Source: Pseudomonas sp. Irchel s3h14
Lineage (GTDB): Bacteria; Pseudomonadota; Gammaproteobacteria; Pseudomonadales; Pseudomonadaceae
NCBI RefSeq assembly: GCF_900187425.1
Contig: NZ_FYDJ01000003.1
Coordinates: forward strand, 150,987 to 214,986
Direction of reading: 5' to 3'
DNA: 64,000 nucleotides
A model generated the notes under the pieces. It saw only the letters and a list, made by a program, of their open reading frames with translations, had not been told where the DNA came from and did no database searches. Below are positions 1 to 64,000 of this stretch, piece by piece. The position numbers and the translations under genes were made by a program. Within the stretch, counting starts at the first letter, position 1, and each line of letters opens with the position of its first letter.

Positions 1-2646
1 TGAGGTCGAGGTGTCTGAACCGGCCCGCACACCGACCACTGCGCCCCCTGCGGCGAGGCCATCGGCACCGCCGACGTCGTTCCACAGCACGTTGCCGCTG
101 ACGATGCCGCCCTCTGCGACCGCGGCCGAGTCGGGGGTGGCGGTCGGCTGATCATCGACGATGTTGACCACGATGGTGCTGGTGGTGCTGTTGCCCAGGG
201 CATCGGTGGCTTTGTAGGTGAAGCTTTCGCTCAGGGTGTTCGGCCCGTCGTTGGCGTTCGGCGTGGTGCTGGCCGGCGAGGTCAGGGTGTAGGTGTAGGT
301 GCCATTGGGGTTGAGCAGGATTTGCCCGTAGGCGCCGGTGGCGCTGCCGATCAGGGTGTAGGTGATCGCACCGACCGCGCCGCTGACCGAACCGACCAGC
401 GTGCCACTGGCGGTTTCGCCGGTATTGCCCGGCAGGCTCCCGGTAACGGTGCCGGGCGCCAGATCCTGGCCATCCTGGTTCAGGTCGAGGGCTTTTTCGT
501 AGACGGTCACGTCGCTGTCACTGACCGCGCTGATGCAGCTGTTGTGCACGTCGATGGTGATGGTGGTGGTGCTTTGGTCACCGTCGGCATCGCGCACGGT
601 GTAGGTGAACACGTCGGTCGCACCGGGACCGCTCACGGCGTTCGGGTTGCTGTGGTAGGCGGCGTTGCCGTTGGCGTCCAGCGTCAGGTAACCGTAGGTG
701 CCATTGATCTGGCTGTTGAGGCCGCCAACGGCCGAGGTCGAGGTGTCTGAACCGGCCCGCACACCGACCACTGCGCCCCCTGCGGCGAGGCCATCGGCAC
801 CGCCGACGTCGTTCCACAGCACGTTGCCGCTGACGATGCCGCCCTCTGCGACCGCGGCCGAGTCGGGGGTGGCGGTCGGCTGATCATCGACGATGTTGAC
901 CACGATGGTGCTGGTGGTGCTGTTGCCCAGGGCATCGGTGGCTTTGTAGGTGAAGCTTTCGCTCAGGGTGTTCGGCCCGTCGTTGGCGTTCGGCGTGGTG
1001 CTGGCCGGCGAGGTCAGGGTGTAGGTGTAGGTGCCATTGGGGTTGAGCAGGATTTGCCCGTAGGCGCCGGTGGCGCTGCCGATCAGGGTGTAGGTGATCG
1101 CACCGACCGCGCCGCTGACCGAACCGACCAGCGTGCCACTGGCGGTTTCGCCGGTATTGCCCGGCAGGCTCCCGGTAACGGTGCCGGGCGCCAGATCCTG
1201 GCCATCCTGGTTCAGGTCGAGGGCTTTTTCGTAGACGGTCACGTCGCTGTCACTGACCGCGCTGATGCAGCTGTTGTGCACGTCGATGGTGATGGTGGTG
1301 GTGCTTTGGTCACCGTCGGCATCGCGCACGGTGTAGGTGAACACGTCGGTCGCACCGGGACCGCTCACGGCGTTCGGGTTGCTGTGGTAGGCGGCGTTGC
1401 CGTTGGCGTCCAGCGTCAGGTAACCGTAGGTGCCATTGATCTGGCTGTTGAGGCCGCCAACGGCCGAGGTCGAGGTGCCTGAACCGGCACGCACGCCGAC
1501 CACCGTCCCCTCTGCGGCGAGGCCATCGGCGCCGCCAACGTCGTTCCACAGCACGTTGCCACTGACGATGCCGCCCTCTGCGACCGCGGCCGAGTCGGGG
1601 TTGGCGGTCGGCAGGTCATCGACGATGTTGACGTTGATTTGCCCGGTCGCCGAACTGCCGTCCGTATCGGTGGCGACGACGTCGACATTCTCGGTGATGC
1701 TGTTGGCGCCGTCACCGGCCGGATGGGTTTCATTGTCGTTGAGGGTGTAGCTGTAACTCACAACCCCCGTGGCCGGGTTGTAGCCGGTGACGGTCAGGGT
1801 GTTGCCCAACGGGGTGGTGATCGACTGCGGGAAGCCGGCAGCAACGCCACCGCTGATCACGTTGATCCCACCGATGCTCAGGCTGGTCAGCCCGTCAGGA
1901 GCAGACACGCTGAACGTGCCGGTCTTGGTCAGTGCCTCAGGGTTGGGGGCCGAACCGTCGGCCAGGTTGGCCTCATTGAGGGTCAGTTCGCCCCCTGCCA
2001 TCGACAGGCCGGTGAGGGTCACCGGATTGTTCGGCACATCAGGAACTACTGGTGTTACAGGAACATCGCCTGACCCTCCTGAACCACCTGAACCGCCTGC
2101 ACCACCTGAATCACCTGCACCGTTGTCGCCGTTGTCCGGGTCACCGGCCACCCGTTCCAAGGGAACCACGGGAATGCCGTTGAAACCTGCGGTAGGAAAA
2201 CCAATGGTCGGATCGACCCGCCCGCCCACCTCTTCAAGCATGACAAACGTGTGGCCGCCGCCCAGTGCACCAGGTGCGCCGCTCGAACCCGGTCCGGCCG
2301 CCGTGGCTTCCGCAGTCTGGGTCGGGTCGTCGCCGGCAGCGATCGCTTTTTGCAGTTGCTCGACATCGGTCAGTTGCGCCTGAGTTGGCGTCACCGCTTC
2401 AGCGGTGTCCACATGGGGCGCCTGATGCGCGAGTAACTGAGGCGTCATCTCCATACTGCTGCCGCGCCCGAGGGTCAGTTCCTGGCCATTTTGCAGATGC
2501 ACCGCCACCGCGCCTTCGGCCCCGGTGACCAGTTGATCGCCGGCGAATAACCGGTCCCCCTCGACCAGCGCGCGTCGGGTGCCATCGCTCGCAACCGCGA
2601 ACACCTGACCAATGACCTTACTGACAATACCGATGAGCGTAGCCAT
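1..2646 (-). CDS. Giant LapA/MapA-type repeat adhesin, N-terminal part (partial)
   Basis: An uninterrupted minus-strand frame of 882 codons runs from ATG 2646, with GGAGGAA just upstream, off the left edge. Residues 1 to about 75 form the retention module found at the N-terminus of LapA-family adhesins, which holds the fibre in the outer-membrane pore. TAAG at residues 115-118 matches the sequence cut by the periplasmic protease LapG. A Gly/Ser-rich linker (about residues 170-195) leads into Ig-like/VCBS-type domains, then exact 244-residue repeats. Adhesins of this kind anchor cells during biofilm formation and are released when c-di-GMP falls. The divergent genes encode its likely exporter. 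No lapD or lapG is visible here. The divergent layout and gbu neighbourhood suggest the second adhesin MapA rather than LapA, from memory only. The C-terminal RTX and secretion signal lie outside the window. Confidence 0.9.
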   Translation of the reverse strand, partial: MATLIGIVSKVIGQVFAVASDGTRRALVEGDRLFAGDQLVTGAEGAVAVHLQNGQELTLGRGSSMEMTPQLLAHQAPHVDTAEAVTPTQAQLTDVEQLQKAIAAGDDPTQTAEATAAGPGSSGAPGALGGGHTFVMLEEVGGRVDPTIGFPTAGFNGIPVVPLERVAGDPDNGDNGAGDSGGAGGSGGSGGSGDVPVTPVVPDVPNNPVTLTGLSMAGGELTLNEANLADGSAPNPEALTKTGTFSVSAPDGLTSLSIGGINVISGGVAAGFPQSITTPLGNTLTVTGYNPATGVVSYSYTLNDNETHPAGDGANSITENVDVVATDTDGSSATGQINVNIVDDLPTANPDSAAVAEGGIVSGNVLWNDVGGADGLAAEGTVVGVRAGSGTSTSAVGGLNSQINGTYGYLTLDANGNAAYHSNPNAVSGPGATDVFTYTVRDADGDQSTTTITIDVHNSCISAVSDSDVTVYEKALDLNQDGQDLAPGTVTGSLPGNTGETASGTLVGSVSGAVGAITYTLIGSATGAYGQILLNPNGTYTYTLTSPASTTPNANDGPNTLSESFTYKATDALGNSTTSTIVVNIVDDQPTATPDSAAVAEGGIVSGNVLWNDVGGADGLAAGGAVVGVRAGSDTSTSAVGGLNSQINGTYGYLTLDANGNAAYHSNPNAVSGPGATDVFTYTVRDADGDQSTTTITIDVHNSCISAVSDSDVTVYEKALDLNQDGQDLAPGTVTGSLPGNTGETASGTLVGSVSGAVGAITYTLIGSATGAYGQILLNPNGTYTYTLTSPASTTPNANDGPNTLSESFTYKATDALGNSTTSTIVVNIVDDQPTATPDSAAVAEGGIVSGNVLWNDVGGADGLAAGGAVVGVRAGSDTSTS
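2..1620 (-). repeat. 732-bp exact tandem repeats in the adhesin gene
   Basis: The unit 734-1465 reappears at 2-733 with a period of 732 bp (244 codons, frame kept). I saw no base difference between the two copies. A third, diverged partial copy covers 1466 to about 1620. The array probably continues beyond the left edge. Each unit encodes Ig-like/VCBS-type domains of the adhesin stalk. Confidence 0.93.
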
Positions 2647-3238
2647 GTGCACTTCCTCCGCTGCCAACCGCTGTCGGCATCCTGTTTTTGCGAAGAACGT
2701 GCTCCTGGCTCCAACGGGTTGCCTGGCGGAATCGCCTGCTGGCAGCGGTTACCTGAAGTAAGCCGCTGCCCTGGCGCCGTTCTCGCCAAGCGTGCCGCTC
2801 GCGGGCGACGTGTCTGCTGCGGGATAAAAACCCTCTGCAATCAATGGCATCGGGATCCAATTGCGCAACAAGTCGTCCTTTGAGCGATGCGTAACGGTTT
2901 TGATCCACCAAGGTGACAAAAAACCGTCACCTCAAAACCGTCCGCTTCCCTCCCCTCCAGCACTTCCCCGCCCTATATCGATATGTGGTTTGGAACTTTC
3001 CTCAAGCCCTGTTAAGCGCCCTAACGCTCATAAATCAAGGGCTTTCGGAGTGAACAATGTGCTGGATTTTACGGAGTGCATAAGTTTTTTTTGGCATAAG
3101 TCTTATGAAAAATTCTTCTATGGTTTTCCCCAGAATGTTCTTAGCTCTGTTGTTACAAGCATGAAACGGTTTTCACTATAAATGCCGTCAAATATTTGGC
3201 GACTAATAAGCACCATTAGGAATCAGGGAGAGGCACCC
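2647..3238. promoter_or_regulatory. Divergent adhesin/exporter intergenic region
   Basis: This 592-bp stretch separates the adhesin start from the exporter operon and holds no convincing gene. The right half is AT-rich compared with its surroundings, as expected for promoters. A possible sigma70 promoter for the plus operon has TTACAA near 3153 and TATAAA at 3177-3182, with 18 bp between. The dyad CATAAGTCTTATG lies near 3095-3107. I could not assign binding sites for named regulators such as FleQ or AmrZ. Confidence 0.4.
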
Positions 3239-4597
3239 ATGCGCGTATTAACCCCGCTCTGCAGCGCAATTCTGTTGGCCATGGCCTGCACTTCTCAGGC
3301 TCAAGCCATGTCATTGACGGAGGCAATCCAGAGCACCATCGCGACCCACCCGGAGTTGGCGTCGCGTGTAGACAGCCGCCTCTCGGCCGATGAGCAAGTG
3401 AAAGTCGCCAAGGGAGGATTTTATCCATCGGTTGATCTGAATGCCGCCTACGGGCGCGGGTACAGCGATAACACCAGCACCCGGGCATTCGGTAATCACC
3501 ACACCGAAATCCTGACCTACACCCAATCGGAATTGCGTCTGCGGCAGATGCTCTTCGATGGCTTCAACACCTCCAACGAAGTCCAGCGCACCAAAGGTGT
3601 GGTCAATTCCCGGGCCTATTACGCTCAGGGCACTGCTCAGGATCTGGCCCTGCGCACCATCGAGGTCTACCTCGAAGTGCTCAAGCGCCGCGAACTGGTG
3701 ACCTTGGCCAAGAACAATCTGCAAGCTCACATGCGGGTCAACGATCAGATCGGTCTGCGCACCCAGCGTGGTATCGGCAGCACCGCCGACTCCGACCAGT
3801 CCGTCGCTCGCCGGGCACTGGCGCAAAACAACCTCGATACCGCTGAAGTCGATCTGGCGGATGCCGAGTCGAACTTCTACGCCGTCGTGGGGCGCCTGCC
3901 CGATGAACTCGAAGCCCCGCCCTCGACCCGCGGCGAACTGCCCGCCACCCTGCCGGAAGCCCAGCAAAGCATGGTGGAAAACAACCCGTACCTGAAATCC
4001 GCCCAAGCCGATGTGCAATCGGCCGAGAGCCAGTACGAAGTTGCCAAGTCGCCGTTCTACCCTCGCTTCGACGCCGAAGCCGCCGTGGGTGCGAACAACA
4101 ACGTGCAGGGCGATGAAGGCCACGACAACGAGTGGCGAGTCGGCGTGGTGATGAACTACAACCTGTTCCGCGGTGGCAGCGACAAGGCTCGCCTGGCCTC
4201 CAATGCGCACCAGATCAACCAGGCGATGGACATCCGCAACAATGCTTTGCGCCAACTCAACGAGAACATTCACCTGGCCTGGAACGCCATGGTCAATGCC
4301 AAGAAACAAACCCCGACCGCCCGCGAATACGCGGATACCAGCCAACGCGTACGCGTGGCGTATCAGGACCAGTTCGGCCTCGGTCAACGCACCCTGCTCG
4401 ACCTGCTGGACAGTGAAAACGAGCTCTACAACGCCAACCGCCGCTACACCGAAGTGCGCTACACCGAGGAGTTCTCGATGTACCGCGTGCTGGCGAATAT
4501 GGGTCAGTTGCTGAGCAAACAACGGGTGGTGTTGCCCGCCGATGCGATCGCCTCCACGGAAGTAAAAAACGAAGCCCGTTTGCCTGAACTGAAGTAG
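3239..4597 (+). CDS. TolC-family outer-membrane channel of the adhesin type I secretion system (LapE-like)
   Basis: The 452-residue protein forms the outer-membrane channel of a type I exporter. In the Lap system this channel also holds the adhesin's N-terminal plug. ATG 3239 is chosen because GGGAGAGG lies just upstream and a signal peptide (about residues 1-23, ending in AQA) follows at once. An upstream in-frame ATG at 3182 lacks both. Two TolC repeats are visible, each opening with an MSLTEAI- or EAQQSM-type helix and containing long periplasmic coiled-coil helices. The next gene, the ABC ATPase, starts 18 bp downstream, so the genes form one operon divergent from the adhesin. Confidence 0.9.
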   Translation: MRVLTPLCSAILLAMACTSQAQAMSLTEAIQSTIATHPELASRVDSRLSADEQVKVAKGGFYPSVDLNAAYGRGYSDNTSTRAFGNHHTEILTYTQSELRLRQMLFDGFNTSNEVQRTKGVVNSRAYYAQGTAQDLALRTIEVYLEVLKRRELVTLAKNNLQAHMRVNDQIGLRTQRGIGSTADSDQSVARRALAQNNLDTAEVDLADAESNFYAVVGRLPDELEAPPSTRGELPATLPEAQQSMVENNPYLKSAQADVQSAESQYEVAKSPFYPRFDAEAAVGANNNVQGDEGHDNEWRVGVVMNYNLFRGGSDKARLASNAHQINQAMDIRNNALRQLNENIHLAWNAMVNAKKQTPTAREYADTSQRVRVAYQDQFGLGQRTLLDLLDSENELYNANRRYTEVRYTEEFSMYRVLANMGQLLSKQRVVLPADAIASTEVKNEARLPELK

Positions 4598-4615
4598 GCC
4601 TGTGGAGAGATCAAT

Positions 4616-6775
4616 GTGACCAGCATGGAATCCGGCAACATCGGTGTCGATCCGCGTCTGAGCTTCGATGACCCGCTTCTGGACGGTCTGTTGATCCTCT
4701 GCAAACTCCATGGCGCGACGGTCAGTCGCGCCAGCCTGAGTGCCGGGCTGCCCCTGAACAAACAGCGATTGAGCCTGGACCTGCTGCCTCGCGCAGCGGC
4801 CCGGGCCAGTTTGCAGGCGCGATTGCTGCGCCGGGAACTGGCGGATATTTCCGCCCTCAACCTGCCGGTGATGCTGATCCTCAACAACGGCCGTACGGCC
4901 GTTCTACGACGCTTCGGCGATGACGGGCAGTTGCTGATTTTGCCGAGCGAAGCCGACGGCGGTGAGCAATGGGTCAGCACGGACGAACTGGCCGAGAATT
5001 ACAGCGGCCAAGCCTTGTTCGCTCGGCCGCGGCACGAACTCGAAGACTTGCGCTCACCACTGGTGCCGCGGGTGGAGGCGTGGTTTCGCGACACTTTGAA
5101 GCTGTCGAAGTGGCTGTACAGCGATGCGATTCTGGCGAGTTTTCTGATCAACCTGCTGGGGTTGATGGTGCCGCTGTTCGTAATGCAGACCTACGATCGG
5201 GTGGTGCCGAACCAGGCCACGTCGACGTTGTGGGTGCTGTCCATCGGCTTGCTGATCGGCACCGGTTTCGAACTGGTGTTGCGGGTGGTCCGCGCGCACC
5301 TGCTGGACACCGCCGGGAAGAAAACCGACGTGATCCTTTCGGCCACGTTGTTCGAACGCATTACCGGCATGTCGATGAAAGCCCGGCCGGCGACCATCGG
5401 TGGTTTTGCCCAAAGCATTCACGACTTTCAGGGCCTGCGGGAATTCCTCACCGCCGTGACCCTCACCAGCCTGATCGATCTGCCCTTTGCCGTGCTGATG
5501 CTGGTGGTGATCGGCCTGCTCGGCGGCTGGCTGGTGGTGATTCCGTTACTGGCGTTTCCGATCACGATCATCTTCGCGATGGTGATCCAGGTGCGCCTGC
5601 GCGACACCGTACAGAAAAGCCTGACCCTGGGCGCCGAACGCCAGGCGCTGCTGATCGAAACCCTCGGCGGTCTGGAAACCCTCAAGGCCTGCAGCGCCGA
5701 AAGCGAACGCCAGCACAAATGGGAAAGCACCCACGGCGCCCTCACCCGCCTCGACAGCCATGCGCGCAACCTTTCGGCGCTGGCCACCAACGGCACGCTG
5801 TTCATCCAGCAATTCTGCGGCATGGCGACCATCGTCGCCGGGGTCTACAGCATCATCGCCGGCAACCTCAGCGTCGGCGCGCTGGTGGCGACCTACATGC
5901 TCGGCAGCAGGGTGCTCGCGCCGCTGGGGCAGATTGCCGGTTTGATCACGCGCTATCAGCAAGCGCAACTGACCATGAAAAGCACCGATGCGCTGATGTC
6001 CTTGCCGCAGGAGCGCGACGCCAAACAACGGCCGCTTGAACGCACGCAACTGCAAGGCGCGATAGACGTCAGCAGTGTGACGTTCCACTACAACGGCCAG
6101 AACGCTCCGGCCCTGGCCAACATCAGCTTCAGCGTGAAACCCGGCGAGCGGATCGGCATCATCGGTCGCAGCGGCTCGGGCAAAAGTACGTTGGCGCGGC
6201 TAGTGATGGGTTTCTACGCGCCGGAAGAAGGCCAGCTGCTGCTCGATGGCCTGGACCTGCGGCAACTGGACGTCGCCGATCTGCGTCAGCAAATCGGTTA
6301 CGTCGCCCATGACCTGCCGCTGTTGGCCGGCAGCCTGCGCGACAACCTGACCCTTGGCGCACGCTATATCAGCGATTCACGGATGCTCGAAGTCGCTGAA
6401 CTGACCGGTGTCACCGAGCTGGCGCGTCAGCATCCGCAAGGCTTCGACCGGCCGGTGGGTGAACGCGGACAACTGCTGTCCGGCGGGCAACGTCAGACGG
6501 TGTTGCTGGCCCGCGCCTTGTTGCTGGATCCGCCGATCATGTTGCTCGACGAACCCACCAGCGCCATGGACAACAGCAGCGAAGACATTCTGCGGCAAAA
6601 ACTCCACCGCTGGGTCCAGGGCAAAACTCTGCTGCTAGTCACCCACCGCACCTCGATGCTCAGCCTGGTGGATCGGCTGGTGGTGCTGGACAACGGGCGG
6701 ATCGTCGCCGACGGTCCAAAAGAAGCGGTCATCGATGCACTGCGCAAGGGCCGTGTCGGCTCTGCGGCTGTCTAG
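4616..6775 (+). CDS. Type I secretion ABC transporter, permease/ATPase (LapB-like)
   Basis: This 719-residue inner-membrane protein powers export of the neighbouring adhesin. Residues 1 to about 130 form a C39-peptidase-like domain. I see no catalytic-cysteine motif, as expected for exporters that bind but do not cut their substrate. Six membrane helices follow (about 165-450), then an ATPase domain with Walker A GRSGSGKST (about 515-523), signature LLSGGQRQ (about 620), Walker B IMLLDEP (about 641) and the LVTHR switch histidine (about 674). The GTG start at 4616 has GGAGAG 7 bp upstream. An ATG at 4625 is a weaker alternative. The adaptor gene follows after 9 bp. Confidence 0.92.
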   Translation: MTSMESGNIGVDPRLSFDDPLLDGLLILCKLHGATVSRASLSAGLPLNKQRLSLDLLPRAAARASLQARLLRRELADISALNLPVMLILNNGRTAVLRRFGDDGQLLILPSEADGGEQWVSTDELAENYSGQALFARPRHELEDLRSPLVPRVEAWFRDTLKLSKWLYSDAILASFLINLLGLMVPLFVMQTYDRVVPNQATSTLWVLSIGLLIGTGFELVLRVVRAHLLDTAGKKTDVILSATLFERITGMSMKARPATIGGFAQSIHDFQGLREFLTAVTLTSLIDLPFAVLMLVVIGLLGGWLVVIPLLAFPITIIFAMVIQVRLRDTVQKSLTLGAERQALLIETLGGLETLKACSAESERQHKWESTHGALTRLDSHARNLSALATNGTLFIQQFCGMATIVAGVYSIIAGNLSVGALVATYMLGSRVLAPLGQIAGLITRYQQAQLTMKSTDALMSLPQERDAKQRPLERTQLQGAIDVSSVTFHYNGQNAPALANISFSVKPGERIGIIGRSGSGKSTLARLVMGFYAPEEGQLLLDGLDLRQLDVADLRQQIGYVAHDLPLLAGSLRDNLTLGARYISDSRMLEVAELTGVTELARQHPQGFDRPVGERGQLLSGGQRQTVLLARALLLDPPIMLLDEPTSAMDNSSEDILRQKLHRWVQGKTLLLVTHRTSMLSLVDRLVVLDNGRIVADGPKEAVIDALRKGRVGSAAV

Positions 6776-6784
6776 GAGCTAGCC

Positions 6785-8164
6785 ATGGCCCGTTCATCAT
6801 CCGACGCGTCGCGCTCTGATTCGAAGCCGCGCGGCTACTTCGGCAGTTTCAGCAAAAGCGCCGAAAGCGAATTCATGCCGGAAACCGCGGGTGCCTCGTT
6901 GCAGGACTCACCACGCTGGTCGCGGATCACCGTGTGGCTGGCGGCCGCGCTGATTATCACCGCTGTAGTCTGGGCCAAGTTTGCGGTGCTGCAGGAAGTC
7001 ACCATGGGCGAAGGCAAGGCGATTCCGTCGAGCAAGGTTCAAGTGATCCAGAACCTGGAAGGCGGCATCGTCACTGAGATCTTCGTGCGCGAAGGGCAAA
7101 TGGTGAACAAGGGCGACACCTTGCTGCGCCTCGATGACACTCGATTCCTGTCGAACAAGGGCGAAAGCGAGGCGGATCGTTATGCGCTGACCGCGCAGGT
7201 CGAACGGCTGTCGGCTGAAGCAGAAGGCCGGCCGTTCAAGCTCTCCCCCGAAGTGATCGCCAAGGCGCCGCAAGTGGCCGAAGACGAGCGCTCGCTGTAC
7301 GAGCAACGGCAACGGCGACTGGCCAGCGAACAGCGCACCTTGAGTGAGCAACTTCGGCAAAAAGCCCAGGAGCTGGCAGAATTCCGCTCCAAGCAGGGCC
7401 AATACAGTTCAAGCCTGGCGCTGCTGCAACAAGAGATGAACATGTCCGCGCCGCTGGTGGGCACCGGGGCGGTTTCGCCGGTGGAAATCCTGCGACTCAA
7501 ACGCAGCGCGGTGGAGATTCGCGGTTCATTGAACGCCACGACCCTGGCGATTCCCCGTGCGGAATCGGCGATCAATGAGATCAAAAGCAAGATTGATGAG
7601 TCCGAACAATCCTTCCGCTCCGACGCGGCGAAAGAGCTGAATGAAAAACGCACCGATCTGTCGAAAATCACGGCATCGAGCATTGCTATCGATGACCGCG
7701 TAACCCGCACCACAGTGGTGTCGCCGGTTCACGGGATTATCAAAGTGCTGAAGGTCAACACCATCGGCGGCGTGGTCCAGCCGGGCAGCGACATGGTGGA
7801 AATCGTGCCCATTGAAGACAACTTGCTGATCGAGGCCAAGGTCCGGCCGCAGGACGTGGCGTTTCTGCATCCGGGGCAGAAAGCCATGGTCAAGTTCAGT
7901 GCTTACGACTACACGATTTATGGCGGGTTGACTGCGAAGCTGGAGTTGATTGGGGCGGACACGATTACGGATGACAAAGGCAACAGCTTCTATTTGATTC
8001 AGGTGCGCACTGATAAGAATCACTTGGGCGGGGATGTGAAACCGTTGTTGATCATTCCGGGGATGGTGGCGACGGTGGACATCATTACCGGGGAGAAAAG
8101 TGTGCTGGATTACTTGCTCAAACCGGTGCTTAAAGCCCGGACCGAGGCGATGCGCGAAAGATAG
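6785..8164 (+). CDS. HlyD-family membrane-fusion adaptor (LapC-like)
   Basis: The 459-residue protein bridges the inner-membrane ABC exporter and the outer-membrane channel. A short cytoplasmic tail leads to one membrane helix (about residues 50-70). A lipoyl half-domain follows (GGIVTEIFVREGQ, about 95-110), then a long charged coiled coil (about 130-300), the second lipoyl half (VVSPVHGIIKVL, about 312-325) and a beta-barrel domain. This is the usual HlyD architecture. It is the last gene of the operon; a REP-like palindrome follows 6 bp after the stop. Confidence 0.92.
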   Translation: MARSSSDASRSDSKPRGYFGSFSKSAESEFMPETAGASLQDSPRWSRITVWLAAALIITAVVWAKFAVLQEVTMGEGKAIPSSKVQVIQNLEGGIVTEIFVREGQMVNKGDTLLRLDDTRFLSNKGESEADRYALTAQVERLSAEAEGRPFKLSPEVIAKAPQVAEDERSLYEQRQRRLASEQRTLSEQLRQKAQELAEFRSKQGQYSSSLALLQQEMNMSAPLVGTGAVSPVEILRLKRSAVEIRGSLNATTLAIPRAESAINEIKSKIDESEQSFRSDAAKELNEKRTDLSKITASSIAIDDRVTRTTVVSPVHGIIKVLKVNTIGGVVQPGSDMVEIVPIEDNLLIEAKVRPQDVAFLHPGQKAMVKFSAYDYTIYGGLTAKLELIGADTITDDKGNSFYLIQVRTDKNHLGGDVKPLLIIPGMVATVDIITGEKSVLDYLLKPVLKARTEAMRER

Positions 8165-8169
8165 ACAGT

Positions 8170-8280
8170 GATCGTTCCCACGCTCCGCGTGGGAATGCCG
8201 CCCGGGACGCTCCGCGTCCCTTCCCGAATGTGACGCAGAGCGTCACTGGATGCATTCCCACGCAAAGCGTGGGAACGATC
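8170..8280. repeat. REP doublet of the GTTCCCACGC family
   Basis: Outer arms GATCGTTCCCACGC and GCGTGGGAACGATC face each other and enclose two shorter hairpins built on GGGACGC and GTGACGC. The element sits between two convergent genes and overlaps the last two bases of the next one. The same family recurs at 9799, 34714 and 43942. Confidence 0.88.
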
Positions 8281-8875
8281 ATCGGTGGCCGTGATTCTTT
8301 TGGTAGGTCTCCTCCCCCATCGCCGCAATCTGCCCCTCGATCAACGCTTCGAACGGTTTTAACAACGGCTCGAAAGTGGTCGGTGCTTCGAGGGTCTGCA
8401 ACGCCTGGACAATCGCCTCTACCGTCGACAACGCGCCCGGCCCCGGTGCTTTGCGCAATCGATATCTCGACACCCCGCCCTGCGCCAACGTCACCCTCGG
8501 CAACGCCGCCAGCAATGGGTTGAGGTGCAGCATCTTGCGCGCCTTGCGCCAGGTGCCGTCCGGGACGACCAGCAACAATGGTTGATCAGTTGCCGTGTAA
8601 GCCTGCAACGGCTGCGCATCATCGGCAGGAAACAGCAGCCGCGCCTGATAACCCGGCTGATTCAACAATGCCGGCAAATCCTCGAACACCTCGCCCACTA
8701 TCAACTCGGCATTCTTCAACCCCAACGCCGCCAACCGCGCGGTGTTCAGCGCATGGTTCACTTCGCTCGGATGCTGCAACAACAGCACTCGGGTGCGGCT
8801 GTCGAGGCTCGGAATCAGCGAGCACAGGCAATGGGTTTGCGGACGCAGGCAGCGCGGACATTGGATTCTGGACAT
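8279..8875 (-). CDS. tapT: DTW-domain tRNA-uridine aminocarboxypropyltransferase (TapT/YfiP-like)
   Basis: The 198-residue protein belongs to the DTW family, which transfers the 3-amino-3-carboxypropyl group of S-adenosylmethionine to a tRNA uridine (acp3U47 in E. coli). Visible are an N-terminal zinc-knuckle pattern, C6-x2-C9 and C16-x-C18, and the family signature DGTW at residues 106-109. A second conserved block, SRYRLRKAP, follows near 135-143. The start at 8875 has only a purine-rich AAAGAAGAA upstream, so expression may be low. It is unlinked in function to its neighbours and convergent with the adhesin export operon. Confidence 0.85.
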   Translation of the reverse strand: MSRIQCPRCLRPQTHCLCSLIPSLDSRTRVLLLQHPSEVNHALNTARLAALGLKNAELIVGEVFEDLPALLNQPGYQARLLFPADDAQPLQAYTATDQPLLLVVPDGTWRKARKMLHLNPLLAALPRVTLAQGGVSRYRLRKAPGPGALSTVEAIVQALQTLEAPTTFEPLLKPFEALIEGQIAAMGEETYQKNHGHR

Positions 8876-8889
8876 TTCTTCTTTTTCCG

Positions 8890-9786
8890 TTAAGCAGCCT
8901 GATTCAGTTGCGCTTTGAGCAAGTCGCGGAAGGTCTGGATCAGCGGCTCGCGGCTGCGGCCACGACGCACGATCATCGAAAACGGCGCCTGATAGCCGAA
9001 AGTCGCCGGCAGCAGCACGCGCAAATCACCCTTGTCAGCCCACGCCTGGGCGTAATGCTCCGGCAGGTAACCGATGTAGGCGCCGGACAGCACCAGAATC
9101 AGCTGCGCCTCCATACTTTCCACCGTCGCCGCGCTGTGCTTGAAACCGTGGCGTGCCAGCTCCGCCTGGCTCCAGTAGCCGCGGCCAACCATGCGTTGCT
9201 GAGTGATGACTTGCTCGGGAATGCGCCGCTCGGTGAACAGCGGATGACGACTGCTGCAATACAACCAGTGTTGTTCGCGGTACAGCGGCATGTAGACCAG
9301 ACCGCTCATGCGCGTGGAGAACGCGCCGATGGCCAGGTCGAGACGGTTGTCCTGCACGCCGAGTTGCAGCTCGTAAGGGCTCATGACCGACAAATGCAAA
9401 TGCACGGCCGGGTGTTCCTGGCTGTAAGCGCCAATGGCTTCGGCGAAGGGCAAGGCCTTGTCGCTGACGGTGGAGTCGATGACGCCGAGGTTCAAGGTGC
9501 CGCGCAGTTCGCCCTTGAGCGCCGCAGCGTATTGCTCGAAGCCTTCGAGTTCGCCGAGCAGACGCAGGGTTTCCTGGTGGAACAGTTCGCCCTTGCTGGT
9601 CAGGCTGAAACCACCGCGACCGCGATGGCAGAGGACCAGGCCGAGGGCGGCTTCGAGCTGGCTCATGTAAGTGCTGATGGCCGAGGTCGAGAGGTTGAGC
9701 TCTTGCTGGGCGTTGGCAAACCCCTGATGGCGAACCACGCTGACGAAGATGCGCAACAGTTTCAGGTCGGGTAATGCGTTGGCCAT
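8890..9786 (-). CDS. gbuR: LysR-family regulator of the gbu locus (GbuR-like)
   Basis: This 298-residue LysR-type regulator has an N-terminal helix-turn-helix (about residues 8-65, including NAQQELNLSTSAIS) and a periplasmic-binding-protein-like effector domain. ATG 9786 is chosen because GGAG lies 8 bp upstream and it opens exactly at the helix-turn-helix. A much longer frame starting at 10098 would read through a REP element and is rejected. It is divergent from the guanidinobutyrase gene, as gbuR is from gbuA in P. aeruginosa. A 10-bp-arm dyad at 9945-9968 is its likely operator. The ligand is presumably 4-guanidinobutyrate, by inference from context. Confidence 0.82.
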   Translation of the reverse strand: MANALPDLKLLRIFVSVVRHQGFANAQQELNLSTSAISTYMSQLEAALGLVLCHRGRGGFSLTSKGELFHQETLRLLGELEGFEQYAAALKGELRGTLNLGVIDSTVSDKALPFAEAIGAYSQEHPAVHLHLSVMSPYELQLGVQDNRLDLAIGAFSTRMSGLVYMPLYREQHWLYCSSRHPLFTERRIPEQVITQQRMVGRGYWSQAELARHGFKHSAATVESMEAQLILVLSGAYIGYLPEHYAQAWADKGDLRVLLPATFGYQAPFSMIVRRGRSREPLIQTFRDLLKAQLNQAA

Positions 9787-9798
9787 GGTGACTCCATA

Positions 9799-9914
9799 GA
9801 TCGTTCCCACGCTCTGCGTGGGAATGCAGCCCGTGACGCTCTGCGTCACATGCACAAAAGAGCGGGACGCGGAGCGTCCGTGGATGCATTCCCACGCAGA
9901 GCGTGGGAACGATC
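9799..9914. repeat. REP doublet of the GTTCCCACGC family
   Basis: Outer arms begin GATCGTTCCCACGC and end GCGTGGGAACGATC, with inner GTGACGC and GGGACGC hairpins. It lies in the 5' leader of the regulator gene, between its start and the candidate operator, which is unusual because most copies lie between 3' ends. Confidence 0.88.
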
Positions 9915-9944
9915 GTGCGGAGAAGTCTATCGCCGCCGCGACCA

Positions 9945-9968
9945 TTAGTTTAGAAAAATCTGAACTAA
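9945..9968. promoter_or_regulatory. Candidate LysR operator controlling gbu genes
   Basis: TTAGTTTAGA and TCTGAACTAA form a dyad with 9 of 10 matching positions around an AAAA spacer. It lies between the divergent regulator and guanidinobutyrase genes, where a LysR regulator would bind. Binding itself is inferred. Confidence 0.6.
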
Positions 9969-10090
9969 GTATTTGTCCGTAGCGATTCTTCCCGGCCACT
10001 ACATTTCGCAGAATCGGCCCACAGCGGTGCCTGCGTCTCCCCGACCTGCGCAACCGACATAAATAAAACAACGACGATGAGGCCCTACCC

Positions 10091-11041
10091 GTGGACAAGA
10101 TTCTTCACCAACCACTGGGCGGCAATGAAATGCCGCGCTTCGGCGGCATCGCCACCATGATGCGACTTCCCCATGTGCCAACCGCTGCCGGTCTGGATGC
10201 TGCCTTCGTTGGCGTCCCGCTGGACATCGGCACCTCGCTGCGCCCCGGCACCCGTTTCGGGCCTCGCGAAATCCGCGCTGAATCGGTGATGATCCGCCCG
10301 TACAACATGGCTACTGGCGCAGCACCGTTCGACTCGCTGTCGGTTGCCGACATCGGTGACGTGGCGATCAACACGTTCAATCTGCTGGACGCGGTACGGA
10401 TCATCGAAGAGTCCTACCACAAGATCCTCGAACACAATGTGATCCCCCTGACCCTCGGCGGCGACCACACCATCACCCTGCCAATCCTGCGTGCGATTCA
10501 TAAGAAGCACGGCAAGGTCGGCCTGGTGCACATCGACGCTCACGCTGATGTGAACGACCACATGTTCGGCGAGAAAATCGCCCACGGCACCACCTTCCGT
10601 CGCGCTGTCGAAGAAGGCCTTCTGGATCCGGACCGTGTGGTGCAAATTGGCCTGCGCGCTCAGGGCTACACCGCTGACGACTTCAACTGGAGCCGTAATC
10701 AAGGTTTCCGTGTGGTTCAGGCCGAAGAGTGCTGGCACAAATCCCTGGCCCCGCTGATGGCCGAAGTTCGCGAGAAAGTTGGCGGCGGTCCGGTGTACTT
10801 GAGTTTCGACATCGACGGCATCGATCCCGCGTGGGCGCCAGGCACCGGCACCCCGGAAATCGGTGGTCTGACGACCATTCAGGCGATTGAAATCGTTCGC
10901 GGTTGCCAAGGCCTCGACCTGGTCGGCTGCGATCTGGTAGAAGTCTCGCCCGCTTACGACACCACCGGCAACACCTCGCTGCTGGCCGCCAACCTGCTGT
11001 ACGAAATGCTCTGCGTACTGCCTGGCGTAGTCCATCGCTGA
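10091..11041 (+). CDS. gbuA: Guanidinobutyrase
   Basis: The 316-residue ureohydrolase splits 4-guanidinobutyrate into 4-aminobutyrate and urea, a step in arginine and agmatine-derived catabolism. The binuclear manganese site is complete: GGDHT with H126, HIDAHAD with D149, H151 and D153, and SFDID with D240 and D242. The GTG start at 10091 is supported by GAGG 8 bp upstream and by the family N-terminus; an ATG at residue 14 would cut conserved sequence. Agmatinase and guanidinopropionase are close relatives. The set of neighbours (LysR, NTF2-like, NCS1, SSS) points to gbuA. The A-rich stretch 10061-10080 before the ribosome site could be a Hfq/Crc target. Confidence 0.9.
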   Translation: MDKILHQPLGGNEMPRFGGIATMMRLPHVPTAAGLDAAFVGVPLDIGTSLRPGTRFGPREIRAESVMIRPYNMATGAAPFDSLSVADIGDVAINTFNLLDAVRIIEESYHKILEHNVIPLTLGGDHTITLPILRAIHKKHGKVGLVHIDAHADVNDHMFGEKIAHGTTFRRAVEEGLLDPDRVVQIGLRAQGYTADDFNWSRNQGFRVVQAEECWHKSLAPLMAEVREKVGGGPVYLSFDIDGIDPAWAPGTGTPEIGGLTTIQAIEIVRGCQGLDLVGCDLVEVSPAYDTTGNTSLLAANLLYEMLCVLPGVVHR

Positions 11042-11050
11042 GGATTGGTC

Positions 11051-11458
11051 GTGAACGAACGTGATCAGGTACTCCAGGCCGCTGCCGATCTGGTAGCCGC
11101 CTTCGCCCGTAATGATCGCGAAGCCTATTTCGGTGCGTTCAGCACCGACGCCAGCTTCGTGTTCTACACCCTCGAGCAACCCCTGCTGTCGCGCGATGCC
11201 TATCAGGCGTTGTGGGACACCTGGCGCTCGGAGGATGGCTTCGAGGTGCTTTCGTGCACCTCGAGCAACGCCTTCGTCAGCCTGCAGGGTGACGTGGCGA
11301 TTTTCATTCATGACGTGGCCACCGAGCTGCGCATGCAAGGGGAGCAACACTTCAGCCAGGAGCGCGAGACGATTGTGTTTCGCCGACAACAACAAGGCCT
11401 ATGGCTGGCCTGCCACGAACATTTGTCCGCGATGCCGGAAGGGCTGCCAACCCCTTAG
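11051..11458 (+). CDS. NTF2-like (SnoaL-fold) protein of the gbu operon
   Basis: This 135-residue cytoplasmic protein has the pattern of a nuclear-transport-factor-2-like/SnoaL domain: an N-terminal helix (QAAADLVAAFARND), a hydrophobic pocket-forming sheet and a C-terminal strand ending WLACHEHLSAMP. The GTG at 11051 starts 9 bp after the guanidinobutyrase stop, with GAGG across the junction, so the two are cotranscribed. Proteins of this fold act as small enzymes or as subunits that bind small ligands. A role in handling a guanidino compound is inferred from context only. Confidence 0.7.
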   Translation: MNERDQVLQAAADLVAAFARNDREAYFGAFSTDASFVFYTLEQPLLSRDAYQALWDTWRSEDGFEVLSCTSSNAFVSLQGDVAIFIHDVATELRMQGEQHFSQERETIVFRRQQQGLWLACHEHLSAMPEGLPTP

Positions 11459-11512
11459 CCAAACAGGTGACGCTCACACACGATGAGCGCGCCTTTATGA
11501 TCGGAGCTGATC

Positions 11513-13015
11513 ATGAATAACAACAACAAAGACCAAAGCCTTACGCACATTGAAACCTACGGGGTCGAACAGATCCCGGACAGTGAACGCACCGCAGGCC
11601 CGACGGATTTGTTCCGGATGATCTTCGGTGGTTCCAACACTTTTGCCACCGCCGTGCTCGGCAGTTTCCCGGTCCTGTTCGGCCTGTCTTTTCAGGCGGG
11701 CGTCTGGGCGATTGTGCTGGGCGTGCTGCTGGGCTCGCTGATCCTTGCGCCAATGGGTCTGTTCGGCCCGATCAATGGCACCAACAACGCCGTGTCTTCC
11801 GGTGCGCACTTCGGCGTGCACGGACGGATCGTCGGTTCGTTTCTGTCATTGTTGACCGCCATCGCCTTCTTCTCGCTCTCGGTGTGGAGCTCGGGTGATG
11901 CGCTGATCGGTGGCGCCAAACGCCTGATCGGTCTGCCGGAAACCGACCTGACCCTGGGCCTGGCCTACGGTCTGTTCGCGATCCTGGTGCTGACCGTGTG
12001 CATCTACGGTTTCCGCTTCCTGCTGTGGGTCAACAAGATCGCGGTGTGGAGCGCCAGCCTGCTGTTCCTGCTGGGCATCTTCGCCTTCGTCGGTCCGTTC
12101 GATGTGAACTACGCCGGCACCGTCAGCATGGGCCAACTGGGTTTCTGGGCAGCCTTCATCGGCGCGGCGCTGGTAGCCATGAGCAACCCGATTTCCTTCG
12201 GCGCGTTCCTCGGTGACTGGTCGCGTTACATCCCGCGTGAAACCTCCAAGCGCCGCATCATGGCCGCCGTGGTGATCTCGCAAATCGCAACCTTCATCCC
12301 GTTCCTGTTCGGCCTCGCCACCGCCACCATCGTAGCGATCAAGGCACCGGACTACATCGCCGCCAACAACTACGTCGGCGGGTTGCTGGCCGTCTCGCCG
12401 AGCTGGTTCTTCCTGCCGGTGTGCCTGATTGCGGTGATCGGCGGCATGTCCACCGGCACCACCTCGCTCTATGGCACCGGGCTGGACATGTCCAGCGTGT
12501 TCCCTCGTGTGCTGTCGCGGGTCAAGGCCACGCTGCTGATCGGCGTGATGTCGATTGCCTTCATCTTCATCGGACGCTTCGCGGCGAACCTGGTGCAGAG
12601 CGTGTCGACCTTCGCCGTATTGATCATCACCTGCACCACCCCGTGGATGGTGATCATGATCATCGGTCTGCTGGTGCGTCGCGGCTTCTACTGCCCGGAT
12701 GACCTGCAAGTGTTCACCCGCGGCGAGAAAGGTGGTCGTTACTGGTTCACGCATGGCTGGAACTGGCGTGGGCTGGGTGCCTGGATCCCGAGTGCTGCGG
12801 TGGGCTTGTGCTTTGTGAACCTGCCTGGGCAGTTCGTGGGTCCGCTCGGTGAACTGGCCGGCGGCATCGACATCAGCTTGCCGGTCACCCTTGGCCTGGC
12901 ATCGTTGGTGTACCTGGCGCTGTTGAGCCTGTTCCCGGAATCGGCCGCGGTGTTCGGTCCAAACGATCCACGCAGCAAGGGCACGGATTCGCTCGCTAAA
13001 CCGGCGATGGTGTAG
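11513..13015 (+). CDS. NCS1-family (cytosine-permease-like) transporter
   Basis: The 500-residue protein has about 12 membrane helices and NCS1/CodB-like features: the FGPINGTNNAVSSGAHFG segment in the first helices and SNPISFGAFLGDWSRYIP mid-protein. NCS1 carriers import nucleobases and related nitrogen compounds with Na+ or H+. Its place after gbuA and the NTF2-like gene suggests uptake of 4-guanidinobutyrate or a related guanidine, which is inference. The first codons carry an AATAACAACAACAAA run (11516-11530), a good fit to the A-rich motifs by which Hfq/Crc represses catabolic genes. The stop codon lies inside a REP element. Confidence 0.85.
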   Translation: MNNNNKDQSLTHIETYGVEQIPDSERTAGPTDLFRMIFGGSNTFATAVLGSFPVLFGLSFQAGVWAIVLGVLLGSLILAPMGLFGPINGTNNAVSSGAHFGVHGRIVGSFLSLLTAIAFFSLSVWSSGDALIGGAKRLIGLPETDLTLGLAYGLFAILVLTVCIYGFRFLLWVNKIAVWSASLLFLLGIFAFVGPFDVNYAGTVSMGQLGFWAAFIGAALVAMSNPISFGAFLGDWSRYIPRETSKRRIMAAVVISQIATFIPFLFGLATATIVAIKAPDYIAANNYVGGLLAVSPSWFFLPVCLIAVIGGMSTGTTSLYGTGLDMSSVFPRVLSRVKATLLIGVMSIAFIFIGRFAANLVQSVSTFAVLIITCTTPWMVIMIIGLLVRRGFYCPDDLQVFTRGEKGGRYWFTHGWNWRGLGAWIPSAAVGLCFVNLPGQFVGPLGELAGGIDISLPVTLGLASLVYLALLSLFPESAAVFGPNDPRSKGTDSLAKPAMV

Positions 13016-13114
13016 GAGCGAGCGATGCGGCGACCCGACTTGCCCGCGAAGAACGATAACGCGGTCGGCCTGATCGACTGCGGCGCGCCCATCGCGGGCA
13101 AGCCTTGCTCCTAC
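13011..13114. repeat. REP-like inverted repeat overlapping a stop codon
   Basis: TGTAGGAGCGAGC at the left and GCCTTGCTCCTACA at the right form the arms, with GCCCGCGA/TCGCGGGC inside. The left arm supplies the TAG stop of the NCS1 gene. It separates the two transporter genes and may shape the shared transcript's 3' end. Confidence 0.8.
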
Positions 13115-13168
13115 AGAAAAGTTTGATTTTCGCCTCACCATAAAAAAGACAATCGGAGACACGCCATC

Positions 13169-14548
13169 ATGGCTTTGGATTTATTCGTCGTACTCATCTA
13201 CGCCGCCGCGATGCTGATACTCGGCTACTACGGCATGCGCAAGGCCAAGACCAACGAAGACTTTTTGGTCGCCGGTCGTAACCTCGGCCCGAGCCTGTAC
13301 ATGGGCACCATGGCCGCTACCGTTCTGGGCGGCGCATCTACCGTCGGCACCGTGCGCCTGGGCTACGTCCATGGCATCTCCGGTTTCTGGCTCTGCGCGG
13401 CCCTCGGTTGCGGGATCGTGGCGCTGAACCTGTTCCTCGCCAAACCGCTGCTGAAACTGAAAATCTACACCGTTACCCAGGTGCTGGAAAAACGCTACAA
13501 CCCGATGGCCCGCTCCGCGAGCGCGGTGATCATGCTGGCGTATGCGCTGATGATCGGCGTGGTCTCGATCCTGGCCATTGGCACCGTGCTGCAAGTGCTG
13601 TTCGACCTGCCGTTCTGGCTGTCGGTATTGGTCGGCGGTGGCGTGGTGGTGATTTATTCGGCGATCGGCGGCATGTGGTCCCTGACCCTGACCGACATCG
13701 TCCAGTTCGTCATCAAGACCGTGGGCCTGATGTTCATCCTGTTGCCAATCTGCCTGTACCGCGTCGGTGGTTGGGATGAGTTGGTGTTGAAACTGCCGGC
13801 CACCGCCTTCAGCTTCACCGCGATTGGCTGGGACACCATCATCACCTACTTCATGATCTACTTCTTCGGGATCCTGATCGGCCAAGACATCTGGCAGCGT
13901 GTGTTCACCGTCAAGAGCGCCAAAGTGGCTCAGGTCGCCGGTACATTCGCAGGCTTCTACTGCATCCTTTACGGACTGGCCTGCGCCCTGATCGGCATGG
14001 CCGCTCATGTGCTGATCCCGGACCTGGACAACGTCAACAACGCCTTCGCCGCCATCGTCAAACTGTCCCTGCCGGACGGTATCCGTGGCCTGGTGATTGC
14101 GGCTGCCCTGGCGGCCATGATGTCCACCGCCAGCGCCGGCCTGCTCGCCGCCGCCACCACCCTGACCGAAGACCTGCTGCCGAAACTGCGCGGCGGTAAA
14201 CAGTCGACGCTGGGCATCAACCGCCTGTTCACCCTGTTGACCGGCATCGTGGTACTCGGCATCGCTCTGGTCGTGAATGACGTGATCAGCGCCCTGACCC
14301 TGGCGTACAACCTGTTGGTGGGTGGCATGCTGATCCCGCTGATCGGTGCGATCTTCTGGAAACGCGCAACCACCGCCGGCGCTATCGCCAGCATGGGCCT
14401 GGGCTTTGCTACCGCGCTGGTGTTCATGATCAAGGACGGTATGGACGCCAACACCCCGATCTACTACAGCCTCGGCGTAGGTCTGGTGAGTTTCGTGGTG
14501 GTCAGCTTGCTGTCCCCTCGCCCTGCAGTGGTGGCCAGCGCCGCCTAA
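13169..14548 (+). CDS. Sodium:solute symporter (SSS family)
   Basis: The 459-residue protein has about 13 membrane helices and the SSS-family glycine-rich motifs, including GRNLGPSLYMGTMAATVLGG near residues 36-55 and the conserved AALAAMMSTASAGLLAA region near 310-326, where SSS carriers bind Na+. It follows the NCS1 gene after a REP-containing gap. CGGAGA precedes ATG 13169. A symporter of this type stands at the same place in the P. aeruginosa gbu locus (from memory). Substrate is probably a guanidino compound or GABA-like product. An intrinsic terminator ends the operon. Confidence 0.85.
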   Translation: MALDLFVVLIYAAAMLILGYYGMRKAKTNEDFLVAGRNLGPSLYMGTMAATVLGGASTVGTVRLGYVHGISGFWLCAALGCGIVALNLFLAKPLLKLKIYTVTQVLEKRYNPMARSASAVIMLAYALMIGVVSILAIGTVLQVLFDLPFWLSVLVGGGVVVIYSAIGGMWSLTLTDIVQFVIKTVGLMFILLPICLYRVGGWDELVLKLPATAFSFTAIGWDTIITYFMIYFFGILIGQDIWQRVFTVKSAKVAQVAGTFAGFYCILYGLACALIGMAAHVLIPDLDNVNNAFAAIVKLSLPDGIRGLVIAAALAAMMSTASAGLLAAATTLTEDLLPKLRGGKQSTLGINRLFTLLTGIVVLGIALVVNDVISALTLAYNLLVGGMLIPLIGAIFWKRATTAGAIASMGLGFATALVFMIKDGMDANTPIYYSLGVGLVSFVVVSLLSPRPAVVASAA

Positions 14549-14580
14549 GCTGAACATAACGACTTGATGCTTTCTTCGAC

Positions 14581-14614
14581 GGGTGTGGCGTCGGTTGCCA
14601 CACCCGTTTTTTTT
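14581..14614 (+). terminator. Intrinsic terminator of the gbu operon
   Basis: GGGTGTGGC and GCCACACCC form a perfect 9-bp stem with a 7-base loop, followed by G and eight T residues. Confidence 0.92.
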
Positions 14615-14634
14615 CGTCTGGAGAAAAACCTTTG

Positions 14635-15360
14635 ATGAAGATTGTTTCTCGCGATCAATGGTTCGAGGTGAAACAGCTCAGTGACGGCATTCGCCTGATT
14701 CACGAGCCTTACATCCGCCCCTTCTATCGCTGCAACCTCTGGCACATTCAGGGTCGCGACAAGGACTTGCTGCTCGACAGCGGTTCCGGGCTGGTCAGCC
14801 TGCGCGAGCAACTGCCGTGGATCACCGAACGGCCGCTGGTCGCCGTGGCCAGTCATTGCCATTTCGACCACATCGCCGGGCACCACGAATTCCCTGAGCG
14901 GCTGGTGCATCCGGCTGAAGCGGACATCCTCGCCGCACCCGACGGCGACAACGATTTGAGCAAAGCCTTTGTCGGCGACGACATGTTCGAGGCTCACCCC
15001 GACTGCCCGTTGTGCTACGCCGAATACCGGGTCAAAGCTGCGCCAGCCACCGGCCTGATCGAAGAAGGCGACGTGCTGGATCTGGGCAACCGCACGCTGC
15101 AAGTGCTGCACACACCGGGGCATTCACCGGGCGGCATCAGCCTTTACGAAGCGGCGACCGAGACCCTGTTCAGCGGCGACATCATCTACGACGGGCCACT
15201 GATCGAAGACGCCTATCACTCCAACCTCGACGACTACGCCCGCAGCCTGCAGCGTTTGCGCGAGTTGCCGATCCGCACGGTGCACGGCGGGCATTTCGGG
15301 AGTTTTTCCGGAGAGCATTTGCGCACGATGATTGACGAGTGGCAGCGCTCGCACGCCTGA
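14635..15360 (+). CDS. Metallo-beta-lactamase-fold hydrolase
   Basis: The 241-residue protein carries the full zinc-binding set of the fold: SHCHFDH (H74, H76, D78, H79), HTPGHS (H163), FSGD (D182) and GGHFG (H220). Members include glyoxalase II-like thioester hydrolases and lactonases; the sequence alone does not fix the substrate. ATG 14635 is preferred; an adjacent TTG at 14632 sits closer to GGAG (14620-14623). It begins just after the gbu terminator, so it has its own transcription start or depends on read-through. Confidence 0.83.
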   Translation: MKIVSRDQWFEVKQLSDGIRLIHEPYIRPFYRCNLWHIQGRDKDLLLDSGSGLVSLREQLPWITERPLVAVASHCHFDHIAGHHEFPERLVHPAEADILAAPDGDNDLSKAFVGDDMFEAHPDCPLCYAEYRVKAAPATGLIEEGDVLDLGNRTLQVLHTPGHSPGGISLYEAATETLFSGDIIYDGPLIEDAYHSNLDDYARSLQRLRELPIRTVHGGHFGSFSGEHLRTMIDEWQRSHA

Positions 15361-15531
15361 AGCCTGCTGGAGATTCAGGATGACTTCGACGACAACGCGA
15401 GCCTGGCGCAATTGGGATTGGATAAAGAAGATATCGAAGAGCTGATCTTCCATCTGGAAGATCAGATGCTCAAGACCGCCAGGACAGCGAATGACTTGAG
15501 TCGGTTTTTAATGGAGATCGGGCGGCATTGA
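15361..15531 (+). other. Open coding-like stretch in frame after the hydrolase stop
   Basis: Directly after the hydrolase TGA the same frame stays open for about 56 codons and ends at TGA 15529. The translation is acidic and protein-like, with LGLDKEDIEELIFHLEDQ and a final RFLMEIGRH. There is no ATG or GTG near its beginning; CTG 15364 is the only early option. It may be the end of a decayed gene fused by deletion to the hydrolase, or a non-ATG small ORF. I do not recognise the family. Confidence 0.4.
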
Positions 15532-15560
15532 GTTTGCCACCCCTTGAGCTCGCGCGCCCC

Positions 15561-15723
15561 TGTAGCAGCTGCCGAGCACCGCGAGGCTGCGTTCGACTGC
15601 GAAGCCGTCGTGAAGTCAGACGATGCGGTGTGTCAGGAAAATCCTGCACGCAGGGTTTACGCCTGCTCCGTCCGAACGCGGCCCGAGCCGAACGCAGCCT
15701 CGCGGTGCTCGGCAGCTGCTACA
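15561..15723. repeat. Long imperfect inverted repeat (TGTAGCAGCT family)
   Basis: Arms of roughly 35 bp, starting TGTAGCAGCTGCCGAGCACC and ending in the near reverse complement CTCGGCAGCTGCTACA, enclose about 90 bp. The family recurs at 19161-19321. It lies just downstream of the small gene at 15742 on the minus strand, where it could form a stable 3' hairpin. Confidence 0.82.
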
Positions 15724-15741
15724 GCAACGGCTGCGTTACGC

Positions 15742-15870
15742 TTACCGGCGGCGCTGCTGGCGTCGGCGTTGTTCGTCGTCAGTGCGAATAGGCACAGGTT
15801 GCAGAGGCGGTTCGATCAAACCGAGTGCAACACCCAGGTCGTGCAGCCAGTTTTGGATTTTCTCTTTCAT
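15742..15870 (-). CDS. Small conserved protein resembling PA1414 (SicX sRNA locus)
   Basis: A 42-residue protein starts at ATG 15870 behind a strong AAGGGGG site. It has an amphipathic N-terminal helix (MKEKIQNWLHDLGVALGL), a proline-containing middle (IEPPLQPVPI) and an Arg/Gln-rich tail. From memory this matches P. aeruginosa PA1414, a small ORF whose transcript yields the oxygen-responsive regulatory RNA SicX. The neighbours, a LysR gene upstream and the gbu locus downstream, also match that chromosomal region. The leader contains an AGTGGC/GCCACT hairpin (15894-15917). No canonical TTGAT-N4-ATCAA Anr box was found; only a TTGATCAA palindrome at 15985-15992. The RNA could be the functional product here. 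Confidence 0.72.
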   Translation of the reverse strand: MKEKIQNWLHDLGVALGLIEPPLQPVPIRTDDEQRRRQQRRR

Positions 15871-16009
15871 GGTGCCCCCTTCAGGGTAGTGCCGAGTGGC
15901 GAAAATTCTGTAGCCACTTCGCACTGATAATAGTCCGAAGTCCTACGCAATGCTCGCCCAAAGTCGCAATGATCTGTTACTGAATTGATCAAAATACCTG
16001 ACCGATAGT

Positions 16010-16903
16010 TCAAGCCATCGCCCGAGCCTGACTCGGCGCCGACGGATAGACCAATTGTTGCTGCTCAAGCCACGCGTTCAAGTTCGCCCCAACCATGCCT
16101 TTGCGCCACATCAGCCACGTGGTGGCACTGGCAAACGGCTCCGCCAACGGATGCACCGCCACGCTTTCGCGGCCCGGCAGGCTGGCGAGCATCGACTCCG
16201 ACATCAGCGCCACGCCTGAGCCGGCGATAACGCAAGCGAGCATCCCCGGATAAGACTCGATTTCCATCGCCCGGCCCATGGCCGCGTGGTAATGGGAGAA
16301 CCAGGCTTCCAGGCGCATGCGGTAGGAACAACCCTGCCGAAACGTGAACACCGAGCGCCCTTCCACATCCAGCGCGCTGAGGATCGGCGGGTGATCAACC
16401 TCGCTGATCAACACCAGCCGTTCGTCGCACAACGGCACGCCGTCGAGCCCGGCCAGTTCCAGCGGACCGTCCACCAGCGCCGCATCGAGACGCCCGGTGA
16501 GCAAACCTTCAAGCAGCTCGCCGCTCGGCCCGGACTGCACTTGCAGGTTCACCGCCGGGTAAGTGCGGTGATAACGCGCCAACAACCCCGGCAGATGAAT
16601 CGCCGCCGTGCTGTACATGGTGCCGAGTACGAAGTCCCCGGCCGGTTGCCCGCCCTGCACCGCCGCTTGAGCTTCGTCGCGCAGATTGAACAGCTTGGCG
16701 GTGTAGTCCAGCAGGACTTTTCCCGCAGGCGACAACTGCAAACGCTGACGTTCACGCACGAACAGTTCTACGCCGAGTTGTTCTTCCAGCTGTTTAAGCC
16801 GGGTCGACAGGTTCGATGGCACCCGGTGCAGGCGTTCGGCAGCACGGGTGATGGAACCCTCCTCCGCTACCGCCTGGAAAATCCGCAATTGGCTGAACTC
16901 CAC
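16010..16903 (-). CDS. LysR-family transcriptional regulator
   Basis: The 297-residue regulator has an N-terminal winged helix-turn-helix (about residues 1-60; ITRAAERLHRVPSNLSTRL) and an effector-binding domain. GTG 16903 is chosen because GGAG lies 6 bp upstream and MEFSQLRIFQ is a typical LysR N-terminus; a TTG at 16915 is the alternative. It is divergent from an MFS transporter gene with about 100 bp between, so it probably controls that gene and itself. The inducer is unknown. Confidence 0.85.
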   Translation of the reverse strand: MEFSQLRIFQAVAEEGSITRAAERLHRVPSNLSTRLKQLEEQLGVELFVRERQRLQLSPAGKVLLDYTAKLFNLRDEAQAAVQGGQPAGDFVLGTMYSTAAIHLPGLLARYHRTYPAVNLQVQSGPSGELLEGLLTGRLDAALVDGPLELAGLDGVPLCDERLVLISEVDHPPILSALDVEGRSVFTFRQGCSYRMRLEAWFSHYHAAMGRAMEIESYPGMLACVIAGSGVALMSESMLASLPGRESVAVHPLAEPFASATTWLMWRKGMVGANLNAWLEQQQLVYPSAPSQARAMA

Positions 16904-17006
16904 GCCATTCTCCAAACCAGAACAAGTTACTCACTATTATTCATTTTAAAAGAAAGTCAATCAGTCCTAGCCTGACGGTCATTGATCCTCTGCTGGAATT
17001 CAGACT

Positions 17007-18188
17007 ATGTCTCCTCTGATTCGCTTACTCGCCAGTTTCATCGCCCTGATGATGGCCATGGGCATCGGGCGTTTCGCCCTCACGCCTCAGTTGCCGCACC
17101 TGCTCAGCGAAGGTCAGATTGACCTGACCGCCGCCGGTCTGATTGCCGCGGCCAACTACCTCGGCTACTTCGTCGGTGCGGTGGACGCGATGTTCTCTCG
17201 CCGCCCCGAGCAAGTCCGCCGGCGTTTGTTGGGCGGTTTATGGCTCTGTGTATTGCTGACGTTGGCCTCGTTCTGGGCCAACGGGTTTTGGTCCCATCTG
17301 GTGCTGCGGTTCGGCACCGGCGTGGCCAGCGCCTGGGTACTGGTGATGATCACCGCGTTGAGCCAGCCGTTGGCCGCGGCAGCCGGTCGTCCACGGCTTG
17401 GCGCCCTGGTATTTGCCGGACCGGGTCTGGGGATTTTTCTGACGGGCTTGTTGGCCTTGGGATCGAACCTGCTGGGGCAGACTTCTGCAGCCTTGTGGCT
17501 GGTGTATGCCGGCGTCGGGCTGGCGATGCTGCTGGGGATTCTGCCGTTCCTGCCGCAGCCGGCCACGACCGTGGCCGCCGCCCCCAGCGTCGCTGGCTCG
17601 GGCAATCATGGCATCGGCCGTTTAAGCGTGGTCTATGGGTTGTACGGTTTGGGCTACATCATTCCGGCCACTTTCCTCTCGCAAATGGCTAACGCGCAGT
17701 TCCATGGCCAATGGCAGGCCGATCTGTTCTGGCCTTGCTTTGGTCTTGCTTCGGCCATCGGGGTGGTGCTGGTGAGTTTGCGTCGACAACACCCGCAGGG
17801 CACTCGCTATTGGCTGATGGCGACGTTGTGGCTGCAAGCTGCCGGGGTCTTCGCTTGCTTGTTGGGCAGCGGCCCAGGCCTGGCCTTGGGCGTGATCCTC
17901 TGCGGCACGCCGTTCCTGGCCTGCATGCAATTGGTGATGCAACGTTCCCGGGAACTGGCGCCCTACGCCACCCAGCGCAACGCCGGGCTGCTGACGGCGT
18001 GCTTCGCCGTGGGCCAGCTCAGCGGACCGTTGCTGGCCTCATTGAGCAGCCACTTCAGCGGTGGTTTGCAGCCCGCGCTGGTGTTCGCCGGCAGTGGTTT
18101 GATTGTCGCTGGCGGTCTGCTATTGCGTCCGGTCAGCTCTGCCCAAGGGCTTTGCGCAAGCGACGGCGCACCCACTGCTCAGCGCTGA
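17007..18188 (+). CDS. MFS transporter, YbfB/YjiJ type
   Basis: This 393-residue inner-membrane protein has 12 predicted helices and the YbfB/YjiJ-family opening (ALMMAMGIGRFALTPQLPHL). The family belongs to the major facilitator superfamily; its substrates are poorly defined and small-molecule export is often proposed. The divergent LysR gene is its likely regulator. The 3' end overlaps the convergent EamA gene by 56 bp, so antisense effects on both mRNAs are possible. Confidence 0.83.
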   Translation: MSPLIRLLASFIALMMAMGIGRFALTPQLPHLLSEGQIDLTAAGLIAAANYLGYFVGAVDAMFSRRPEQVRRRLLGGLWLCVLLTLASFWANGFWSHLVLRFGTGVASAWVLVMITALSQPLAAAAGRPRLGALVFAGPGLGIFLTGLLALGSNLLGQTSAALWLVYAGVGLAMLLGILPFLPQPATTVAAAPSVAGSGNHGIGRLSVVYGLYGLGYIIPATFLSQMANAQFHGQWQADLFWPCFGLASAIGVVLVSLRRQHPQGTRYWLMATLWLQAAGVFACLLGSGPGLALGVILCGTPFLACMQLVMQRSRELAPYATQRNAGLLTACFAVGQLSGPLLASLSSHFSGGLQPALVFAGSGLIVAGGLLLRPVSSAQGLCASDGAPTAQR

Positions 18189-19065
18189 CAAACGTGATGC
18201 CCAACAACACCAGCACCGCGCCGACAACGAAGTTGAAGCTCAGCTCTTCGCCCAGCAGCACCACGCCGAACGTGACGCCGAACAGCGGCGTCATGAACGA
18301 AAACACCGCCAGGTTCGCCGCCAGATAACGGCGCAACAGCCAGAACCAGGTCAGGTAGCTGAAGAACGACACCACCAATCCCTGAAACAACACACTGGCC
18401 ACCGCGACGGTGGTCAGGCTGACGTGGGTGACCTGGCCGCTGAGGATCGCGATCAGCAACAGGCCAACGAAACCGACAATCAATTGATAGAACAGCGTCA
18501 GCGTCACCGGCGCTTCCGACAGGCGCGAAGCGCGCACCACCACCGTGGTTGCACCCCATGACGCGCCAGCCAGCACGCCCAGCGCATCGCCCATCAACAT
18601 GCGGTGATCGAGGTTGTCCCACGACACCCCGCCGGCAAAGGCGATGGCGATCCCGACGAAGGCGAGGAAAATCCCCAGCCACTGGACCGGTCTTAAACGC
18701 TCACTCGGCAACAGCCAATGAACGCCCAATGCGGTGAAGATCGGCGCGGTGTAAAGGAACACCGACATGTGCGCGGCCGTGGTCAGTTGCAAGCCTTCGG
18801 AAATGAAGAAGAACTCCAGGCCAAAAAGCGCGCCAGCCAGTAGTCCACCGCGCCAGGTGTTGCCCACTTGATCCCAGCCGCCCTTCCAGCAGATCAACAG
18901 TCCTACGAGTAACGCGGAAATACCCGAGCGCCCGGCGGCCTGCATGACCGGCGCGATGTCTGGCGCCGCCCACTTGATCATCACCTGCTGAACACCCCAG
19001 ATCAGGCACAACCCAATCATCACTTGCAGGGCAAACCCATCGGCGCTGCGCCGGGTGGCGCTCAC
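18133..19065 (-). CDS. EamA-family (DMT superfamily) exporter
   Basis: The 310-residue protein has ten membrane helices formed by two EamA halves, each opening with a GLxWG- or SWG-type motif (LCLIWGVQQ, ASWGATTVVV). Such carriers export amino acids or other metabolites. GTG 19065 is chosen because GAGG lies 7 bp upstream; the longer frame to 19086 adds residues with no membrane or family character. It is the first of four EamA genes in the window and overlaps the convergent MFS gene. Confidence 0.83.
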   Translation of the reverse strand: MSATRRSADGFALQVMIGLCLIWGVQQVMIKWAAPDIAPVMQAAGRSGISALLVGLLICWKGGWDQVGNTWRGGLLAGALFGLEFFFISEGLQLTTAAHMSVFLYTAPIFTALGVHWLLPSERLRPVQWLGIFLAFVGIAIAFAGGVSWDNLDHRMLMGDALGVLAGASWGATTVVVRASRLSEAPVTLTLFYQLIVGFVGLLLIAILSGQVTHVSLTTVAVASVLFQGLVVSFFSYLTWFWLLRRYLAANLAVFSFMTPLFGVTFGVVLLGEELSFNFVVGAVLVLLGITFVSAEQWVRRRLRKALGQS

Positions 19066-19160
19066 CGGAACACCTCGACAACACAAAACATGGCAGAAAC
19101 TCGGCAGTCAAAAAACAAAACCCTGCATAGGGAAAGGCCGATCAGTCAAGGAACGCCCCC

Positions 19161-19321
19161 TGTAGCAGCTGTCGAGCCCCAGCGAGGCTGCGTCCGGCTG
19201 CGTCCGGCTGCGTAGCAGTCGTAAGTTCAGACTTTGCGGTGTTTCAGAAAGTCCGCGTGTGCAGGATTTACGACTGCTTCGCAGCCGGACGCAGCCTCGC
19301 TGGAGCTCGACAGCTGCTACA
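19161..19321. repeat. Long inverted repeat (TGTAGCAGCT family)
   Basis: Arms start TGTAGCAGCTGTCGAG and end CTCGACAGCTGCTACA, with CAGCGAGGCTGCGTCCGGC and its near complement further in. The left arm holds three tandem GCTGCGTCCG-like units. It lies between the diverging 5' end of the exporter and the 3' end of the CvfB gene. Confidence 0.85.
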
Positions 19322-19361
19322 GGCTGCTAGCTTGGCTGGACGGCACAGGGCCGGTTCGGGG

Positions 19362-20198
19362 TCAGCTCAGTTCAATGCGATCGGCGTGAATAACGATCTG
19401 GCCGTTCTTGTACAACGCACCGATGGCCTTTTTGAAGTTGCCCTTGCTCACGCCAAACATACTGCTGATCACCGTCGGGTCGCTCTTGTCGCTGACCGGC
19501 AGGCTGCCATTGTTGTCGCGCAACTTGGCGAGAATCTTCGAGTTCAGGCTGGTGGCGGCTTCTTCGCCGACCGGTTGCAGGCTCAGGCTGATCTTGCCGT
19601 CGGCACGGACTTCTTTGATAAAGCCCTTCTCTTCTTTACCGGCGCGCATGAACTTGAAGATTTCGTTCTTGTGAATCAGCCCCCAGTGCTTGTTGTTGAT
19701 GATTGCCTTGAAGCCCATATCGGTGGCTTCGGCGACCAGCAAATCAACTTCCTGGCCAGGGGTGTAGTTGGCCTGGGTCTTGTCGAGGTAGCGGTCCAGA
19801 CGGGCCGTCGCGGTGATGCGGCGGGTGTGCTTGTCGAGGTAGACGTGCACCACCACATACTCGCCGGCGGTCATCTGACGCTTTTCTTCGGAGTACGGCA
19901 GCAACAGATCCTTCGGCAAACCCCAATCCAGGAAAACACCGATGCTGTTGACTTCAACGACTTTTAAACTGGCGAATTCACCGACTTGAACTTTCGGCTT
20001 TTCGGTAGTTGCGATGAGTTTGTCATCGCTGTCCAGATAAATAAAAACGTTGAGCCAGTCTTCATCTTCGCTGGGAATATCTTTGGGAATATAACGATTA
20101 GGCAGGAGGATTTCGCCATCCGCGCCACCGTCCAGATATAAACCGAAGTTAGTGTGTTTAACCACTTGCAAACTGTTGTAGCGCCCGACTAAAGCCAT
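19362..20198 (-). CDS. cvfB: S1-domain RNA-binding protein, CvfB type
   Basis: The 278-residue cytoplasmic protein has three S1-like beta-barrels and a C-terminal winged helix (about residues 215-278), the layout of CvfB, a nucleic-acid-binding protein tied to virulence gene expression in Staphylococcus. Motifs include FGLYLDGG, IGVFLDWGLPKDLLLP and GKISLSLQPVG. ATG 20198 is preferred, with GAGG 9 bp upstream; an in-frame ATG at 20213 adds five residues. It appears to be transcribed alone. Its RNA target is unknown. Confidence 0.85.
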   Translation of the reverse strand: MALVGRYNSLQVVKHTNFGLYLDGGADGEILLPNRYIPKDIPSEDEDWLNVFIYLDSDDKLIATTEKPKVQVGEFASLKVVEVNSIGVFLDWGLPKDLLLPYSEEKRQMTAGEYVVVHVYLDKHTRRITATARLDRYLDKTQANYTPGQEVDLLVAEATDMGFKAIINNKHWGLIHKNEIFKFMRAGKEEKGFIKEVRADGKISLSLQPVGEEAATSLNSKILAKLRDNNGSLPVSDKSDPTVISSMFGVSKGNFKKAIGALYKNGQIVIHADRIELS

Positions 20199-20549
20199 TT
20201 CCAATACCCTCATTGCGTGGGCGGCATTCTACCCGGTTTTGCGGGTCGCGTTCGCTGGCCAGCCCGGTGGCGCAAGAAAATCCTCCGAAGGGCTTAATTT
20301 TCCTGGGTTTTACCGCACGCGCCAGGCCGCTCGTCAGGCCGTTCTGGCGATTTTCACACCTGTCCGCCGGGTGGAAAACTGTAATTTTTCATGATCGTTC
20401 TTAGTTAAAACAGCAGCTTAGAGGCCTATTCAGAATAATAACTTGTGATTAATTCTTCATCTGCCCTGTGTATTTCGGGGGGATATTTACCAAGCAATTG
20501 TCAAGTATTTCCTGTACGATGCCTGGCCAAGTTAATTTTCTATAGGTTA
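20199..20549. other. AT-richer intergenic region without a recognised gene
   Basis: This 351-bp stretch separates the divergent CvfB and small-protein genes. The right 150 bp is AT-rich, as expected for promoters, but I see no clear paired -35/-10, operator or stable hairpin. Confidence 0.45.
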
Positions 20550-20738
20550 ATGGCCGCCATGCGTGTAAAAGCATCCAACAGCAAAGCAAAGCCAGCTCCA
20601 GCCGTTGAAACCAGCGAATCGATCAACAACCAGATTGCTGCGTTCCTCAAGTCCGGCGGAGAGATCCAGCAAATTGCCAAAGGCGTCAGCGGCCAGACGT
20701 TCGGCCCGTCCAAGCAGATCACCCTGGGCAAGAAGTAA
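20550..20738 (+). CDS. Small basic hypothetical protein
   Basis: A 62-residue protein (54 if ATG 20574 were used; 59 from ATG 20559) has a Lys/Ala/Pro-rich N-terminus and an ordered C-terminus with SINNQIAAFLKSGGEIQQIA followed by GVSGQTFGPSKQITLGKK. The second part reads as a short helix and a basic tail, possibly nucleic-acid binding. An AGG lies 3-6 bp before the first ATG; the second ATG at 20559 has better spacing. I do not recognise the family. An AAGCGCTT pair (20772-20796) follows and could form a hairpin. Confidence 0.68.
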   Translation: MAAMRVKASNSKAKPAPAVETSESINNQIAAFLKSGGEIQQIAKGVSGQTFGPSKQITLGKK

Positions 20739-20957
20739 CTTCCCCAAGATCCGCCGCGTCACCTGGTCCCTAAGCGCTTTGAGCTTCGAAGCGCTTGGAC
20801 TGGAACCCACCTCGCAACACCCCCGCAAACAAACCAATATTTCAAAAATCGACGAACGGCCCTCGATGCCGAGCATTCGCCGGTATGCTTGCACACGTCT
20901 AGATCAAGCGTTTCAGTAGGTTTTTAGTGCCTACAGCTCGCTGTCATGGAGTGACGC

Positions 20958-21674
20958 ATGCTCAAACCCTCCTATTTATTGCTCGGCACCCTGCTGTCGT
21001 GTTCGGTCGCCAACGCGCAAATCTTTCAGCGTGAACTGGGCGACTTCGATCTCAAACTCGGCACCACCTCCAGCCGCAGCATGGCCCAGGGGCTGGTCAA
21101 ACCTTCCAGCACCGGCTCGTTCCACGGCGGGCTCGATCTGAGTCACGACAGCGGTTTTTATGTAGGCCAATGGGCACCGAGCATGGGTTTAACGTCTGGG
21201 GCCAACCTTGAAGTCGACTCCTACATGGGCTTTAAACAGCCTTTCGATAATACCCTCGGGTACGAAGTCGGCATGATCCGTTACAGCTACCCGAAAGTGG
21301 ACACCCTCGACAGCCAGGAGCTTTTCGGTGGCCTGACCTTTCTGGGCAGCCGTTTCGGCGCAGCGTTCAGCAACGATCCGGACAAACAGAACAGCACCGT
21401 ATTCGCCGACCTGGGCGGCAATCAGCCGTTCGGCATCGGGATCAGCATGAAATACACCACCCACCAGCTCAACACGCCGGTGTCCGTCGACGGCGGGTAT
21501 GTAGGCAGTTTCACCGATTGGTCAGTGCAACTTTCCCGCCCGTTCATGGGCGTCGATCTGGACCTGATCTACAGTGACTCCAACTTGAGCGGCAACAGCT
21601 GCTCCGCCTATTCCGGGCACAACAGCCAATGCGACGGGCTAATCACCCTCAAGGCCGAACGCGCCTTTTATTGA
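20958..21674 (+). CDS. TorF-family putative porin
   Basis: This 238-residue exported protein has a signal peptide (about residues 1-20, ending in ANA). The rest shows alternating aromatic and hydrophobic beta-strand segments of an outer-membrane barrel, with GGLDLSHDSGFYVGQWAPS near residue 53, typical of the TIGR02001/TorF family. The C-terminus ends in Phe-Tyr, in keeping with an outer-membrane insertion signal. Substrate is unknown. It stands alone on the plus strand before a lipoprotein gene 79 bp away. Confidence 0.8.
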   Translation: MLKPSYLLLGTLLSCSVANAQIFQRELGDFDLKLGTTSSRSMAQGLVKPSSTGSFHGGLDLSHDSGFYVGQWAPSMGLTSGANLEVDSYMGFKQPFDNTLGYEVGMIRYSYPKVDTLDSQELFGGLTFLGSRFGAAFSNDPDKQNSTVFADLGGNQPFGIGISMKYTTHQLNTPVSVDGGYVGSFTDWSVQLSRPFMGVDLDLIYSDSNLSGNSCSAYSGHNSQCDGLITLKAERAFY

Positions 21675-21753
21675 TCGGCTGAACTGCGAGGCTCATCCTG
21701 CGTTCACATAAAGAAGCCCATTAAAAAGCCAGGCCTTCGCAAAGGATTCGCCC

Positions 21754-22623
21754 ATGTCGCGCTGGTTGAAGTGTCTCGCCGTCGTTATCACCCTCAGTCT
21801 CGCCCTCGGTGCGTGCAGCCGCGTGGGCCTGGCCTATCGCAACCTCGACGTGATCGTTCCGTGGACGCTCAGCGATTATCTGAACATGAACGGGGAACAG
21901 AAAGATTGGTTCAACGAGCGCCTCAAGGAGCACCTGAGCTGGCACTGCACCACGCAACTGCCGGGCTACCTCGACTGGCTGGATCGCTTGCAGGTCATGG
22001 TCGAGACCAACCAGGTCACCGACGCCGCGCTGCAAACCCGCATCCAGGAAGCCAAACAAGCCATCGCCCAGACCGCGAGGGAAATCACCCCGTCGGCCAT
22101 TGAGCTGTTACAGGGGCTGAATGACCAACAAGTCGCGGAAATGAACGAGGCCTTCACCAAGGACCAGCGCAAACGCCAGGAGCAATACCTCAAACCGTCG
22201 CTCGATCAACAGATCAAGCAACGCAGTCAGCGTATGGAAAAACGCCTGAATGATTGGCTCGGTCCGCTCAGCGCAACCCAGCAGCTACGCGTTGTCGCGT
22301 GGTCGAACACCTTGGGCGACCAGAATACGCAATGGATCGCCAACCGTGCCCACTGGCAGAAACAGTTCAGTGCGGCGGTTGCGCAGCGCCAGAGTCCAGA
22401 ATTCCCACAGCGAATCGAGACGCTTCTGGTCAATCGCGAGAGTTTGTGGACGCCCGCTTATCGCCAGGCCTACGCCAGCACCGAAGCCCAGGCACGGGCG
22501 TTATTTGTGGACTTGATGGCCGAAAGCACGCCGGAACAGCGCCAGCAGTTGTTGAAGAAAATAGAAGGGGTGCGCAAGGACTTCAATGATCTGAAGTGCC
22601 TGAAGGCAGCGCAACAGAGCTAA
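21754..22623 (+). CDS. DUF6279-type lipoprotein
   Basis: The 289-residue protein starts with a lipoprotein signal (residues 1-20) and lipobox LGAC with C21 as the lipidated cysteine. The mature part is almost all alpha-helical and charged, opening with RVGLAYRNLDVIVPWTLSDY. It would sit in the inner leaflet of the outer membrane or on the outer face of the inner membrane. Function is not known to me; the family assignment is from the conserved opening. Confidence 0.75.
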   Translation: MSRWLKCLAVVITLSLALGACSRVGLAYRNLDVIVPWTLSDYLNMNGEQKDWFNERLKEHLSWHCTTQLPGYLDWLDRLQVMVETNQVTDAALQTRIQEAKQAIAQTAREITPSAIELLQGLNDQQVAEMNEAFTKDQRKRQEQYLKPSLDQQIKQRSQRMEKRLNDWLGPLSATQQLRVVAWSNTLGDQNTQWIANRAHWQKQFSAAVAQRQSPEFPQRIETLLVNRESLWTPAYRQAYASTEAQARALFVDLMAESTPEQRQQLLKKIEGVRKDFNDLKCLKAAQQS

Positions 22624-22640
22624 GCGCAACACAAATTCAA

Positions 22641-22729
22641 TGTGGGAGCGAGCCTGCTCGCGATTGCGGTGTATCAGTAAACAATGATGTTACTGGTGTA
22701 CCGCAATCGCGAGCAGGCTCGCTCCCACA
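22641..22729. repeat. REP inverted repeat (TGTGGGAGCG family)
   Basis: TGTGGGAGCGAGCCTGCTCG and its reverse complement flank a 50-bp centre; the stem continues with CGATTGCGGT/ACCGCAATCG. The same family recurs at 24095, 29005, 30003, 39856, 46831 and 50992. Confidence 0.9.
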
Positions 22730-22748
22730 CTGGGTTAGGGGGTGATCG

Positions 22749-23141
22749 TCAGGCAATCTGTGCCCTCGATGCGATCTCATCAAACCTCACCTCTTCCAGC
22801 GCATCGTCCTGCTCATCCAACACCTGCCGCGGATGGTCATTGCCCGGAATACTGCTGTCGATCAGGCTCAACAAACTCGAGCCCCGAGGCGTCAAAATGT
22901 AGTTCGAACCGTTGCCACCTTGATCCTCAGGCCGAGGCTCAATATAGCCGCGCGCCAACAGTAACTTTTCATACTCACCGGCCACTGTTTTCAGATGATC
23001 CAGGTTCTCAATCGCCTCGCCGTTCGCCGCTTTCTCCGCCGCGTACTGTTCGGCGTAGGGCCGTGGCGTAAAGCTGTGGCCGGCGCTGTTCTGCACCTCG
23101 TGCAGCAAGCGTTCAATCAAATCCCAGTTATAAGTCGTCAT
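22749..23141 (-). CDS. DUF2513-like small winged-helix protein
   Basis: This 130-residue protein opens TTYNWDLIERLLHEVQ and contains HLKTVAGEYEKLLLARGYIE followed by YILTPRGSSLLSLI, the alternation of helices and a short wing seen in DUF2513 proteins. ATG 23141 with GGAGG 10 bp upstream is preferred over the longer frame to 23183. It may be a DNA-binding regulator, but its neighbours give no hint about targets. Confidence 0.62.
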   Translation of the reverse strand: MTTYNWDLIERLLHEVQNSAGHSFTPRPYAEQYAAEKAANGEAIENLDHLKTVAGEYEKLLLARGYIEPRPEDQGGNGSNYILTPRGSSLLSLIDSSIPGNDHPRQVLDEQDDALEEVRFDEIASRAQIA

Positions 23142-23318
23142 CCTGATACAACCTCCAAATCCAGAGAGTGAGATGGCCTTCATAAGTTGTGACCGGCGCG
23201 GTTCGCAGCCGTTCAGCCGAGGTTTTGAACAGCATCGACCAGCGGTATGTCGAATTGGGCGTAGGTCAAACGACTAGGTTGTGTAAGTCACCTCCCAGCA
23301 CCCCGCAGGAGAATCCCA

Positions 23319-24053
23319 ATGAACATTCAGAATCATCCCGTCGTCTCCCGAGAAGAATGGCTCGCCGCCCGCAAGCAACACCTGGCCCACGAAAAAGCCT
23401 TCACCAAAGAACGAGACAAACTCAGCGCCGAACGCCGCGCCCTGCCCTGGGTGAAAATCGACAAGGACTACCACTTTCAGGGCCCGAACGGCGAACTGAA
23501 ACTGGCGGACCTGTTCGGCGGCCGTAACCAGTTGGTCATCTACCACTTCATGTTTGGCAAAGGCTGGGACGAAGGCTGTTCCGGCTGCTCGTTCCTGTCC
23601 GACCACATCGACGGAGCCAACCAACACCTGGCCCACCATGACGTCGCCGTGGTGGCGGTTTCCCACGCACCGTTCGCCGAATTTCAGGCCTTCAAACGGC
23701 GCATGGGCTGGAAATTCGATTGGGTGTCGTCAGAAGGCTGCGACTTCAACTATGACTTTGGCGTTTCGGCCCGAGCAGAAGACGTCGTCGCCGGTAAGGC
23801 CACCTACAACTACGAAAAATCCGACGGCGCCGAAGAAGAACTCCCCGGCCTTAGCGTGTTTTATCGCAATGAAGCTGGAGAGATTTTCCACACCTATTCC
23901 ACTTATGCCCGCGGTCTGGACATGTTGGTTGGGGCCTATAACTACCTCGACCTCACCCCCAAGGGGCGTAATGAAGAGGAAATCATGGAGTGGGTAAGGC
24001 TTCACGATCAGTATGAAGACAAGGTCTCGGCCAGCTGCTGCCATGGGGAGTAG
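23319..24053 (+). CDS. DUF899 thioredoxin-like protein
   Basis: The 244-residue cytoplasmic protein matches the DUF899 family, predicted to adopt a thioredoxin fold. It has the segment FMFGKGWDEGCSGCSFLSDH (about residues 77-96), which holds a CSGC pair in the place of a thioredoxin-like motif, and the family's ALPWVKIDKDY and YARGLDMLVGAYNYLDLTP blocks. Reducing or peroxidase-like activity is plausible but unproven. CAGGAG lies upstream of ATG 23319. Confidence 0.83.
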   Translation: MNIQNHPVVSREEWLAARKQHLAHEKAFTKERDKLSAERRALPWVKIDKDYHFQGPNGELKLADLFGGRNQLVIYHFMFGKGWDEGCSGCSFLSDHIDGANQHLAHHDVAVVAVSHAPFAEFQAFKRRMGWKFDWVSSEGCDFNYDFGVSARAEDVVAGKATYNYEKSDGAEEELPGLSVFYRNEAGEIFHTYSTYARGLDMLVGAYNYLDLTPKGRNEEEIMEWVRLHDQYEDKVSASCCHGE

Positions 24054-24094
24054 AGCATCTGCCGGATACACTATCCCCAAACACCGCAAATCCA

Positions 24095-24120
24095 CTGTGG
24101 GAGCGAGCTTGCTCCCACAG
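24095..24120. repeat. Single REP hairpin (TGTGGGAGCG family)
   Basis: CTGTGGGAGC-GAGCTT-GCTCCCACAG is a solitary 10-bp hairpin of the same family. It has no T-run and lies 42 bp after the DUF899 stop. Confidence 0.85.
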
Positions 24121-24346
24121 GTGTTGGCAGTGTTTAGTCATCGGCAATTTGCCGGGTGACTGTCCGAGCGCACCAGGATACTCCCCCTACATCAAGTTCA
24201 GAACCGGCGCTCTGTACCGCTGGGTGGCTGATCCTTATAGTCAAACCGTCGTCCAAAAGGCGACCGGGTTTGGCGTCTCTGAACTTTTTACGCCCTTCAA
24301 CCCTCAACCGGATAACCCGCCTTAACCGGAAATGAGGCCCACCCCA

Positions 24347-24622
24347 ATGAAAACCCTGCTGAAGCTCACCCTCGCCGCCACCCTCGCCTGCGCCCTTCCC
24401 GTTTGGGCTTGCCCACCCGAAGAAGCCACCATTAAGCGCGAACAACTGGCCAAGGAAGTGGCCAAACTCACCGAGCAGAACCCAGCCAAGGCCAAGGAGA
24501 TCAACGATGAGCTGCAGAAAATGGATCTGGAGACGGCCAGCAAGGATCTGCCGGACAAGTGCCAGTTGATCGATCAGCGATTGAAGGAACTGAGTTCGGC
24601 GGAGAAGAAAGCCGAGAGTTAA
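24347..24622 (+). CDS. Small periplasmic hypothetical protein
   Basis: A 91-residue protein has a clear signal peptide (MKTLLKLTLAATLACALPVWA), so it is exported. The mature part is charged and helical, with two cysteines (C22 near the mature N-terminus and C71 in DKCQL) that could pair. ATG 24347 is chosen because GAGG lies 9 bp upstream and the signal peptide starts there. An intrinsic terminator follows. Function is unknown. Confidence 0.75.
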   Translation: MKTLLKLTLAATLACALPVWACPPEEATIKREQLAKEVAKLTEQNPAKAKEINDELQKMDLETASKDLPDKCQLIDQRLKELSSAEKKAES

Positions 24623-24645
24623 TCAAACTCAGGAATTTCAGGCAT

Positions 24646-24676
24646 AAAAAAAACCGGACATTTGTCCGGTTTTTTT
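24646..24676. terminator. Bidirectional intrinsic terminator
   Basis: AAACCGGACA and TGTCCGGTTT form the stem around TT, with an A-run on the left and a T-run on the right. It serves both the small periplasmic gene and the convergent helicase gene. Confidence 0.93.
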
Positions 24677-24694
24677 ATGGGGCGCTAAAACTGC

Positions 24695-26041
24695 TTATTC
24701 AGCAGCTGGCGCTTCCGGCTTGCGGCGCTTGAGCGGCGCCATGCCGTCCTTGCTGACCAGCGACAGGGCGTCGGTCTTCGGGCGGTTGGCGATTTTGCGT
24801 TTGGTCGGGGCCTTGGCGCCGGTTTTCTTCTTGTCGCCTTTGGCGTCGACTTTTTTCTTCTTCACGCCAACGGCTTTGCCTGAGGCCTTGACCTTTTTTG
24901 GTCCGCCGTAGGTGCCTTTGACTTCCTTGATGGTGCGGCGCTCGAAGCTCTGCTTGAGGTAGCGCTCGACGCTCGACATCAGGTTCCAGTCGCCGTGGCA
25001 GATCAGCGAGATGGCCAGGCCATCGTTGCCGGCGCGACCGGTGCGACCGATGCGGTGAACGTATTCGTCGCCGCTGCGCGGCATGTCGAAGTTGATCACC
25101 AGGTCCAGGCCTTCCACGTCGAGGCCGCGAGCGGCAACGTCGGTGGCGACGAGGATTTTCACGCCGCCCTGCTTCAGACGGTCGATGGCCAGCTTGCGAT
25201 CCTTCTGGTCTTTGTCACCGTGCAGGACGAACGCTTTGTATTCCTGCGCCACCAGGCGGCCGTAGATACGGTCGGCCATGGCCCGGGTGTTGGTGAACAC
25301 GATGGCCTTCTGGTAGGTCTCGTTGGCCAGCAGCCAGTTCACGATCTGTTCTTTGTGCTGGTTGTGGTCAGCGGTGATGATCTGCTGACGGGTGGTCGCA
25401 TTCAGATCGCTGACGTTGTTGAGCTGCAGGTGCTCAGGGTTGTTCAACACCTTGGCGACCATCTCGCGCAGGCCCGAACCGCCGGTGGTGGCAGAGAACA
25501 GCATGGTCTGCTGGCGGTTGGTGCACTCTTCCACCAGACGCTGGACGTCTTCGGCAAAGCCCATGTCGAGCATGCGGTCGGCTTCGTCGAGGACCAGTAC
25601 TTCGACTTCTTTGAGGTCGAGGTTACCGGCGTTCAGTTGCTCGATCATCCGGCCCGGCGTACCGATCAGGATGTCCGGCACCTTGCGCAGCATGGCAGCC
25701 TGGACCTTGAAGTCTTCACCGCCGGTGATCAGGCCGGACTTGATGAAGGTGAACTGAGCGAAACGCTCAACTTCCTTGATGGTTTGCTGGGCCAGCTCGC
25801 GGGTCGGCAGCAGGATCAGGGTCTTGATGCTGACGCGGACTTTAGCCGGGCCGATCAGACGGTTGAGGATCGGCAATACGAATGCAGCGGTTTTGCCGCT
25901 ACCGGTTTGCGCTGTCACCCGCAGGTCACGCCCTTGGAGCGCCAGCGGAATAGCCGCTGCTTGCACTGGCGTTGGCTCGACAAATTTAAGCTCGGCCACG
26001 GCTTTGAGCAGGCGTTCGTGCAGGGCGAATTGGGAAAACAC
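24695..26041 (-). CDS. DEAD-box ATP-dependent RNA helicase
   Basis: The 448-residue helicase shows all core motifs: Q-motif (PTPVQAAAIPLA), AQTGSGKT, PTRELAQQ, TPGR, VLDEAD, FSATT, ATDVAARGLD and HRIGRTGRAG. A Lys-rich tail (about residues 375-448) should bind RNA. Such enzymes act in ribosome assembly and RNA decay, often in the cold. GTG 26041 with GAGG 8 bp upstream is preferred; the longer frame to 26122 adds residues outside the family. It is not possible to say from sequence alone whether it is RhlE-, SrmB- or DbpA-type. Confidence 0.9.
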   Translation of the reverse strand: MFSQFALHERLLKAVAELKFVEPTPVQAAAIPLALQGRDLRVTAQTGSGKTAAFVLPILNRLIGPAKVRVSIKTLILLPTRELAQQTIKEVERFAQFTFIKSGLITGGEDFKVQAAMLRKVPDILIGTPGRMIEQLNAGNLDLKEVEVLVLDEADRMLDMGFAEDVQRLVEECTNRQQTMLFSATTGGSGLREMVAKVLNNPEHLQLNNVSDLNATTRQQIITADHNQHKEQIVNWLLANETYQKAIVFTNTRAMADRIYGRLVAQEYKAFVLHGDKDQKDRKLAIDRLKQGGVKILVATDVAARGLDVEGLDLVINFDMPRSGDEYVHRIGRTGRAGNDGLAISLICHGDWNLMSSVERYLKQSFERRTIKEVKGTYGGPKKVKASGKAVGVKKKKVDAKGDKKKTGAKAPTKRKIANRPKTDALSLVSKDGMAPLKRRKPEAPAAE

Positions 26042-26234
26042 GGGTGCTACCTCGAAGAAATACAAAAAAACAGCTGCATAGGGTAACGGTTTCGAGCGCT
26101 CAGGCCGAGTTTCTTTATACAAACGGCGCTAAACAGTGGTTTTTTTGTTGCGTCTTTTGTCCTGAAACGTCATCCAAAGCGTCTTAAATGCTCTAATCGC
26201 CCCGTCGCGTCCTACAGAAGAACCGTTTTTACCC

Positions 26235-27533
26235 ATGGATATCAAACAGCTCTGGCTCAACGTCCAAGACCTTTGGGGTGCCCTTGATCAGCACCCTCTC
26301 CTGCATTCCAGCCTGGCATTGGTGCTATTGCTGGTGGTTGCGCTGGTCCTCGGACGAGTGGCGCGCTACCTCATTCTGCATGCGACCAAAATGCTCGGTC
26401 GCCAGCCGGCATTGCACTGGATCAATGACTTTCGGCATAACAAGGTCTTTCATCGTCTGGCGCAGATCACACCCTCGCTGGTGATCCAGTTCGGCTTGCA
26501 CCTGGTGCCGGAGTTGGGCAAGACCAGTCTGATCTTCCTCGGTAACGTCGCGCTGGCATTTACCATTCTGTTTTTGCTGTTGGCGGTCAGTGCCCTGCTC
26601 AGCGCTCTGCTCGACATCTATGCGCGCACCGAACATGCCCGTACCCGCTCGATCAAAGGCTACATACAACTGGCGAAAATGGTCTTGTACGTATTTGGCG
26701 CGATCATCATCGTCGCCACGCTGATCGACCGTTCGCCGCTGTTGCTGCTGTCGGGTCTGGGTGCCATGTCGGCGGTGATTCTGTTGGTCTACAAGGACAC
26801 CCTGCTGTCGTTCGTCGCCAGCGTGCAGCTGACCAGCAATGACATGCTGCGGGTCGGCGACTGGATCGAAATGCCGCAAGTCGGCGCCGACGGTGATGTG
26901 GTCGATATCACGCTGCACACGGTCAAGGTGCAGAATTTCGACAAGACCATCGTTTCGATTCCGACCTGGCGCCTGATGTCCGAGTCGTTCAAGAACTGGC
27001 GCGGCATGCAGCAATCCGGTGGACGACGGATCAAGCGCAGCCTGTTCATCGACGCCAGTGGCGTGCGATTCATCCGCGATGACGAAGAGTTGAAACTGTC
27101 CCAGGTGCATCTGCTGACCGACTACATCAGTCGCAAGCAGGCTGAACTCAAGGCCTGGAACGAAGCCCAGGGTAATGTGGCGGCGATGTCGGCCAACCGT
27201 CGGCGGATGACCAATATCGGTACCTTCCGCGCCTATGCACTGGCGTATTTGAAGAGTCACCCGGAAATCCAGCCAAACATGACCTGCATGGTCCGCCAGA
27301 TGCAGACCACCGCTCAGGGCATTCCGCTGGAGATCTACTGCTTCACCCGCACCACCGCGTGGGCGGATTACGAGCGGATTCAGGGGGATATTTTTGATTA
27401 CCTGCTGGCGGTGCTGCCGGAGTTTGGCTTGAGCCTTTATCAACAACCGAGTGGCGGGGATTTGCGGGCGGGGTTGTTACCGGCAATGTTGGGCGCAAGC
27501 CATATTCCCGAGAATGAAAAACACGTCATGTAA
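26235..27533 (+). CDS. MscS-family mechanosensitive channel (YbdG-like)
   Basis: This 432-residue inner-membrane protein has about five membrane helices in residues 20-215 followed by the MscS beta-domain (DMLRVGDWIEMPQVGADGDV, about 202-221) and a C-terminal cytoplasmic vestibule. The MscS family releases solutes upon osmotic downshift. Length, the RVGDWIEMP block and the extended C-terminus fit the YbdG/MscM branch. It is divergent from the helicase gene and appears to be transcribed alone. Confidence 0.85.
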   Translation: MDIKQLWLNVQDLWGALDQHPLLHSSLALVLLLVVALVLGRVARYLILHATKMLGRQPALHWINDFRHNKVFHRLAQITPSLVIQFGLHLVPELGKTSLIFLGNVALAFTILFLLLAVSALLSALLDIYARTEHARTRSIKGYIQLAKMVLYVFGAIIIVATLIDRSPLLLLSGLGAMSAVILLVYKDTLLSFVASVQLTSNDMLRVGDWIEMPQVGADGDVVDITLHTVKVQNFDKTIVSIPTWRLMSESFKNWRGMQQSGGRRIKRSLFIDASGVRFIRDDEELKLSQVHLLTDYISRKQAELKAWNEAQGNVAAMSANRRRMTNIGTFRAYALAYLKSHPEIQPNMTCMVRQMQTTAQGIPLEIYCFTRTTAWADYERIQGDIFDYLLAVLPEFGLSLYQQPSGGDLRAGLLPAMLGASHIPENEKHVM

Positions 27534-27560
27534 CACCTCGCTCCCGCAGGAGTTTAAGGG

Positions 27561-28061
27561 CTATTTTCCAAAGAGCCGGCGTACCTGAACGGGATCGGCA
27601 TTACCGCTTTGGTCAAGCGCAAGGAAGTATTTGAGCTGCCATTGCTGCGTTTTCACAGCTTGTTTGGCGACGGGCCTGGACCACGGAGGATAGACGCGAA
27701 TCGCTCGCTTGCCGCCCTCACCATCAATCGACATGACCCCTTTGGCGGCCAGTATCTTCTGGTCAAACACAAACTGCCCGCGATGGGGTTCATCAGCAAC
27801 GCTCACCACCACAAAGGCGACGCCATCGCCGCTATCGAGCGGTGCAATCTCGCTGGTCGGCGTTGGCCGCTTCCACAGCGTGACGAACTGACCCATCTTG
27901 GTCGGCGTGATTTTCGCCACTCGGAAGACAATCACCTGCCCATCGAGGCCGAAGCGGCAGGCGCCGTATTCGGCACTCTCCTCCTCGCGCCGAGCTTCAT
28001 CCGTTAACGTCATACCTGCGGGCTTGTAGATCTGCTCGATGGCGGCGATCAGGTCCGTCAT
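27561..28061 (-). CDS. MepB-family protein
   Basis: The 166-residue cytoplasmic protein contains the MepB pattern: EEESAEYGACRFGLDGQVIV, FRVAKITPTKMGQFVTLWKR and QFVFDQKILAAKGVMS. The family is named after a gene beside the MepA multidrug pump; its biochemical role is not established. ATG 28061 overlaps the TGA of the upstream exporter by 4 bp (ATGA), so the two are translationally coupled. That link to an exporter mirrors the family's original context, which supports the assignment. Confidence 0.78.
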   Translation of the reverse strand: MTDLIAAIEQIYKPAGMTLTDEARREEESAEYGACRFGLDGQVIVFRVAKITPTKMGQFVTLWKRPTPTSEIAPLDSGDGVAFVVVSVADEPHRGQFVFDQKILAAKGVMSIDGEGGKRAIRVYPPWSRPVAKQAVKTQQWQLKYFLALDQSGNADPVQVRRLFGK

Positions 28062-28936
28062 GGCCGTTCCCGCAACGGCAGCACTTCTCGCCTGACGCCC
28101 AACCGACTGATCCACACCGCCATCAAAATCACCGATCCACCGAGGAACAACCGCCCCAACTCTTCATGCTGATTCCAGATCAGCAAGTTGATCAGTAACC
28201 CCACGGGCACATGCAGGTTGTTCATCACCGCCAGCGTCCCGCCATTCACCAGGCAGGCGCCCTTGTTCCACCAGTACAACCCGAGCGCAGTCGAGACCAG
28301 GCCGAGGAACACCAGCACGCCCCATTGCAACGGTGCTTCGGGCAGGAAGTTCTGTTTGCCAAACAACAGAAACGCCGGCAACGCCACCGCCAATGCCCCC
28401 AGGTAGAAGTAACCAAAGCGCCGGTAATGCGGCAAATCGCTTGGATGGCGGGCCACCAGATGCTTATAGAGCACCTGCCCGGCGGCGTAGGTGAAGTTGG
28501 CCAGTTGCAGCAGCAGGAAGCCCATGAAGAAATCGGGGTTGATCCGGTCGTAGCGAATCACCGCCGCACCCATCACCGCCACCAGTGCCGCGACCAATGC
28601 CCACGGATTGAAGCGTCGGTTCAAAGCATCTTCAATCAAGGTCACATGCAACGGCGTGAGGATGGTGAACAGCAACACCTCCGGCACAGTCAAAACCCGA
28701 AAGCTCAGGTACAGGCAGACGTAGGTCACGCCGAACTGCAACGCGCCGATCAGCAGCATGCCGCGCATGAACGCCGGTTCAACCGAACGCCAGCGGGTCA
28801 ACGGAATGAACACCAGCCCCGCCAGCACCACTCGCACCAGCACCGCGAAGTAACTGTCGACATGACCGGCCAGGTATTCGCCGATCAAACTGAAGGAAAA
28901 CGCCTGAATCAGCGTGACAAAAAGTAGATAGCCCAT
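28058..28936 (-). CDS. EamA-family exporter (carboxylate/amino acid/amine type)
   Basis: The 292-residue protein has ten membrane helices in two EamA halves (opening MGYLLFVTLIQAFSFSLIGEY; second half GFLLLQLANFTYAAGQVLYK). It resembles the DMT subgroup annotated as carboxylate/amino acid/amine transporters. The MepB gene starts inside its stop codon. A 68-bp spacer separates it from the REP element at 29005. Confidence 0.82.
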   Translation of the reverse strand: MGYLLFVTLIQAFSFSLIGEYLAGHVDSYFAVLVRVVLAGLVFIPLTRWRSVEPAFMRGMLLIGALQFGVTYVCLYLSFRVLTVPEVLLFTILTPLHVTLIEDALNRRFNPWALVAALVAVMGAAVIRYDRINPDFFMGFLLLQLANFTYAAGQVLYKHLVARHPSDLPHYRRFGYFYLGALAVALPAFLLFGKQNFLPEAPLQWGVLVFLGLVSTALGLYWWNKGACLVNGGTLAVMNNLHVPVGLLINLLIWNQHEELGRLFLGGSVILMAVWISRLGVRREVLPLRERP

Positions 28937-29004
28937 GCTCGCCTCGTTTCGAATGGCGGCGACGATAGCGTTTTTTGCCCGTTATCGCGAGAACACACAA
29001 ATCC

Positions 29005-29098
29005 CTGTAGGAGCTGAGCTTGCTCGCGATAGCGGTGTGTCAGCCAACATCAATGTTGAATGTGATACCGCTATCGCGAGCAAGCTCGGCTCCTACAG
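29005..29098. repeat. REP inverted repeat (TGTAGGAGCTGAGC variant)
   Basis: CTGTAGGAGCTGAGCTTGCT and its near complement flank CGCGATAGCGGT/ACCGCTATCGCG stems with an AACATCAATGTT palindrome at the centre. It lies upstream of the EamA gene and downstream of the azoR terminator, in a 338-bp stretch without genes. Confidence 0.88.
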
Positions 29099-29127
29099 AA
29101 TTGCGTGCAGCCCATCAAATCGCAGGC

Positions 29128-29166
29128 AAAAAAAAGCCCGATCTCGCTAAAGCGTTCAATCGGGCT
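29128..29166 (-). terminator. Intrinsic terminator downstream of azoR
   Basis: Read on the minus strand, AGCCCGAT and ATCGGGCT form an 8-bp stem around a 15-base loop that ends in an eight-T run. It lies about 110 bp after the azoR stop; I see no gene in the gap. Confidence 0.8.
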
Positions 29167-29274
29167 ACAGCACTCAGGAGCAACAAGTGCAAAGGGAGGT
29201 TCGATGCGCGTAAAGCCATGAAGGGGTTGCGCCAGGTCACTTGAACATCAAGGGATTATCTGGCGATTAAAACC

Positions 29275-29874
29275 TCAGGCGACGAGGGAAAGCTTGGCGT
29301 TGGCCTGGCTCAGGCCTTTCTCCTGGAAGTCACCGCCCAGGTTCATGCCTTCGGCGTGAATGAACGTCACGTCGTGGATCCCGATGAAGCCCATGACCTG
29401 ACGCAGGTACGGTTCCTGGTGATCCGCGGTGCTGCCGGCGTAGATCCCGCCGCGCGCAGTCAGCACGTAGGCACGCTTGCCGCTGAGCAAGCCTTGCGGG
29501 CCGGTGTCGGTGTACTTGAAAGTCACGCCGGCACGCAGCACATGGTCGAGCCAGGCTTTGAGGGTGCTCGGGATGGCAAAGTTGTACATCGGCGCGGCCA
29601 GGACCAGTACATCGGCGGCCAGCAGTTCGTCGGTCAACTGGTTGGAGCGTTCCAGGGAAACCTGTTCGATGTCGTTGCGCTGCTCGGCAGGTTTCATCCA
29701 GCCGCCCAACAGGTTGATATCCAGATGCGGCACCGGGTTGACGGCCAGGTCACGAACGGTGATCTGGTCGTTCGGGTGCGCGGCTTGCCACTGGCTGATG
29801 AAGGTCTGGGTCAGTTGACGCGAAACCGAGTCTTGCTGACGGGCGCTGCTTTCGATGATCAGAACGCGGGACAT
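29275..29874 (-). CDS. azoR: FMN-dependent NADH:quinone oxidoreductase / azoreductase
   Basis: The 199-residue flavodoxin-fold enzyme uses NADH and FMN to reduce quinones and azo compounds and helps cope with electrophile stress. Visible are the FMN-phosphate loop SSARQQDSVSR (about residues 9-19), the PMYNFAIPSTLKAWLDHVLR block (about 95-114) and the TARGG loop that contacts the flavin. Length fits AzoR (about 200 residues). The gene is alone, with a terminator downstream. Confidence 0.9.
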   Translation of the reverse strand: MSRVLIIESSARQQDSVSRQLTQTFISQWQAAHPNDQITVRDLAVNPVPHLDINLLGGWMKPAEQRNDIEQVSLERSNQLTDELLAADVLVLAAPMYNFAIPSTLKAWLDHVLRAGVTFKYTDTGPQGLLSGKRAYVLTARGGIYAGSTADHQEPYLRQVMGFIGIHDVTFIHAEGMNLGGDFQEKGLSQANAKLSLVA

Positions 29875-30002
29875 GGGATGTAGCCTCCATCTGAGAATGT
29901 TGTAAGTCGATGGAGTGAAGGTTAAACAGAGTTAAATCGATGAAAAAGCGCAAATAACTGCTATAAACCATCAATAAATTCGTTTATAAGCGGAGCATAC
30001 CC

Positions 30003-30092
30003 TGTGGGAGCGGGCTTGCTCGCGAAGAGGCCGTGTCAGTCGACATCAATGTTGACTGACATACCGCTTTCGCGAGCAAGCCCGCTCCCACA
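30003..30092. repeat. REP inverted repeat (TGTGGGAGCGGGC type)
   Basis: TGTGGGAGCGGGCTTGCTCG and its reverse complement form the arms around a 50-bp centre containing an AACATCAATGTT palindrome. It ends 11 bp from the 3' end of the next small gene. Confidence 0.9.
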
Positions 30093-30103
30093 CGGTTGTA
30101 ATG

Positions 30104-30433
30104 TCATTTTGGGGTGCAGGTCAATTTGATACGCATCTTGATGATGCTCCGGTTGAACTTGGCGGTGGCATTTTTGTGTTTACCAGCGGCCACTTCGATA
30201 TTGCGGGTGCGTGGCGCTTCCGGGCCATTGTTGAAAACTACCTTACAGGCCGCATCGGTGGTGCCGTAGTTGTTCACCTGAATGGAGGCGATGTCGCTAT
30301 CCGTGTCATACGCGTTGTAGTCGATGCTCAAGCCGTTCAGCTGTTTTTCAACGTCGATCGGATAGGCAAACGCAGTAAGCGGCAGCATCGCCAGCAGCAC
30401 ACAACCCGATACCACACAACAAAGCTTTTTCAT
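30104..30433 (-). CDS. Small exported protein of unknown function
   Basis: A 109-residue protein carries a signal peptide (about residues 1-23, ending in AFA). The mature domain looks like a beta-rich, Ig-like fold: IASIQVNNYGTTDAACKVVF then a basic end (MRIKLTCTPK) with two cysteines that may pair. Relatives in Pseudomonas are sometimes labelled 3-phosphoglycerate kinase, which this short exported sequence cannot be. It is divergent from a LysR gene 49 bp away. Confidence 0.72.
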   Translation of the reverse strand: MKKLCCVVSGCVLLAMLPLTAFAYPIDVEKQLNGLSIDYNAYDTDSDIASIQVNNYGTTDAACKVVFNNGPEAPRTRNIEVAAGKHKNATAKFNRSIIKMRIKLTCTPK

Positions 30434-30482
30434 TCAGCAGTCTCCAATAAGGACTGCCAGCTTAGGACAAGAGGAGCTATTC

Positions 30483-31406
30483 ATGAAAGCGCCCCGCGTG
30501 ACCCTTGATCAATGGCGAACGTTACAGGCCGTGGTCGACCACGGCGGTTTCGCCCAGGCCGCCGAAGCGCTGCACCGCTCGCAATCATCGGTGAGCTACA
30601 CCGTAGCGCGCATGCAGGACCAACTCGGCGTGCCGCTGTTGCGCATCGACGGCCGCAAAGCGGTGCTGACCGAAGCCGGCGGCGTGCTGCTGCGCCGCTC
30701 GCGGCAATTGGTGAAACAGGCCAGTCAGCTGGAAGACCTGGCCCACCACATGGAACAAGGCTGGGAGGCGGAAGTTCGGCTGGTGGTCGACGCCGCGTAT
30801 CCGAGCGCCCGCCTCGTCCGCGCCTTGACCGCGTTCATGCCGCAAAGCCGTGGCTGCCGGGTGCGTCTGCGCGAAGAAGTGCTGTCGGGGGTAGAAGAAG
30901 TCTTGCTCGAAGGCGTGGCCGATCTGGCCATTACCGGCTTCAGCATTCCCGGGTATCTGGGCGCGGAATTGAGCGACGTAGAGTTTGTGGCTGTCGCTCA
31001 CCCCGAACACCCGCTGCATCGTCTGAACCGCGAACTGAACTTCCAGGATCTGGAATCCCAGATGCAAGTGGTCATCCGCGACTCCGGTCGCCAGCAGCCA
31101 CGAGACGTCGGCTGGCTCGGCGCGGAACAGCGCTGGACCGTCGGCAGCCTGGCCACCGCGGCAACTTTTGTCAGTAGCGGCCTGGGTTTCGCCTGGTTGC
31201 CTCGGCACATGATCGAACGGGAACTCAAGGAAGGTCTGCTCAAGCTGCTACCGTTGGACCAGGGCGGCAGCCGCAACCCGAGCTTCTACCTGTACTCGAA
31301 CAAGGACAAACCCTTGGGTCCGGCCACGCAGATTCTCATCGAACTGCTGCGCACTTTCGACACTGCGCCGCTGGATGCACCTTTCGCCGCCCCTGAACAA
31401 GCCTGA
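30483..31406 (+). CDS. LysR-family transcriptional regulator
   Basis: The 307-residue regulator has the helix-turn-helix near residues 10-70 (FAQAAEALHRSQSSVSYTV) and a substrate-binding-like effector domain. GAGGAG precedes ATG 30483. The gene lies 14 bp before the hydrolase gene on the same strand, so it may be cotranscribed with the hydrolase and ppiA, an unusual position for a LysR gene. Target and ligand are unknown. Confidence 0.83.
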   Translation: MKAPRVTLDQWRTLQAVVDHGGFAQAAEALHRSQSSVSYTVARMQDQLGVPLLRIDGRKAVLTEAGGVLLRRSRQLVKQASQLEDLAHHMEQGWEAEVRLVVDAAYPSARLVRALTAFMPQSRGCRVRLREEVLSGVEEVLLEGVADLAITGFSIPGYLGAELSDVEFVAVAHPEHPLHRLNRELNFQDLESQMQVVIRDSGRQQPRDVGWLGAEQRWTVGSLATAATFVSSGLGFAWLPRHMIERELKEGLLKLLPLDQGGSRNPSFYLYSNKDKPLGPATQILIELLRTFDTAPLDAPFAAPEQA

Positions 31407-31420
31407 CACGGAGTGTACGC

Positions 31421-32236
31421 ATGGCCTATTTCGAACACGAAGGTTGCAACCTGCACTATGAGGAATATGGCCACGGCACGCCGTTGCTGCTGGTCCACGG
31501 GCTGGGTTCCAGCACCCTGGACTGGGAAAAGCAGATCCCGGCGCTGTCGGCCCGCTACCGGGTGATCGTGCCGGATGTACGCGGCCACGGTCGCTCCGAC
31601 AAACCCCGCGAGCGCTACAGCATCGCCGGGTTCAGCGCCGACATGATCGCCCTGATTGAACACCTGAACCTCGGCCCCATTCATTACGTGGGCCTGTCCA
31701 TGGGTGGCATGATCGGTTTTCAACTGGCCGTGGATCAGCCGCAATTGCTCAAAAGCCTGTGCATCGTCAACAGCGCGCCCGAGGTCAAACTGCGCAGCCG
31801 CGACGATTACTGGCAGTGGTTCAAGCGCTGGAGCCTGATGCGCGTCCTCAGTCTGGGCGCCATCGGCACGGCCCTGGGCGGCAAGCTGTTTCCCAAACCC
31901 GAACAGGCCGATCTGCGACAAAAAATGGCCGAGCGCTGGGCAAAAAACGACAAACATGCTTATCTCGCCAGCTTCGATGCAATCGTTGGCTGGGGGGTTC
32001 AGGAACGACTTTCGAGGGTCTCCTGTCCAACCCTCATCGTCAGCGCCGACCGTGACTACACACCGGTCTCGCTGAAAGAAACCTATGTAAAACTGCTGCC
32101 CGATGCGCGGCTGGTGGTGATCGCCGATTCGCGCCACGCCACCCCGCTGGATCAACCCGAAATGTTCAACCAAACGCTGCTCGAGTTTCTCACCGCAGTC
32201 GACACCACCTCACTCAGGATCACTGACCCATGCTGA
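31421..32236 (+). CDS. Alpha/beta-fold hydrolase
   Basis: This 271-residue enzyme has the fold's oxyanion-loop motif (LLVHGLGSS, about residues 23-31), nucleophile elbow GLSMGG with S93, an acid near SADRDYTP (about 213) and the catalytic histidine in SRHATP (about 237). It resembles esterases and beta-ketoadipate enol-lactone hydrolase-like proteins; the substrate is not evident. Its stop overlaps the start of ppiA by 7 bp, so the two are translationally coupled. Confidence 0.83.
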
Positions 32237-32787
32237 AAAAAATCGCCCTCGTCGCTGGCTCCGTTCTGTTTGCCGCCAACCTGATGGCCGCAACGCCCGC
32301 CAAGGCGCCGCACGTGCTGCTGGAGACCACCAATGGCCAGATCGAAATCGAACTGGACCCGGTCAAGGCGCCGATCAGTACCAAGAACTTCCTTGATTAC
32401 GTCAACAGCGGCTTCTACAACAACACGATTTTTCACCGTGTGATTCCGGGCTTCATGGTCCAGGGCGGTGGTTTCACTCAACAAATGCAGCAGAAAGAAA
32501 CCAAGGCACCGATCAAGAACGAGTCCAAAAACGGTCTGCATAACGTCCGTGGCACGCTGTCCATGGCCCGCACCTCTAATCCTGATTCGGCCACTAGCCA
32601 GTTCTTCGTGAACGTCAAAGACAACGACTTCCTCGACAGCGGTGACGGCTATGCGGTCTTCGGTAAAGTCGTGAAAGGCATGGACGTGGTGGACGTCATC
32701 GTCAACTCGCAAACCACCACCCGTGGCGGCATGAAAGATGTGCCAGCCGACCCTGTGTTCATCAAGTCGGCCAAAGTCATCGACTAA
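32230..32787 (+). CDS. ppiA: Periplasmic peptidyl-prolyl cis-trans isomerase (cyclophilin A type)
   Basis: The 185-residue cyclophilin carries a signal peptide (about residues 1-20), so it works in the periplasm, where it speeds proline isomerisation during protein folding. The active-site block [16 protein letters not shown] (about 61-76) includes the catalytic arginine. LSMART and [14 protein letters not shown] follow, both typical of bacterial cyclophilins. It overlaps the upstream hydrolase gene. Confidence 0.92.
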
Positions 32788-32869
32788 GCTACACAGGAAG
32801 TCTTGAGCGGCTGCCGGAGTGCGCCGCTCACACTGTTCAAAGGAGAGCCCGTGCGCGGGCGGAGAACTG

Positions 32870-34702
32870 ATGCTTTATCGCCGTTTCGAGAAACTGATCG
32901 ACATTTTCCGCGAGCCCCCGACGGCCGCTCCGCCGGATCGGGTTCTCCCTTTTTATACCTATTACTTGAAGCAGGTCTGGCCGAGTTTTGCCGTCCTGCT
33001 GTTCGTCGGTCTGATCGGTGCGCTGATCGAAGTGGCGCTGTTCAGTTACCTGAGTCGCATCATCGACCTGACCCAAGGCACGCCTAACGTCGATTTCTTC
33101 AAGGAACACGGCATCGAGCTGGCCTGGATGGCGGTGGTAGCCCTGGTTTTTCGGCCGATCTTTGTTGGCCTGCACGACTTGCTGGTGCACCAGACCCTGA
33201 GCCCCAGCATGACCAGCCTGATTCGCTGGCAGAACCACAGTTATGTGCTCAAACAGAGCCTGAATTTTTTCCAGAACGACTTCGCCGGGCGCATCGCCCA
33301 ACGCATCATGCAGACTGGCAACTCGCTGCGCGATTCGGCCGTGCAAGCGGTGGACGCGTTGTGGCACGTGCTGATCTACGCGATCAGTTCGCTGGTGCTG
33401 TTCGCCGAAGCCGACTGGCGCCTTATGATCCCGCTACTGACCTGGATCGTCGCCTTCATCAGTGCCCTTTACTACTTCGTGCCACGGGTCAAGGAACGCT
33501 CGGTGGTGTCCTCCGATGCGCGCTCCAAACTCATGGGGCGGATCGTCGACGGCTACACCAACATCACCACCCTGAAGCTGTTCGCCCACACCAACTTCGA
33601 GCAGCAATACGCTCGCGAAGCGATCAAGGAACAAACCGAAAAAGCCCAACTGGCCGGCCGGGTGGTCACCAGCATGGACGTGGTCATCACCAGCATGAAC
33701 GGCTTGCTGATCGTCGGCACCACCGGCCTGGCCTTGTGGCTGTGGACGCAGTCGCTGATCACCGTTGGCGCGATTGCCCTGGCCACCGGCCTGGTGATCC
33801 GCATCGTCAACATGTCCGGCTGGATCATGTGGGTGGTCACCGGGATTTTCGAAAACATCGGCATGGTTCAGGACGGTTTGCAGACCATTTCTCAACCGGT
33901 CAGCGTCACCGATCGCGAGCAGGCCAAACCGCTGACGGTCACCCGCGGCGAGGTGCGTTTCGAGCACGTGGATTTCCACTATGGCAAGAAGAGCGGGATC
34001 ATCGGCGACCTCAACCTGACCATCAAACCCGGTGAGAAAATCGGCCTGATCGGCCCGTCCGGTGCAGGCAAGTCAACCCTGGTCAACCTGCTGCTGCGCC
34101 TCTATGACGTGGAGGGCGGACGCATCCTCATCGACGGCCAGAACATCGCCGAAGTCGGCCAGGAAAGCCTGCGCGAGCGCATCGGCATGATCACCCAGGA
34201 CACATCCCTGCTGCACCGCTCGATCCGTGACAATTTGCTGTACGGCAAACCCGACGCCACCGACGCCGAACTCTGGGAGGCGGTGCACAAGGCCCGCGCC
34301 GACGAGTTCATCCCGTTGTTGTCGGACTCCGAAGGCCGCACCGGTTTCGATGCCCACGTCGGTGAACGCGGGGTGAAACTCTCCGGCGGTCAGCGTCAGC
34401 GGATTGCGATTGCTCGCGTGCTGCTCAAGGACGCGCCGATCCTGATCATGGACGAGGCCACCTCGGCGCTCGACTCGGAAGTCGAAGCGGCGATCCAGGA
34501 AAGCCTCGAAACCCTGATGCAGGGCAAAACCGTGATCGCCATCGCTCACCGGCTCTCGACCATCGCCCGCATGGACCGGCTGGTGGTGCTGGAAAAAGGC
34601 AAGATCGCCGAAACCGGCAGCCACGCCGAGCTGCTGGCCCATGGCGGGTTGTATGCGCGGTTGTGGCAGCACCAGACGGGTGGATTTGTCGGCATCGACT
34701 GA
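32870..34702 (+). CDS. ABC-type exporter, fused permease/ATPase
   Basis: This 610-residue protein fuses a six-helix membrane domain (about residues 35-325) with a nucleotide-binding domain: Walker A GPSGAGKST (about 400), signature KLSGGQRQRIAIAR (about 503-516), Walker B ILIMDEATSALD and switch histidine in AIAHRLS. As a half transporter it should work as a homodimer and export a lipid, peptide or drug. GGAGAA precedes ATG 32870; the longer frame to 32819 lies in spacer. It follows ppiA by 82 bp. Substrate unknown. Confidence 0.87.
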   Translation: MLYRRFEKLIDIFREPPTAAPPDRVLPFYTYYLKQVWPSFAVLLFVGLIGALIEVALFSYLSRIIDLTQGTPNVDFFKEHGIELAWMAVVALVFRPIFVGLHDLLVHQTLSPSMTSLIRWQNHSYVLKQSLNFFQNDFAGRIAQRIMQTGNSLRDSAVQAVDALWHVLIYAISSLVLFAEADWRLMIPLLTWIVAFISALYYFVPRVKERSVVSSDARSKLMGRIVDGYTNITTLKLFAHTNFEQQYAREAIKEQTEKAQLAGRVVTSMDVVITSMNGLLIVGTTGLALWLWTQSLITVGAIALATGLVIRIVNMSGWIMWVVTGIFENIGMVQDGLQTISQPVSVTDREQAKPLTVTRGEVRFEHVDFHYGKKSGIIGDLNLTIKPGEKIGLIGPSGAGKSTLVNLLLRLYDVEGGRILIDGQNIAEVGQESLRERIGMITQDTSLLHRSIRDNLLYGKPDATDAELWEAVHKARADEFIPLLSDSEGRTGFDAHVGERGVKLSGGQRQRIAIARVLLKDAPILIMDEATSALDSEVEAAIQESLETLMQGKTVIAIAHRLSTIARMDRLVVLEKGKIAETGSHAELLAHGGLYARLWQHQTGGFVGID

Positions 34703-34713
34703 ACCTTCTTGCC

Positions 34714-34745
34714 TGATCATTCCCACGCTCTGCGTGGGAATGATC
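34714..34745. repeat. Single REP palindrome (ATTCCCACGC type)
   Basis: TGATCATTCCCACGC and GCGTGGGAATGATCA form a perfect 15-bp stem around TC. It stands alone 12 bp after the ABC exporter stop and may protect the mRNA end. Confidence 0.9.
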
Positions 34746-34882
34746 AGGCCCCCCTCCCGATTGCTGGAAATCCGCCAAAACCCTGCTGTAATCAGCCAAG
34801 GTTCTGGAGATGAACCTGTCGTAAATGTGCAGGATGCATCACTCGATACAGTCTCGATAGGAAGCCTATCAAGGACGCTCTC

Positions 34883-35578
34883 ATGTCTCTGTTCAAACGT
34901 TCAGTCACTGAGTTGTTAGGTACGTTCTGGCTGGTGTTGGGGGGTTGCGGCAGTGCGGTCCTGGCCGCGTCTTCTCCGCTGGGGATCGGGGTGCTGGGTG
35001 TGGCCCTGGCCTTTGGTCTGACGGTACTGACCATGGCATTCGCCATTGGCCATATTTCCGGCTGCCATCTCAACCCCGCCGTTTCGGTCGGTTTGTTCGT
35101 CGGCGGTCGATTCCCCGCCAAAGAGCTGCCCGCCTACATCATCGCTCAGGTGATTGGCGCGATTATCGCGGCGGCCTTGATCTACTACATCGCCAACGGC
35201 AAGGAAGGCTTCGATCTCGCCAACGGTCTGGCTTCCAACGGCTACGGCGAGCATTCTCCCGGCAAATACTCGATGGCCGCAGGCTTTGTCTGTGAGCTGG
35301 TGATGACGGCGATGTTCGTGCTGATCATCCTCGGTGCCACCGACAAGCGCGCTCCTGCCGGGCTGGCGCCGATCGCCATCGGCCTGGCCCTGACGCTGAT
35401 CCACCTGATCTCGATCCCTGTCACCAACACCTCGGTCAACCCGGCCCGCAGCACTGGCCCGGCGCTGATCGTCGGTGGCTGGGCCATCGCGCAATTGTGG
35501 ATGTTCTGGGTAGCGCCGCTGCTGGGCGCGGTGATCGGCGGCGTGACGTATCGATGGTTAGGCAAGGAAGGCAGCTGA
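34883..35578 (+). CDS. aqpZ: Aquaporin Z
   Basis: The 231-residue channel has six membrane helices and both pore motifs, N64-P65-A66 (HLNPAVS) and N186-P187-A188 followed by R189 of the selectivity filter. With F43 or nearby aromatics and H173-type residues in helix five it fits a water-selective aquaporin rather than GlpF. AAGGAC precedes ATG 34883. It appears to be transcribed alone and is convergent with the next gene. Confidence 0.93.
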
Positions 35579-35593
35579 AGCCCAGGGCGAGGA

Positions 35594-36718
35594 TCAGTCT
35601 TGCCGGTAAGGCAAGGCCGTCCTCGCTTCCTCGGCATACGCCAGCACGCCAACGCGCTCTTGCTGCAGGAAGTCTTTGACGGCCGCTTTCAGGCCGGGAT
35701 GACGCAAGTAGTGCCATGAATGAGTGATCACGGGTTCGAACCCGCGAATCAACTTGTGTTCGCCCTGGGCACCGGCATCGAATCGCTGGAAGCCGTTGGC
35801 AATTGCGTAGTCCATGCCCTGGTAGAAACAGGTCTCGAAGTGCAGACGGTCGAACTCCGCCAGACAGCCCCAGTAACGACCGTAAAAGCTGTCGCCGCCC
35901 ACCAGACTGAACGCCATGGCCACCGGCCGTGAGCCTTGCTTGGCCAACACCACACGAATCGACTCTGGCATGCGCTCGGCCAGCAAACTGAAAAACTCCC
36001 GCGTCAGATACGGCGCTTGCCGACGCACTGCGTAGGTATTGGCGTAGCAGGCATAGACAAAATCCCACTGCGCCTGATCGAGTTGCCTACCTTCAAGCCA
36101 TTCGAAATCAATGCCCTGCCCCGCCACTTGTTCGCGCTCCTTGCGCATCTGCTTGCGCTTGCGCGAACTGAGGACGTCGAGGAAATCCTGAAAATCCCGA
36201 TAGCCGCGATTCTGCCAGTGGTACTGACAGCCGATTCGCTGCAACCAGCCTGGCTGCTCGGCCAAGGCCGCGTCAGTGAACGGGTCGGTGAAGTTGATGT
36301 GGGCACTGGAGAGTTGTTCGATTTCAAGGTAGCCCGGCAGGCTTTTCAACAGTTCGAAACCGTCCTCGAGCGTGGCCGCCAGCAAACGCGGGCCACTGAC
36401 CGGACTGAACGGCACAGCCGTCAGCAATTTTGGGTAGTAATCGATACCGGCACGCTCACAGGCATCGGCCCAGGCGTGATCGAACACGTACTCGCCGTAG
36501 GAATGCCATTTGCGGTAACTGGGCAGCGCGGCAATCAGGCGATCGCCTTCGATGTGCAACAAATGCTCGGGTTGCCAGCCGGAATGAGGGCCGACGCTGC
36601 CGCTGTCCTCCAGCGCGCTGAGAAAGGCGTGGCGCAGAAAGGGCTGATTCTCGGGCACCAGGGCATCCCACGTCTGCGACGCGATTTCGGACAGACTTTC
36701 CAGACGTTGCAGCGGCAT
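35594..36718 (-). CDS. GNAT-superfamily protein of the DUF482 / peptidogalycan type
   Basis: The 374-residue cytoplasmic protein belongs to the DUF482 family, which is built on two GNAT folds and is often called peptidogalycan biosynthesis protein. Characteristic blocks are RKRKQMRKEREQV (about 185-197), YGRYWGC (about 281-287), LHFETCFYQGMDYAI (about 293-307) and FDAGAQGEHKLIRGF (about 315-329). ATG 36718 with GGGAAG upstream is preferred over the frame to 36781. Actual substrate is unknown. Confidence 0.8.
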   Translation of the reverse strand: MPLQRLESLSEIASQTWDALVPENQPFLRHAFLSALEDSGSVGPHSGWQPEHLLHIEGDRLIAALPSYRKWHSYGEYVFDHAWADACERAGIDYYPKLLTAVPFSPVSGPRLLAATLEDGFELLKSLPGYLEIEQLSSAHINFTDPFTDAALAEQPGWLQRIGCQYHWQNRGYRDFQDFLDVLSSRKRKQMRKEREQVAGQGIDFEWLEGRQLDQAQWDFVYACYANTYAVRRQAPYLTREFFSLLAERMPESIRVVLAKQGSRPVAMAFSLVGGDSFYGRYWGCLAEFDRLHFETCFYQGMDYAIANGFQRFDAGAQGEHKLIRGFEPVITHSWHYLRHPGLKAAVKDFLQQERVGVLAYAEEARTALPYRQD

Positions 36719-36854
36719 CAGTTCTTCCCTATTTCTTTGCGTTAAAGCCCGGCGAGTATCGCCCATCGCCAAAAAATCCACACGAGCAATCCGCCGACAG
36801 GGCTCTGGATAAGGGTGTACGCCATATTTGTATCGTCATCGAGACGCCATCACT

Positions 36855-36888
36855 TTGCCACTGCTCTGTCATAAACCATCGCGATACT
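36855..36888 (+). promoter_or_regulatory. Candidate PhoB-dependent promoter of the porin
   Basis: TTGCCAC-TGCT-CTGTCAT-AAAC gives two direct half-sites 11 bp apart; the second matches the Pho consensus CTGTCAT exactly and the first at 5 of 7. GATACT at 36883-36888 lies 10 bp further on, the spacing used when PhoB replaces the -35 element. The porin start is about 110 bp downstream. Confidence 0.5.
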
Positions 36889-37000
36889 GGCGCCTGTTTT
36901 TAGAGCGCCGGGTACTAAACCTGGTCACTGTTTTCCGTCCGTCAACGGTCGGTTGTGTCCTGGATGGCTCAGTCATCCCATTACATCTTCGGAGATTGAT

Positions 37001-38293
37001 ATGCGTCTTGCTTCCACGAAAACTGCGGCGGCCTTGTGTGGTGGGTTGCTGCTGGCCATGAGTGTTCCGGCCAGCGCCGCAGTTGACGCCAAACTGCTCG
37101 ACATGCTCAAGGCAAACGGCTCGATTTCGCCTGCGCAGTACACCGAACTGCAAGCCGAGCTGGCCAAGGATCAGAAAGACCAGCAAATCGCCCGCCAGGC
37201 TCAACAAGAGACTAACGAGCAGATCGCAGCGACTGCGAAGAAAACCAATGAACTGAGTACCTTCGACCAGAAACTGGCGTGGGCTGCCAAGACCCAATTC
37301 AAGGGTGACGTGCGTTTCCGTCAGGAAACGGTCAAGAACGATGGCGTACCAAACACCGGTGACCAGGATCGTCAACGTATCCGTGTCCGCCTGGGTGCCT
37401 ACACCGAAATCAATCCACAAGTGGACACCGGCATTCGTATAGCCACTGGCAACAACAACGATGCTCGCTCCACCAACCAGAGTCTGGAAGGCAACTTCTC
37501 CAAGAAAGATATCTGGCTGGACCAGGGCTACGTCGACTACCACCCGACTGCCATCAAGAACCTGCACTTGATCGGCGGCAAGATGCCGCAACCATGGGTG
37601 AGCATGGGTGACATCATCTGGGATAACGACATCAGCCCGGAAGGTCTGGCCCTGACTTACAAATACCCGCTAGGCAGCACGGCCGAGCTGTTCGGTAGCG
37701 CCGGCCACTACACCCTCCAGGACAACGTCGACGGCGAAGGCAAGCAGTTCCGTCACGACCTGCGTCTGTACGCAGGCCAGTTGGGCGCGCGCTTCGCTAT
37801 CACTGACAACCTGAAAATGACGCTGGGTGGCAGTGTCTACGCTTACGACAACGACGAGGACGCCGCTACACTGGCCATCAACGGCAACAGCCCGGGCGAA
37901 GAGTTCAAAGTGTACGAAGGCTTTGGTCAGATCGATCTCGGCGGCCTGCCGATGCCGTTGTCGCTATACGGTCAAATTGTCAACAACGACAGTGCGAGCA
38001 ACGATCAGGACATGGGCTGGCTGGCTGGCGTCAAGACCAAGTTCTACGGCTTCGGAGTGGACTACAACTACCGCGACGTACAGCGTAACGCCGTGGTCGG
38101 CGCCTTCACCGACTCCGACTTCGCCAACGGTTTCACCGGTTCGCGCGGCAGCAAGCTGAAAGTGAGCTACGAGATCGACAAGAACTTCGCCCTCGGCGCG
38201 ACGTACTTCATGGCTGACTCCGACTACACCAACGCCACCCTGCGGGATTCGAAGATCAACACCCTGCAACTGGACGCAGAAGCGAAGTTCTGA
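37001..38293 (+). CDS. Putative outer-membrane porin (Porin_5 type)
   Basis: The 430-residue protein has a signal peptide (about residues 1-26), then a short alpha-helical coiled-coil segment (ELQAELAKDQKDQQIARQAQ, about 48-67) likely to trimerise in the periplasm. A beta-barrel of alternating strands follows, ending LQLDAEAKF with a terminal Phe, the outer-membrane insertion signal. It fits the putative-porin family PF16930. ATG 37001 sits 4 bp after GGAGATT. The Pho-box-like promoter upstream suggests induction by phosphate starvation. Substrate is unknown. Confidence 0.82.
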   Translation: MRLASTKTAAALCGGLLLAMSVPASAAVDAKLLDMLKANGSISPAQYTELQAELAKDQKDQQIARQAQQETNEQIAATAKKTNELSTFDQKLAWAAKTQFKGDVRFRQETVKNDGVPNTGDQDRQRIRVRLGAYTEINPQVDTGIRIATGNNNDARSTNQSLEGNFSKKDIWLDQGYVDYHPTAIKNLHLIGGKMPQPWVSMGDIIWDNDISPEGLALTYKYPLGSTAELFGSAGHYTLQDNVDGEGKQFRHDLRLYAGQLGARFAITDNLKMTLGGSVYAYDNDEDAATLAINGNSPGEEFKVYEGFGQIDLGGLPMPLSLYGQIVNNDSASNDQDMGWLAGVKTKFYGFGVDYNYRDVQRNAVVGAFTDSDFANGFTGSRGSKLKVSYEIDKNFALGATYFMADSDYTNATLRDSKINTLQLDAEAKF

Positions 38294-38307
38294 TTCCCCG
38301 CTACACG

Positions 38308-38336
38308 ACTCGGGCAAGGAAACCCGAGCCGCTTTT
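38308..38336 (+). terminator. Probable terminator of the porin gene
   Basis: CTCGGG and CCCGAG form a stem around CAAGGAAA, followed by CCGCTTTTA. The T-run is short (four), so termination may be partial. Confidence 0.6.
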
Positions 38337-38403
38337 ACAAACTCGCGTTGTGGTATCGGTCCCCATCATCCGTCCGATATTGCAGCGCGAGTTTTTTTGC
38401 GCA

Positions 38404-38508
38404 AAAAAAGATCGCAGCCTTCGGCAGCTCCTACACCGACCGCATTCCAACCGCGATATCGCGTTGAAATCCAATCCCGTGTGGAGCTGCCGCAGGCTGC
38501 GATCTTTT
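38404..38508. repeat. Inverted repeat AAAGATCGCAGCC family
   Basis: AAAAAAGATCGCAGCC...GGCAGCTCC on the left and GGAGCTGCC...GGCTGCGATCTTTT on the right flank about 50 bp. The A- and T-runs at the edges make it terminator-like in both directions, between two convergent genes. Confidence 0.85.
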
Positions 38509-38517
38509 AAGGCAAAC

Positions 38518-39639
38518 TCAGCGCTTGCGCAGAATCACGCTACCAATCGAGTAACCGGCGCCGAACGAGCTGAGCACTGCCAGCGAACCGGCGGCCAGAT
38601 CGTCCTGGTTTTTGTGAAACGCGATCACGGAACCGGCGGAGCTGGTGTTGGCGTAGGTGTCGAGAATCACCGGGGCTTCTTCTTCGGTGGCTTCGCGGCC
38701 CAGCAGCTTCTTGACGATCAGGTGGTTCATGCTGAGGTTGGCCTGGTGCAGCCAGAAGCGTTTCACGTCGCTGATGTTGAGCGTGTTCTCTTCCAGGTGC
38801 GTAGCGATCAGCTCGGCGACCATCGGGCAGACATCGCGGAACACCTTGCGGCCTTCCTGCACGAACAGTTTGTCCTTGGTACCGATGCCCTCTTCCGCCG
38901 CGCGGTTGAGGAAGCCGAAGTTGTTGCGGATGTTGTTGGAGAACTTGGTCAGCAGCTTGGTGCTGACCACATCGAACTGATACTTGGACGTTGCCAGGTC
39001 AGCACGTTCGATGATCACCGCGGTAGCCGCGTCGCCGAAGATGAAGTGGCTGTCACGGTCGCGGAAGTTCAGGTGACCGGTGCAGACTTCCGGGTTGACC
39101 ATCAAAATCGCCCGGGCCTGGCCCAATTGCACGCTGTTGGTCGCCGCCTGAATGCCGAAGGTCGCCGAGGAGCAGGCGACGTTCATGTCGTAACCGAAAC
39201 CCTGGATGCCCAAGGCTTCCTGGACTTCGATGGCGATGGCCGGATAGGCCCGTTGCAGGTTGGAGCAGGCGACGATCACGCCGTCGATGTCCGCGGCGGT
39301 CTTGCCGGCACGCTGCAAGGCTTGCTCGGCGGCACCGATGGCCATTTGGCAAAGTACCGACCACTCGTCATTCGAGCGTTCCGGCAGGCGTGGCGCCATG
39401 CGTTGCGGGTCGAGGATGCCTTCTTTGTCCATGACAAAGCGGCTTTTGATGCCAGACGCCTTTTCGATAAACGCCGCGCTGGACTCGGTCAACGCTTCGA
39501 TCTCGCCGCGCGCGATGGCGTCGGCGTTGTCGGCGTTGAACTGCGCGACGTAAGCGTTGAAAGACTGCACCAGCTCTTCGTTGGAGATGCTGTTGGCCGG
39601 GGTGTACAGGCCGGTGCCGCTGATGACGACGTTATGCAT
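38518..39639 (-). CDS. Beta-ketoacyl-ACP synthase III-like enzyme
   Basis: The 373-residue thiolase-fold enzyme has the KAS III triad: C156 (NVACSSAT), H298 (WLHQANLSMN) and N331 (YANTSSAGS). KAS III enzymes condense an acyl-CoA with malonyl-ACP to start fatty-acid synthesis. The N-terminus and length differ from housekeeping FabH (about 320) and fit the PA3286-type branch, which from memory feeds medium-chain acyl-CoA from beta-oxidation back into synthesis. ATG 39639 is chosen over the frame to 39693, which has no family similarity. Confidence 0.85.
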   Translation of the reverse strand: MHNVVISGTGLYTPANSISNEELVQSFNAYVAQFNADNADAIARGEIEALTESSAAFIEKASGIKSRFVMDKEGILDPQRMAPRLPERSNDEWSVLCQMAIGAAEQALQRAGKTAADIDGVIVACSNLQRAYPAIAIEVQEALGIQGFGYDMNVACSSATFGIQAATNSVQLGQARAILMVNPEVCTGHLNFRDRDSHFIFGDAATAVIIERADLATSKYQFDVVSTKLLTKFSNNIRNNFGFLNRAAEEGIGTKDKLFVQEGRKVFRDVCPMVAELIATHLEENTLNISDVKRFWLHQANLSMNHLIVKKLLGREATEEEAPVILDTYANTSSAGSVIAFHKNQDDLAAGSLAVLSSFGAGYSIGSVILRKR

Positions 39640-39855
39640 GGTCGTTTCTCTAATCTGTTCAGGCAGAAAGTGTTGGCACCGACGTACCAACACACAAAGG
39701 ATCTGCTCCCGTCAGGGGGAGCAAACCTGGCATCGCTTTATTCCGATCCGCCCAGACCTGTGAAGGCTCAAAACCGCGGGGCCGGCGTTTATAGGCGCGA
39801 AGTTTGCCATAAACATTGGGTTTTGGCGCCTTTTGCGAGAGTAACGCATACCTAA

Positions 39856-39961
39856 TGTGGGAGCGGCGGTGCGACGATTCGACTTGCTCGCGAAAGCGGT
39901 GTATCAGTCAACATTGATATTGAAGCTGACGGCCCCCTTCGCGAGCAAGCCCGCTCCCACA
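39856..39961. repeat. REP inverted repeat (TGTGGGAGCGG type)
   Basis: TGTGGGAGCGG and its partner CCCGCTCCCACA enclose further pairing segments CTTGCTCGCGAA/TTCGCGAGCAAG. The left arm carries an insertion (CGGTGCGACGATTCG) relative to other copies. It ends 5 bp before the hrpA 3' end. Confidence 0.88.
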
Positions 39962-39965
39962 GGGG

Positions 39966-42900
39966 TTACGGTTCGACCTGGGTCCATTGCTTGTTCAGGC
40001 GCTTGTCGGAGATCGGCACCTTGGTCCCCAATTGTTGGGCGAACAGGGAAACCCGGTATTCCTCCAGCCACCAGCGATAGAGTTCCAGCTGCGGATCGCG
40101 TTTGCCTTCCTGGGCATGTTTGTTGGCGCGGGTTTGATATTGCGTCCACAAGCCAGACAACTCACCACTCCAGACCCGATCCCTTTGCACCTGAGCGCCG
40201 ATTTTCTCGAAGCGCTGCTCGACCGCTTTCAGATAGCGCGGCAGCTCCTTGAGCCACTGCATCGGGGTTTCACGGACGAACCCCGGATACACCAGATGAC
40301 TGAGCTGCTGCTTGATGTCGTTCAGGGCCACGGCTTGCGCCAGGTCGATCTTGCCCTTGAAGCGTTTTTGCAGGCCGTGCCAGAGCTTGAGGATTTCCAG
40401 CGTCAGCTTGGCCAGGCGCTCGGCGTGCTCGGTCCAGCCACCGCGCTTGCGTTCGGCCAGTGAGGCCAACCCGGCGCCATCGCGAGGCAACGGATCTTCG
40501 CCATCGAGAATGCAGCTGTCGAGGCTGGCCAGCAGGATGTCTTCGACCAGACTGTCGATGCGCCCCATGTCGCGGTACATCAGGCCCAATTCGGTCAGCC
40601 CCGGCAACTTGCTGCGCAGGAACTTCGCCGGTTCGGCCAGTTGCTGCATCAGCAAACGCTGCAAGGCGCGGCGATGTTGAAACTCTGCCTCAGCCGGCGT
40701 CGAGAAACGTCCTTCCTTGACCGTGCCGCTCTCTTCCACCAGCGCCGGATACACCGTCATCGATAGCCCGGCGATCTTCTGCTGGGTTTTCTCGGCAACG
40801 GCGGCAAACACTTTCGGCTCCACCGGTTGCTGATTTTTCGCAGTTTGCGGCACAGCCAACGCGGCCTGACTGGCTTCGGCAAAGCGTGCGGTCAGTTCCG
40901 CCAGATCACGCCCTTCGCCAAGGAACTTGCCCTGGCCGTCGACGATTTCCAGGTTCATCCGCAAATGGCTGTCGACCTGCTGCGACGCTTCGGCCCAGGC
41001 TTCATCGCTGACCCGCGCACCGGTCATGCGCAACAGTTCGCGACCCAACGCCTGCGGCAACGAGCCCTCGGCGAAAGTCATGCGTTGCAATGCGGCTTTG
41101 ACGAAGTCCGGCACCGGCACGAAGTTCTTGCGCAGGGCTTTGGGCAGGTTGCGCACCAGCGCGATGCACTTGGCCTCGATCACGCCGGGCACCAGCCATT
41201 CCAGACGTTCCGGCGGCAGCATCGGCAACAACGGCGCCGGCACTCGCAGGGTTACGCCATCGCGTGGATGGTTCGGTTCGAAATGGTAACTGAGCGCCAA
41301 TTCCAGATCACCGATGTGCAAGGTGTCCGGGTAATGCAGCGCGGTGACTTCACTCGCCTCGCGGGCCAGCACGTCTTCTTCGCGCATGATCAGCAGTTGC
41401 GGGTCTTTCTGACTGTTGACCCGATACCAGCTGTCGAAGGTCGCGGTCTGATGGATCTCCGCCGGCAGTCGCGCATCGTAGAAGGCGAACAGGGTTTCTT
41501 CGTCAGCCAGAATGTCGCGACGGCGAGCCTTGGCTTCCAGTTCGTCGAGCTGTTCCAGCAGTTGCGCATTGGCCGACAAGCACTTGGCTTTGGACTGAAT
41601 CTCGCCGCGCACCAGACCTTCACGAATGAAGAACTCACGAGACACCACCGGGTCGATCGGCCCGTAATGCACCGGTCGGCGACCGACCACGATCAACCCG
41701 AACAAGGTGATTTGCTCGAACGCCACGACTTGACCGCGCTTCTTCTCCCAATGGGGTTCGAAGTGGTTTTTCTTGATCAGGTGCCCGGCCAGTGGCTCGA
41801 TCCAGTCGGCGTCGATCTTGGCGACCATACGCGCGTAAAGCTTGGTGGTTTCCACCAGTTCGGCGGCCATCAGCCATTGCGGACGTTTCTTGCCGAGGCC
41901 CGATGACGGGTGAATCCAGAAACGCCGCTGACGCGCACCGAGGTAATCGCCTTCATCGGTTTTCTGACCGATCTGGCTGAGCAGCCCCGAGAGCACGGCT
42001 TTGTGCAGTTTCGGGTAATCCGCCGGCTCTTTATTGAGGCTCAACTGCATGTCGCGGCAGATCAGGCTCAGTTGACGGTGAGAGTCGCGCCATTCGCGCA
42101 GACGCAGGTAATTCAGGAAATTCTTGCGGCACCAATTGCGCAGCGGGCTGGCGGTCAGGGCCTGACGCTGTTCTTCGAAACCACGCCACAGATTGACCAG
42201 CCCGGCGAAGTCCGAGTCCACGTCTTTCCATTGAGCGTGAGCCTGATCGGCCGCTTGCTGACGCTCCGGCGGACGCTCGCGCGGGTCCTGAATCGACATG
42301 GCGCTGGCGACAATCAGCACTTCCTGCAAGCTGCCGAGTTTCGCCGCTTCCAGCAACATGCGGCCCATGCGCGGGTCCACCGGCAGTCGCGCCAATTGGC
42401 GGCCAAGCGGTGTCAGCTGGCTGTTGCGGTCTACCGCCGAGAGTTCTTGCAGCAGGTTGAAACCGTCGCTGATGGCTTTGCCATCCGGCGGCTCGATAAA
42501 CGGGAAATCGGTGATCTCGCCAAGGCGCAGATGCAGCATCTGCAAAATCACCGCTGCGAGGTTGGTGCGCAGGATTTCCGGGTCAGTAAATTCCGGCCGG
42601 CCAATGAAATCTTCTTCGCCGTATAGACGAATACAAATACCCGGCTCGACCCGCCCGCAACGACCTTTACGCTGGTTGGCGCTGGCCTGGGAAATGGCTT
42701 CGATGGGCAGGCGCTGGACCTTGGCGCGGTAGCTGTAACGGCTGATGCGCGCGGTGCCGCTGTCGATCACGTAACGAATGCCCGGCACGGTGAGCGAGGT
42801 TTCGGCGACGTTGGTTGCCAGGACCACGCGACGGCCTGGGTGCGACTGGAAAATCCGCTGCTGTTCGGCCGGGGACAGCCGTGCGTAGAGCGGCAGAATT

Positions 42901-43877
42901 TCGGTGTGTTTGAGCTGGGCCTTGCGCAGCATGTCGGCGGCGTCGCGAATCTCACGCTCGCCGGGCAGGAACACCAGCACATCGCCGGGGCTCTTGCGTT
43001 CGCTGCGTTCGAACGCGGCGATTTCGTCGAGGGTGGCGAGGATCGCCTGATCCACCGTCAAGTCATCCTCGACGCGGTTGCCCTCTTCGTCTTGCTCCAG
43101 GGTCAGCGGGCGGTACCAGGTTTCCACCGGGAAAGTGCGGCCCGAGACTTCAACAATCGGCGCATCGTCGAAATGCTTGGAGAAACGCTCCAGATCGATA
43201 GTCGCCGAGGTGATGATGACTTTCAGGTCCGGACGACGCGGCAGCAGGGTTTTCAGGTAACCGAGCAGGAAGTCGATGTTCAGGCTGCGTTCGTGGGCTT
43301 CGTCGACGATGATCGTGTCGTAGCGTTCGAGGTAGCGGTCGTTCTGGGTTTCCGCCAGCAGGATGCCGTCGGTCATCAGTTTGATCAGGGTGTTGGAATC
43401 GCTCTGGTCCTCGAACCGCACCTGATAGCCAACCAGCGCACCCAACGGCGTCGCCAGTTCTTCGGCGACACGGCTCGCGACGCTGCGGGCGGCGATTCGA
43501 CGCGGCTGGGTGTGGCCGATCAGACCATGCTGACCGCGACCGATTTCCAGGCAGATCTTCGGCAACTGGGTGGTTTTACCCGAACCGGTTTCACCGGCAA
43601 TGATCAGCACCTGATGCTTGAGCAGCGCTGCTTTGATTTCGTCGCGCTTGGCGGCGATCGGCAAGCTGTCGTCATAGCGAATCACCGGCAGGCTGGCCCG
43701 CCGCGCCAGCACCTGATCACAGGACGCCTGCGTGCGCGTCACCCACTGGGCCAGCTTGGCCTCGTCAGGTTTCTTGCGCAGCTCAAGCAACTGCCGCCGC
43801 AGCCGGTGGCGGTCGGCGAGCATGGCGTGATCGAGGTTTTTCAGCAGTTTGTCGATGGAAGGCGATTCGTCAGTCAT
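39966..43877 (-). CDS. hrpA: ATP-dependent RNA helicase HrpA
   Basis: At 1303 residues this is a full-length HrpA, a DEAH-box helicase. It has Walker A GETGSGKTTQ (about 95-104), DEAH (about 190-193), SATID, then the C-terminal helicase motifs and HA2, OB-fold and the long HrpA-specific DUF3418 region. E. coli HrpA is known for mRNA processing and for rescuing stalled ribosomes. ATG 43877 is the natural start. It lies between two REP elements and appears to be transcribed alone. Confidence 0.95.
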   Translation of the reverse strand: MTDESPSIDKLLKNLDHAMLADRHRLRRQLLELRKKPDEAKLAQWVTRTQASCDQVLARRASLPVIRYDDSLPIAAKRDEIKAALLKHQVLIIAGETGSGKTTQLPKICLEIGRGQHGLIGHTQPRRIAARSVASRVAEELATPLGALVGYQVRFEDQSDSNTLIKLMTDGILLAETQNDRYLERYDTIIVDEAHERSLNIDFLLGYLKTLLPRRPDLKVIITSATIDLERFSKHFDDAPIVEVSGRTFPVETWYRPLTLEQDEEGNRVEDDLTVDQAILATLDEIAAFERSERKSPGDVLVFLPGEREIRDAADMLRKAQLKHTEILPLYARLSPAEQQRIFQSHPGRRVVLATNVAETSLTVPGIRYVIDSGTARISRYSYRAKVQRLPIEAISQASANQRKGRCGRVEPGICIRLYGEEDFIGRPEFTDPEILRTNLAAVILQMLHLRLGEITDFPFIEPPDGKAISDGFNLLQELSAVDRNSQLTPLGRQLARLPVDPRMGRMLLEAAKLGSLQEVLIVASAMSIQDPRERPPERQQAADQAHAQWKDVDSDFAGLVNLWRGFEEQRQALTASPLRNWCRKNFLNYLRLREWRDSHRQLSLICRDMQLSLNKEPADYPKLHKAVLSGLLSQIGQKTDEGDYLGARQRRFWIHPSSGLGKKRPQWLMAAELVETTKLYARMVAKIDADWIEPLAGHLIKKNHFEPHWEKKRGQVVAFEQITLFGLIVVGRRPVHYGPIDPVVSREFFIREGLVRGEIQSKAKCLSANAQLLEQLDELEAKARRRDILADEETLFAFYDARLPAEIHQTATFDSWYRVNSQKDPQLLIMREEDVLAREASEVTALHYPDTLHIGDLELALSYHFEPNHPRDGVTLRVPAPLLPMLPPERLEWLVPGVIEAKCIALVRNLPKALRKNFVPVPDFVKAALQRMTFAEGSLPQALGRELLRMTGARVSDEAWAEASQQVDSHLRMNLEIVDGQGKFLGEGRDLAELTARFAEASQAALAVPQTAKNQQPVEPKVFAAVAEKTQQKIAGLSMTVYPALVEESGTVKEGRFSTPAEAEFQHRRALQRLLMQQLAEPAKFLRSKLPGLTELGLMYRDMGRIDSLVEDILLASLDSCILDGEDPLPRDGAGLASLAERKRGGWTEHAERLAKLTLEILKLWHGLQKRFKGKIDLAQAVALNDIKQQLSHLVYPGFVRETPMQWLKELPRYLKAVEQRFEKIGAQVQRDRVWSGELSGLWTQYQTRANKHAQEGKRDPQLELYRWWLEEYRVSLFAQQLGTKVPISDKRLNKQWTQVEP

Positions 43878-43941
43878 CAGGTACGCAATAAGTCGTCTAG
43901 TGGCGCAGGGGGCGGATTGTCGCAGATTTGCGCCTTGCTGT

Positions 43942-44048
43942 GATCGTTCCCACGCTCTGCGTGGGAATGCATCAATGGACGCTCTGCGTCCGCTCTTGGG
44001 ACGCGGAGCGTCCCGGGCTGCATTCCCACGCGGAGCGTGGGAACGATC
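43942..44048. repeat. REP doublet of the GTTCCCACGC family
   Basis: GATCGTTCCCACGC and GCGTGGGAACGATC form the outer stem, with GGACGC and GGGACGC hairpins inside. It lies between the 5' end of hrpA and the 3' end of aceK. Confidence 0.9.
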
Positions 44049-44054
44049 AGTGCG

Positions 44055-45773
44055 TTACTCGTTATCCAGACCTTTACGGCGGTACGGAAACACATCAATC
44101 ACCTTCCCGGCACGGATGGCGTCCTGAAGGCTTTTCCAGTAGTCAGCGTTGTAAAGCTCACCATGCAACTGATCAAACAACTTCCTTTGCCCCGAATCAG
44201 CAAACAAAAACGGTGGAAACTCTTCAGGAAACACATCCAGCGGTCCGATCGAATACCAAGGCTCCGACGCCATCTCATCTTCCGGCGTGCGCGGCTGCGG
44301 GATGTGCCGGAAGTTGGCTTCAGTCAGGAAGCAGATCTCGTCATAGTCATAAAACACCACCCGCCCGTGACGGGTAACGCCGAAGTTCTTCAGCAGCATG
44401 TCGCCGGGAAAGATGTTCGCCGCCGCCAGCTGCTTGATCGCCAGGCCGTAATCCTCCAGTGCCTCGCGGACCTGAGCGTCGTTGGCGTTCTCCAGATACA
44501 GGTTCAACGGCGTCATCCGCCGTTCGGTCCAGCAGTGGCGGATCAGGACGGTGTCACCCTCTACCGACACGGTGGACGCTGCCACTTCGAGCAATTCTTC
44601 CAGACAGGCCGGGTCGAACTTGCTCAACGGGAAACGGAAGTCGGCGAACTCCTGAGTGTCGGCCAGGCGCCCGACCCGGTCGACGCTTTTCACCAAACGG
44701 TACTTCTCGATCACCGTGGCGCGGTCGACGTTCTTTGACGGCGAGAAGCGGTCCTTGATGATTTTGAATACGGTGTTGAAGCCCGGCAGGGTAAACACGC
44801 TCATCACCATGCCACGCACACCCGGGGCCATGATGAACTGGTCGTCGGTGTTGGCCAGGTGATTGATCAGCGCCCGGTAGAACTCGGATTTACCGTGTTT
44901 GTAGAAACCGATCGAGGTGTACAGCTCGGCGATGTGCTTGCCCGGCAAAATGCGCTTGAGGAAACCGATGAACTCCGCCGGTACCGGCACGTCGACCATG
45001 AAATACGAACGGGTGAACGAGAAGATGATCGACACATCCGCTTCATCGGTGATCAGCGCATCGATCTGAATCCCGCGACCTTCGCGGTGCAGCAGCGGAA
45101 TCACCAGCGGCCATTGTTCGTCCTGGGTGTAGATGCGCCCGACCAGGTACGCGCCTTTGTTGCGGTAAAGCACCGAGGAAAACAGCTCGACGCTCAATTC
45201 CGGGTCCTTGCAGACCCAGTCCGGCAGGTTCTCGCGTAATTGCCCTTCGAGACGACTCAGGTCGCCCGCCAGGTTGGCGTAATCCTCGCTGAAGCGGTAG
45301 TCGGCAAAAATGCTCGCCAGCATCCCGGACAATTGGCCGTGGGGCTTGTACGTGCGGGTTTGTGCGGCGCGGGCACGGCGCAGGCTCGGTCGGGTGGTGT
45401 GGATGAACATGCAGCCGTCGCTGATCAGGTCGTGGCTGAACAGCCCGCAGAAGATCGAGTTGTACCAGGTCTCGGAGAGTTCATCGTCGAAGCGCAGGTC
45501 GATCAGCGCGATGTAAGCGCTTTTGACCAGCGGCCAGCAGCTGACATCCAGCGTGTCGTCGTCGAAAGCGATGTGTAGCCGCCCCACCGTTTCGCCGACT
45601 TTTTCTTCGTAGAGGTTGATCCGTGCGGCCGAGGCCGATTGCGTCTCCTGCCATTTGGCCTGCTCGAAACGAGCCCGGGCGCCGTCGGTGATCTGGCGGA
45701 AATGCTCGCGGTAATCGTCAAAGCCATCGAGGATCATTCGGGCGATGTCGGCGGCTGGCCATTGCTGCGGCAT
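44055..45773 (-). CDS. aceK: Isocitrate dehydrogenase kinase/phosphatase
   Basis: The 572-residue AceK phosphorylates isocitrate dehydrogenase to divert carbon into the glyoxylate shunt on acetate, and dephosphorylates it when conditions change. Length and several family blocks agree: a regulatory N-terminus with [20 protein letters not shown], then a kinase-like core with [39 protein letters not shown] and the nucleotide/metal region [20 protein letters not shown] (about 453-472). GAGG lies 8 bp before ATG 45773. In enterobacteria aceK follows aceBA; here it stands alone, as in other Pseudomonas. Confidence 0.95.
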
Positions 45774-45902
45774 AGGTAAAACCTCGGCGGCTGATTCTTA
45801 TCGTGGGGCCTGAGCTTAGTGGCCCTTTGTTACGCAACGCAACCATTGCCTTGCGTCCTGACTGGCGCGACACTTGCGACCCAATCAAGGAAGGAAAGCG
45901 CT

Positions 45903-46811
45903 GTGAACCCCGTCGATACTCTGCGTTTGTTGTCGCTTGCCGCCATTTGGGGCGCGAGCTTTCTGTTCATGCGCATCATCGCCCCGGTGATTGGCACAAT
46001 CCCCACTGCTTTTTTCCGCGTGTCGATTGCCGCGGCCGGCCTGCTGGTGATCCTCGGGCTGATGCGCATCAGCTGGGATTTCAAAGGCAAACTCAAAACC
46101 GTGATGCTCCTCGGAGTGATCAACTCCGGGATTCCGGCGACCCTCTATTCGGTGGCCGCGCAAGTGCTGCCGGCTGGTTACTCGGCGATTTTCAACGCCA
46201 CCACGCCACTGATGGGCGTGCTGATCGGCGGTCTGTTCTTCCATGAAAAACTCACCGCCGCCAAACTTGGCGGCGTGTTCCTTGGGCTGTTGGGCGTGGG
46301 CATCCTGACCCGAGCCGGTCCGGTGGCGTTCGACATGGAACTGCTGATGGGCGCCCTCGCCTGCCTGCTCGCCACGACCTGCTACGGTTTCGCCGGGTTC
46401 CTCGCGCGACGCTGGCTTGATCAGGCCGGTGGTCTCGACAGTCGTCTATCGGCGGTGGGCAGCATGCTCGGCGCAACCTTGTTTTTGCTGCCGCTGTTCG
46501 GTTACAGCGTGATCAGCCAGCCACCGGAGAGCTGGGGCGGCTGGAGTGTCTGGTTGTCGTTGCTGGGTTTGGGACTGGTATGTACCGCGTTGGCGTACAT
46601 TATTTACTTCCGCCTGCTCAGCTCGGTCGGGCCGGTGAAGTCGATGACCACGACCTTTTTGATCCCGCCGTTCGGGGTGTTGTGGGGGGCGTTGTTGCTG
46701 GATGAGCCGTTGTCGATGGCGCACATCTATGGCGGGGTGTTGATTGCGGCGGCGTTGTGGTTGGTGTTGAAGCCTACGGTGGTGAAGGTTGTTGGGGTGG
46801 CTGCCAAGTAG
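45903..46811 (+). CDS. EamA-family (DMT superfamily) exporter
   Basis: The 302-residue protein has ten membrane helices in two EamA halves, with AAIWGASFLFMRI near the start and GFLARRW plus GPVKSMTTTFLIPPFGVLWG in the second half, typical of RhtA/YedA-like exporters. GTG 45903 is preferred, with AAGGAAGG upstream, over the frame to 45819. It is divergent from aceK. Substrate is unknown. Confidence 0.82.
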   Translation: MNPVDTLRLLSLAAIWGASFLFMRIIAPVIGTIPTAFFRVSIAAAGLLVILGLMRISWDFKGKLKTVMLLGVINSGIPATLYSVAAQVLPAGYSAIFNATTPLMGVLIGGLFFHEKLTAAKLGGVFLGLLGVGILTRAGPVAFDMELLMGALACLLATTCYGFAGFLARRWLDQAGGLDSRLSAVGSMLGATLFLLPLFGYSVISQPPESWGGWSVWLSLLGLGLVCTALAYIIYFRLLSSVGPVKSMTTTFLIPPFGVLWGALLLDEPLSMAHIYGGVLIAAALWLVLKPTVVKVVGVAAK

Positions 46812-46830
46812 ATTTGCGGTGCGGCTGATG

Positions 46831-46930
46831 ACCCCTTCGCGAGCAAGCCCGCTCCCACATTGGATCTCCTGTGAACACAATATTTGTGAACACTGAGATC
46901 AACTGTGGGAGCGGGCTTGCTCGCGAAGGC
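46831..46930. repeat. REP inverted repeat (TTCGCGAGCAAGCCCGC type)
   Basis: CCTTCGCGAGCAAGCCCGC and its exact complement flank about 60 bp. The motif order is inverted compared with most copies (arms point outward), so it is two facing single elements. Confidence 0.87.
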
Positions 46931-46950
46931 GATAGTCCAAGCAGCAAAAA

Positions 46951-48531
46951 TTACAGCACCTGGTTACTCACCTCGCCATCCACCAACCGCCGAATCCCCA
47001 GCGGATTGGCGTTCTGCAACGCCTCGGGCAACAACGCATCCGGGTAATTCTGGAAGCACACCGGCCGCAGGAAACGATCAATTGCCAGCGTACCGACCGA
47101 CGTCCCGCGCGAGTCAGACGTCGCCGGATACGGCCCGCCATGCACCATCGCTTCACAGACTTCGACCCCAGTCGGGTAGCCGTTAAGCAAAATCCGCCCG
47201 ACCTTTTCCTGCAGCGCCTCCGCGAGCCAGCGGTACTCCAGCAACTCCTCGGCCTCGCCAATCAACGTTGCCGTCAGTTGCCCGCGCAGGCCATGCAGTG
47301 CCGCCGCAAGCTGCGCCCGGTCTTCGACTTCAATGACGATGGTGGTCGGCCCGAAGACTTCTTCCTGAAGCAGTTCATCGCCCGTGAGCAACAGGCTGAC
47401 GTCAGCCTTGAACACTTGCGGTTGAGCCTGATTGCCCTGTTGCGGTTTGCCCGCCAGATGCGTCAATCCCGGATGCTCGTACAGCTCGCCCAGACCTTTG
47501 CTGTAGCTGACGAGCGCGCCGGCATTGAGCATGGTTTGCGCCGGTTGCTGGTTCATGCTGGCGCAAAAGCTTTCCAGAAACAGGCTGAACTGCGGCGAGC
47601 GCAGGCCAATGACCAACCCTGGATTGGTGCAAAACTGCCCACAACCCAGCGTCACCGATGCGGCCAATTGCGCAGCAATTTGCTCACCACGCACCGCGAG
47701 TGCTTTGGGCAGCAGGAACACCGGGTTGATGCTCGACATCTCGGCAAACACCGGGATCGGCTGCGGCCGGGTCGCGGCCATGTGGCTCAGGGCATTGCCG
47801 CCCTTGAGCGAACCGGTGAAGCCCACGGCCTGAATCGCCGGGTGCTTGACCAGCCATTCACCGACGCCACCGCCATAAATCATGTTGAACACGCCGGCCG
47901 GCATCTCGGTACGCTCGGCGGCACGGAGGATGGCGTCCGCCACCCATTCGGCCGTCGCCATGTGCCCGCTGTGGGCTTTGAACACCACCGGGCAACCGGC
48001 CGCCAGCGCCGAGGCGGTATCACCACCGGCCGTTGAGAACGCCAAGGGAAAGTTACTGGCGCCGAACACCGCGACTGGCCCGAGGGCGATGCGGTACTGA
48101 CGCAAATCCGGACGCGGTAACGGCTGGCGATCCGGCAGGGCCCGATCAATCCGCGCACCGTAGAAATCGCCGCGACGCAGAACCTTGGCGAACAAACGCA
48201 TCTGGCCGCTGGTGCGTGCACGTTCACCCTGTATACGCCCCACCGGTAATGCGGTTTCGCGGCAGACTGTGGCGACGAAGTCATCGCCCAATGCATCGAT
48301 TTCATCGGCGATGGCATCGAGGAATGTCGCGCGTTTTTCCGCGCTCAGGTTGCGGTAAATCGGATACGCAGCGGATGCGGCTTTGGCGGCGGCGTCCACT
48401 TCGGTTTCGGATGCCTGGAAGAAGGTGCCGGGCAGCGGCTCGCCGGTAGTCGCGTCGAGGCTTTGCAGCTGCAACGTGCCGTTGGCGCTACGGCGACCGC
48501 CGATGTAGTTGTGTCCGAGTAGCGAAGTCAT
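46951..48531 (-). CDS. Alpha-ketoglutaric semialdehyde dehydrogenase-type aldehyde dehydrogenase
   Basis: This 526-residue aldehyde dehydrogenase is of the KGSADH type, which oxidises 2-oxoglutarate semialdehyde to 2-oxoglutarate with NAD(P)+, the last step of several pentonate and aldarate routes. The catalytic cysteine lies in GCGQFCTNPG (about residues 303-312), the general-base glutamate in FAEMSSINPV and the coenzyme loop in GFTGSLKGG. AAGGAAT precedes ATG 48531. The AraD1-type and dehydratase genes upstream on the same strand (42 and 37 bp gaps) complete a plausible route. Confidence 0.88.
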   Translation of the reverse strand: MTSLLGHNYIGGRRSANGTLQLQSLDATTGEPLPGTFFQASETEVDAAAKAASAAYPIYRNLSAEKRATFLDAIADEIDALGDDFVATVCRETALPVGRIQGERARTSGQMRLFAKVLRRGDFYGARIDRALPDRQPLPRPDLRQYRIALGPVAVFGASNFPLAFSTAGGDTASALAAGCPVVFKAHSGHMATAEWVADAILRAAERTEMPAGVFNMIYGGGVGEWLVKHPAIQAVGFTGSLKGGNALSHMAATRPQPIPVFAEMSSINPVFLLPKALAVRGEQIAAQLAASVTLGCGQFCTNPGLVIGLRSPQFSLFLESFCASMNQQPAQTMLNAGALVSYSKGLGELYEHPGLTHLAGKPQQGNQAQPQVFKADVSLLLTGDELLQEEVFGPTTIVIEVEDRAQLAAALHGLRGQLTATLIGEAEELLEYRWLAEALQEKVGRILLNGYPTGVEVCEAMVHGGPYPATSDSRGTSVGTLAIDRFLRPVCFQNYPDALLPEALQNANPLGIRRLVDGEVSNQVL

Positions 48532-48573
48532 GACTGATTCCTTGACCGGCCAACAGCGCCGGAGGTTAAAGAC

Positions 48574-49569
48574 TTAAAGCGCACGAACCTGACCGATGGC
48601 CAACGGCTGGGCACTTTCGCCGATACCGTTTTCCAGTGGAGCGCCGAACTCATCGAGGCTGATCTGGAAGCGATCGCCCGGCTGGGTTTTCACTCCGTCG
48701 GCAAACGACAGCGTGGCGGTGCCGAAGTAATGCACGTGGACATCGCCCGGACGCAAAAACTGCGCGTATTTGAAGTGGTGAAATTCAAGATTGGCGAGGC
48801 TGTGGCACATGTTGTCTTCGCCGCTGAGAAACTCTTTTTCCCAGATCGTTTCGCCATTGCGTTTGATGCGGCTGGTGCCGGCCAGATGCTTGGGCAATTC
48901 ACCGACGCGCAGCTCCGGACCGTAGGCGCAGAAACGCAGTTTCGAATGGGCGAGGTACAGGTAATTGCGCCGTTCCATCACATGGTCGGAGAACTCGTTG
49001 CCCAAGGCATAACCGACGCGGTATGGCTGGCCGTCATCGCCGATCACATAGAGGCCAGTCAGCTCCGGTTCTTCACCGGCGTCATCGGCAAACGGCGGCA
49101 CCGGGAAGTCCGCGCCGGGGCGCACGACGATGCTGCCGTCACCTTTGTAGAACCATTCCGGTTGCGCACCGACCTGCCCGGTCGCTGGTTTTCCGCCCTC
49201 CAGGCCCCATTTGAAAATGCGCATGGTGTCGGTCATGCCGGCTTCGACTGCGCCGTCCTGCTGGTGCATTTTGTCCCGCGCAGAAGCGCTGCCCAAATGA
49301 GTCAGGCCCGTGCCGCTGATCAGGCAATGGGCCGGGTCTTCGTGATCCAGCGGCGGCAGGACTTTGCCTTGCTGCAACAGTTGTGCGTAGTCCGGGCCTG
49401 GCCCTGTGCCGCGCTGGGCGACTTCTTCTTGCAGGCTGCGCCGGGCGCGGATCGCCGCCAGGGCCAATTCGCGGGTGCTGCGAGTGTCGCGCAACACCTG
49501 GACCTGTTGACCTTCGACGAGGCCGACCTGGCGTTCACCGACAGTGTTTTCAAATTGAATCAGGCGCAT
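48574..49569 (-). CDS. AraD1-family protein (fumarylacetoacetate-hydrolase fold)
   Basis: The 331-residue protein matches AraD1-type proteins of the fumarylacetoacetate hydrolase superfamily. Visible are the conserved ISGTGLTHLGSASARDKMHQ start, a possible metal-binding acidic region GYALGNEFSDHVMERRNYL (about 188-206) and SGEDNMCHSLANLE (about 249-262). Members act on 2-keto-3-deoxy sugar acids, removing water to give 2-oxoglutarate semialdehyde in pentonate routes. GGAGGG precedes ATG 49569. The semialdehyde dehydrogenase follows, supporting this reaction. Confidence 0.82.
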   Translation of the reverse strand: MRLIQFENTVGERQVGLVEGQQVQVLRDTRSTRELALAAIRARRSLQEEVAQRGTGPGPDYAQLLQQGKVLPPLDHEDPAHCLISGTGLTHLGSASARDKMHQQDGAVEAGMTDTMRIFKWGLEGGKPATGQVGAQPEWFYKGDGSIVVRPGADFPVPPFADDAGEEPELTGLYVIGDDGQPYRVGYALGNEFSDHVMERRNYLYLAHSKLRFCAYGPELRVGELPKHLAGTSRIKRNGETIWEKEFLSGEDNMCHSLANLEFHHFKYAQFLRPGDVHVHYFGTATLSFADGVKTQPGDRFQISLDEFGAPLENGIGESAQPLAIGQVRAL

Positions 49570-49606
49570 GACGGCCCTCCAGAAAGTCGTGATTTGTGGC
49601 GAGGGG

Positions 49607-50782
49607 TCACTCGATGATGTTGAAGTCGCTCAGGTATTCATCGGAGATTTCCAGGCCCAGGCCCGGCGTGTTGTCGTCGAGCTGGATGTAGCCGTTGACC
49701 GGTTGTGGCTCACCCTTGAACACGTAGTAGAAGAGTTCGTTGCCGACTTCGACGTCGAACACCGGGAAGAACTCGGCCATCGGCGAAGCGGTGGTGGACA
49801 TGGTCAGGTGGTAGTTGTGCATCTGCCCGGCGTGCGGGATCACCGGCACCGACCAGGCTTCGGCCATGGCGTTGATCTTGCGCGCAGCGGTGATGCCGCC
49901 GACGCGGTTGGTGTCGTACTGGATCACGTCGACGGCGCGGCGTTCCAGCAGGTCTTTGAAGCCGTAGGAGGTGAACTCATGCTCGCCGCCGGAGATCGGC
50001 ATGATCCCCATTTTTTTCAGCTCGATGTAGCCTTCGATGTCGTCGGCGATCACCGGTTCTTCGAGCCAGCGCGGTTCGAACTCGGCGAGTTTTGGCAACA
50101 TGCGGCGAGCATATTCCAGGGTCCAGCCCATGTAGCATTCGAGCATGATGTCGATGTCGGGGCCGGCCAGGTTACGCAGCGCCCGCACTTGCTCGATGTT
50201 CTTGCGCATGCCTGCCGGGCCGTCTTTCGGACCGTAGCCGAAACGCATTTTCAGCGCGGTGAAACCCTGGTTCAGATAACCCTGGGCTTCTTCGAGGAAC
50301 AGGTCGAGGTTGTCATTGGCGTAGAGCTTGGAGGCGTAGGTCCAGATCTTTTCCTTGGTCCGGCCGCCGAGCAGTTTGAACACCGGTTTGTTCACGGCTT
50401 TACCCATGATGTCCCAGATCGCGATGTCGATCGCCGAGATCGCCGCCATGCCGATGCCTTTACGGCCCCAGGCGTGGCTCTGGCGGTACATCTTCTGCCA
50501 GATGTATTCGTTGTCGAACGGGTCTTCGCCAATCGCAATAGGTGCCAGATAGGTGTCGATGATTTCCTTGGCCACGCGCGGCGCCAGGGCGCAGTTACCG
50601 ATGCCGACAAGACCGGTGTCGGTCTCGACTTCCACCACCAGCCAGCCATGAAAACGGAACGAGCCCATGGCGTCGCCGCGCTCGAACAGGATGTCACTGG
50701 CGTTGGTGCAGAAGTGCGCTTGAGGGGGGACGACTTTGCCTTTCCACTCGAAAACGCGGGTACGGATTGCTTTGATTTTCAT
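49607..50782 (-). CDS. Enolase-superfamily sugar-acid dehydratase (rhamnonate/lyxonate dehydratase-like)
   Basis: The 391-residue enzyme has the mandelate racemase/enolase fold: capping domain (about 1-130), then a barrel with metal ligands E215 (MLECY), E241 (WLEEP) and E267 (SGGEH), the KMR motif at 178-180, D290 (QYD) and H317 (IPHAG) forming the His-Asp base pair typical of the rhamnonate-dehydratase group. It would dehydrate a sugar acid to a 2-keto-3-deoxy acid. L-lyxonate is a candidate, because P. aeruginosa is reported to degrade it with this kind of enzyme (from memory). ATG 50782 is preferred over the frame to 50863. Confidence 0.83.
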
Positions 50783-50807
50783 GAATACAGTTCCTTGCGC
50801 TGCCGGC

Positions 50808-50821
50808 TTTTTGTAGTTGTT
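50808..50821 (-). promoter_or_regulatory. A-rich Hfq/Crc-type motif before the dehydratase gene
   Basis: Read on the minus strand this is AACAACTACAAAAA, identical to the 14-mer before tctC at 54757. It lies 26 bp before ATG 50782. Such A-rich runs near the ribosome site are bound by Hfq with Crc to repress catabolic mRNAs on preferred carbon sources. Confidence 0.5.
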
Positions 50822-50925
50822 GAGTCGCTGCGCGGAGCCGCTCGGGTGGCCGGTTCCAGGCATTCGATGGAGCGACTTTAGCCAGCGCTCGGGGGGTGCG
50901 GATAATCACTTATGCGTATCCGGCG

Positions 50926-50940
50926 ATAACCTGGGGTGAT
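50926..50940. promoter_or_regulatory. Candidate LysR operator copy 3
   Basis: ATAACC-TGG-GGTGAT matches the dyad ATAACC-N3-GGTTAT at all but one position. It lies 144 bp before the dehydratase start. Two further copies flank the tct/MFS promoter region. Confidence 0.5.
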
Positions 50941-50991
50941 CGCATAAAGGGGTTATTGGCTGGATGAGGTTATGGGTACACACAAAACAAA

Positions 50992-51081
50992 TGTGGGAGC
51001 GGGCTTGCTCGCGAACGCGGTGTGTCAGACGGCATAAATGTCGACTAACACGGCCTCTTCGCGAGCAAGCCCGCTCCCACA
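50992..51081. repeat. REP inverted repeat (TGTGGGAGCGGGC type)
   Basis: TGTGGGAGCGGGCTTGCTCG and its exact complement form the arms. It lies between the 5' end of the dehydratase unit and the 3' end of the PdxA-family gene, within a 328-bp stretch that also holds operator copy 3. Confidence 0.9.
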
Positions 51082-51110
51082 TTTGATTTGCGTTGTTTTA
51101 TCGAACGCGG

Positions 51111-52115
51111 TTAGTAGTTGTTGACGCCCATCCGACACGCAATTTCGAACGCCTGCCGTATCGCCCCGACATTCGCCTTGCCCTGCCCTGCGATATCAAA
51201 CGCGGTGCCATGCGCCGGTGTAGTAATCGGAATCGGTAAACCACCCTGCACCGTCACCCCACGGGAGAAGCCCATCAACTTGATCGCGATCTGCCCCTGG
51301 TCGTGATACATCGTGACCACCGCGTCAAAGGCACTGGCATCGCCCTGAACCTTGAGGAAGATCGTGTCGGCCGGATACGGTCCTTCGGCCGCCATGCCCA
51401 GCGCCTGAGCCGAGCGCACGGCCGGGCCGATGATGTCCAGTTCTTCGCGACCGAACGAGCCGTTGTCGCCGTTATGCGGGTTCAGTCCACACACACCAAT
51501 GCGCGGTTTTTCCAGGCCATTGCGTTTGAGCGCGGTGTCGATCAACTGGATCGCTTCCACCACCCGCGTCTGACTGAGCATTCCCGGCACATCGGCCAGG
51601 GCCACATGGGACGTCACACGCGAAGTCCAGAGGTTGTCGAGCACGTTGAATTCGCAGAACGGCCCATGGAAATCCAGCAGCTCCGCGAACCAGTGCAGCT
51701 CATCGCTGTGGGCCATGCCGGCCATGTGCAGCGAAGTCTTGTTCAGCGGCCCGAACAGCACCGCGTCGGTGGTGCCGGCCTCGGTCAGGCGCAGGGCTTT
51801 TTCCAGGGTATCGAGGCTGTAGCGGCCGCCGATGACACTGGCTTCACTGCGAGGGAATTCACCGAGGGTGTCGCCACGAAAGTCATAGAACAGCGGCGTG
51901 TCATCACGAAAATCCAGCTGATCCAGCGACTCGACGCGCCGGTAAGGAAACTCCACCCCGGCGATGCGCATGCCGCGGCGCATTTCCGCTTCGTCGGCGA
52001 TCAAAATCACATTGGCCTGACTGCGCACTTCGGGCTCGCCGAGCAGGCGTGCGATCAATTCCGGGCCGATGCCCGCCGGGTCACCCAGGACCATCGCGAT
52101 GGTTGTCTTGTTCAT
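51111..52115 (-). CDS. PdxA-family dehydrogenase (PdxA2-like)
   Basis: The 334-residue enzyme belongs to the PdxA family of NAD-dependent, metal-using dehydrogenases that oxidise and often decarboxylate their substrate. The three metal-site histidines are present: H170 (TSHVAL), H214 (NPHNGDNG) and H271 (MYHDQG). PdxA2 proteins normally sit next to a DUF1537 kinase that phosphorylates D-threonate or D-erythronate; none is found here, so the substrate may be unphosphorylated. TphB of terephthalate degradation is another PdxA relative with a non-phosphorylated substrate. ATG 52115 overlaps the TGA of the amidohydrolase gene. Confidence 0.85.
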   Translation of the reverse strand: MNKTTIAMVLGDPAGIGPELIARLLGEPEVRSQANVILIADEAEMRRGMRIAGVEFPYRRVESLDQLDFRDDTPLFYDFRGDTLGEFPRSEASVIGGRYSLDTLEKALRLTEAGTTDAVLFGPLNKTSLHMAGMAHSDELHWFAELLDFHGPFCEFNVLDNLWTSRVTSHVALADVPGMLSQTRVVEAIQLIDTALKRNGLEKPRIGVCGLNPHNGDNGSFGREELDIIGPAVRSAQALGMAAEGPYPADTIFLKVQGDASAFDAVVTMYHDQGQIAIKLMGFSRGVTVQGGLPIPITTPAHGTAFDIAGQGKANVGAIRQAFEIACRMGVNNY

Positions 52116-53068
52116 GCTTCACTCCTCAAGGGTTCAGGCCATGTCCGCTCAATGGCGCAAGGCTCGCAGCGATAAACCCGCTGCGCGTTGCTGTAGAAAA
52201 GACGCTCCTGATCGGCGCTGGGCAGATCAGCAACGATGGATTTGAAACCGCTGTAGATGTCGTCGAATGAGCCGCACAGGCTGTCCACCGGAAAGTTGCT
52301 GGCGAACATCGCCCGATCAGTGCCGAACATGGCAATCACTTCACGCACGATCCAGGCGTTGTCTTTGGCGCGCCACGCCTGGCCGGCCTGGCCCAGGCCG
52401 GAAATCTTCACCTGCACGTTCGGCCACTCGGCCAGCCTTGCCATCGCCAGACGCCAACCCGCCAGGCCTTCGGCACTGCGGTCGTTGGGCAATCCGGCGT
52501 GGTTGAGAATCAGCGTGGTGCCGGGAAAGTCCCGGGCCAGCCGTTCGGCCTCGTGCAGGTTCCACCAGGGTGTCTGCAAATCGAAATGCAGGCCTAAACC
52601 TTCGAGCGCGGCGAAACTGCGACGCCAATATTCGTCGCTCATCAGGCTGCGAACGTGGCCGACCTGCGCAGGCGAAGTCGGTCCGCCAGGTTTGTGGCGA
52701 ACGCTGCGCACACACTTGAAACTGGCTTGCTCGACGAGTACTGCGATAGCGTCCGGACGGTCGAGCCAGGCTTGCGCGACGACGGCATTCGGCACGCCGT
52801 ATCGGGCGGCCAGTCCCTCGATGAACAGGGTTTCGCCAATCGGGTCTTGCGGGTCCCATTCGGTCTCGACGTATACCGTTTGCACCACCCGATGCGGGCC
52901 GACGTCAGCAAAATAGTCGTCAGGAAAATAGCGGCGCTTGATCGCGCTGTAATCACCGTAACGAAACGGGATGCTGGTTTCGGGCGCCAGCCACGGATGG
53001 TCATTGATCGACGGGTCCCAGAAGTGATGATGGGCATCGATGATCGGGCCGTTCCACACATTAACCAT
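52112..53068 (-). CDS. COG3618-type amidohydrolase (sugar lactonase-like)
   Basis: The 318-residue TIM-barrel hydrolase opens with IIDAHHHFWDP (H13-H15), the metal-binding start of the COG3618 group, and includes LILNHAGLPND (about 195-205) and MFASNFPVDS (about 262-271). Members open lactones such as L-fucono- and L-rhamnono-1,4-lactone, or hydrolyse 2-pyrone-4,6-dicarboxylate. ATG 53068 with GAGG 6 bp upstream is preferred over the frame to 53158. It overlaps the MFS gene by 8 bp and the PdxA-family gene by 4 bp, so all three are one unit. It most likely makes the acid used by the dehydratase. Confidence 0.82.
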   Translation of the reverse strand: MVNVWNGPIIDAHHHFWDPSINDHPWLAPETSIPFRYGDYSAIKRRYFPDDYFADVGPHRVVQTVYVETEWDPQDPIGETLFIEGLAARYGVPNAVVAQAWLDRPDAIAVLVEQASFKCVRSVRHKPGGPTSPAQVGHVRSLMSDEYWRRSFAALEGLGLHFDLQTPWWNLHEAERLARDFPGTTLILNHAGLPNDRSAEGLAGWRLAMARLAEWPNVQVKISGLGQAGQAWRAKDNAWIVREVIAMFGTDRAMFASNFPVDSLCGSFDDIYSGFKSIVADLPSADQERLFYSNAQRVYRCEPCAIERTWPEPLRSEA

Positions 53069-54404
53069 GACGCACCTCGTCGAGGCTGATGAACAACGTC
53101 GCCAACACAAACACCGCCGAGCACACCGCAAAGAACCCCAGCACCGGCGCAAAACCACCGGTCATTTGCAGAATGATCCCCACCAGAATCGGCACCGCGA
53201 TGCCGCCGGTGCTGCCGGCCATGTTCATCACGCCGCCGATCAACCCGACTCTCGCCGGTGCCGCCAGCAACGCCGGGAAGCTCCAGTAGAGGCTGCCCCA
53301 CATAAGAAAAAAGGCGGTCAAGGCCAACAGCGCCACGGCCGCAAAAGGATTGCTCAGGGTCGGCAGCAACAGGAATGCGCCGAGGGCCACCAGACCGGAA
53401 AACGCCAGCAGGCTCTTGACCGCCACGCCACGGCTGACGCCTTTGCGGATCAGTCCGTCGCAAAGGAAACCACCAGTCAACGAACCCAACGCACCGCACA
53501 CAAAAATCACGAAGGTCGCGGCGCCAATGCCCTTGATATCGAAGCCGCGAGCCTGCGCCAGATAACTCGGCCCCCAGGTCAGCAAACCGAAATACACCAT
53601 CGCCCAACTGGCTCGGCCGATCAGCAATCCGCTCAAGGAGCGTGCCGCGATGCCCAGGCCTTTGACCGGCACACGCGCAGCTTCGGCAGCAGGCGTCGCG
53701 CGCCCGGCGTTGATCTTTTCCAGTTCTTCGGCATTCACTTGCGGGTGACTGGCCGGGTCATCGCGCAGATAACGCCGCGCCAGCCAGGCCAGCACCAAGG
53801 TCGCGATTCCGGCGATCACGAAGGCCAGACGCCACGAATCCAGCGAAGCAATCAGGTAGGCAATGATCAACCCGCCCAGCGCCACGCCCAACGGACTGCC
53901 GCTGTCCATCAGCACCGCGCCGCGACTGCGCTCGCTCGGTGCCAGCCACAGGGAAATCAACTTGCCGCCAGATGGAAACAACGGTGCTTCAGCAGCACCG
54001 AGGGCGACCCGGGCGAACAGCAATGACAACCCTCCGGTCGCGAACGCTGCCAGTACCTGAAAAGTCCCCCACAAGCCGGTGGACCAACTGATGACCCGGT
54101 GCGGCCCGAAGCGATCGATCATCCAGCCGCCGGGAATCTGCAACAGCGCATACGCCCAGAAGAAGCTGCTGAGGATCAGCCCTTGCGTACTCGGCGACAG
54201 GGAAAATTCATGGGCGATGGTCGGCATCGCGATGGACAGCGAGACCCGATCGATCAGGTTGACCATGGTCAACGCAAAGATGATCGCGAAGATCCGCCAG
54301 CGCACGCTGCTGGCTTTGGTCGTGCCGGTCAGCGGTGTGGCCGCAGCCGCCGCTGGCTGGGCAACTGCGCCAGGCAGTTGCAGGGAAGCACTGGAACGAG
54401 CCAT
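53061..54404 (-). CDS. MFS transporter, anion:cation symporter type
   Basis: The 447-residue protein has 12 membrane helices and ACS-family features: VNLIDRVSLSIAMPTIAHEF (about 48-67) and GWMIDRFGPHRVIS (about 95-108). ACS carriers import organic anions such as tartrate, galactonate and glucarate. It is first in a three-gene minus unit and divergent from the tct transporter, with a 377-bp shared control region. Its leader holds ACAACAATAATAAAA (54418-54432) just before the GAGG site, a Hfq/Crc-type motif. It may be a second uptake route for the same compound as TctCBA. Confidence 0.87.
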   Translation of the reverse strand: MARSSASLQLPGAVAQPAAAAATPLTGTTKASSVRWRIFAIIFALTMVNLIDRVSLSIAMPTIAHEFSLSPSTQGLILSSFFWAYALLQIPGGWMIDRFGPHRVISWSTGLWGTFQVLAAFATGGLSLLFARVALGAAEAPLFPSGGKLISLWLAPSERSRGAVLMDSGSPLGVALGGLIIAYLIASLDSWRLAFVIAGIATLVLAWLARRYLRDDPASHPQVNAEELEKINAGRATPAAEAARVPVKGLGIAARSLSGLLIGRASWAMVYFGLLTWGPSYLAQARGFDIKGIGAATFVIFVCGALGSLTGGFLCDGLIRKGVSRGVAVKSLLAFSGLVALGAFLLLPTLSNPFAAVALLALTAFFLMWGSLYWSFPALLAAPARVGLIGGVMNMAGSTGGIAVPILVGIILQMTGGFAPVLGFFAVCSAVFVLATLFISLDEVRHG

Positions 54405-54521
54405 GGTGCGTACCTCGTTTTATTATTGTTGTGGATGGCAACTTTGCCGCTTCATGGCGGCGCTGGTGAGCACTATCGAAGGCTGCGTGATAACCGTCTA
54501 ATCAAAACTTGAAATAAGGCG

Positions 54522-54536
54522 ATAGCCTCGGGTTAT
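54522..54536. promoter_or_regulatory. Candidate LysR operator copy 1
   Basis: ATAGCC-TCG-GGTTAT, a near-perfect dyad. In opposite orientation it matches copy 2 (54651-54665), including flanking C and G positions. It lies nearer the MFS gene (118 bp from its start). Confidence 0.6.
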
Positions 54537-54650
54537 GGCATGCCCTGCTTTCAGGGAGCTTTCAACGTATGACGCAAATCCCGACTTTCCTCGTAAAAGG
54601 CTCTGGCGCAAAGCCTTCAGCGATAACGGCGATTTTGTCCGTCCAGACCT

Positions 54651-54665
54651 ATAACCGCAGGCTAT
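54651..54665. promoter_or_regulatory. Candidate LysR operator copy 2
   Basis: ATAACC-GCA-GGCTAT, the inverse of copy 1. It lies 117 bp before the tctC start, so the copies are placed symmetrically to the divergent genes. An AAGGCT/AGCCTT hairpin (54597-54617) lies between them. Confidence 0.6.
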
Positions 54666-54756
54666 CGGTGTATGTATTGTTTTGACTAGACGCGGGGTCC
54701 GAGGCTTCACACACTCACTCCAGGCTTGCAGCTTTTGAGCACGACAAGTCACTCAT

Positions 54757-54770
54757 AACAACTACAAAAA
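54757..54770 (+). promoter_or_regulatory. A-rich Hfq/Crc-type motif before tctC
   Basis: AACAACTACAAAAA runs directly into the GAGG ribosome site (54772-54775) of tctC. The same 14-mer precedes the dehydratase gene (50808-50821, minus). Confidence 0.55.
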
Positions 54771-54781
54771 CGAGGCCTTCC

Positions 54782-55798
54782 ATGCGAAATGCATTCGTCC
54801 GTCGCACATCCCGTCTGTTTCTCGGCTGCACGCTGGTCGCCGCCGGCGCCCTTCCCGCTCTCGCCAACGCCGCTTGGCAGCCGGACAAGAACGTCGAAAT
54901 CGTTGTCGCTGGCGGCCCCGGTGGCGGCACCGATCAACTCGGTCGGCTGATCCAGTCCATCATCACCACGCACAAGTTCCTCGACGTTAATACCATCGTC
55001 CTGAACAAGGGCGGCGGCAATGGCGCCGAAGCCTTTCTCGACCTGAAAATGAACAAGGGCGATCCGGAAAAACTGGTGATCGGCACCAACAACATCTACC
55101 TGTTGCCGCTGGTATCCAAGCTCGGTTACCAATGGCAGGAGCTGACCCCGATCGCGGCAGTGGCCGAGGACGACTTCATTCTCTGGAGCTATAAGGGCGC
55201 GCCGTGGAAGGACGCCAAAAGCTTCTACGAAGCGGTCAAGGCTGACCCATCGAACCTGCGCATGGGCGGTAGCCAGTCCAAGGATGTCGACCAGACGTTG
55301 ACCCTGCTGCTGAACCAGACCACCAACAGCAAACTGGTGTACATCCCGTTCAAGAGCGGCAGTGAAGCCGCGACCCAACTGGCCGGCAAACATATCGCCG
55401 CCAACGTCAACAACCCCAGCGAAAGCATCAGCCAATGGCGCGGCGATCAGGTCGAACCGCTCTGTGTGTTCAGTAAAGAGCGCATGAGCTACACCGAAAA
55501 GGTCGCCGGCGAAAAATCCTGGGCCGACGTTCCGACCTGCCACGAACAGGGTCTGGGAATCGATCAATACCGCTTCCCACGCACCGTGTTCATGCCCGGC
55601 GAAGTCACCGCCGAACAACGGGCGTTCTATGTCGAGCTGATGCGCAAAGTCACCGAGACCCCGGAGTTCAAGGCCTACGTCAAACAGAACGCGCTGGTGC
55701 CCACCTTCCTCGAAGGCGAGCCACTGACTGCCTACATTGAGAAAGACACCGCACGCGTTACGCCGGTGTTCAAAGAAGCCGGCTGGCTGAAAAACTGA
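54782..55798 (+). CDS. tctC: Tripartite tricarboxylate transporter, substrate-binding protein (TctC)
   Basis: The 338-residue protein has a signal peptide (about residues 1-30) and the Bug/TctC fold that captures organic anions in the periplasm and delivers them to TctBA. Typical blocks are VEIVVAGGPGGGTDQLGRLI (about 38-57), VLNKGGGNGAEAFLDL (about 72-87) and IPFKSGSEAATQLAGKHI (about 190-207). GAGG lies 6 bp before ATG 54782. A sugar acid is more likely than citrate here, judging from the linked enzymes. Confidence 0.87.
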   Translation: MRNAFVRRTSRLFLGCTLVAAGALPALANAAWQPDKNVEIVVAGGPGGGTDQLGRLIQSIITTHKFLDVNTIVLNKGGGNGAEAFLDLKMNKGDPEKLVIGTNNIYLLPLVSKLGYQWQELTPIAAVAEDDFILWSYKGAPWKDAKSFYEAVKADPSNLRMGGSQSKDVDQTLTLLLNQTTNSKLVYIPFKSGSEAATQLAGKHIAANVNNPSESISQWRGDQVEPLCVFSKERMSYTEKVAGEKSWADVPTCHEQGLGIDQYRFPRTVFMPGEVTAEQRAFYVELMRKVTETPEFKAYVKQNALVPTFLEGEPLTAYIEKDTARVTPVFKEAGWLKN

Positions 55799-55850
55799 GT
55801 TGTTCACGGCCGTCCGCCTGCGCACGGCCGTCACCTCTGGAGGTGCTTTG

Positions 55851-56384
55851 ATGTCCCATTCTTCGGATTCACCAGCGCTGGTCGGTACCCGCTGGGTCGA
55901 ACTCGGCCTGGCACTCTTCACCACGCTGATTGGCGTGGTGGTGATGTTCGGCAGCGTCGAACAAGGTATCGGCTGGGGCGATTCCGGCCCCGAGCCGGGT
56001 TACTTCCCCTTCTACATCGGGCTGATGTTGAGCGCCGCTAGCGTGGCCAACGGCGTGTTGACCGTGGTGCGCTGGCAAGCGTTGAGCATTTCATTCGTCA
56101 GCCGCAGTGCATTCAAGCAAGTGTTGTCGGTGTTCATCCCGATTGCGCTATTCGTCGGTGCGATGCCGTTCACCGGCATCTACGTGGCTTCGGCGTGTTT
56201 CATTGCCTGGTTCATGTGGCGTGACAAAGTCCGCGCCAAGCCTTACGGCAAACTGATGATCGGCAGCGTGTCCCTTGGCGCGGTACTCGCCAGCTACCTG
56301 ATTTTCGCGTTGTGGTTCAAGGTCCCGCTGGATGCCGGCCCGATGGGCGACTGGATTGCCCTGGCCGGGAGAAATTTCAAATGA
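55851..56384 (+). CDS. tctB: Tripartite tricarboxylate transporter, small membrane subunit (TctB)
   Basis: The 177-residue protein has about four membrane helices and the GPEPGYFPFYIGLMLS block typical of TctB. It forms the small membrane part of the transporter. GGAGG lies 7 bp upstream of ATG 55851; the frame to 55800 is in spacer. Its TGA overlaps the tctA start (ATGA), so the two are translationally coupled. Confidence 0.87.
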   Translation: MSHSSDSPALVGTRWVELGLALFTTLIGVVVMFGSVEQGIGWGDSGPEPGYFPFYIGLMLSAASVANGVLTVVRWQALSISFVSRSAFKQVLSVFIPIALFVGAMPFTGIYVASACFIAWFMWRDKVRAKPYGKLMIGSVSLGAVLASYLIFALWFKVPLDAGPMGDWIALAGRNFK

Positions 56385-57910
56385 GCGAGTTCGATTCCCT
56401 GCTGCAAGGCATGAACCTGATCCTGACCCCGGGCCACATCGGCCTGATGGTGATCGGCGTGCTGCTGGGTATTCTGGTCGGCGTGTTGCCCGGCCTCGGC
56501 GCCCCCAATGGTGTGGCGTTATTGCTGCCGCTGACGTTCACCATGTCGCCGGTGTCGGCGATCATTCTGCTGTCGTGCATGTATTGGGGCGCGCTGTTCG
56601 GCGGCTCGATCACCTCGATTCTGTTCAACATTCCCGGTGAGCCCTCATCGGTGGCGACCACCTTCGACGGTTACCCGATGGCCCGCGAAGGTCGCGCCGC
56701 CGAAGCCCTGACCGCCGCGTTCAGCTCGGCGCTGATCGGCGCGCTGGCCGGGGTGTTGTTGCTGACGTTCCTGTCGACAAAGATTGCTGCGTTCGCCATG
56801 TCTTTCAGCTCGCCGGAGTTCTTTGCGGTGTACCTGTTGGCGTTCTGCACCTTCATCGGCATGAGCAAAAACCCGCCGCTGAAAACCGTGGTCGCCATGA
56901 TGATCGGCTTCGCGATGGCCGCTGTCGGCATGGACACCGTATCCGGCAACCTGCGCCTGACCTTTGACCAGCCGACGCTGATGACCGGCATCAGTTTCGA
57001 AGTAGCGGTGATCGGTCTGTTCGGTATCGGCGAAATCCTTTGCACCGTCGAGGAAGGTCTGGTGTTCCGCGGCGAGCATGCGCGCATCACGCCGATGATC
57101 ATCCTGCGCACCTGGGCCAAGTTGCCGCGCTACTGGTGGACGATAGTGCGCAGCACATTGGTCGGTTGCTGGATGGGCATCACGCCCGGTGGGCCAACGG
57201 CGGCGTCGTTCATGAGCTACAGCCTGGCGCGGCGTTTCTCGAAAAACCGCGAGAACTTCGGCAAGGGCGAACTCGAAGGCGTGATCGCCCCCGAAACCGC
57301 TGACCACGCTGCCGGTACCAGTGCCCTGCTGCCGATGTTGACGCTGGGCATTCCAGGGTCGGCGACGGCAGCGGTGATGCTCGGCGGTTTGATGATCTGG
57401 GGTCTGCACCCTGGCCCGACGCTGTTCGTCGAGCAGCATGATTTCGTCTGGGGCCTGATCGCCAGCATGTACTTGGGCAACGTCGTCAGCCTGATCGTGG
57501 TGTTAGCCACCGTGCCGCTGTTCGCTTCGATCCTGCGGATTCCGTTCTCGATCATCGCGCCGATCATCATCATGGTCTGCGCCATCGGCGCCTACTCGGT
57601 ACACAACTCGTTCTTCGACGTGGTACTGATGCTGGGCTTCGGCGCGCTGGGATATCTGTTCAAGAAACTCGGTTATCCGATCGCCCCGCTGGTGCTGGCA
57701 GCGGTGTTGGGGGACAAGGCTGAAGATGCATTCCGTCAGTCGATGCTGTTCTCCGATGGTCACCTGGGGATCTTCTGGTCCAACCCATTGGTGGGCAGCC
57801 TGACCACCGCGGCGCTGCTGATGCTGTTCTGGCCGTTGATTTCCAAGGCGCTGCAAACCCTGATGGGCCTGCGCAAACCCCACGTCGCCAAGCCAAAATC
57901 GGTGCTGTGA
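56381..57910 (+). CDS. tctA: Tripartite tricarboxylate transporter, large membrane subunit (TctA)
   Basis: The 509-residue protein has about 12 membrane helices and the family's LVGVLPGLGAPNGVALLLPL block (about 28-47). The mirror GCWMGITPGGPTAASFMSY lies in the second half, followed by EGVIAPETADHAAGTSALLP (about 300-319). It is the permease that accepts substrate from TctC. A strong hairpin (57923-57954) follows the stop. A LysR gene follows on the same strand. Confidence 0.9.
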   Translation: MSEFDSLLQGMNLILTPGHIGLMVIGVLLGILVGVLPGLGAPNGVALLLPLTFTMSPVSAIILLSCMYWGALFGGSITSILFNIPGEPSSVATTFDGYPMAREGRAAEALTAAFSSALIGALAGVLLLTFLSTKIAAFAMSFSSPEFFAVYLLAFCTFIGMSKNPPLKTVVAMMIGFAMAAVGMDTVSGNLRLTFDQPTLMTGISFEVAVIGLFGIGEILCTVEEGLVFRGEHARITPMIILRTWAKLPRYWWTIVRSTLVGCWMGITPGGPTAASFMSYSLARRFSKNRENFGKGELEGVIAPETADHAAGTSALLPMLTLGIPGSATAAVMLGGLMIWGLHPGPTLFVEQHDFVWGLIASMYLGNVVSLIVVLATVPLFASILRIPFSIIAPIIIMVCAIGAYSVHNSFFDVVLMLGFGALGYLFKKLGYPIAPLVLAAVLGDKAEDAFRQSMLFSDGHLGIFWSNPLVGSLTTAALLMLFWPLISKALQTLMGLRKPHVAKPKSVL

Positions 57911-57922
57911 CACAGCAATGCT

Positions 57923-57954
57923 GGCAACGCCTGACATTTGTTGTCAGGCTTGCC
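57923..57954 (+). terminator. Strong hairpin between tctA and the LysR gene
   Basis: GGCAA-C-GCCTGACA pairs with TGTCAGGC-TTGCC (13 bp, one bulge). There is no immediate T-run; a CCTTTTT lies 6 bp on. It may lower read-through into the regulator gene, or stabilise the tct mRNA. Confidence 0.5.
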
Positions 57955-57979
57955 GCAGTCCTTTTTGCGAGCATGGCCC

Positions 57980-58921
57980 ATGACCCGAATTCCTGAAGCC
58001 AACGTGATCCACAGCCGACTGCGTCTGCGCCAACTGCGGCTGATGCTGGCGTTGCAGGAATTCGGCTCATTGCGCCGCGCCGCCGACCACATCGGCATGA
58101 CCCAACCGGCGGCAACCAAGATGCTGCACGAGGCCGAGGACCTGCTCGGCGTCGAGCTCTTCGAACGCCTGCCTCGGGGCATGCGCTCTACCCCCTTCGG
58201 GGAAACCGTCATCTACTACGCGCGCATGGTGTTCGCCGAACTCAGCGGCATGCGTGAAGAACTGGTCGCGCTCGAATCCGGCAACCTTGGCCGGGTCGCG
58301 GTCGGTGCGATTCCGGCGCTGGCTTCGGGGCTGTTGACCCGAACCATCGCGACCTTGAAACAAAGCCATCCACGCTTGTCGATGAGCATCCAGGTCGATA
58401 CCAGCGACGTGCTGGTGCAGGCACTTTTGCAGGATCAACTGGATATCGTATTGGGCCGGATTCCGGCAGGTGCCCGGGCCGAAGAATTGCTCTTCGACAG
58501 CCTCGGCGAAGAAGCTTTGTGCGTGATCGCCGGCGCGCAAAATCCACTGGCGCAGGAGACGCAGCTGAGCTGGGCGGAATTGCAAAACATGACCTGGGTG
58601 CTGCAACAGCATCCAAGCCCGATGCGCGCGATCATCAATCAGGTGTTCCACAATGCGCGGGTCGACATTCCCAGCAGCATCGTTGAAACCACGTCGATCA
58701 TGACCTTGCTCTCGTTGGTGCAGCAGACCGACATGCTCGGTGTCACGCCGGTATCGGTGGTGGAGGATTATCCTGGGCGTGATTTGCTGGCGGTTTTGCC
58801 GATCAAGTTCGAAGCGCGGTTGCCGCCGTTTGGGCTGATCACTCGGCGTCATCGTATTCAGTCGTCGGCGATGCAGGCGTTCATGAATTCGGTGCGGACC
58901 GAGCATGCGCTGGCCAAATAA
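57980..58921 (+). CDS. LysR-family regulator of the sugar-acid locus (GbpR-like)
   Basis: The 313-residue regulator has its helix-turn-helix near residues 15-75 (SLRRAADHIGMTQPAATKML) and a ligand-binding domain (GRVAVGAIPALASGLLTRTI onward). It fits the GbpR group, which senses sugars or sugar acids. ATG 57980 is preferred over the longer frame to 57938, though its ribosome site is weak. It is the probable reader of the ATAACC-N3-GGTTAT dyads at 54522, 54651 and 50926. A bidirectional terminator follows directly. Confidence 0.83.
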   Translation: MTRIPEANVIHSRLRLRQLRLMLALQEFGSLRRAADHIGMTQPAATKMLHEAEDLLGVELFERLPRGMRSTPFGETVIYYARMVFAELSGMREELVALESGNLGRVAVGAIPALASGLLTRTIATLKQSHPRLSMSIQVDTSDVLVQALLQDQLDIVLGRIPAGARAEELLFDSLGEEALCVIAGAQNPLAQETQLSWAELQNMTWVLQQHPSPMRAIINQVFHNARVDIPSSIVETTSIMTLLSLVQQTDMLGVTPVSVVEDYPGRDLLAVLPIKFEARLPPFGLITRRHRIQSSAMQAFMNSVRTEHALAK

Positions 58922-58957
58922 AAAAGGCCTGGAACTCATGCCCCAGGCCTTGTTTTG
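58921..58957. terminator. Bidirectional intrinsic terminator
   Basis: AAGGCCTGG and CCAGGCCTT form the stem around ACTCATGCC, with an A-run on the left and TGTTTTG on the right. It serves the LysR gene and the convergent EamA gene. Confidence 0.88.
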
Positions 58958-58959
58958 TT

Positions 58960-59823
58960 TCAGGCGTTTTTACGGAATACGAACACCAGACCGATGATGA
59001 TCAGCAACATGCCAAGCATGCTCAACGCCGCCAGCCGGTTGCCGAAAATCAGGTAGTCCATCACCGCCGTCACCGCCGGCACCAGGTAAAACAGACTGGT
59101 GACATTGACCAGGTTGCCCCGGGCGATCAAGCGATACAGCAGCAAGGTTGCCAGCACCGACACCACCAATCCCATCCACAACACCGGCACGATGAAACCG
59201 GCGCTGTGTTCGAAATGAAAGGGTTGGAACGGCACGAAGACTCCGCAGAGCAACAGCCCGGCCAGGTACTGCACTGGCAGCGTGCCGAGTGGATTGTCGG
59301 TGATGCGCTTCTGCATGATCGAGCCGAACGTCATGCTCGCCAGCGCCAGCAAACCGAAGAGCATACCGGCCAATGACATACCGGCCAGACCAATGCCCTG
59401 ATAGACCACCATGATCAACCCGGCCAAACCCAGCGTCAGACCAAACATTCTGCTGGCTGAGCGCTGACGCTCCATGATCACCACCGTGAGAATGGGCTGC
59501 ACGCCCATGATCGTCGCCATCACTCCCGGGGTGACTTTCAGGTCCAGGGCCAGCAGATAGAAAATCTGATAAGCCCCCAGCAACACCACGCCTGTGGCCA
59601 TCGCATACACCATCGGCTTACCGCCCTTGGGCAGTTTCAGCTTGAGCAATGGCACCAGCAGCACCAATCCGCAGATTGCGATAGCGAAGCGAAACAGCAG
59701 AAAGGCAAAGGGTGACGCGTGGGCCAGGCCCCATTTGGAGAAGATCGCCCCGCTGCTCCACAGCAGAACGAACAGGCTCGTGGACACCGCCGCGAGCGCG
59801 GTTTTTTTCGAAAGGACAAACAT
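58960..59823 (-). CDS. EamA-family exporter with a leader ORF
   Basis: The 287-residue inner-membrane protein has ten helices in two EamA halves (LLWSSGAIFSKWGLAHASP; ALASMTFGSIMQKRITD). ATG 59823 with AGGTGG 5 bp upstream is preferred over an ATG at 59832. Compared with the other EamA genes here its 5' region is unusually long (about 460 bp to the next gene) and contains a proline-rich 54-codon ORF and an inverted repeat ending in a T-run, which suggests attenuation. The exported compound is unknown; peptide content suggests an amino acid or an antibiotic-like stress signal as inducer, but that is speculation. Confidence 0.83.
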   Translation of the reverse strand: MFVLSKKTALAAVSTSLFVLLWSSGAIFSKWGLAHASPFAFLLFRFAIAICGLVLLVPLLKLKLPKGGKPMVYAMATGVVLLGAYQIFYLLALDLKVTPGVMATIMGVQPILTVVIMERQRSASRMFGLTLGLAGLIMVVYQGIGLAGMSLAGMLFGLLALASMTFGSIMQKRITDNPLGTLPVQYLAGLLLCGVFVPFQPFHFEHSAGFIVPVLWMGLVVSVLATLLLYRLIARGNLVNVTSLFYLVPAVTAVMDYLIFGNRLAALSMLGMLLIIIGLVFVFRKNA

Positions 59824-59922
59824 GAATACCACCTGTAGTCAGGCAAAAAGCCAACTCAGCCGAAGCTGAAATTCAGTAGTTTTTTCAGGCGGGCACTTTT
59901 TAGACGGGCATGGAAACAGCAG

Positions 59923-60113
59923 AAAAAAGCTGATCAGCCCGAGAAGCCAACGCCTGGCGGTGATACGACTGCGCACACCGGCGTGCTACTGACAGGTGGA
60001 GGGTAATGACTGATCTGCGCAGGCTGCTGATTCCCGCACGGCACGACGCCAGCGTTGACCGCTGAATCGACTACCGCGTTGATGAGGGAAGCTGGCATGG
60101 GCTGATCTTTTTT
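59923..60113 (-). promoter_or_regulatory. Inverted repeat with A6/T6 ends framing the leader ORF
   Basis: On the minus strand AAAAAAGATCAGCCC (60113-60099) precedes the ATG, and GGGCTGATC-AGC-TTTTTT (59940-59923) covers the stop and a T-run. The 9-bp arms match exactly and the A6 and T6 could extend the stem. If the RNA pairs, the result is a terminator-like structure before the exporter gene, which translation of the ORF would open or close. Confidence 0.55.
59934..60098 (-). CDS. Candidate 54-codon proline-rich leader peptide
   Basis: ATG 60098 opens a frame of 54 codons ending at TGA 59934, 110 bp before the exporter start on the same strand. The peptide begins MPASLINAVVDSAVNAGVVP, has HYPPPVSSTP in the middle and ends SPPGVGFSG. 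PPP and PPG tracts slow ribosomes unless EF-P helps. There is no clear ribosome-binding site, and the frame is too short for routine gene finding. Its start codon directly follows, and its stop lies inside, the two arms of an inverted repeat. Whether it is translated is not known; I do not recognise a named family. Confidence 0.5.
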   Translation of the reverse strand: MPASLINAVVDSAVNAGVVPCGNQQPAQISHYPPPVSSTPVCAVVSPPGVGFSG

Positions 60114-60214
60114 GAAGGGTGGAACGGCGGGTTGGAAAACACCGAGCGCCGACTATAACCAGCGACTGACATGGATTGCAATGGCCAGTAAAAACAGCTC
60201 GCTGCAACGCGACC

Positions 60215-60243
60215 TGTAGCAGCTGGCGAAGCCTGCTGCTACA
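60215..60243. repeat. Short TGTAGCAGC hairpin
   Basis: TGTAGCAGCTGGC and GCCTGCTGCTACA are imperfect arms of a 29-bp hairpin related to the elements at 15561 and 19161, here in its shortest form. Confidence 0.75.
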
Positions 60244-60282
60244 AAAGAGGGTGTTTCGCTTGATATTTTTCTGTGTTCGGAA

Positions 60283-61221
60283 TCACCCAAACAACCAATA
60301 CCCCAACAATGTCAGCACCACCACCGCCAACACCGGTCGCAGTACACGGTAGGCCTTGGGATTTCGACGCTTCCATCGTTTGATCACACCGCTGAACTTG
60401 TCACTGGAGGTCTTGCTCCAGGCGTAAACCTGGTTAATCCCGCCAACACGTTCATCATCAAGATTCTGCGGTGCAGTGGCGCGACCCAAAAAGCCGCTGA
60501 TCCCGCGGTTGATGCGGGTCATGAGGCGGTTGCTCAGCGGTCGTTCGATGTCGCAAAAGAGGATGACCCGAGTCTTGTCGGTTTCATTCTTGACCCAATG
60601 CACATAGGTTTCGTCGAACATCACGTCTTCGCCATCACGCCAGGCGTAGACCTGACCGTCGACGAAGATCCGGCAATCGTCGGAGTTGGGCGTCGACAGC
60701 CCCAAGTGATAACGCAGGGAACCGCCGAACGGATCACGGTGCGGGTTGAGGTGGCTGCCGCCTGGCAGCAACGCGAACATGGCGCCTTTGACGTTGGGAA
60801 TGCTGCTGAGCAGTGCCACGGTTTTCGGGCACAGGGCTTCGGCCGATGGCAGTGGTTTGTCGTACCACTTGAGGTAAAAGCGCTTCCAGCCTTTCTTGAA
60901 GAACGAACCGAAGCCGGCGTCGTTGTTCCTTTCGGCGGCGCGGATGTAACCTTCGTCGAACAAATGCATCGCTTCGTCGCGGATGACTTCCCAGTTGTCC
61001 TTGAGCACATCCAGTTCCGGGAACTTGCTGCGGTCAAGATAGGGTTTGGATGGCACGCTGGAGAACAGGTACATCAAGGCGTTATAGGGCGCGAACAAAG
61101 CCGAGTGGTTGACGAACTGGCGCAAGACCGGCAAACGCGCCTTGCCGCGCAAATGCACAAAGAGAGTGCTGCCGAGGAACAGCAGCAAAAGCGACGCCTT
61201 TGCGGCAAGGGAAACGGTCAT
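60283..61221 (-). CDS. lpxO: Lipid A 2-hydroxylase / aspartyl-asparaginyl beta-hydroxylase-like (LpxO)
   Basis: The 312-residue Fe(II)/2-oxoglutarate-dependent oxygenase matches LpxO, which adds a 2-hydroxyl to a secondary acyl chain of lipid A at the cytoplasmic face of the inner membrane. The iron ligands H161-x-D163 (NPHRDPFGG) and H208 (ETYVHWV) are visible. Hydrophobic segments near residues 5-22 and at the C-terminus anchor it. ATG 61221 with GGAG 6 bp upstream is preferred over the frame to 61245. P. aeruginosa has two LpxO paralogues; which one this matches is not certain. Confidence 0.87.
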   Translation of the reverse strand: MTVSLAAKASLLLLFLGSTLFVHLRGKARLPVLRQFVNHSALFAPYNALMYLFSSVPSKPYLDRSKFPELDVLKDNWEVIRDEAMHLFDEGYIRAAERNNDAGFGSFFKKGWKRFYLKWYDKPLPSAEALCPKTVALLSSIPNVKGAMFALLPGGSHLNPHRDPFGGSLRYHLGLSTPNSDDCRIFVDGQVYAWRDGEDVMFDETYVHWVKNETDKTRVILFCDIERPLSNRLMTRINRGISGFLGRATAPQNLDDERVGGINQVYAWSKTSSDKFSGVIKRWKRRNPKAYRVLRPVLAVVVLTLLGYWLFG

Positions 61222-61431
61222 CAACAACTCCTTGATAGTAGACAACTTTGCACCACGCCATTTACCCGACGTGGCAGCCGGCCATCATAAACACTACCGG
61301 CCTCGGGAAGAACCCGCATAACTCAACATTCAGTGTTAAGGATTACGCAATAAAGCACTTCTTAACATAAGGTTCCTGAACGGGGGCTGACCTGAATCAC
61401 CCCCTCCCACTGGATCAAAAAATCGAAACGC

Positions 61432-62406
61432 CTATTGCTGATTCTCCTGCTCGGTAAACAGATCACTGAACAGCATGCTCGACAGGTAGCGTTCACCAGA
61501 GTCCGGCAGGATCACCACGATGGTCTTGCCCTGCATTTCCGGGGTTTCCGCCAGGCGGACGGCCACCGCCATGGCGGCGCCGCAGGAAATGCCGCTCAAA
61601 ATCCCTTCTTCCTGCATCAGACGCAGGGCCATGGCCTTGGATTCCTCATCGCTGACCAACTCAACCCGATCGACCATCGACAGATCAAGATTCTTCGGCA
61701 CAAAACCGGCACCAATACCCTGGATCTTGTGAGGGCTCGGCTTGATCTCCTCTCCGGCCATTGCCTGGGTGATGACCGGCGACACCACTGGCTCCACCGC
61801 CACCGAAATAATCGGCTTGCCCTGAGTATTCTTGATGTACCGCGAAACCCCGGTAATGGTTCCACCCGTTCCGACGCCTGCCACCAGTACGTCGACTGCA
61901 CCGTCGGTGTCGTTCCAGATTTCCGGACCGGTGGTTTTTTCGTGGATGGCCGGGTTGGCCGGGTTTTCAAACTGCGACGGCATGAAGTAGGTAGCCGGGT
62001 CGCCGGCGACAATTTCAGCAGCCTTTTCGATCGCTCCTTTCATGCCTTTGGCCGGTTCGGTCAGTACCAGTTCGGCCCCCAGTGCCTTGAGCACTTTGCG
62101 TCGCTCGATACTCATGGACGCCGGCATGGTCAGCATCAGCTTGTAACCGCGAGCCGCAGCGACGAACGCCAGGCCGATACCGGTATTGCCTGAGGTCGGT
62201 TCGACGATGGTCATGCCAGGCTTGAGTTTGCCGGTGCTTTCGGCGTCCCAGATCATGTTCGCACCGATCCGGCACTTGACCGAGTAACCGGGGTTACGCC
62301 CTTCGATCTTGGCCAGGATGGTCACGCCGCGCGGGGCGATACGGTTGATCTGCACCAGCGGCGTATTGCCGATGGAATGGGCGTTGTCAGCGTAGATACG
62401 GCTCAT
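61432..62406 (-). CDS. cysK: Cysteine synthase A (O-acetylserine sulfhydrylase)
   Basis: The 324-residue PLP enzyme makes cysteine from O-acetylserine and sulfide. K44 (GYSVKCR) is the PLP-binding lysine, TSGNTG at 71-76 binds the substrate carboxylate and GVGTGGT (about 176-182) the PLP phosphate. The length and the [12 protein letters not shown] block fit CysK rather than CysM. AAGGAC precedes ATG 62406. The gene stands alone between LpxO and a DUF748 gene. Confidence 0.93.
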
Positions 62407-62532
62407 GGCTGGGTCCTTATACAGCGTTAAATAAGCTCTCCAAGGTATGCCTGTTGCCCTTGGTCGTCCAGTCAGTCGAACGTCCGCTTGCCCCAGCAGT
62501 CAATCGCTTTATACCGCCAGAGATTTGCCGCC

Positions 62533-63609
62533 ATGAAGCGTCGATACAGTTGGCCCCTATGGACCCTCGCCGGCCTCGTTCTGCTGCTGGTTGCCCTGCA
62601 CATTGCCCTGCCCTACGTGGTGCGCGATCACCTCAACGAGAGATTGGCGAACATGGGTGACTACCGCGGCCAAATCACCGACGTAGACCTGGCCCTGTGG
62701 CGCGGCGCCTACAAAATCAATGGACTGAAAATCGTCAAGGTCAATGGCAAAGTCCCCGTGCCTTTCGTCAACGCGCCATTGATTGACCTTTCCGTCAGCT
62801 GGCACTCGCTCTGGTATGACCACGCAGTGGTGGCCGAGGCGCAGTTCGACAAACCCGAGGTGAACTTCGTCGACGGCGGTGCCAACAAGAAAAACTCCCA
62901 GACCGGTCAGGGCACCGACTGGCGGGCACAATTGGAAAAATTGCTGCCGATAACCCTGAACGAAGTGCGGATCAACGACGGGCGGGTCACCTTTCGAAAC
63001 TTCAATTCAAAACCGCCCGTGAACATGAATGCCACCCAGGTCAATGCCAGCATTTACAACCTGACCAACGTGGTCGACACCAAAGGCAAACGCGACGCTC
63101 GCTTCGACGGCAAGGCGCTGCTGCTCGGGCACGCCCCACTGGAAACCACCGCCACCTTCGACCCTTTAAGCAACTTTGAAGATTTCGAGTTCCGCCTGCG
63201 GGTCAAGGACATCGAACTCAAACGCATGAACGACTTCGCCTCGGCCTATGGCAAGTTCGACTTCAATGCCGGTCACGGTGATGTGGTCATTGAAGCCGAG
63301 GCTAAAAAAGCGCAATTAACGGGTTACATCAAACCGCTGCTGAAGGACGTCGACGTGTTCAATTGGCAGCAGGACGTCGAGAACAAGGACAAAGGGATTT
63401 TTCGCTCCATCTGGGAAGCACTCGTCGGGGGCACCGAGAATGTGTTGAAGAACCAGCCGAAAAACCAGTTCGCCACTCGCGTCCAGCTAAGAGGCAGTGT
63501 GCATCAGCGAGATATCAGCGCATTCGAGGCTTTTTTGCAGATTTTACGCAACGGCTTCATCCAGGCGTTCAATGCCCAGTACGAACGGCCAAAACCGGAT
63601 GCGGGCTAG
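62533..63609 (+). CDS. DUF748 (AsmA-like) protein
   Basis: The 358-residue protein has one N-terminal membrane helix (about residues 8-28) and a long beta-rich periplasmic part typical of DUF748/AsmA-like proteins. Repeated blocks include DVDLALWRGAYKINGLKIV and LEKLLPITLNEVRINDGRVT. Relatives of this group are thought to help move lipids to the outer membrane or maintain envelope integrity. ATG 62533 begins the membrane helix; an ATG-headed longer frame from 62488 adds a polar stretch. Confidence 0.8.
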   Translation: MKRRYSWPLWTLAGLVLLLVALHIALPYVVRDHLNERLANMGDYRGQITDVDLALWRGAYKINGLKIVKVNGKVPVPFVNAPLIDLSVSWHSLWYDHAVVAEAQFDKPEVNFVDGGANKKNSQTGQGTDWRAQLEKLLPITLNEVRINDGRVTFRNFNSKPPVNMNATQVNASIYNLTNVVDTKGKRDARFDGKALLLGHAPLETTATFDPLSNFEDFEFRLRVKDIELKRMNDFASAYGKFDFNAGHGDVVIEAEAKKAQLTGYIKPLLKDVDVFNWQQDVENKDKGIFRSIWEALVGGTENVLKNQPKNQFATRVQLRGSVHQRDISAFEAFLQILRNGFIQAFNAQYERPKPDAG

Positions 63610-64000
63610 GGTTTTCGGGTGACGATGTAGCGACCGGTTTCTTCCGCCGCCCGCGCCGGGTTCGATTGCTGCTGCAAGAAGTCCCAGCCCAGGCAGGCCA
63701 GTGCCAGCGATCGCGGAACGGCTTCACGACCACTGCTATAGCGCGTGATGCTGCGGGCACTGACCCCCAACGCTTCGGCCGCCTGATTGAGCGGCAGCCC
63801 GGTACGAGCGCGCCAGCCGATGAAGATCCGGGTGTTTTCGTCCGATGCATTTTGTGCAAGCGCATCCAGATAAAGAGTGTCTGCGCCGATCTGGATGTCC
63901 AGTTCGGGCCACTCAACGCTCCAGCCTTCATCACCCAGCGTTGCCCCTTCGAAAGCGCCAGCCTCCAGCAATGGCTGCAACCCTGGATAAGCGCGCAAGT
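63606..64000 (-). CDS. DUF2442/helix-turn-helix protein (partial)
   Basis: The frame is open at the right edge, so the N-terminus is missing. The visible part has a DUF2442-like domain (GDEGWSVEWPELDIQIGADT) followed by a helix-turn-helix (LNQAAEALGVSARSITRYSS). Such proteins resemble small transcription regulators or antitoxin-like DNA binders. It overlaps the end of the DUF748 gene by 4 bp in a convergent arrangement. No partner toxin is visible inside the window. Confidence 0.75.
   Translation of the reverse strand, partial: LRAYPGLQPLLEAGAFEGATLGDEGWSVEWPELDIQIGADTLYLDALAQNASDENTRIFIGWRARTGLPLNQAAEALGVSARSITRYSSGREAVPRSLALACLGWDFLQQQSNPARAAEETGRYIVTRKP

Follow-up and report, generated by a model that had tools for sequence, protein, structure and literature searches.

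A polyproline leader peptide as a probable translational attenuator of an EamA-family exporter gene in Pseudomonas and related genera

The locus was analysed within a window of 64,000 nt (the whole stretch of DNA from Pseudomonas sp. Irchel s3h14, contig NZ_FYDJ01000003.1), and all features described here lie on its minus strand. An EamA-family (DMT) transporter gene (58960–59823, ATG at 59823, 287 aa) was recognized by its match to Pfam PF00892 (E 5.2e-20); its score against TIGR00950 (NCBIfam) lay below the family cut-off, and a PDB sequence search with the protein gave no match. The gene is preceded by an ORF of 54 codons, MPASLINAVVDSAVNAGVVPCGNQQPAQISHYPPPVSSTPVCAVVSPPGVGFSG (59934–60098; ATG at 60098, stop codon TGA at 59936–59934), referred to below as the leader, which ends 110 nt before the EamA start codon. 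A consensus scan of the region yielded a single promoter-like site, sigma-70-like and located 5′ of the leader at 60152–60181 (−35 TTGCAA, 60181–60176; −10 TATAGT, 60157–60152; spacer 18). The TATA.T columns of this putative promoter were invariant in 46 diverse relatives, and the DNA similarity of the relatives starts at about 60183, that is, at the promoter. Transcription would start at this site and, because it lies upstream of the leader and was the only one in the scan, leader and EamA are probably carried on one transcript. In the 5′ UTR before the leader, many relatives (for example L013, L027 and L086) have a small, variable hairpin of the form GAGTC...GACTC or GCAGGT...ACCTGC, sometimes followed by a U run, which is weak or absent in the window (60101–60146). 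The locus is neighboured by a gene for an LpxO-like lipid A hydroxylase (60283–61245, NCBIfam score below cut-off) with a cysteine synthase-like gene next upstream of it, which probably reflects gene order only.

The leader peptide contains two cysteines (residues 21 and 43) and two polyproline blocks. The first, PPP, is encoded by CCT CCA CCT (codons 33–35, 59994–60002), is invariant or nearly so and is the predicted stall site; in the second, SPPG (codons 46–49, 59952–59963, with PPG at codons 47–49), the two prolines are nearly invariant. Of 299 sampled Pseudomonas genomes, 179 contained the peptide in a six-frame search (E ≤ 0.001), and frame, ATG and stop codon were retained in nearly all copies, with length differences of whole codons. 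Synonymous differences exceeded non-synonymous ones (pS 0.38 and pN 0.19 in 62 diverse copies; 0.41 and 0.11 in the core codons), the leader frame was the only one of the six that was free of stops in all 46 full-length representatives, and it also had the largest excess of pS over pN. The motif QQPxQISHYPPPV was strongly conserved within the genus. Judged by these sequence comparisons the leader is a coding ORF, and its conservation goes far beyond chance. An earlier note on this DNA had described a 54-codon proline-rich ORF with PPP and PPG tracts that no annotated feature explains, and this description holds: the leader region had no Rfam match even at E ≤ 1, the peptide had no Pfam or NCBIfam match at 1e-3, and both comparisons suggested in that note, a search for the peptide before EamA in other Pseudomonas and a count of synonymous against non-synonymous change, came out in favour of the ORF. 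At codons 35 (CCT) and 36 (GTC) the third positions were frozen, which pointed to a role at the RNA level.

Several irregular copies and minor structures were recorded. Two leaders (L166 and L206) carry a frame shift at the C run of the PPP codons (leader codons 32–37) that gives a truncated peptide ending YPPTCQ, with which sequencing error, decay and slippage at the stall site all fit; the L118 leader is broken by a stop codon (TAG near the end) and that of L175 by a frame change. A hairpin within codons 12–16 (CAGCG/CGCTG, replaced by CAGCA/TGCTG in one clade) was set aside, as this one change was its only support. Most Pseudomonas leaders are followed, just past the stop codon, by a short hairpin of the form CAGC...GCTG (59903–59934 in the window); its loops vary and some changes are matched, for example CAGCAACCGTTGCTG in L119 and GGCAACGGTTGCC in L150.

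Leader and exporter gene are linked throughout the sample. All 190 fetched copies of the leader lie before EamA on the same strand, with start-to-start distances of 239–281 nt. Among 25 Pseudomonas genomes without a leader match, 18 likewise lacked a match to EamA at E ≤ 1e-40; the other seven comprised three with a diverged form of the same leader and three with a different polyproline leader, and the remaining EamA match was a distant paralogue (37–38% identical). A profile search with the leader peptide in the rest of the family gave spurious matches only, and because the peptide is unrecognizable by sequence outside the genus, loci were located there through EamA orthologues, which occurred in 10 of the 19 family genera sampled. 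Each orthologue examined is preceded by an ORF that ends 72–147 nt upstream of EamA and encodes a Pro-Pro-rich peptide, for example MSRYPLPDPAIIAAASPARGAGAACPPPPVVAVASPPPPGAAYPPPGVSF (L227), MPNASAHSAMTTDPVGARVRACLSPMSPPVAPPPAARAGFPPPPPSAALG (L241) and MNKLTTLPCLYQQALPFVMEVYVPYHFIAPPVAPPPPPYLTTL (L246). Upstream ORFs of about 40–60 codons with at least two PP blocks were found for 68 of 72 EamA orthologues from ten genera; a PP block was present in all 72 EamA-linked leaders and PPP in 65, counts that come from loci related by descent and do not represent 72 independent events. Among 504 background genes, taken from 40 stretches of 20 kb in two genomes, four had at least two PP blocks and none had PPP. 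The leader peptides of different genera are often unalignable, and several lineages share only the proline blocks. A second leader type (L199, L200, L201, L238 and L249) ends in (R)AGTPPPPP or similar, a form that loosely resembles RAGP/RAPP-like arrest motifs; the EamA orthologues at these loci are approximately 51–57% identical.

The frozen codons belong to a tract that is complementary to the ribosome-binding site of the exporter gene. Read as their reverse complement, the codons CCN-CCN-CCT-GTC of the first block (Pro-Pro-Pro-Val) match the Shine-Dalgarno (SD) sequence of EamA, ACAGGTGG (59829–59836), such that CC(N)CCTGTC (Pro-Pro-Val) stands opposite GACAGG(T)GG; in the window this anti-SD, CCACCTGT, spans codons 34–36 (59992–59999). 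The mean duplex energy of leader and SD was −13.9 kcal/mol; shuffling synonymous codons weakened it to −11.6 and shuffling the codon order to −11.1 kcal/mol. The same measure in 320 other genes had a mean of −10.7 kcal/mol, with about 15% of background genes reaching −13.9 kcal/mol by chance. Of 71 leaders, 50 have the start of the duplex at their first PP block, and a leader tends to pair better with its own SD than with SDs swapped in from other lineages (permutation p 1e-4). For the analysis of covariation, 12 + 12 positions were aligned by anchoring on PP..V and CAGG, and L211, L220, L243, L258, L199 and L196 were placed by duplex. Over 10 pairs (40 distinct leader/SD pairs) the covariation score was 0.130 versus 0.086 in shuffles and was reached by 1 of 500 shuffles, a count that is not a strict probability as the sequences are related by descent; a 12-pair version was weaker and agreed with it. 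Two-sided changes between lineages were seen at five of the 10 pairs, and 82% of cells were paired over the 10 positions, compared with 32–54% when the two sides were slid against each other. Since the SD core CAGG is itself conserved, it is mainly the flanking pairs that are able to covary, and towards the ends of the duplex many positions do not pair.

Individual lineages illustrate the matched changes. In L216 and L211 valine is encoded by GTG and the SD is CACAGG, with a duplex of 12 bp in L216; L220 has CATCCTGC opposite GCAGGATG, and L246 has TCCTGTTG opposite CAACAGGA. In L262 the anti-SD is retained in a different codon frame and is read as His-Leu-Ser. Complementarity inside the ORF is weak in L240, L242, L251, L252, L254, L255 and L268; the covarying pairing by which a translational attenuator would sequester the SD is present in the family but not in all lineages. 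Within Pseudomonas the pairing is extended by a second helix, formed by TCAGTAG in the leader (codons 36–38, 59986–59992) and CTACTGA in the gap (59873–59879), which is replaced by TCAGTCG/CGACTGA and once by TCCGTAG/CTACGGA; fewer independent changes back this helix than the anti-SD:SD helix. Between its 3′ arm and the SD lies a UUCG hairpin, TCAGCTTCGGCTGA (59856–59869), which is partly predicted in the fold and kept in many relatives. RNAalifold on a genus alignment that ran to just past the leader stop codon gave weak covariation; it could not reveal the SD pairing because the SD lay outside that alignment.

Release of the SD by a stalled ribosome was assessed by constrained folding in which the ribosome was represented as a mask. 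In the window, the predicted probability of anti-SD:SD pairing was 0.92 in free RNA, 0 with a ribosome at PPP (codon 34) and 0.9 with a ribosome on PPG or at the stop codon. The predicted unpaired fraction of the SD was 0.07 in free RNA and 0.35 with a ribosome on PPP, and that of the EamA start codon rose from 0.52 to 0.92. Across the family, placing the ribosome on the first PP block rather than at the stop codon made the SD more accessible in 55 of 72 loci, an opening that follows from the direct complementarity of the PP codons and the SD; the free fold gave a probability of SD:anti-SD pairing of 0.3 or less in 22 of 71 members. A ribosome on the last PP block opened the SD above the stop value in 30 of 72, and direct opening by a stall at the last or a later block was not supported by the folding model. 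In the family, the median distance from the centre of the anti-SD downstream to the last later block is 12 codons, approximately one ribosome length, so a ribosome at that block could keep the following one on the anti-SD.

Taken with the conserved coding, these observations suggest that the leader probably acts as a translational attenuator, its first polyproline block serving both as pause site and as anti-SD. Polyproline sequences stall the ribosome, and such stalls are relieved by EF-P. While the leader is unoccupied at PPP, the anti-SD would pair with the SD and translation of EamA would be low; once a ribosome paused at the polyproline block, it would cover the anti-SD, and the SD and start codon would become accessible. 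By analogy with known stalls, pausing would occur at PPP and be relieved by EF-P, and slower Pro-Pro synthesis (through low or unmodified EF-P, low prolyl-tRNA or an exporter substrate acting on the ribosome) would lead to more exporter. Later PP blocks may park a second ribosome and thereby keep a trailing one on the anti-SD, which is offered as a suggestion.

The same gate could answer to proline starvation, with the proline codons acting as control codons that read prolyl-tRNA as in the leaders of amino-acid biosynthesis genes. Clusters of up to five or six proline codons, in which proline is conserved and the codon varies (CCT, CCC, CCA or CCG), are consistent with such a signal, but an exporter is hardly an obvious candidate for control by starvation, the PPP and PPG motifs are of the type on which EF-P acts, and within Pseudomonas the tripeptide context is conserved. 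We regard this signal, in which alone the reading differs from a polyproline attenuator, as somewhat unlikely. Alternatively, the nascent peptide with its cysteines, tyrosine and PPP may bind the exporter substrate or a metal and stall only then, which again differs in the signal alone. Induction by a substrate would suit an exporter, and the strong conservation of QQPxQISHYPPPV in Pseudomonas speaks for such a sensor; the peptides of other genera, however, share only the polyproline theme and some leaders have no cysteine (L219), and we consider a nascent-chain sensor unlikely. A sensor of this kind has been proposed for CutF of Rhodobacter capsulatus, an upstream ORF of cutO with a proline-rich, stalling-like motif, in which an anti-SD stem-loop between the genes shields the SD of the next gene and slowed translation frees it; CutF is a Sec-exported copper sensor with a CxxxC motif (PMC9973294). 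The EamA leader likewise combines a proline-rich, stalling-like motif with a predicted SD-shielding structure, but it has no CxxxC, its anti-SD consists of proline codons inside the ORF and its target gene is different; by the absence of CxxxC and of a Pfam or NCBIfam match, the window peptide falls outside the CutF-like/DUF2946 group.

Control could also be exerted by Rho-dependent attenuation, as at mgtL or cruR; the position of the ribosome on the proline-rich, C-rich leader would then decide whether Rho loads on the leader or the gap, and SD pairing would have a secondary role. The mgtL leader of Salmonella mgtA is a short, proline-rich ORF before a transporter gene that responds to EF-P and prolyl-tRNA and acts on transcription elongation through stem-loops B/C and Rho (PMC6460261; PMC5021804); its prolines are interspersed, and it responds to loss of EF-P (PMC6460261). 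Designed constructs have demonstrated that EF-P controls coupling at PPP, and polyproline stalls triggered Rho in a designed reporter (PMC5021804). The EamA leader resembles mgtL in being short, proline-rich and placed before a transporter gene, and differs from it in having consecutive prolines and pairing with an SD. Its base composition would suit Rho (C 0.40 and G 0.28 in the leader ORFs, C 0.36 and G 0.26 in the gap), but C richness follows from CCN proline codons and does not predict a covarying complementarity to the EamA SD; we consider Rho-dependent attenuation distinctly unlikely here.

The earlier note had proposed a possible leader-peptide attenuator before the EamA exporter, acting through termination at exact 9-bp inverted arms. 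Its geometry is present as described: the upstream arm GATCAGCCC (60099–60107) adjoins the leader ATG and is preceded by A6, and the downstream arm GGGCTGATC (59932–59940) includes the leader stop codon and is followed by AGC and T6 (59928–59923). One exact inverted pair of 9 nt within about 200 nt is expected by chance with a probability of roughly 8% (200 × 200/2/4^9), and is not striking. Both arms were intact in 25 of 46 diverse representatives, and the covariation analysis that the note had proposed revealed no two-sided change in them. T6 was present in 13 and A6 in 68 of 174 distinct leaders, so the terminator-like reading applies mostly to the window and its close relatives. A terminator scan gave one weak match (−10.4 kcal/mol) beside the T run, and in 33 loci from many lineages the scan of the interval between leader and EamA revealed no conserved intrinsic terminator in the form of a GC-rich hairpin with a U tract. 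Attenuation by an intrinsic terminator built from these arms and the T run is accordingly very improbable. What stands of the earlier proposal is a conserved, translated polyproline leader with pairing coupled to translation, and what falls is termination through the arms: the pairing that is conserved and covaries joins the polyproline codons to the EamA SD, which makes initiation of translation, rather than termination of transcription, the likelier point of control. Least probable of all is a free-standing small protein of 54 aa whose function is unconnected with EamA control, for which conservation of the peptide in the genus would speak, as the leader always adjoins EamA and other genera lose the sequence while keeping the proline blocks and the complementarity to the SD.

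In translational attenuation of the ermC/cat type, stalling of a ribosome on a leader peptide changes the pairing of the RNA so that the SD of a gene for resistance or export is exposed. The EamA leader is also a translated upstream ORF on which a stall is predicted to expose an SD; it differs in being polyproline-based, in having no known antibiotic-dependent stall and in its switch, which has two arms, one of them made of the stall codons. RAPP-type arrest peptides are reported to be Pro-Pro-containing nascent peptides that arrest ribosomes upstream of protein-localization genes (PMC7897499, PMC12992588); the target of the EamA leader, by contrast, is an exporter, and the window peptide has no RAPP or RGPP motif. 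No description of an EamA polyproline leader was found in open-access papers. The EamA leader would work like ermC or CutF control and belongs to none of the known families tested here.

To our knowledge, natural leaders that read the translation of consecutive prolines are few. The dual use of the codons CCT GTC, which encode Pro-Val, would provide the stall context and form the anti-SD, explains why valine follows the prolines in most lineages. More tentatively, and with less than even confidence, the leader may be a naturally occurring sensor, shared across the family, of polyproline translation (EF-P activity), in which one tract is both stall motif and anti-SD and is read into exporter production, the tract and the SD co-evolving while the peptide otherwise drifts; the signal may be the substrate of the exporter acting on the ribosome. 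As a reading frame of 40–60 codons that recurs in ten genera, has one target gene and carries an anti-SD that can be predicted, the leader would provide a compact system for testing EF-P or prolyl-tRNA sensing, and it opens a concrete way of finding what an uncharacterized exporter transports.
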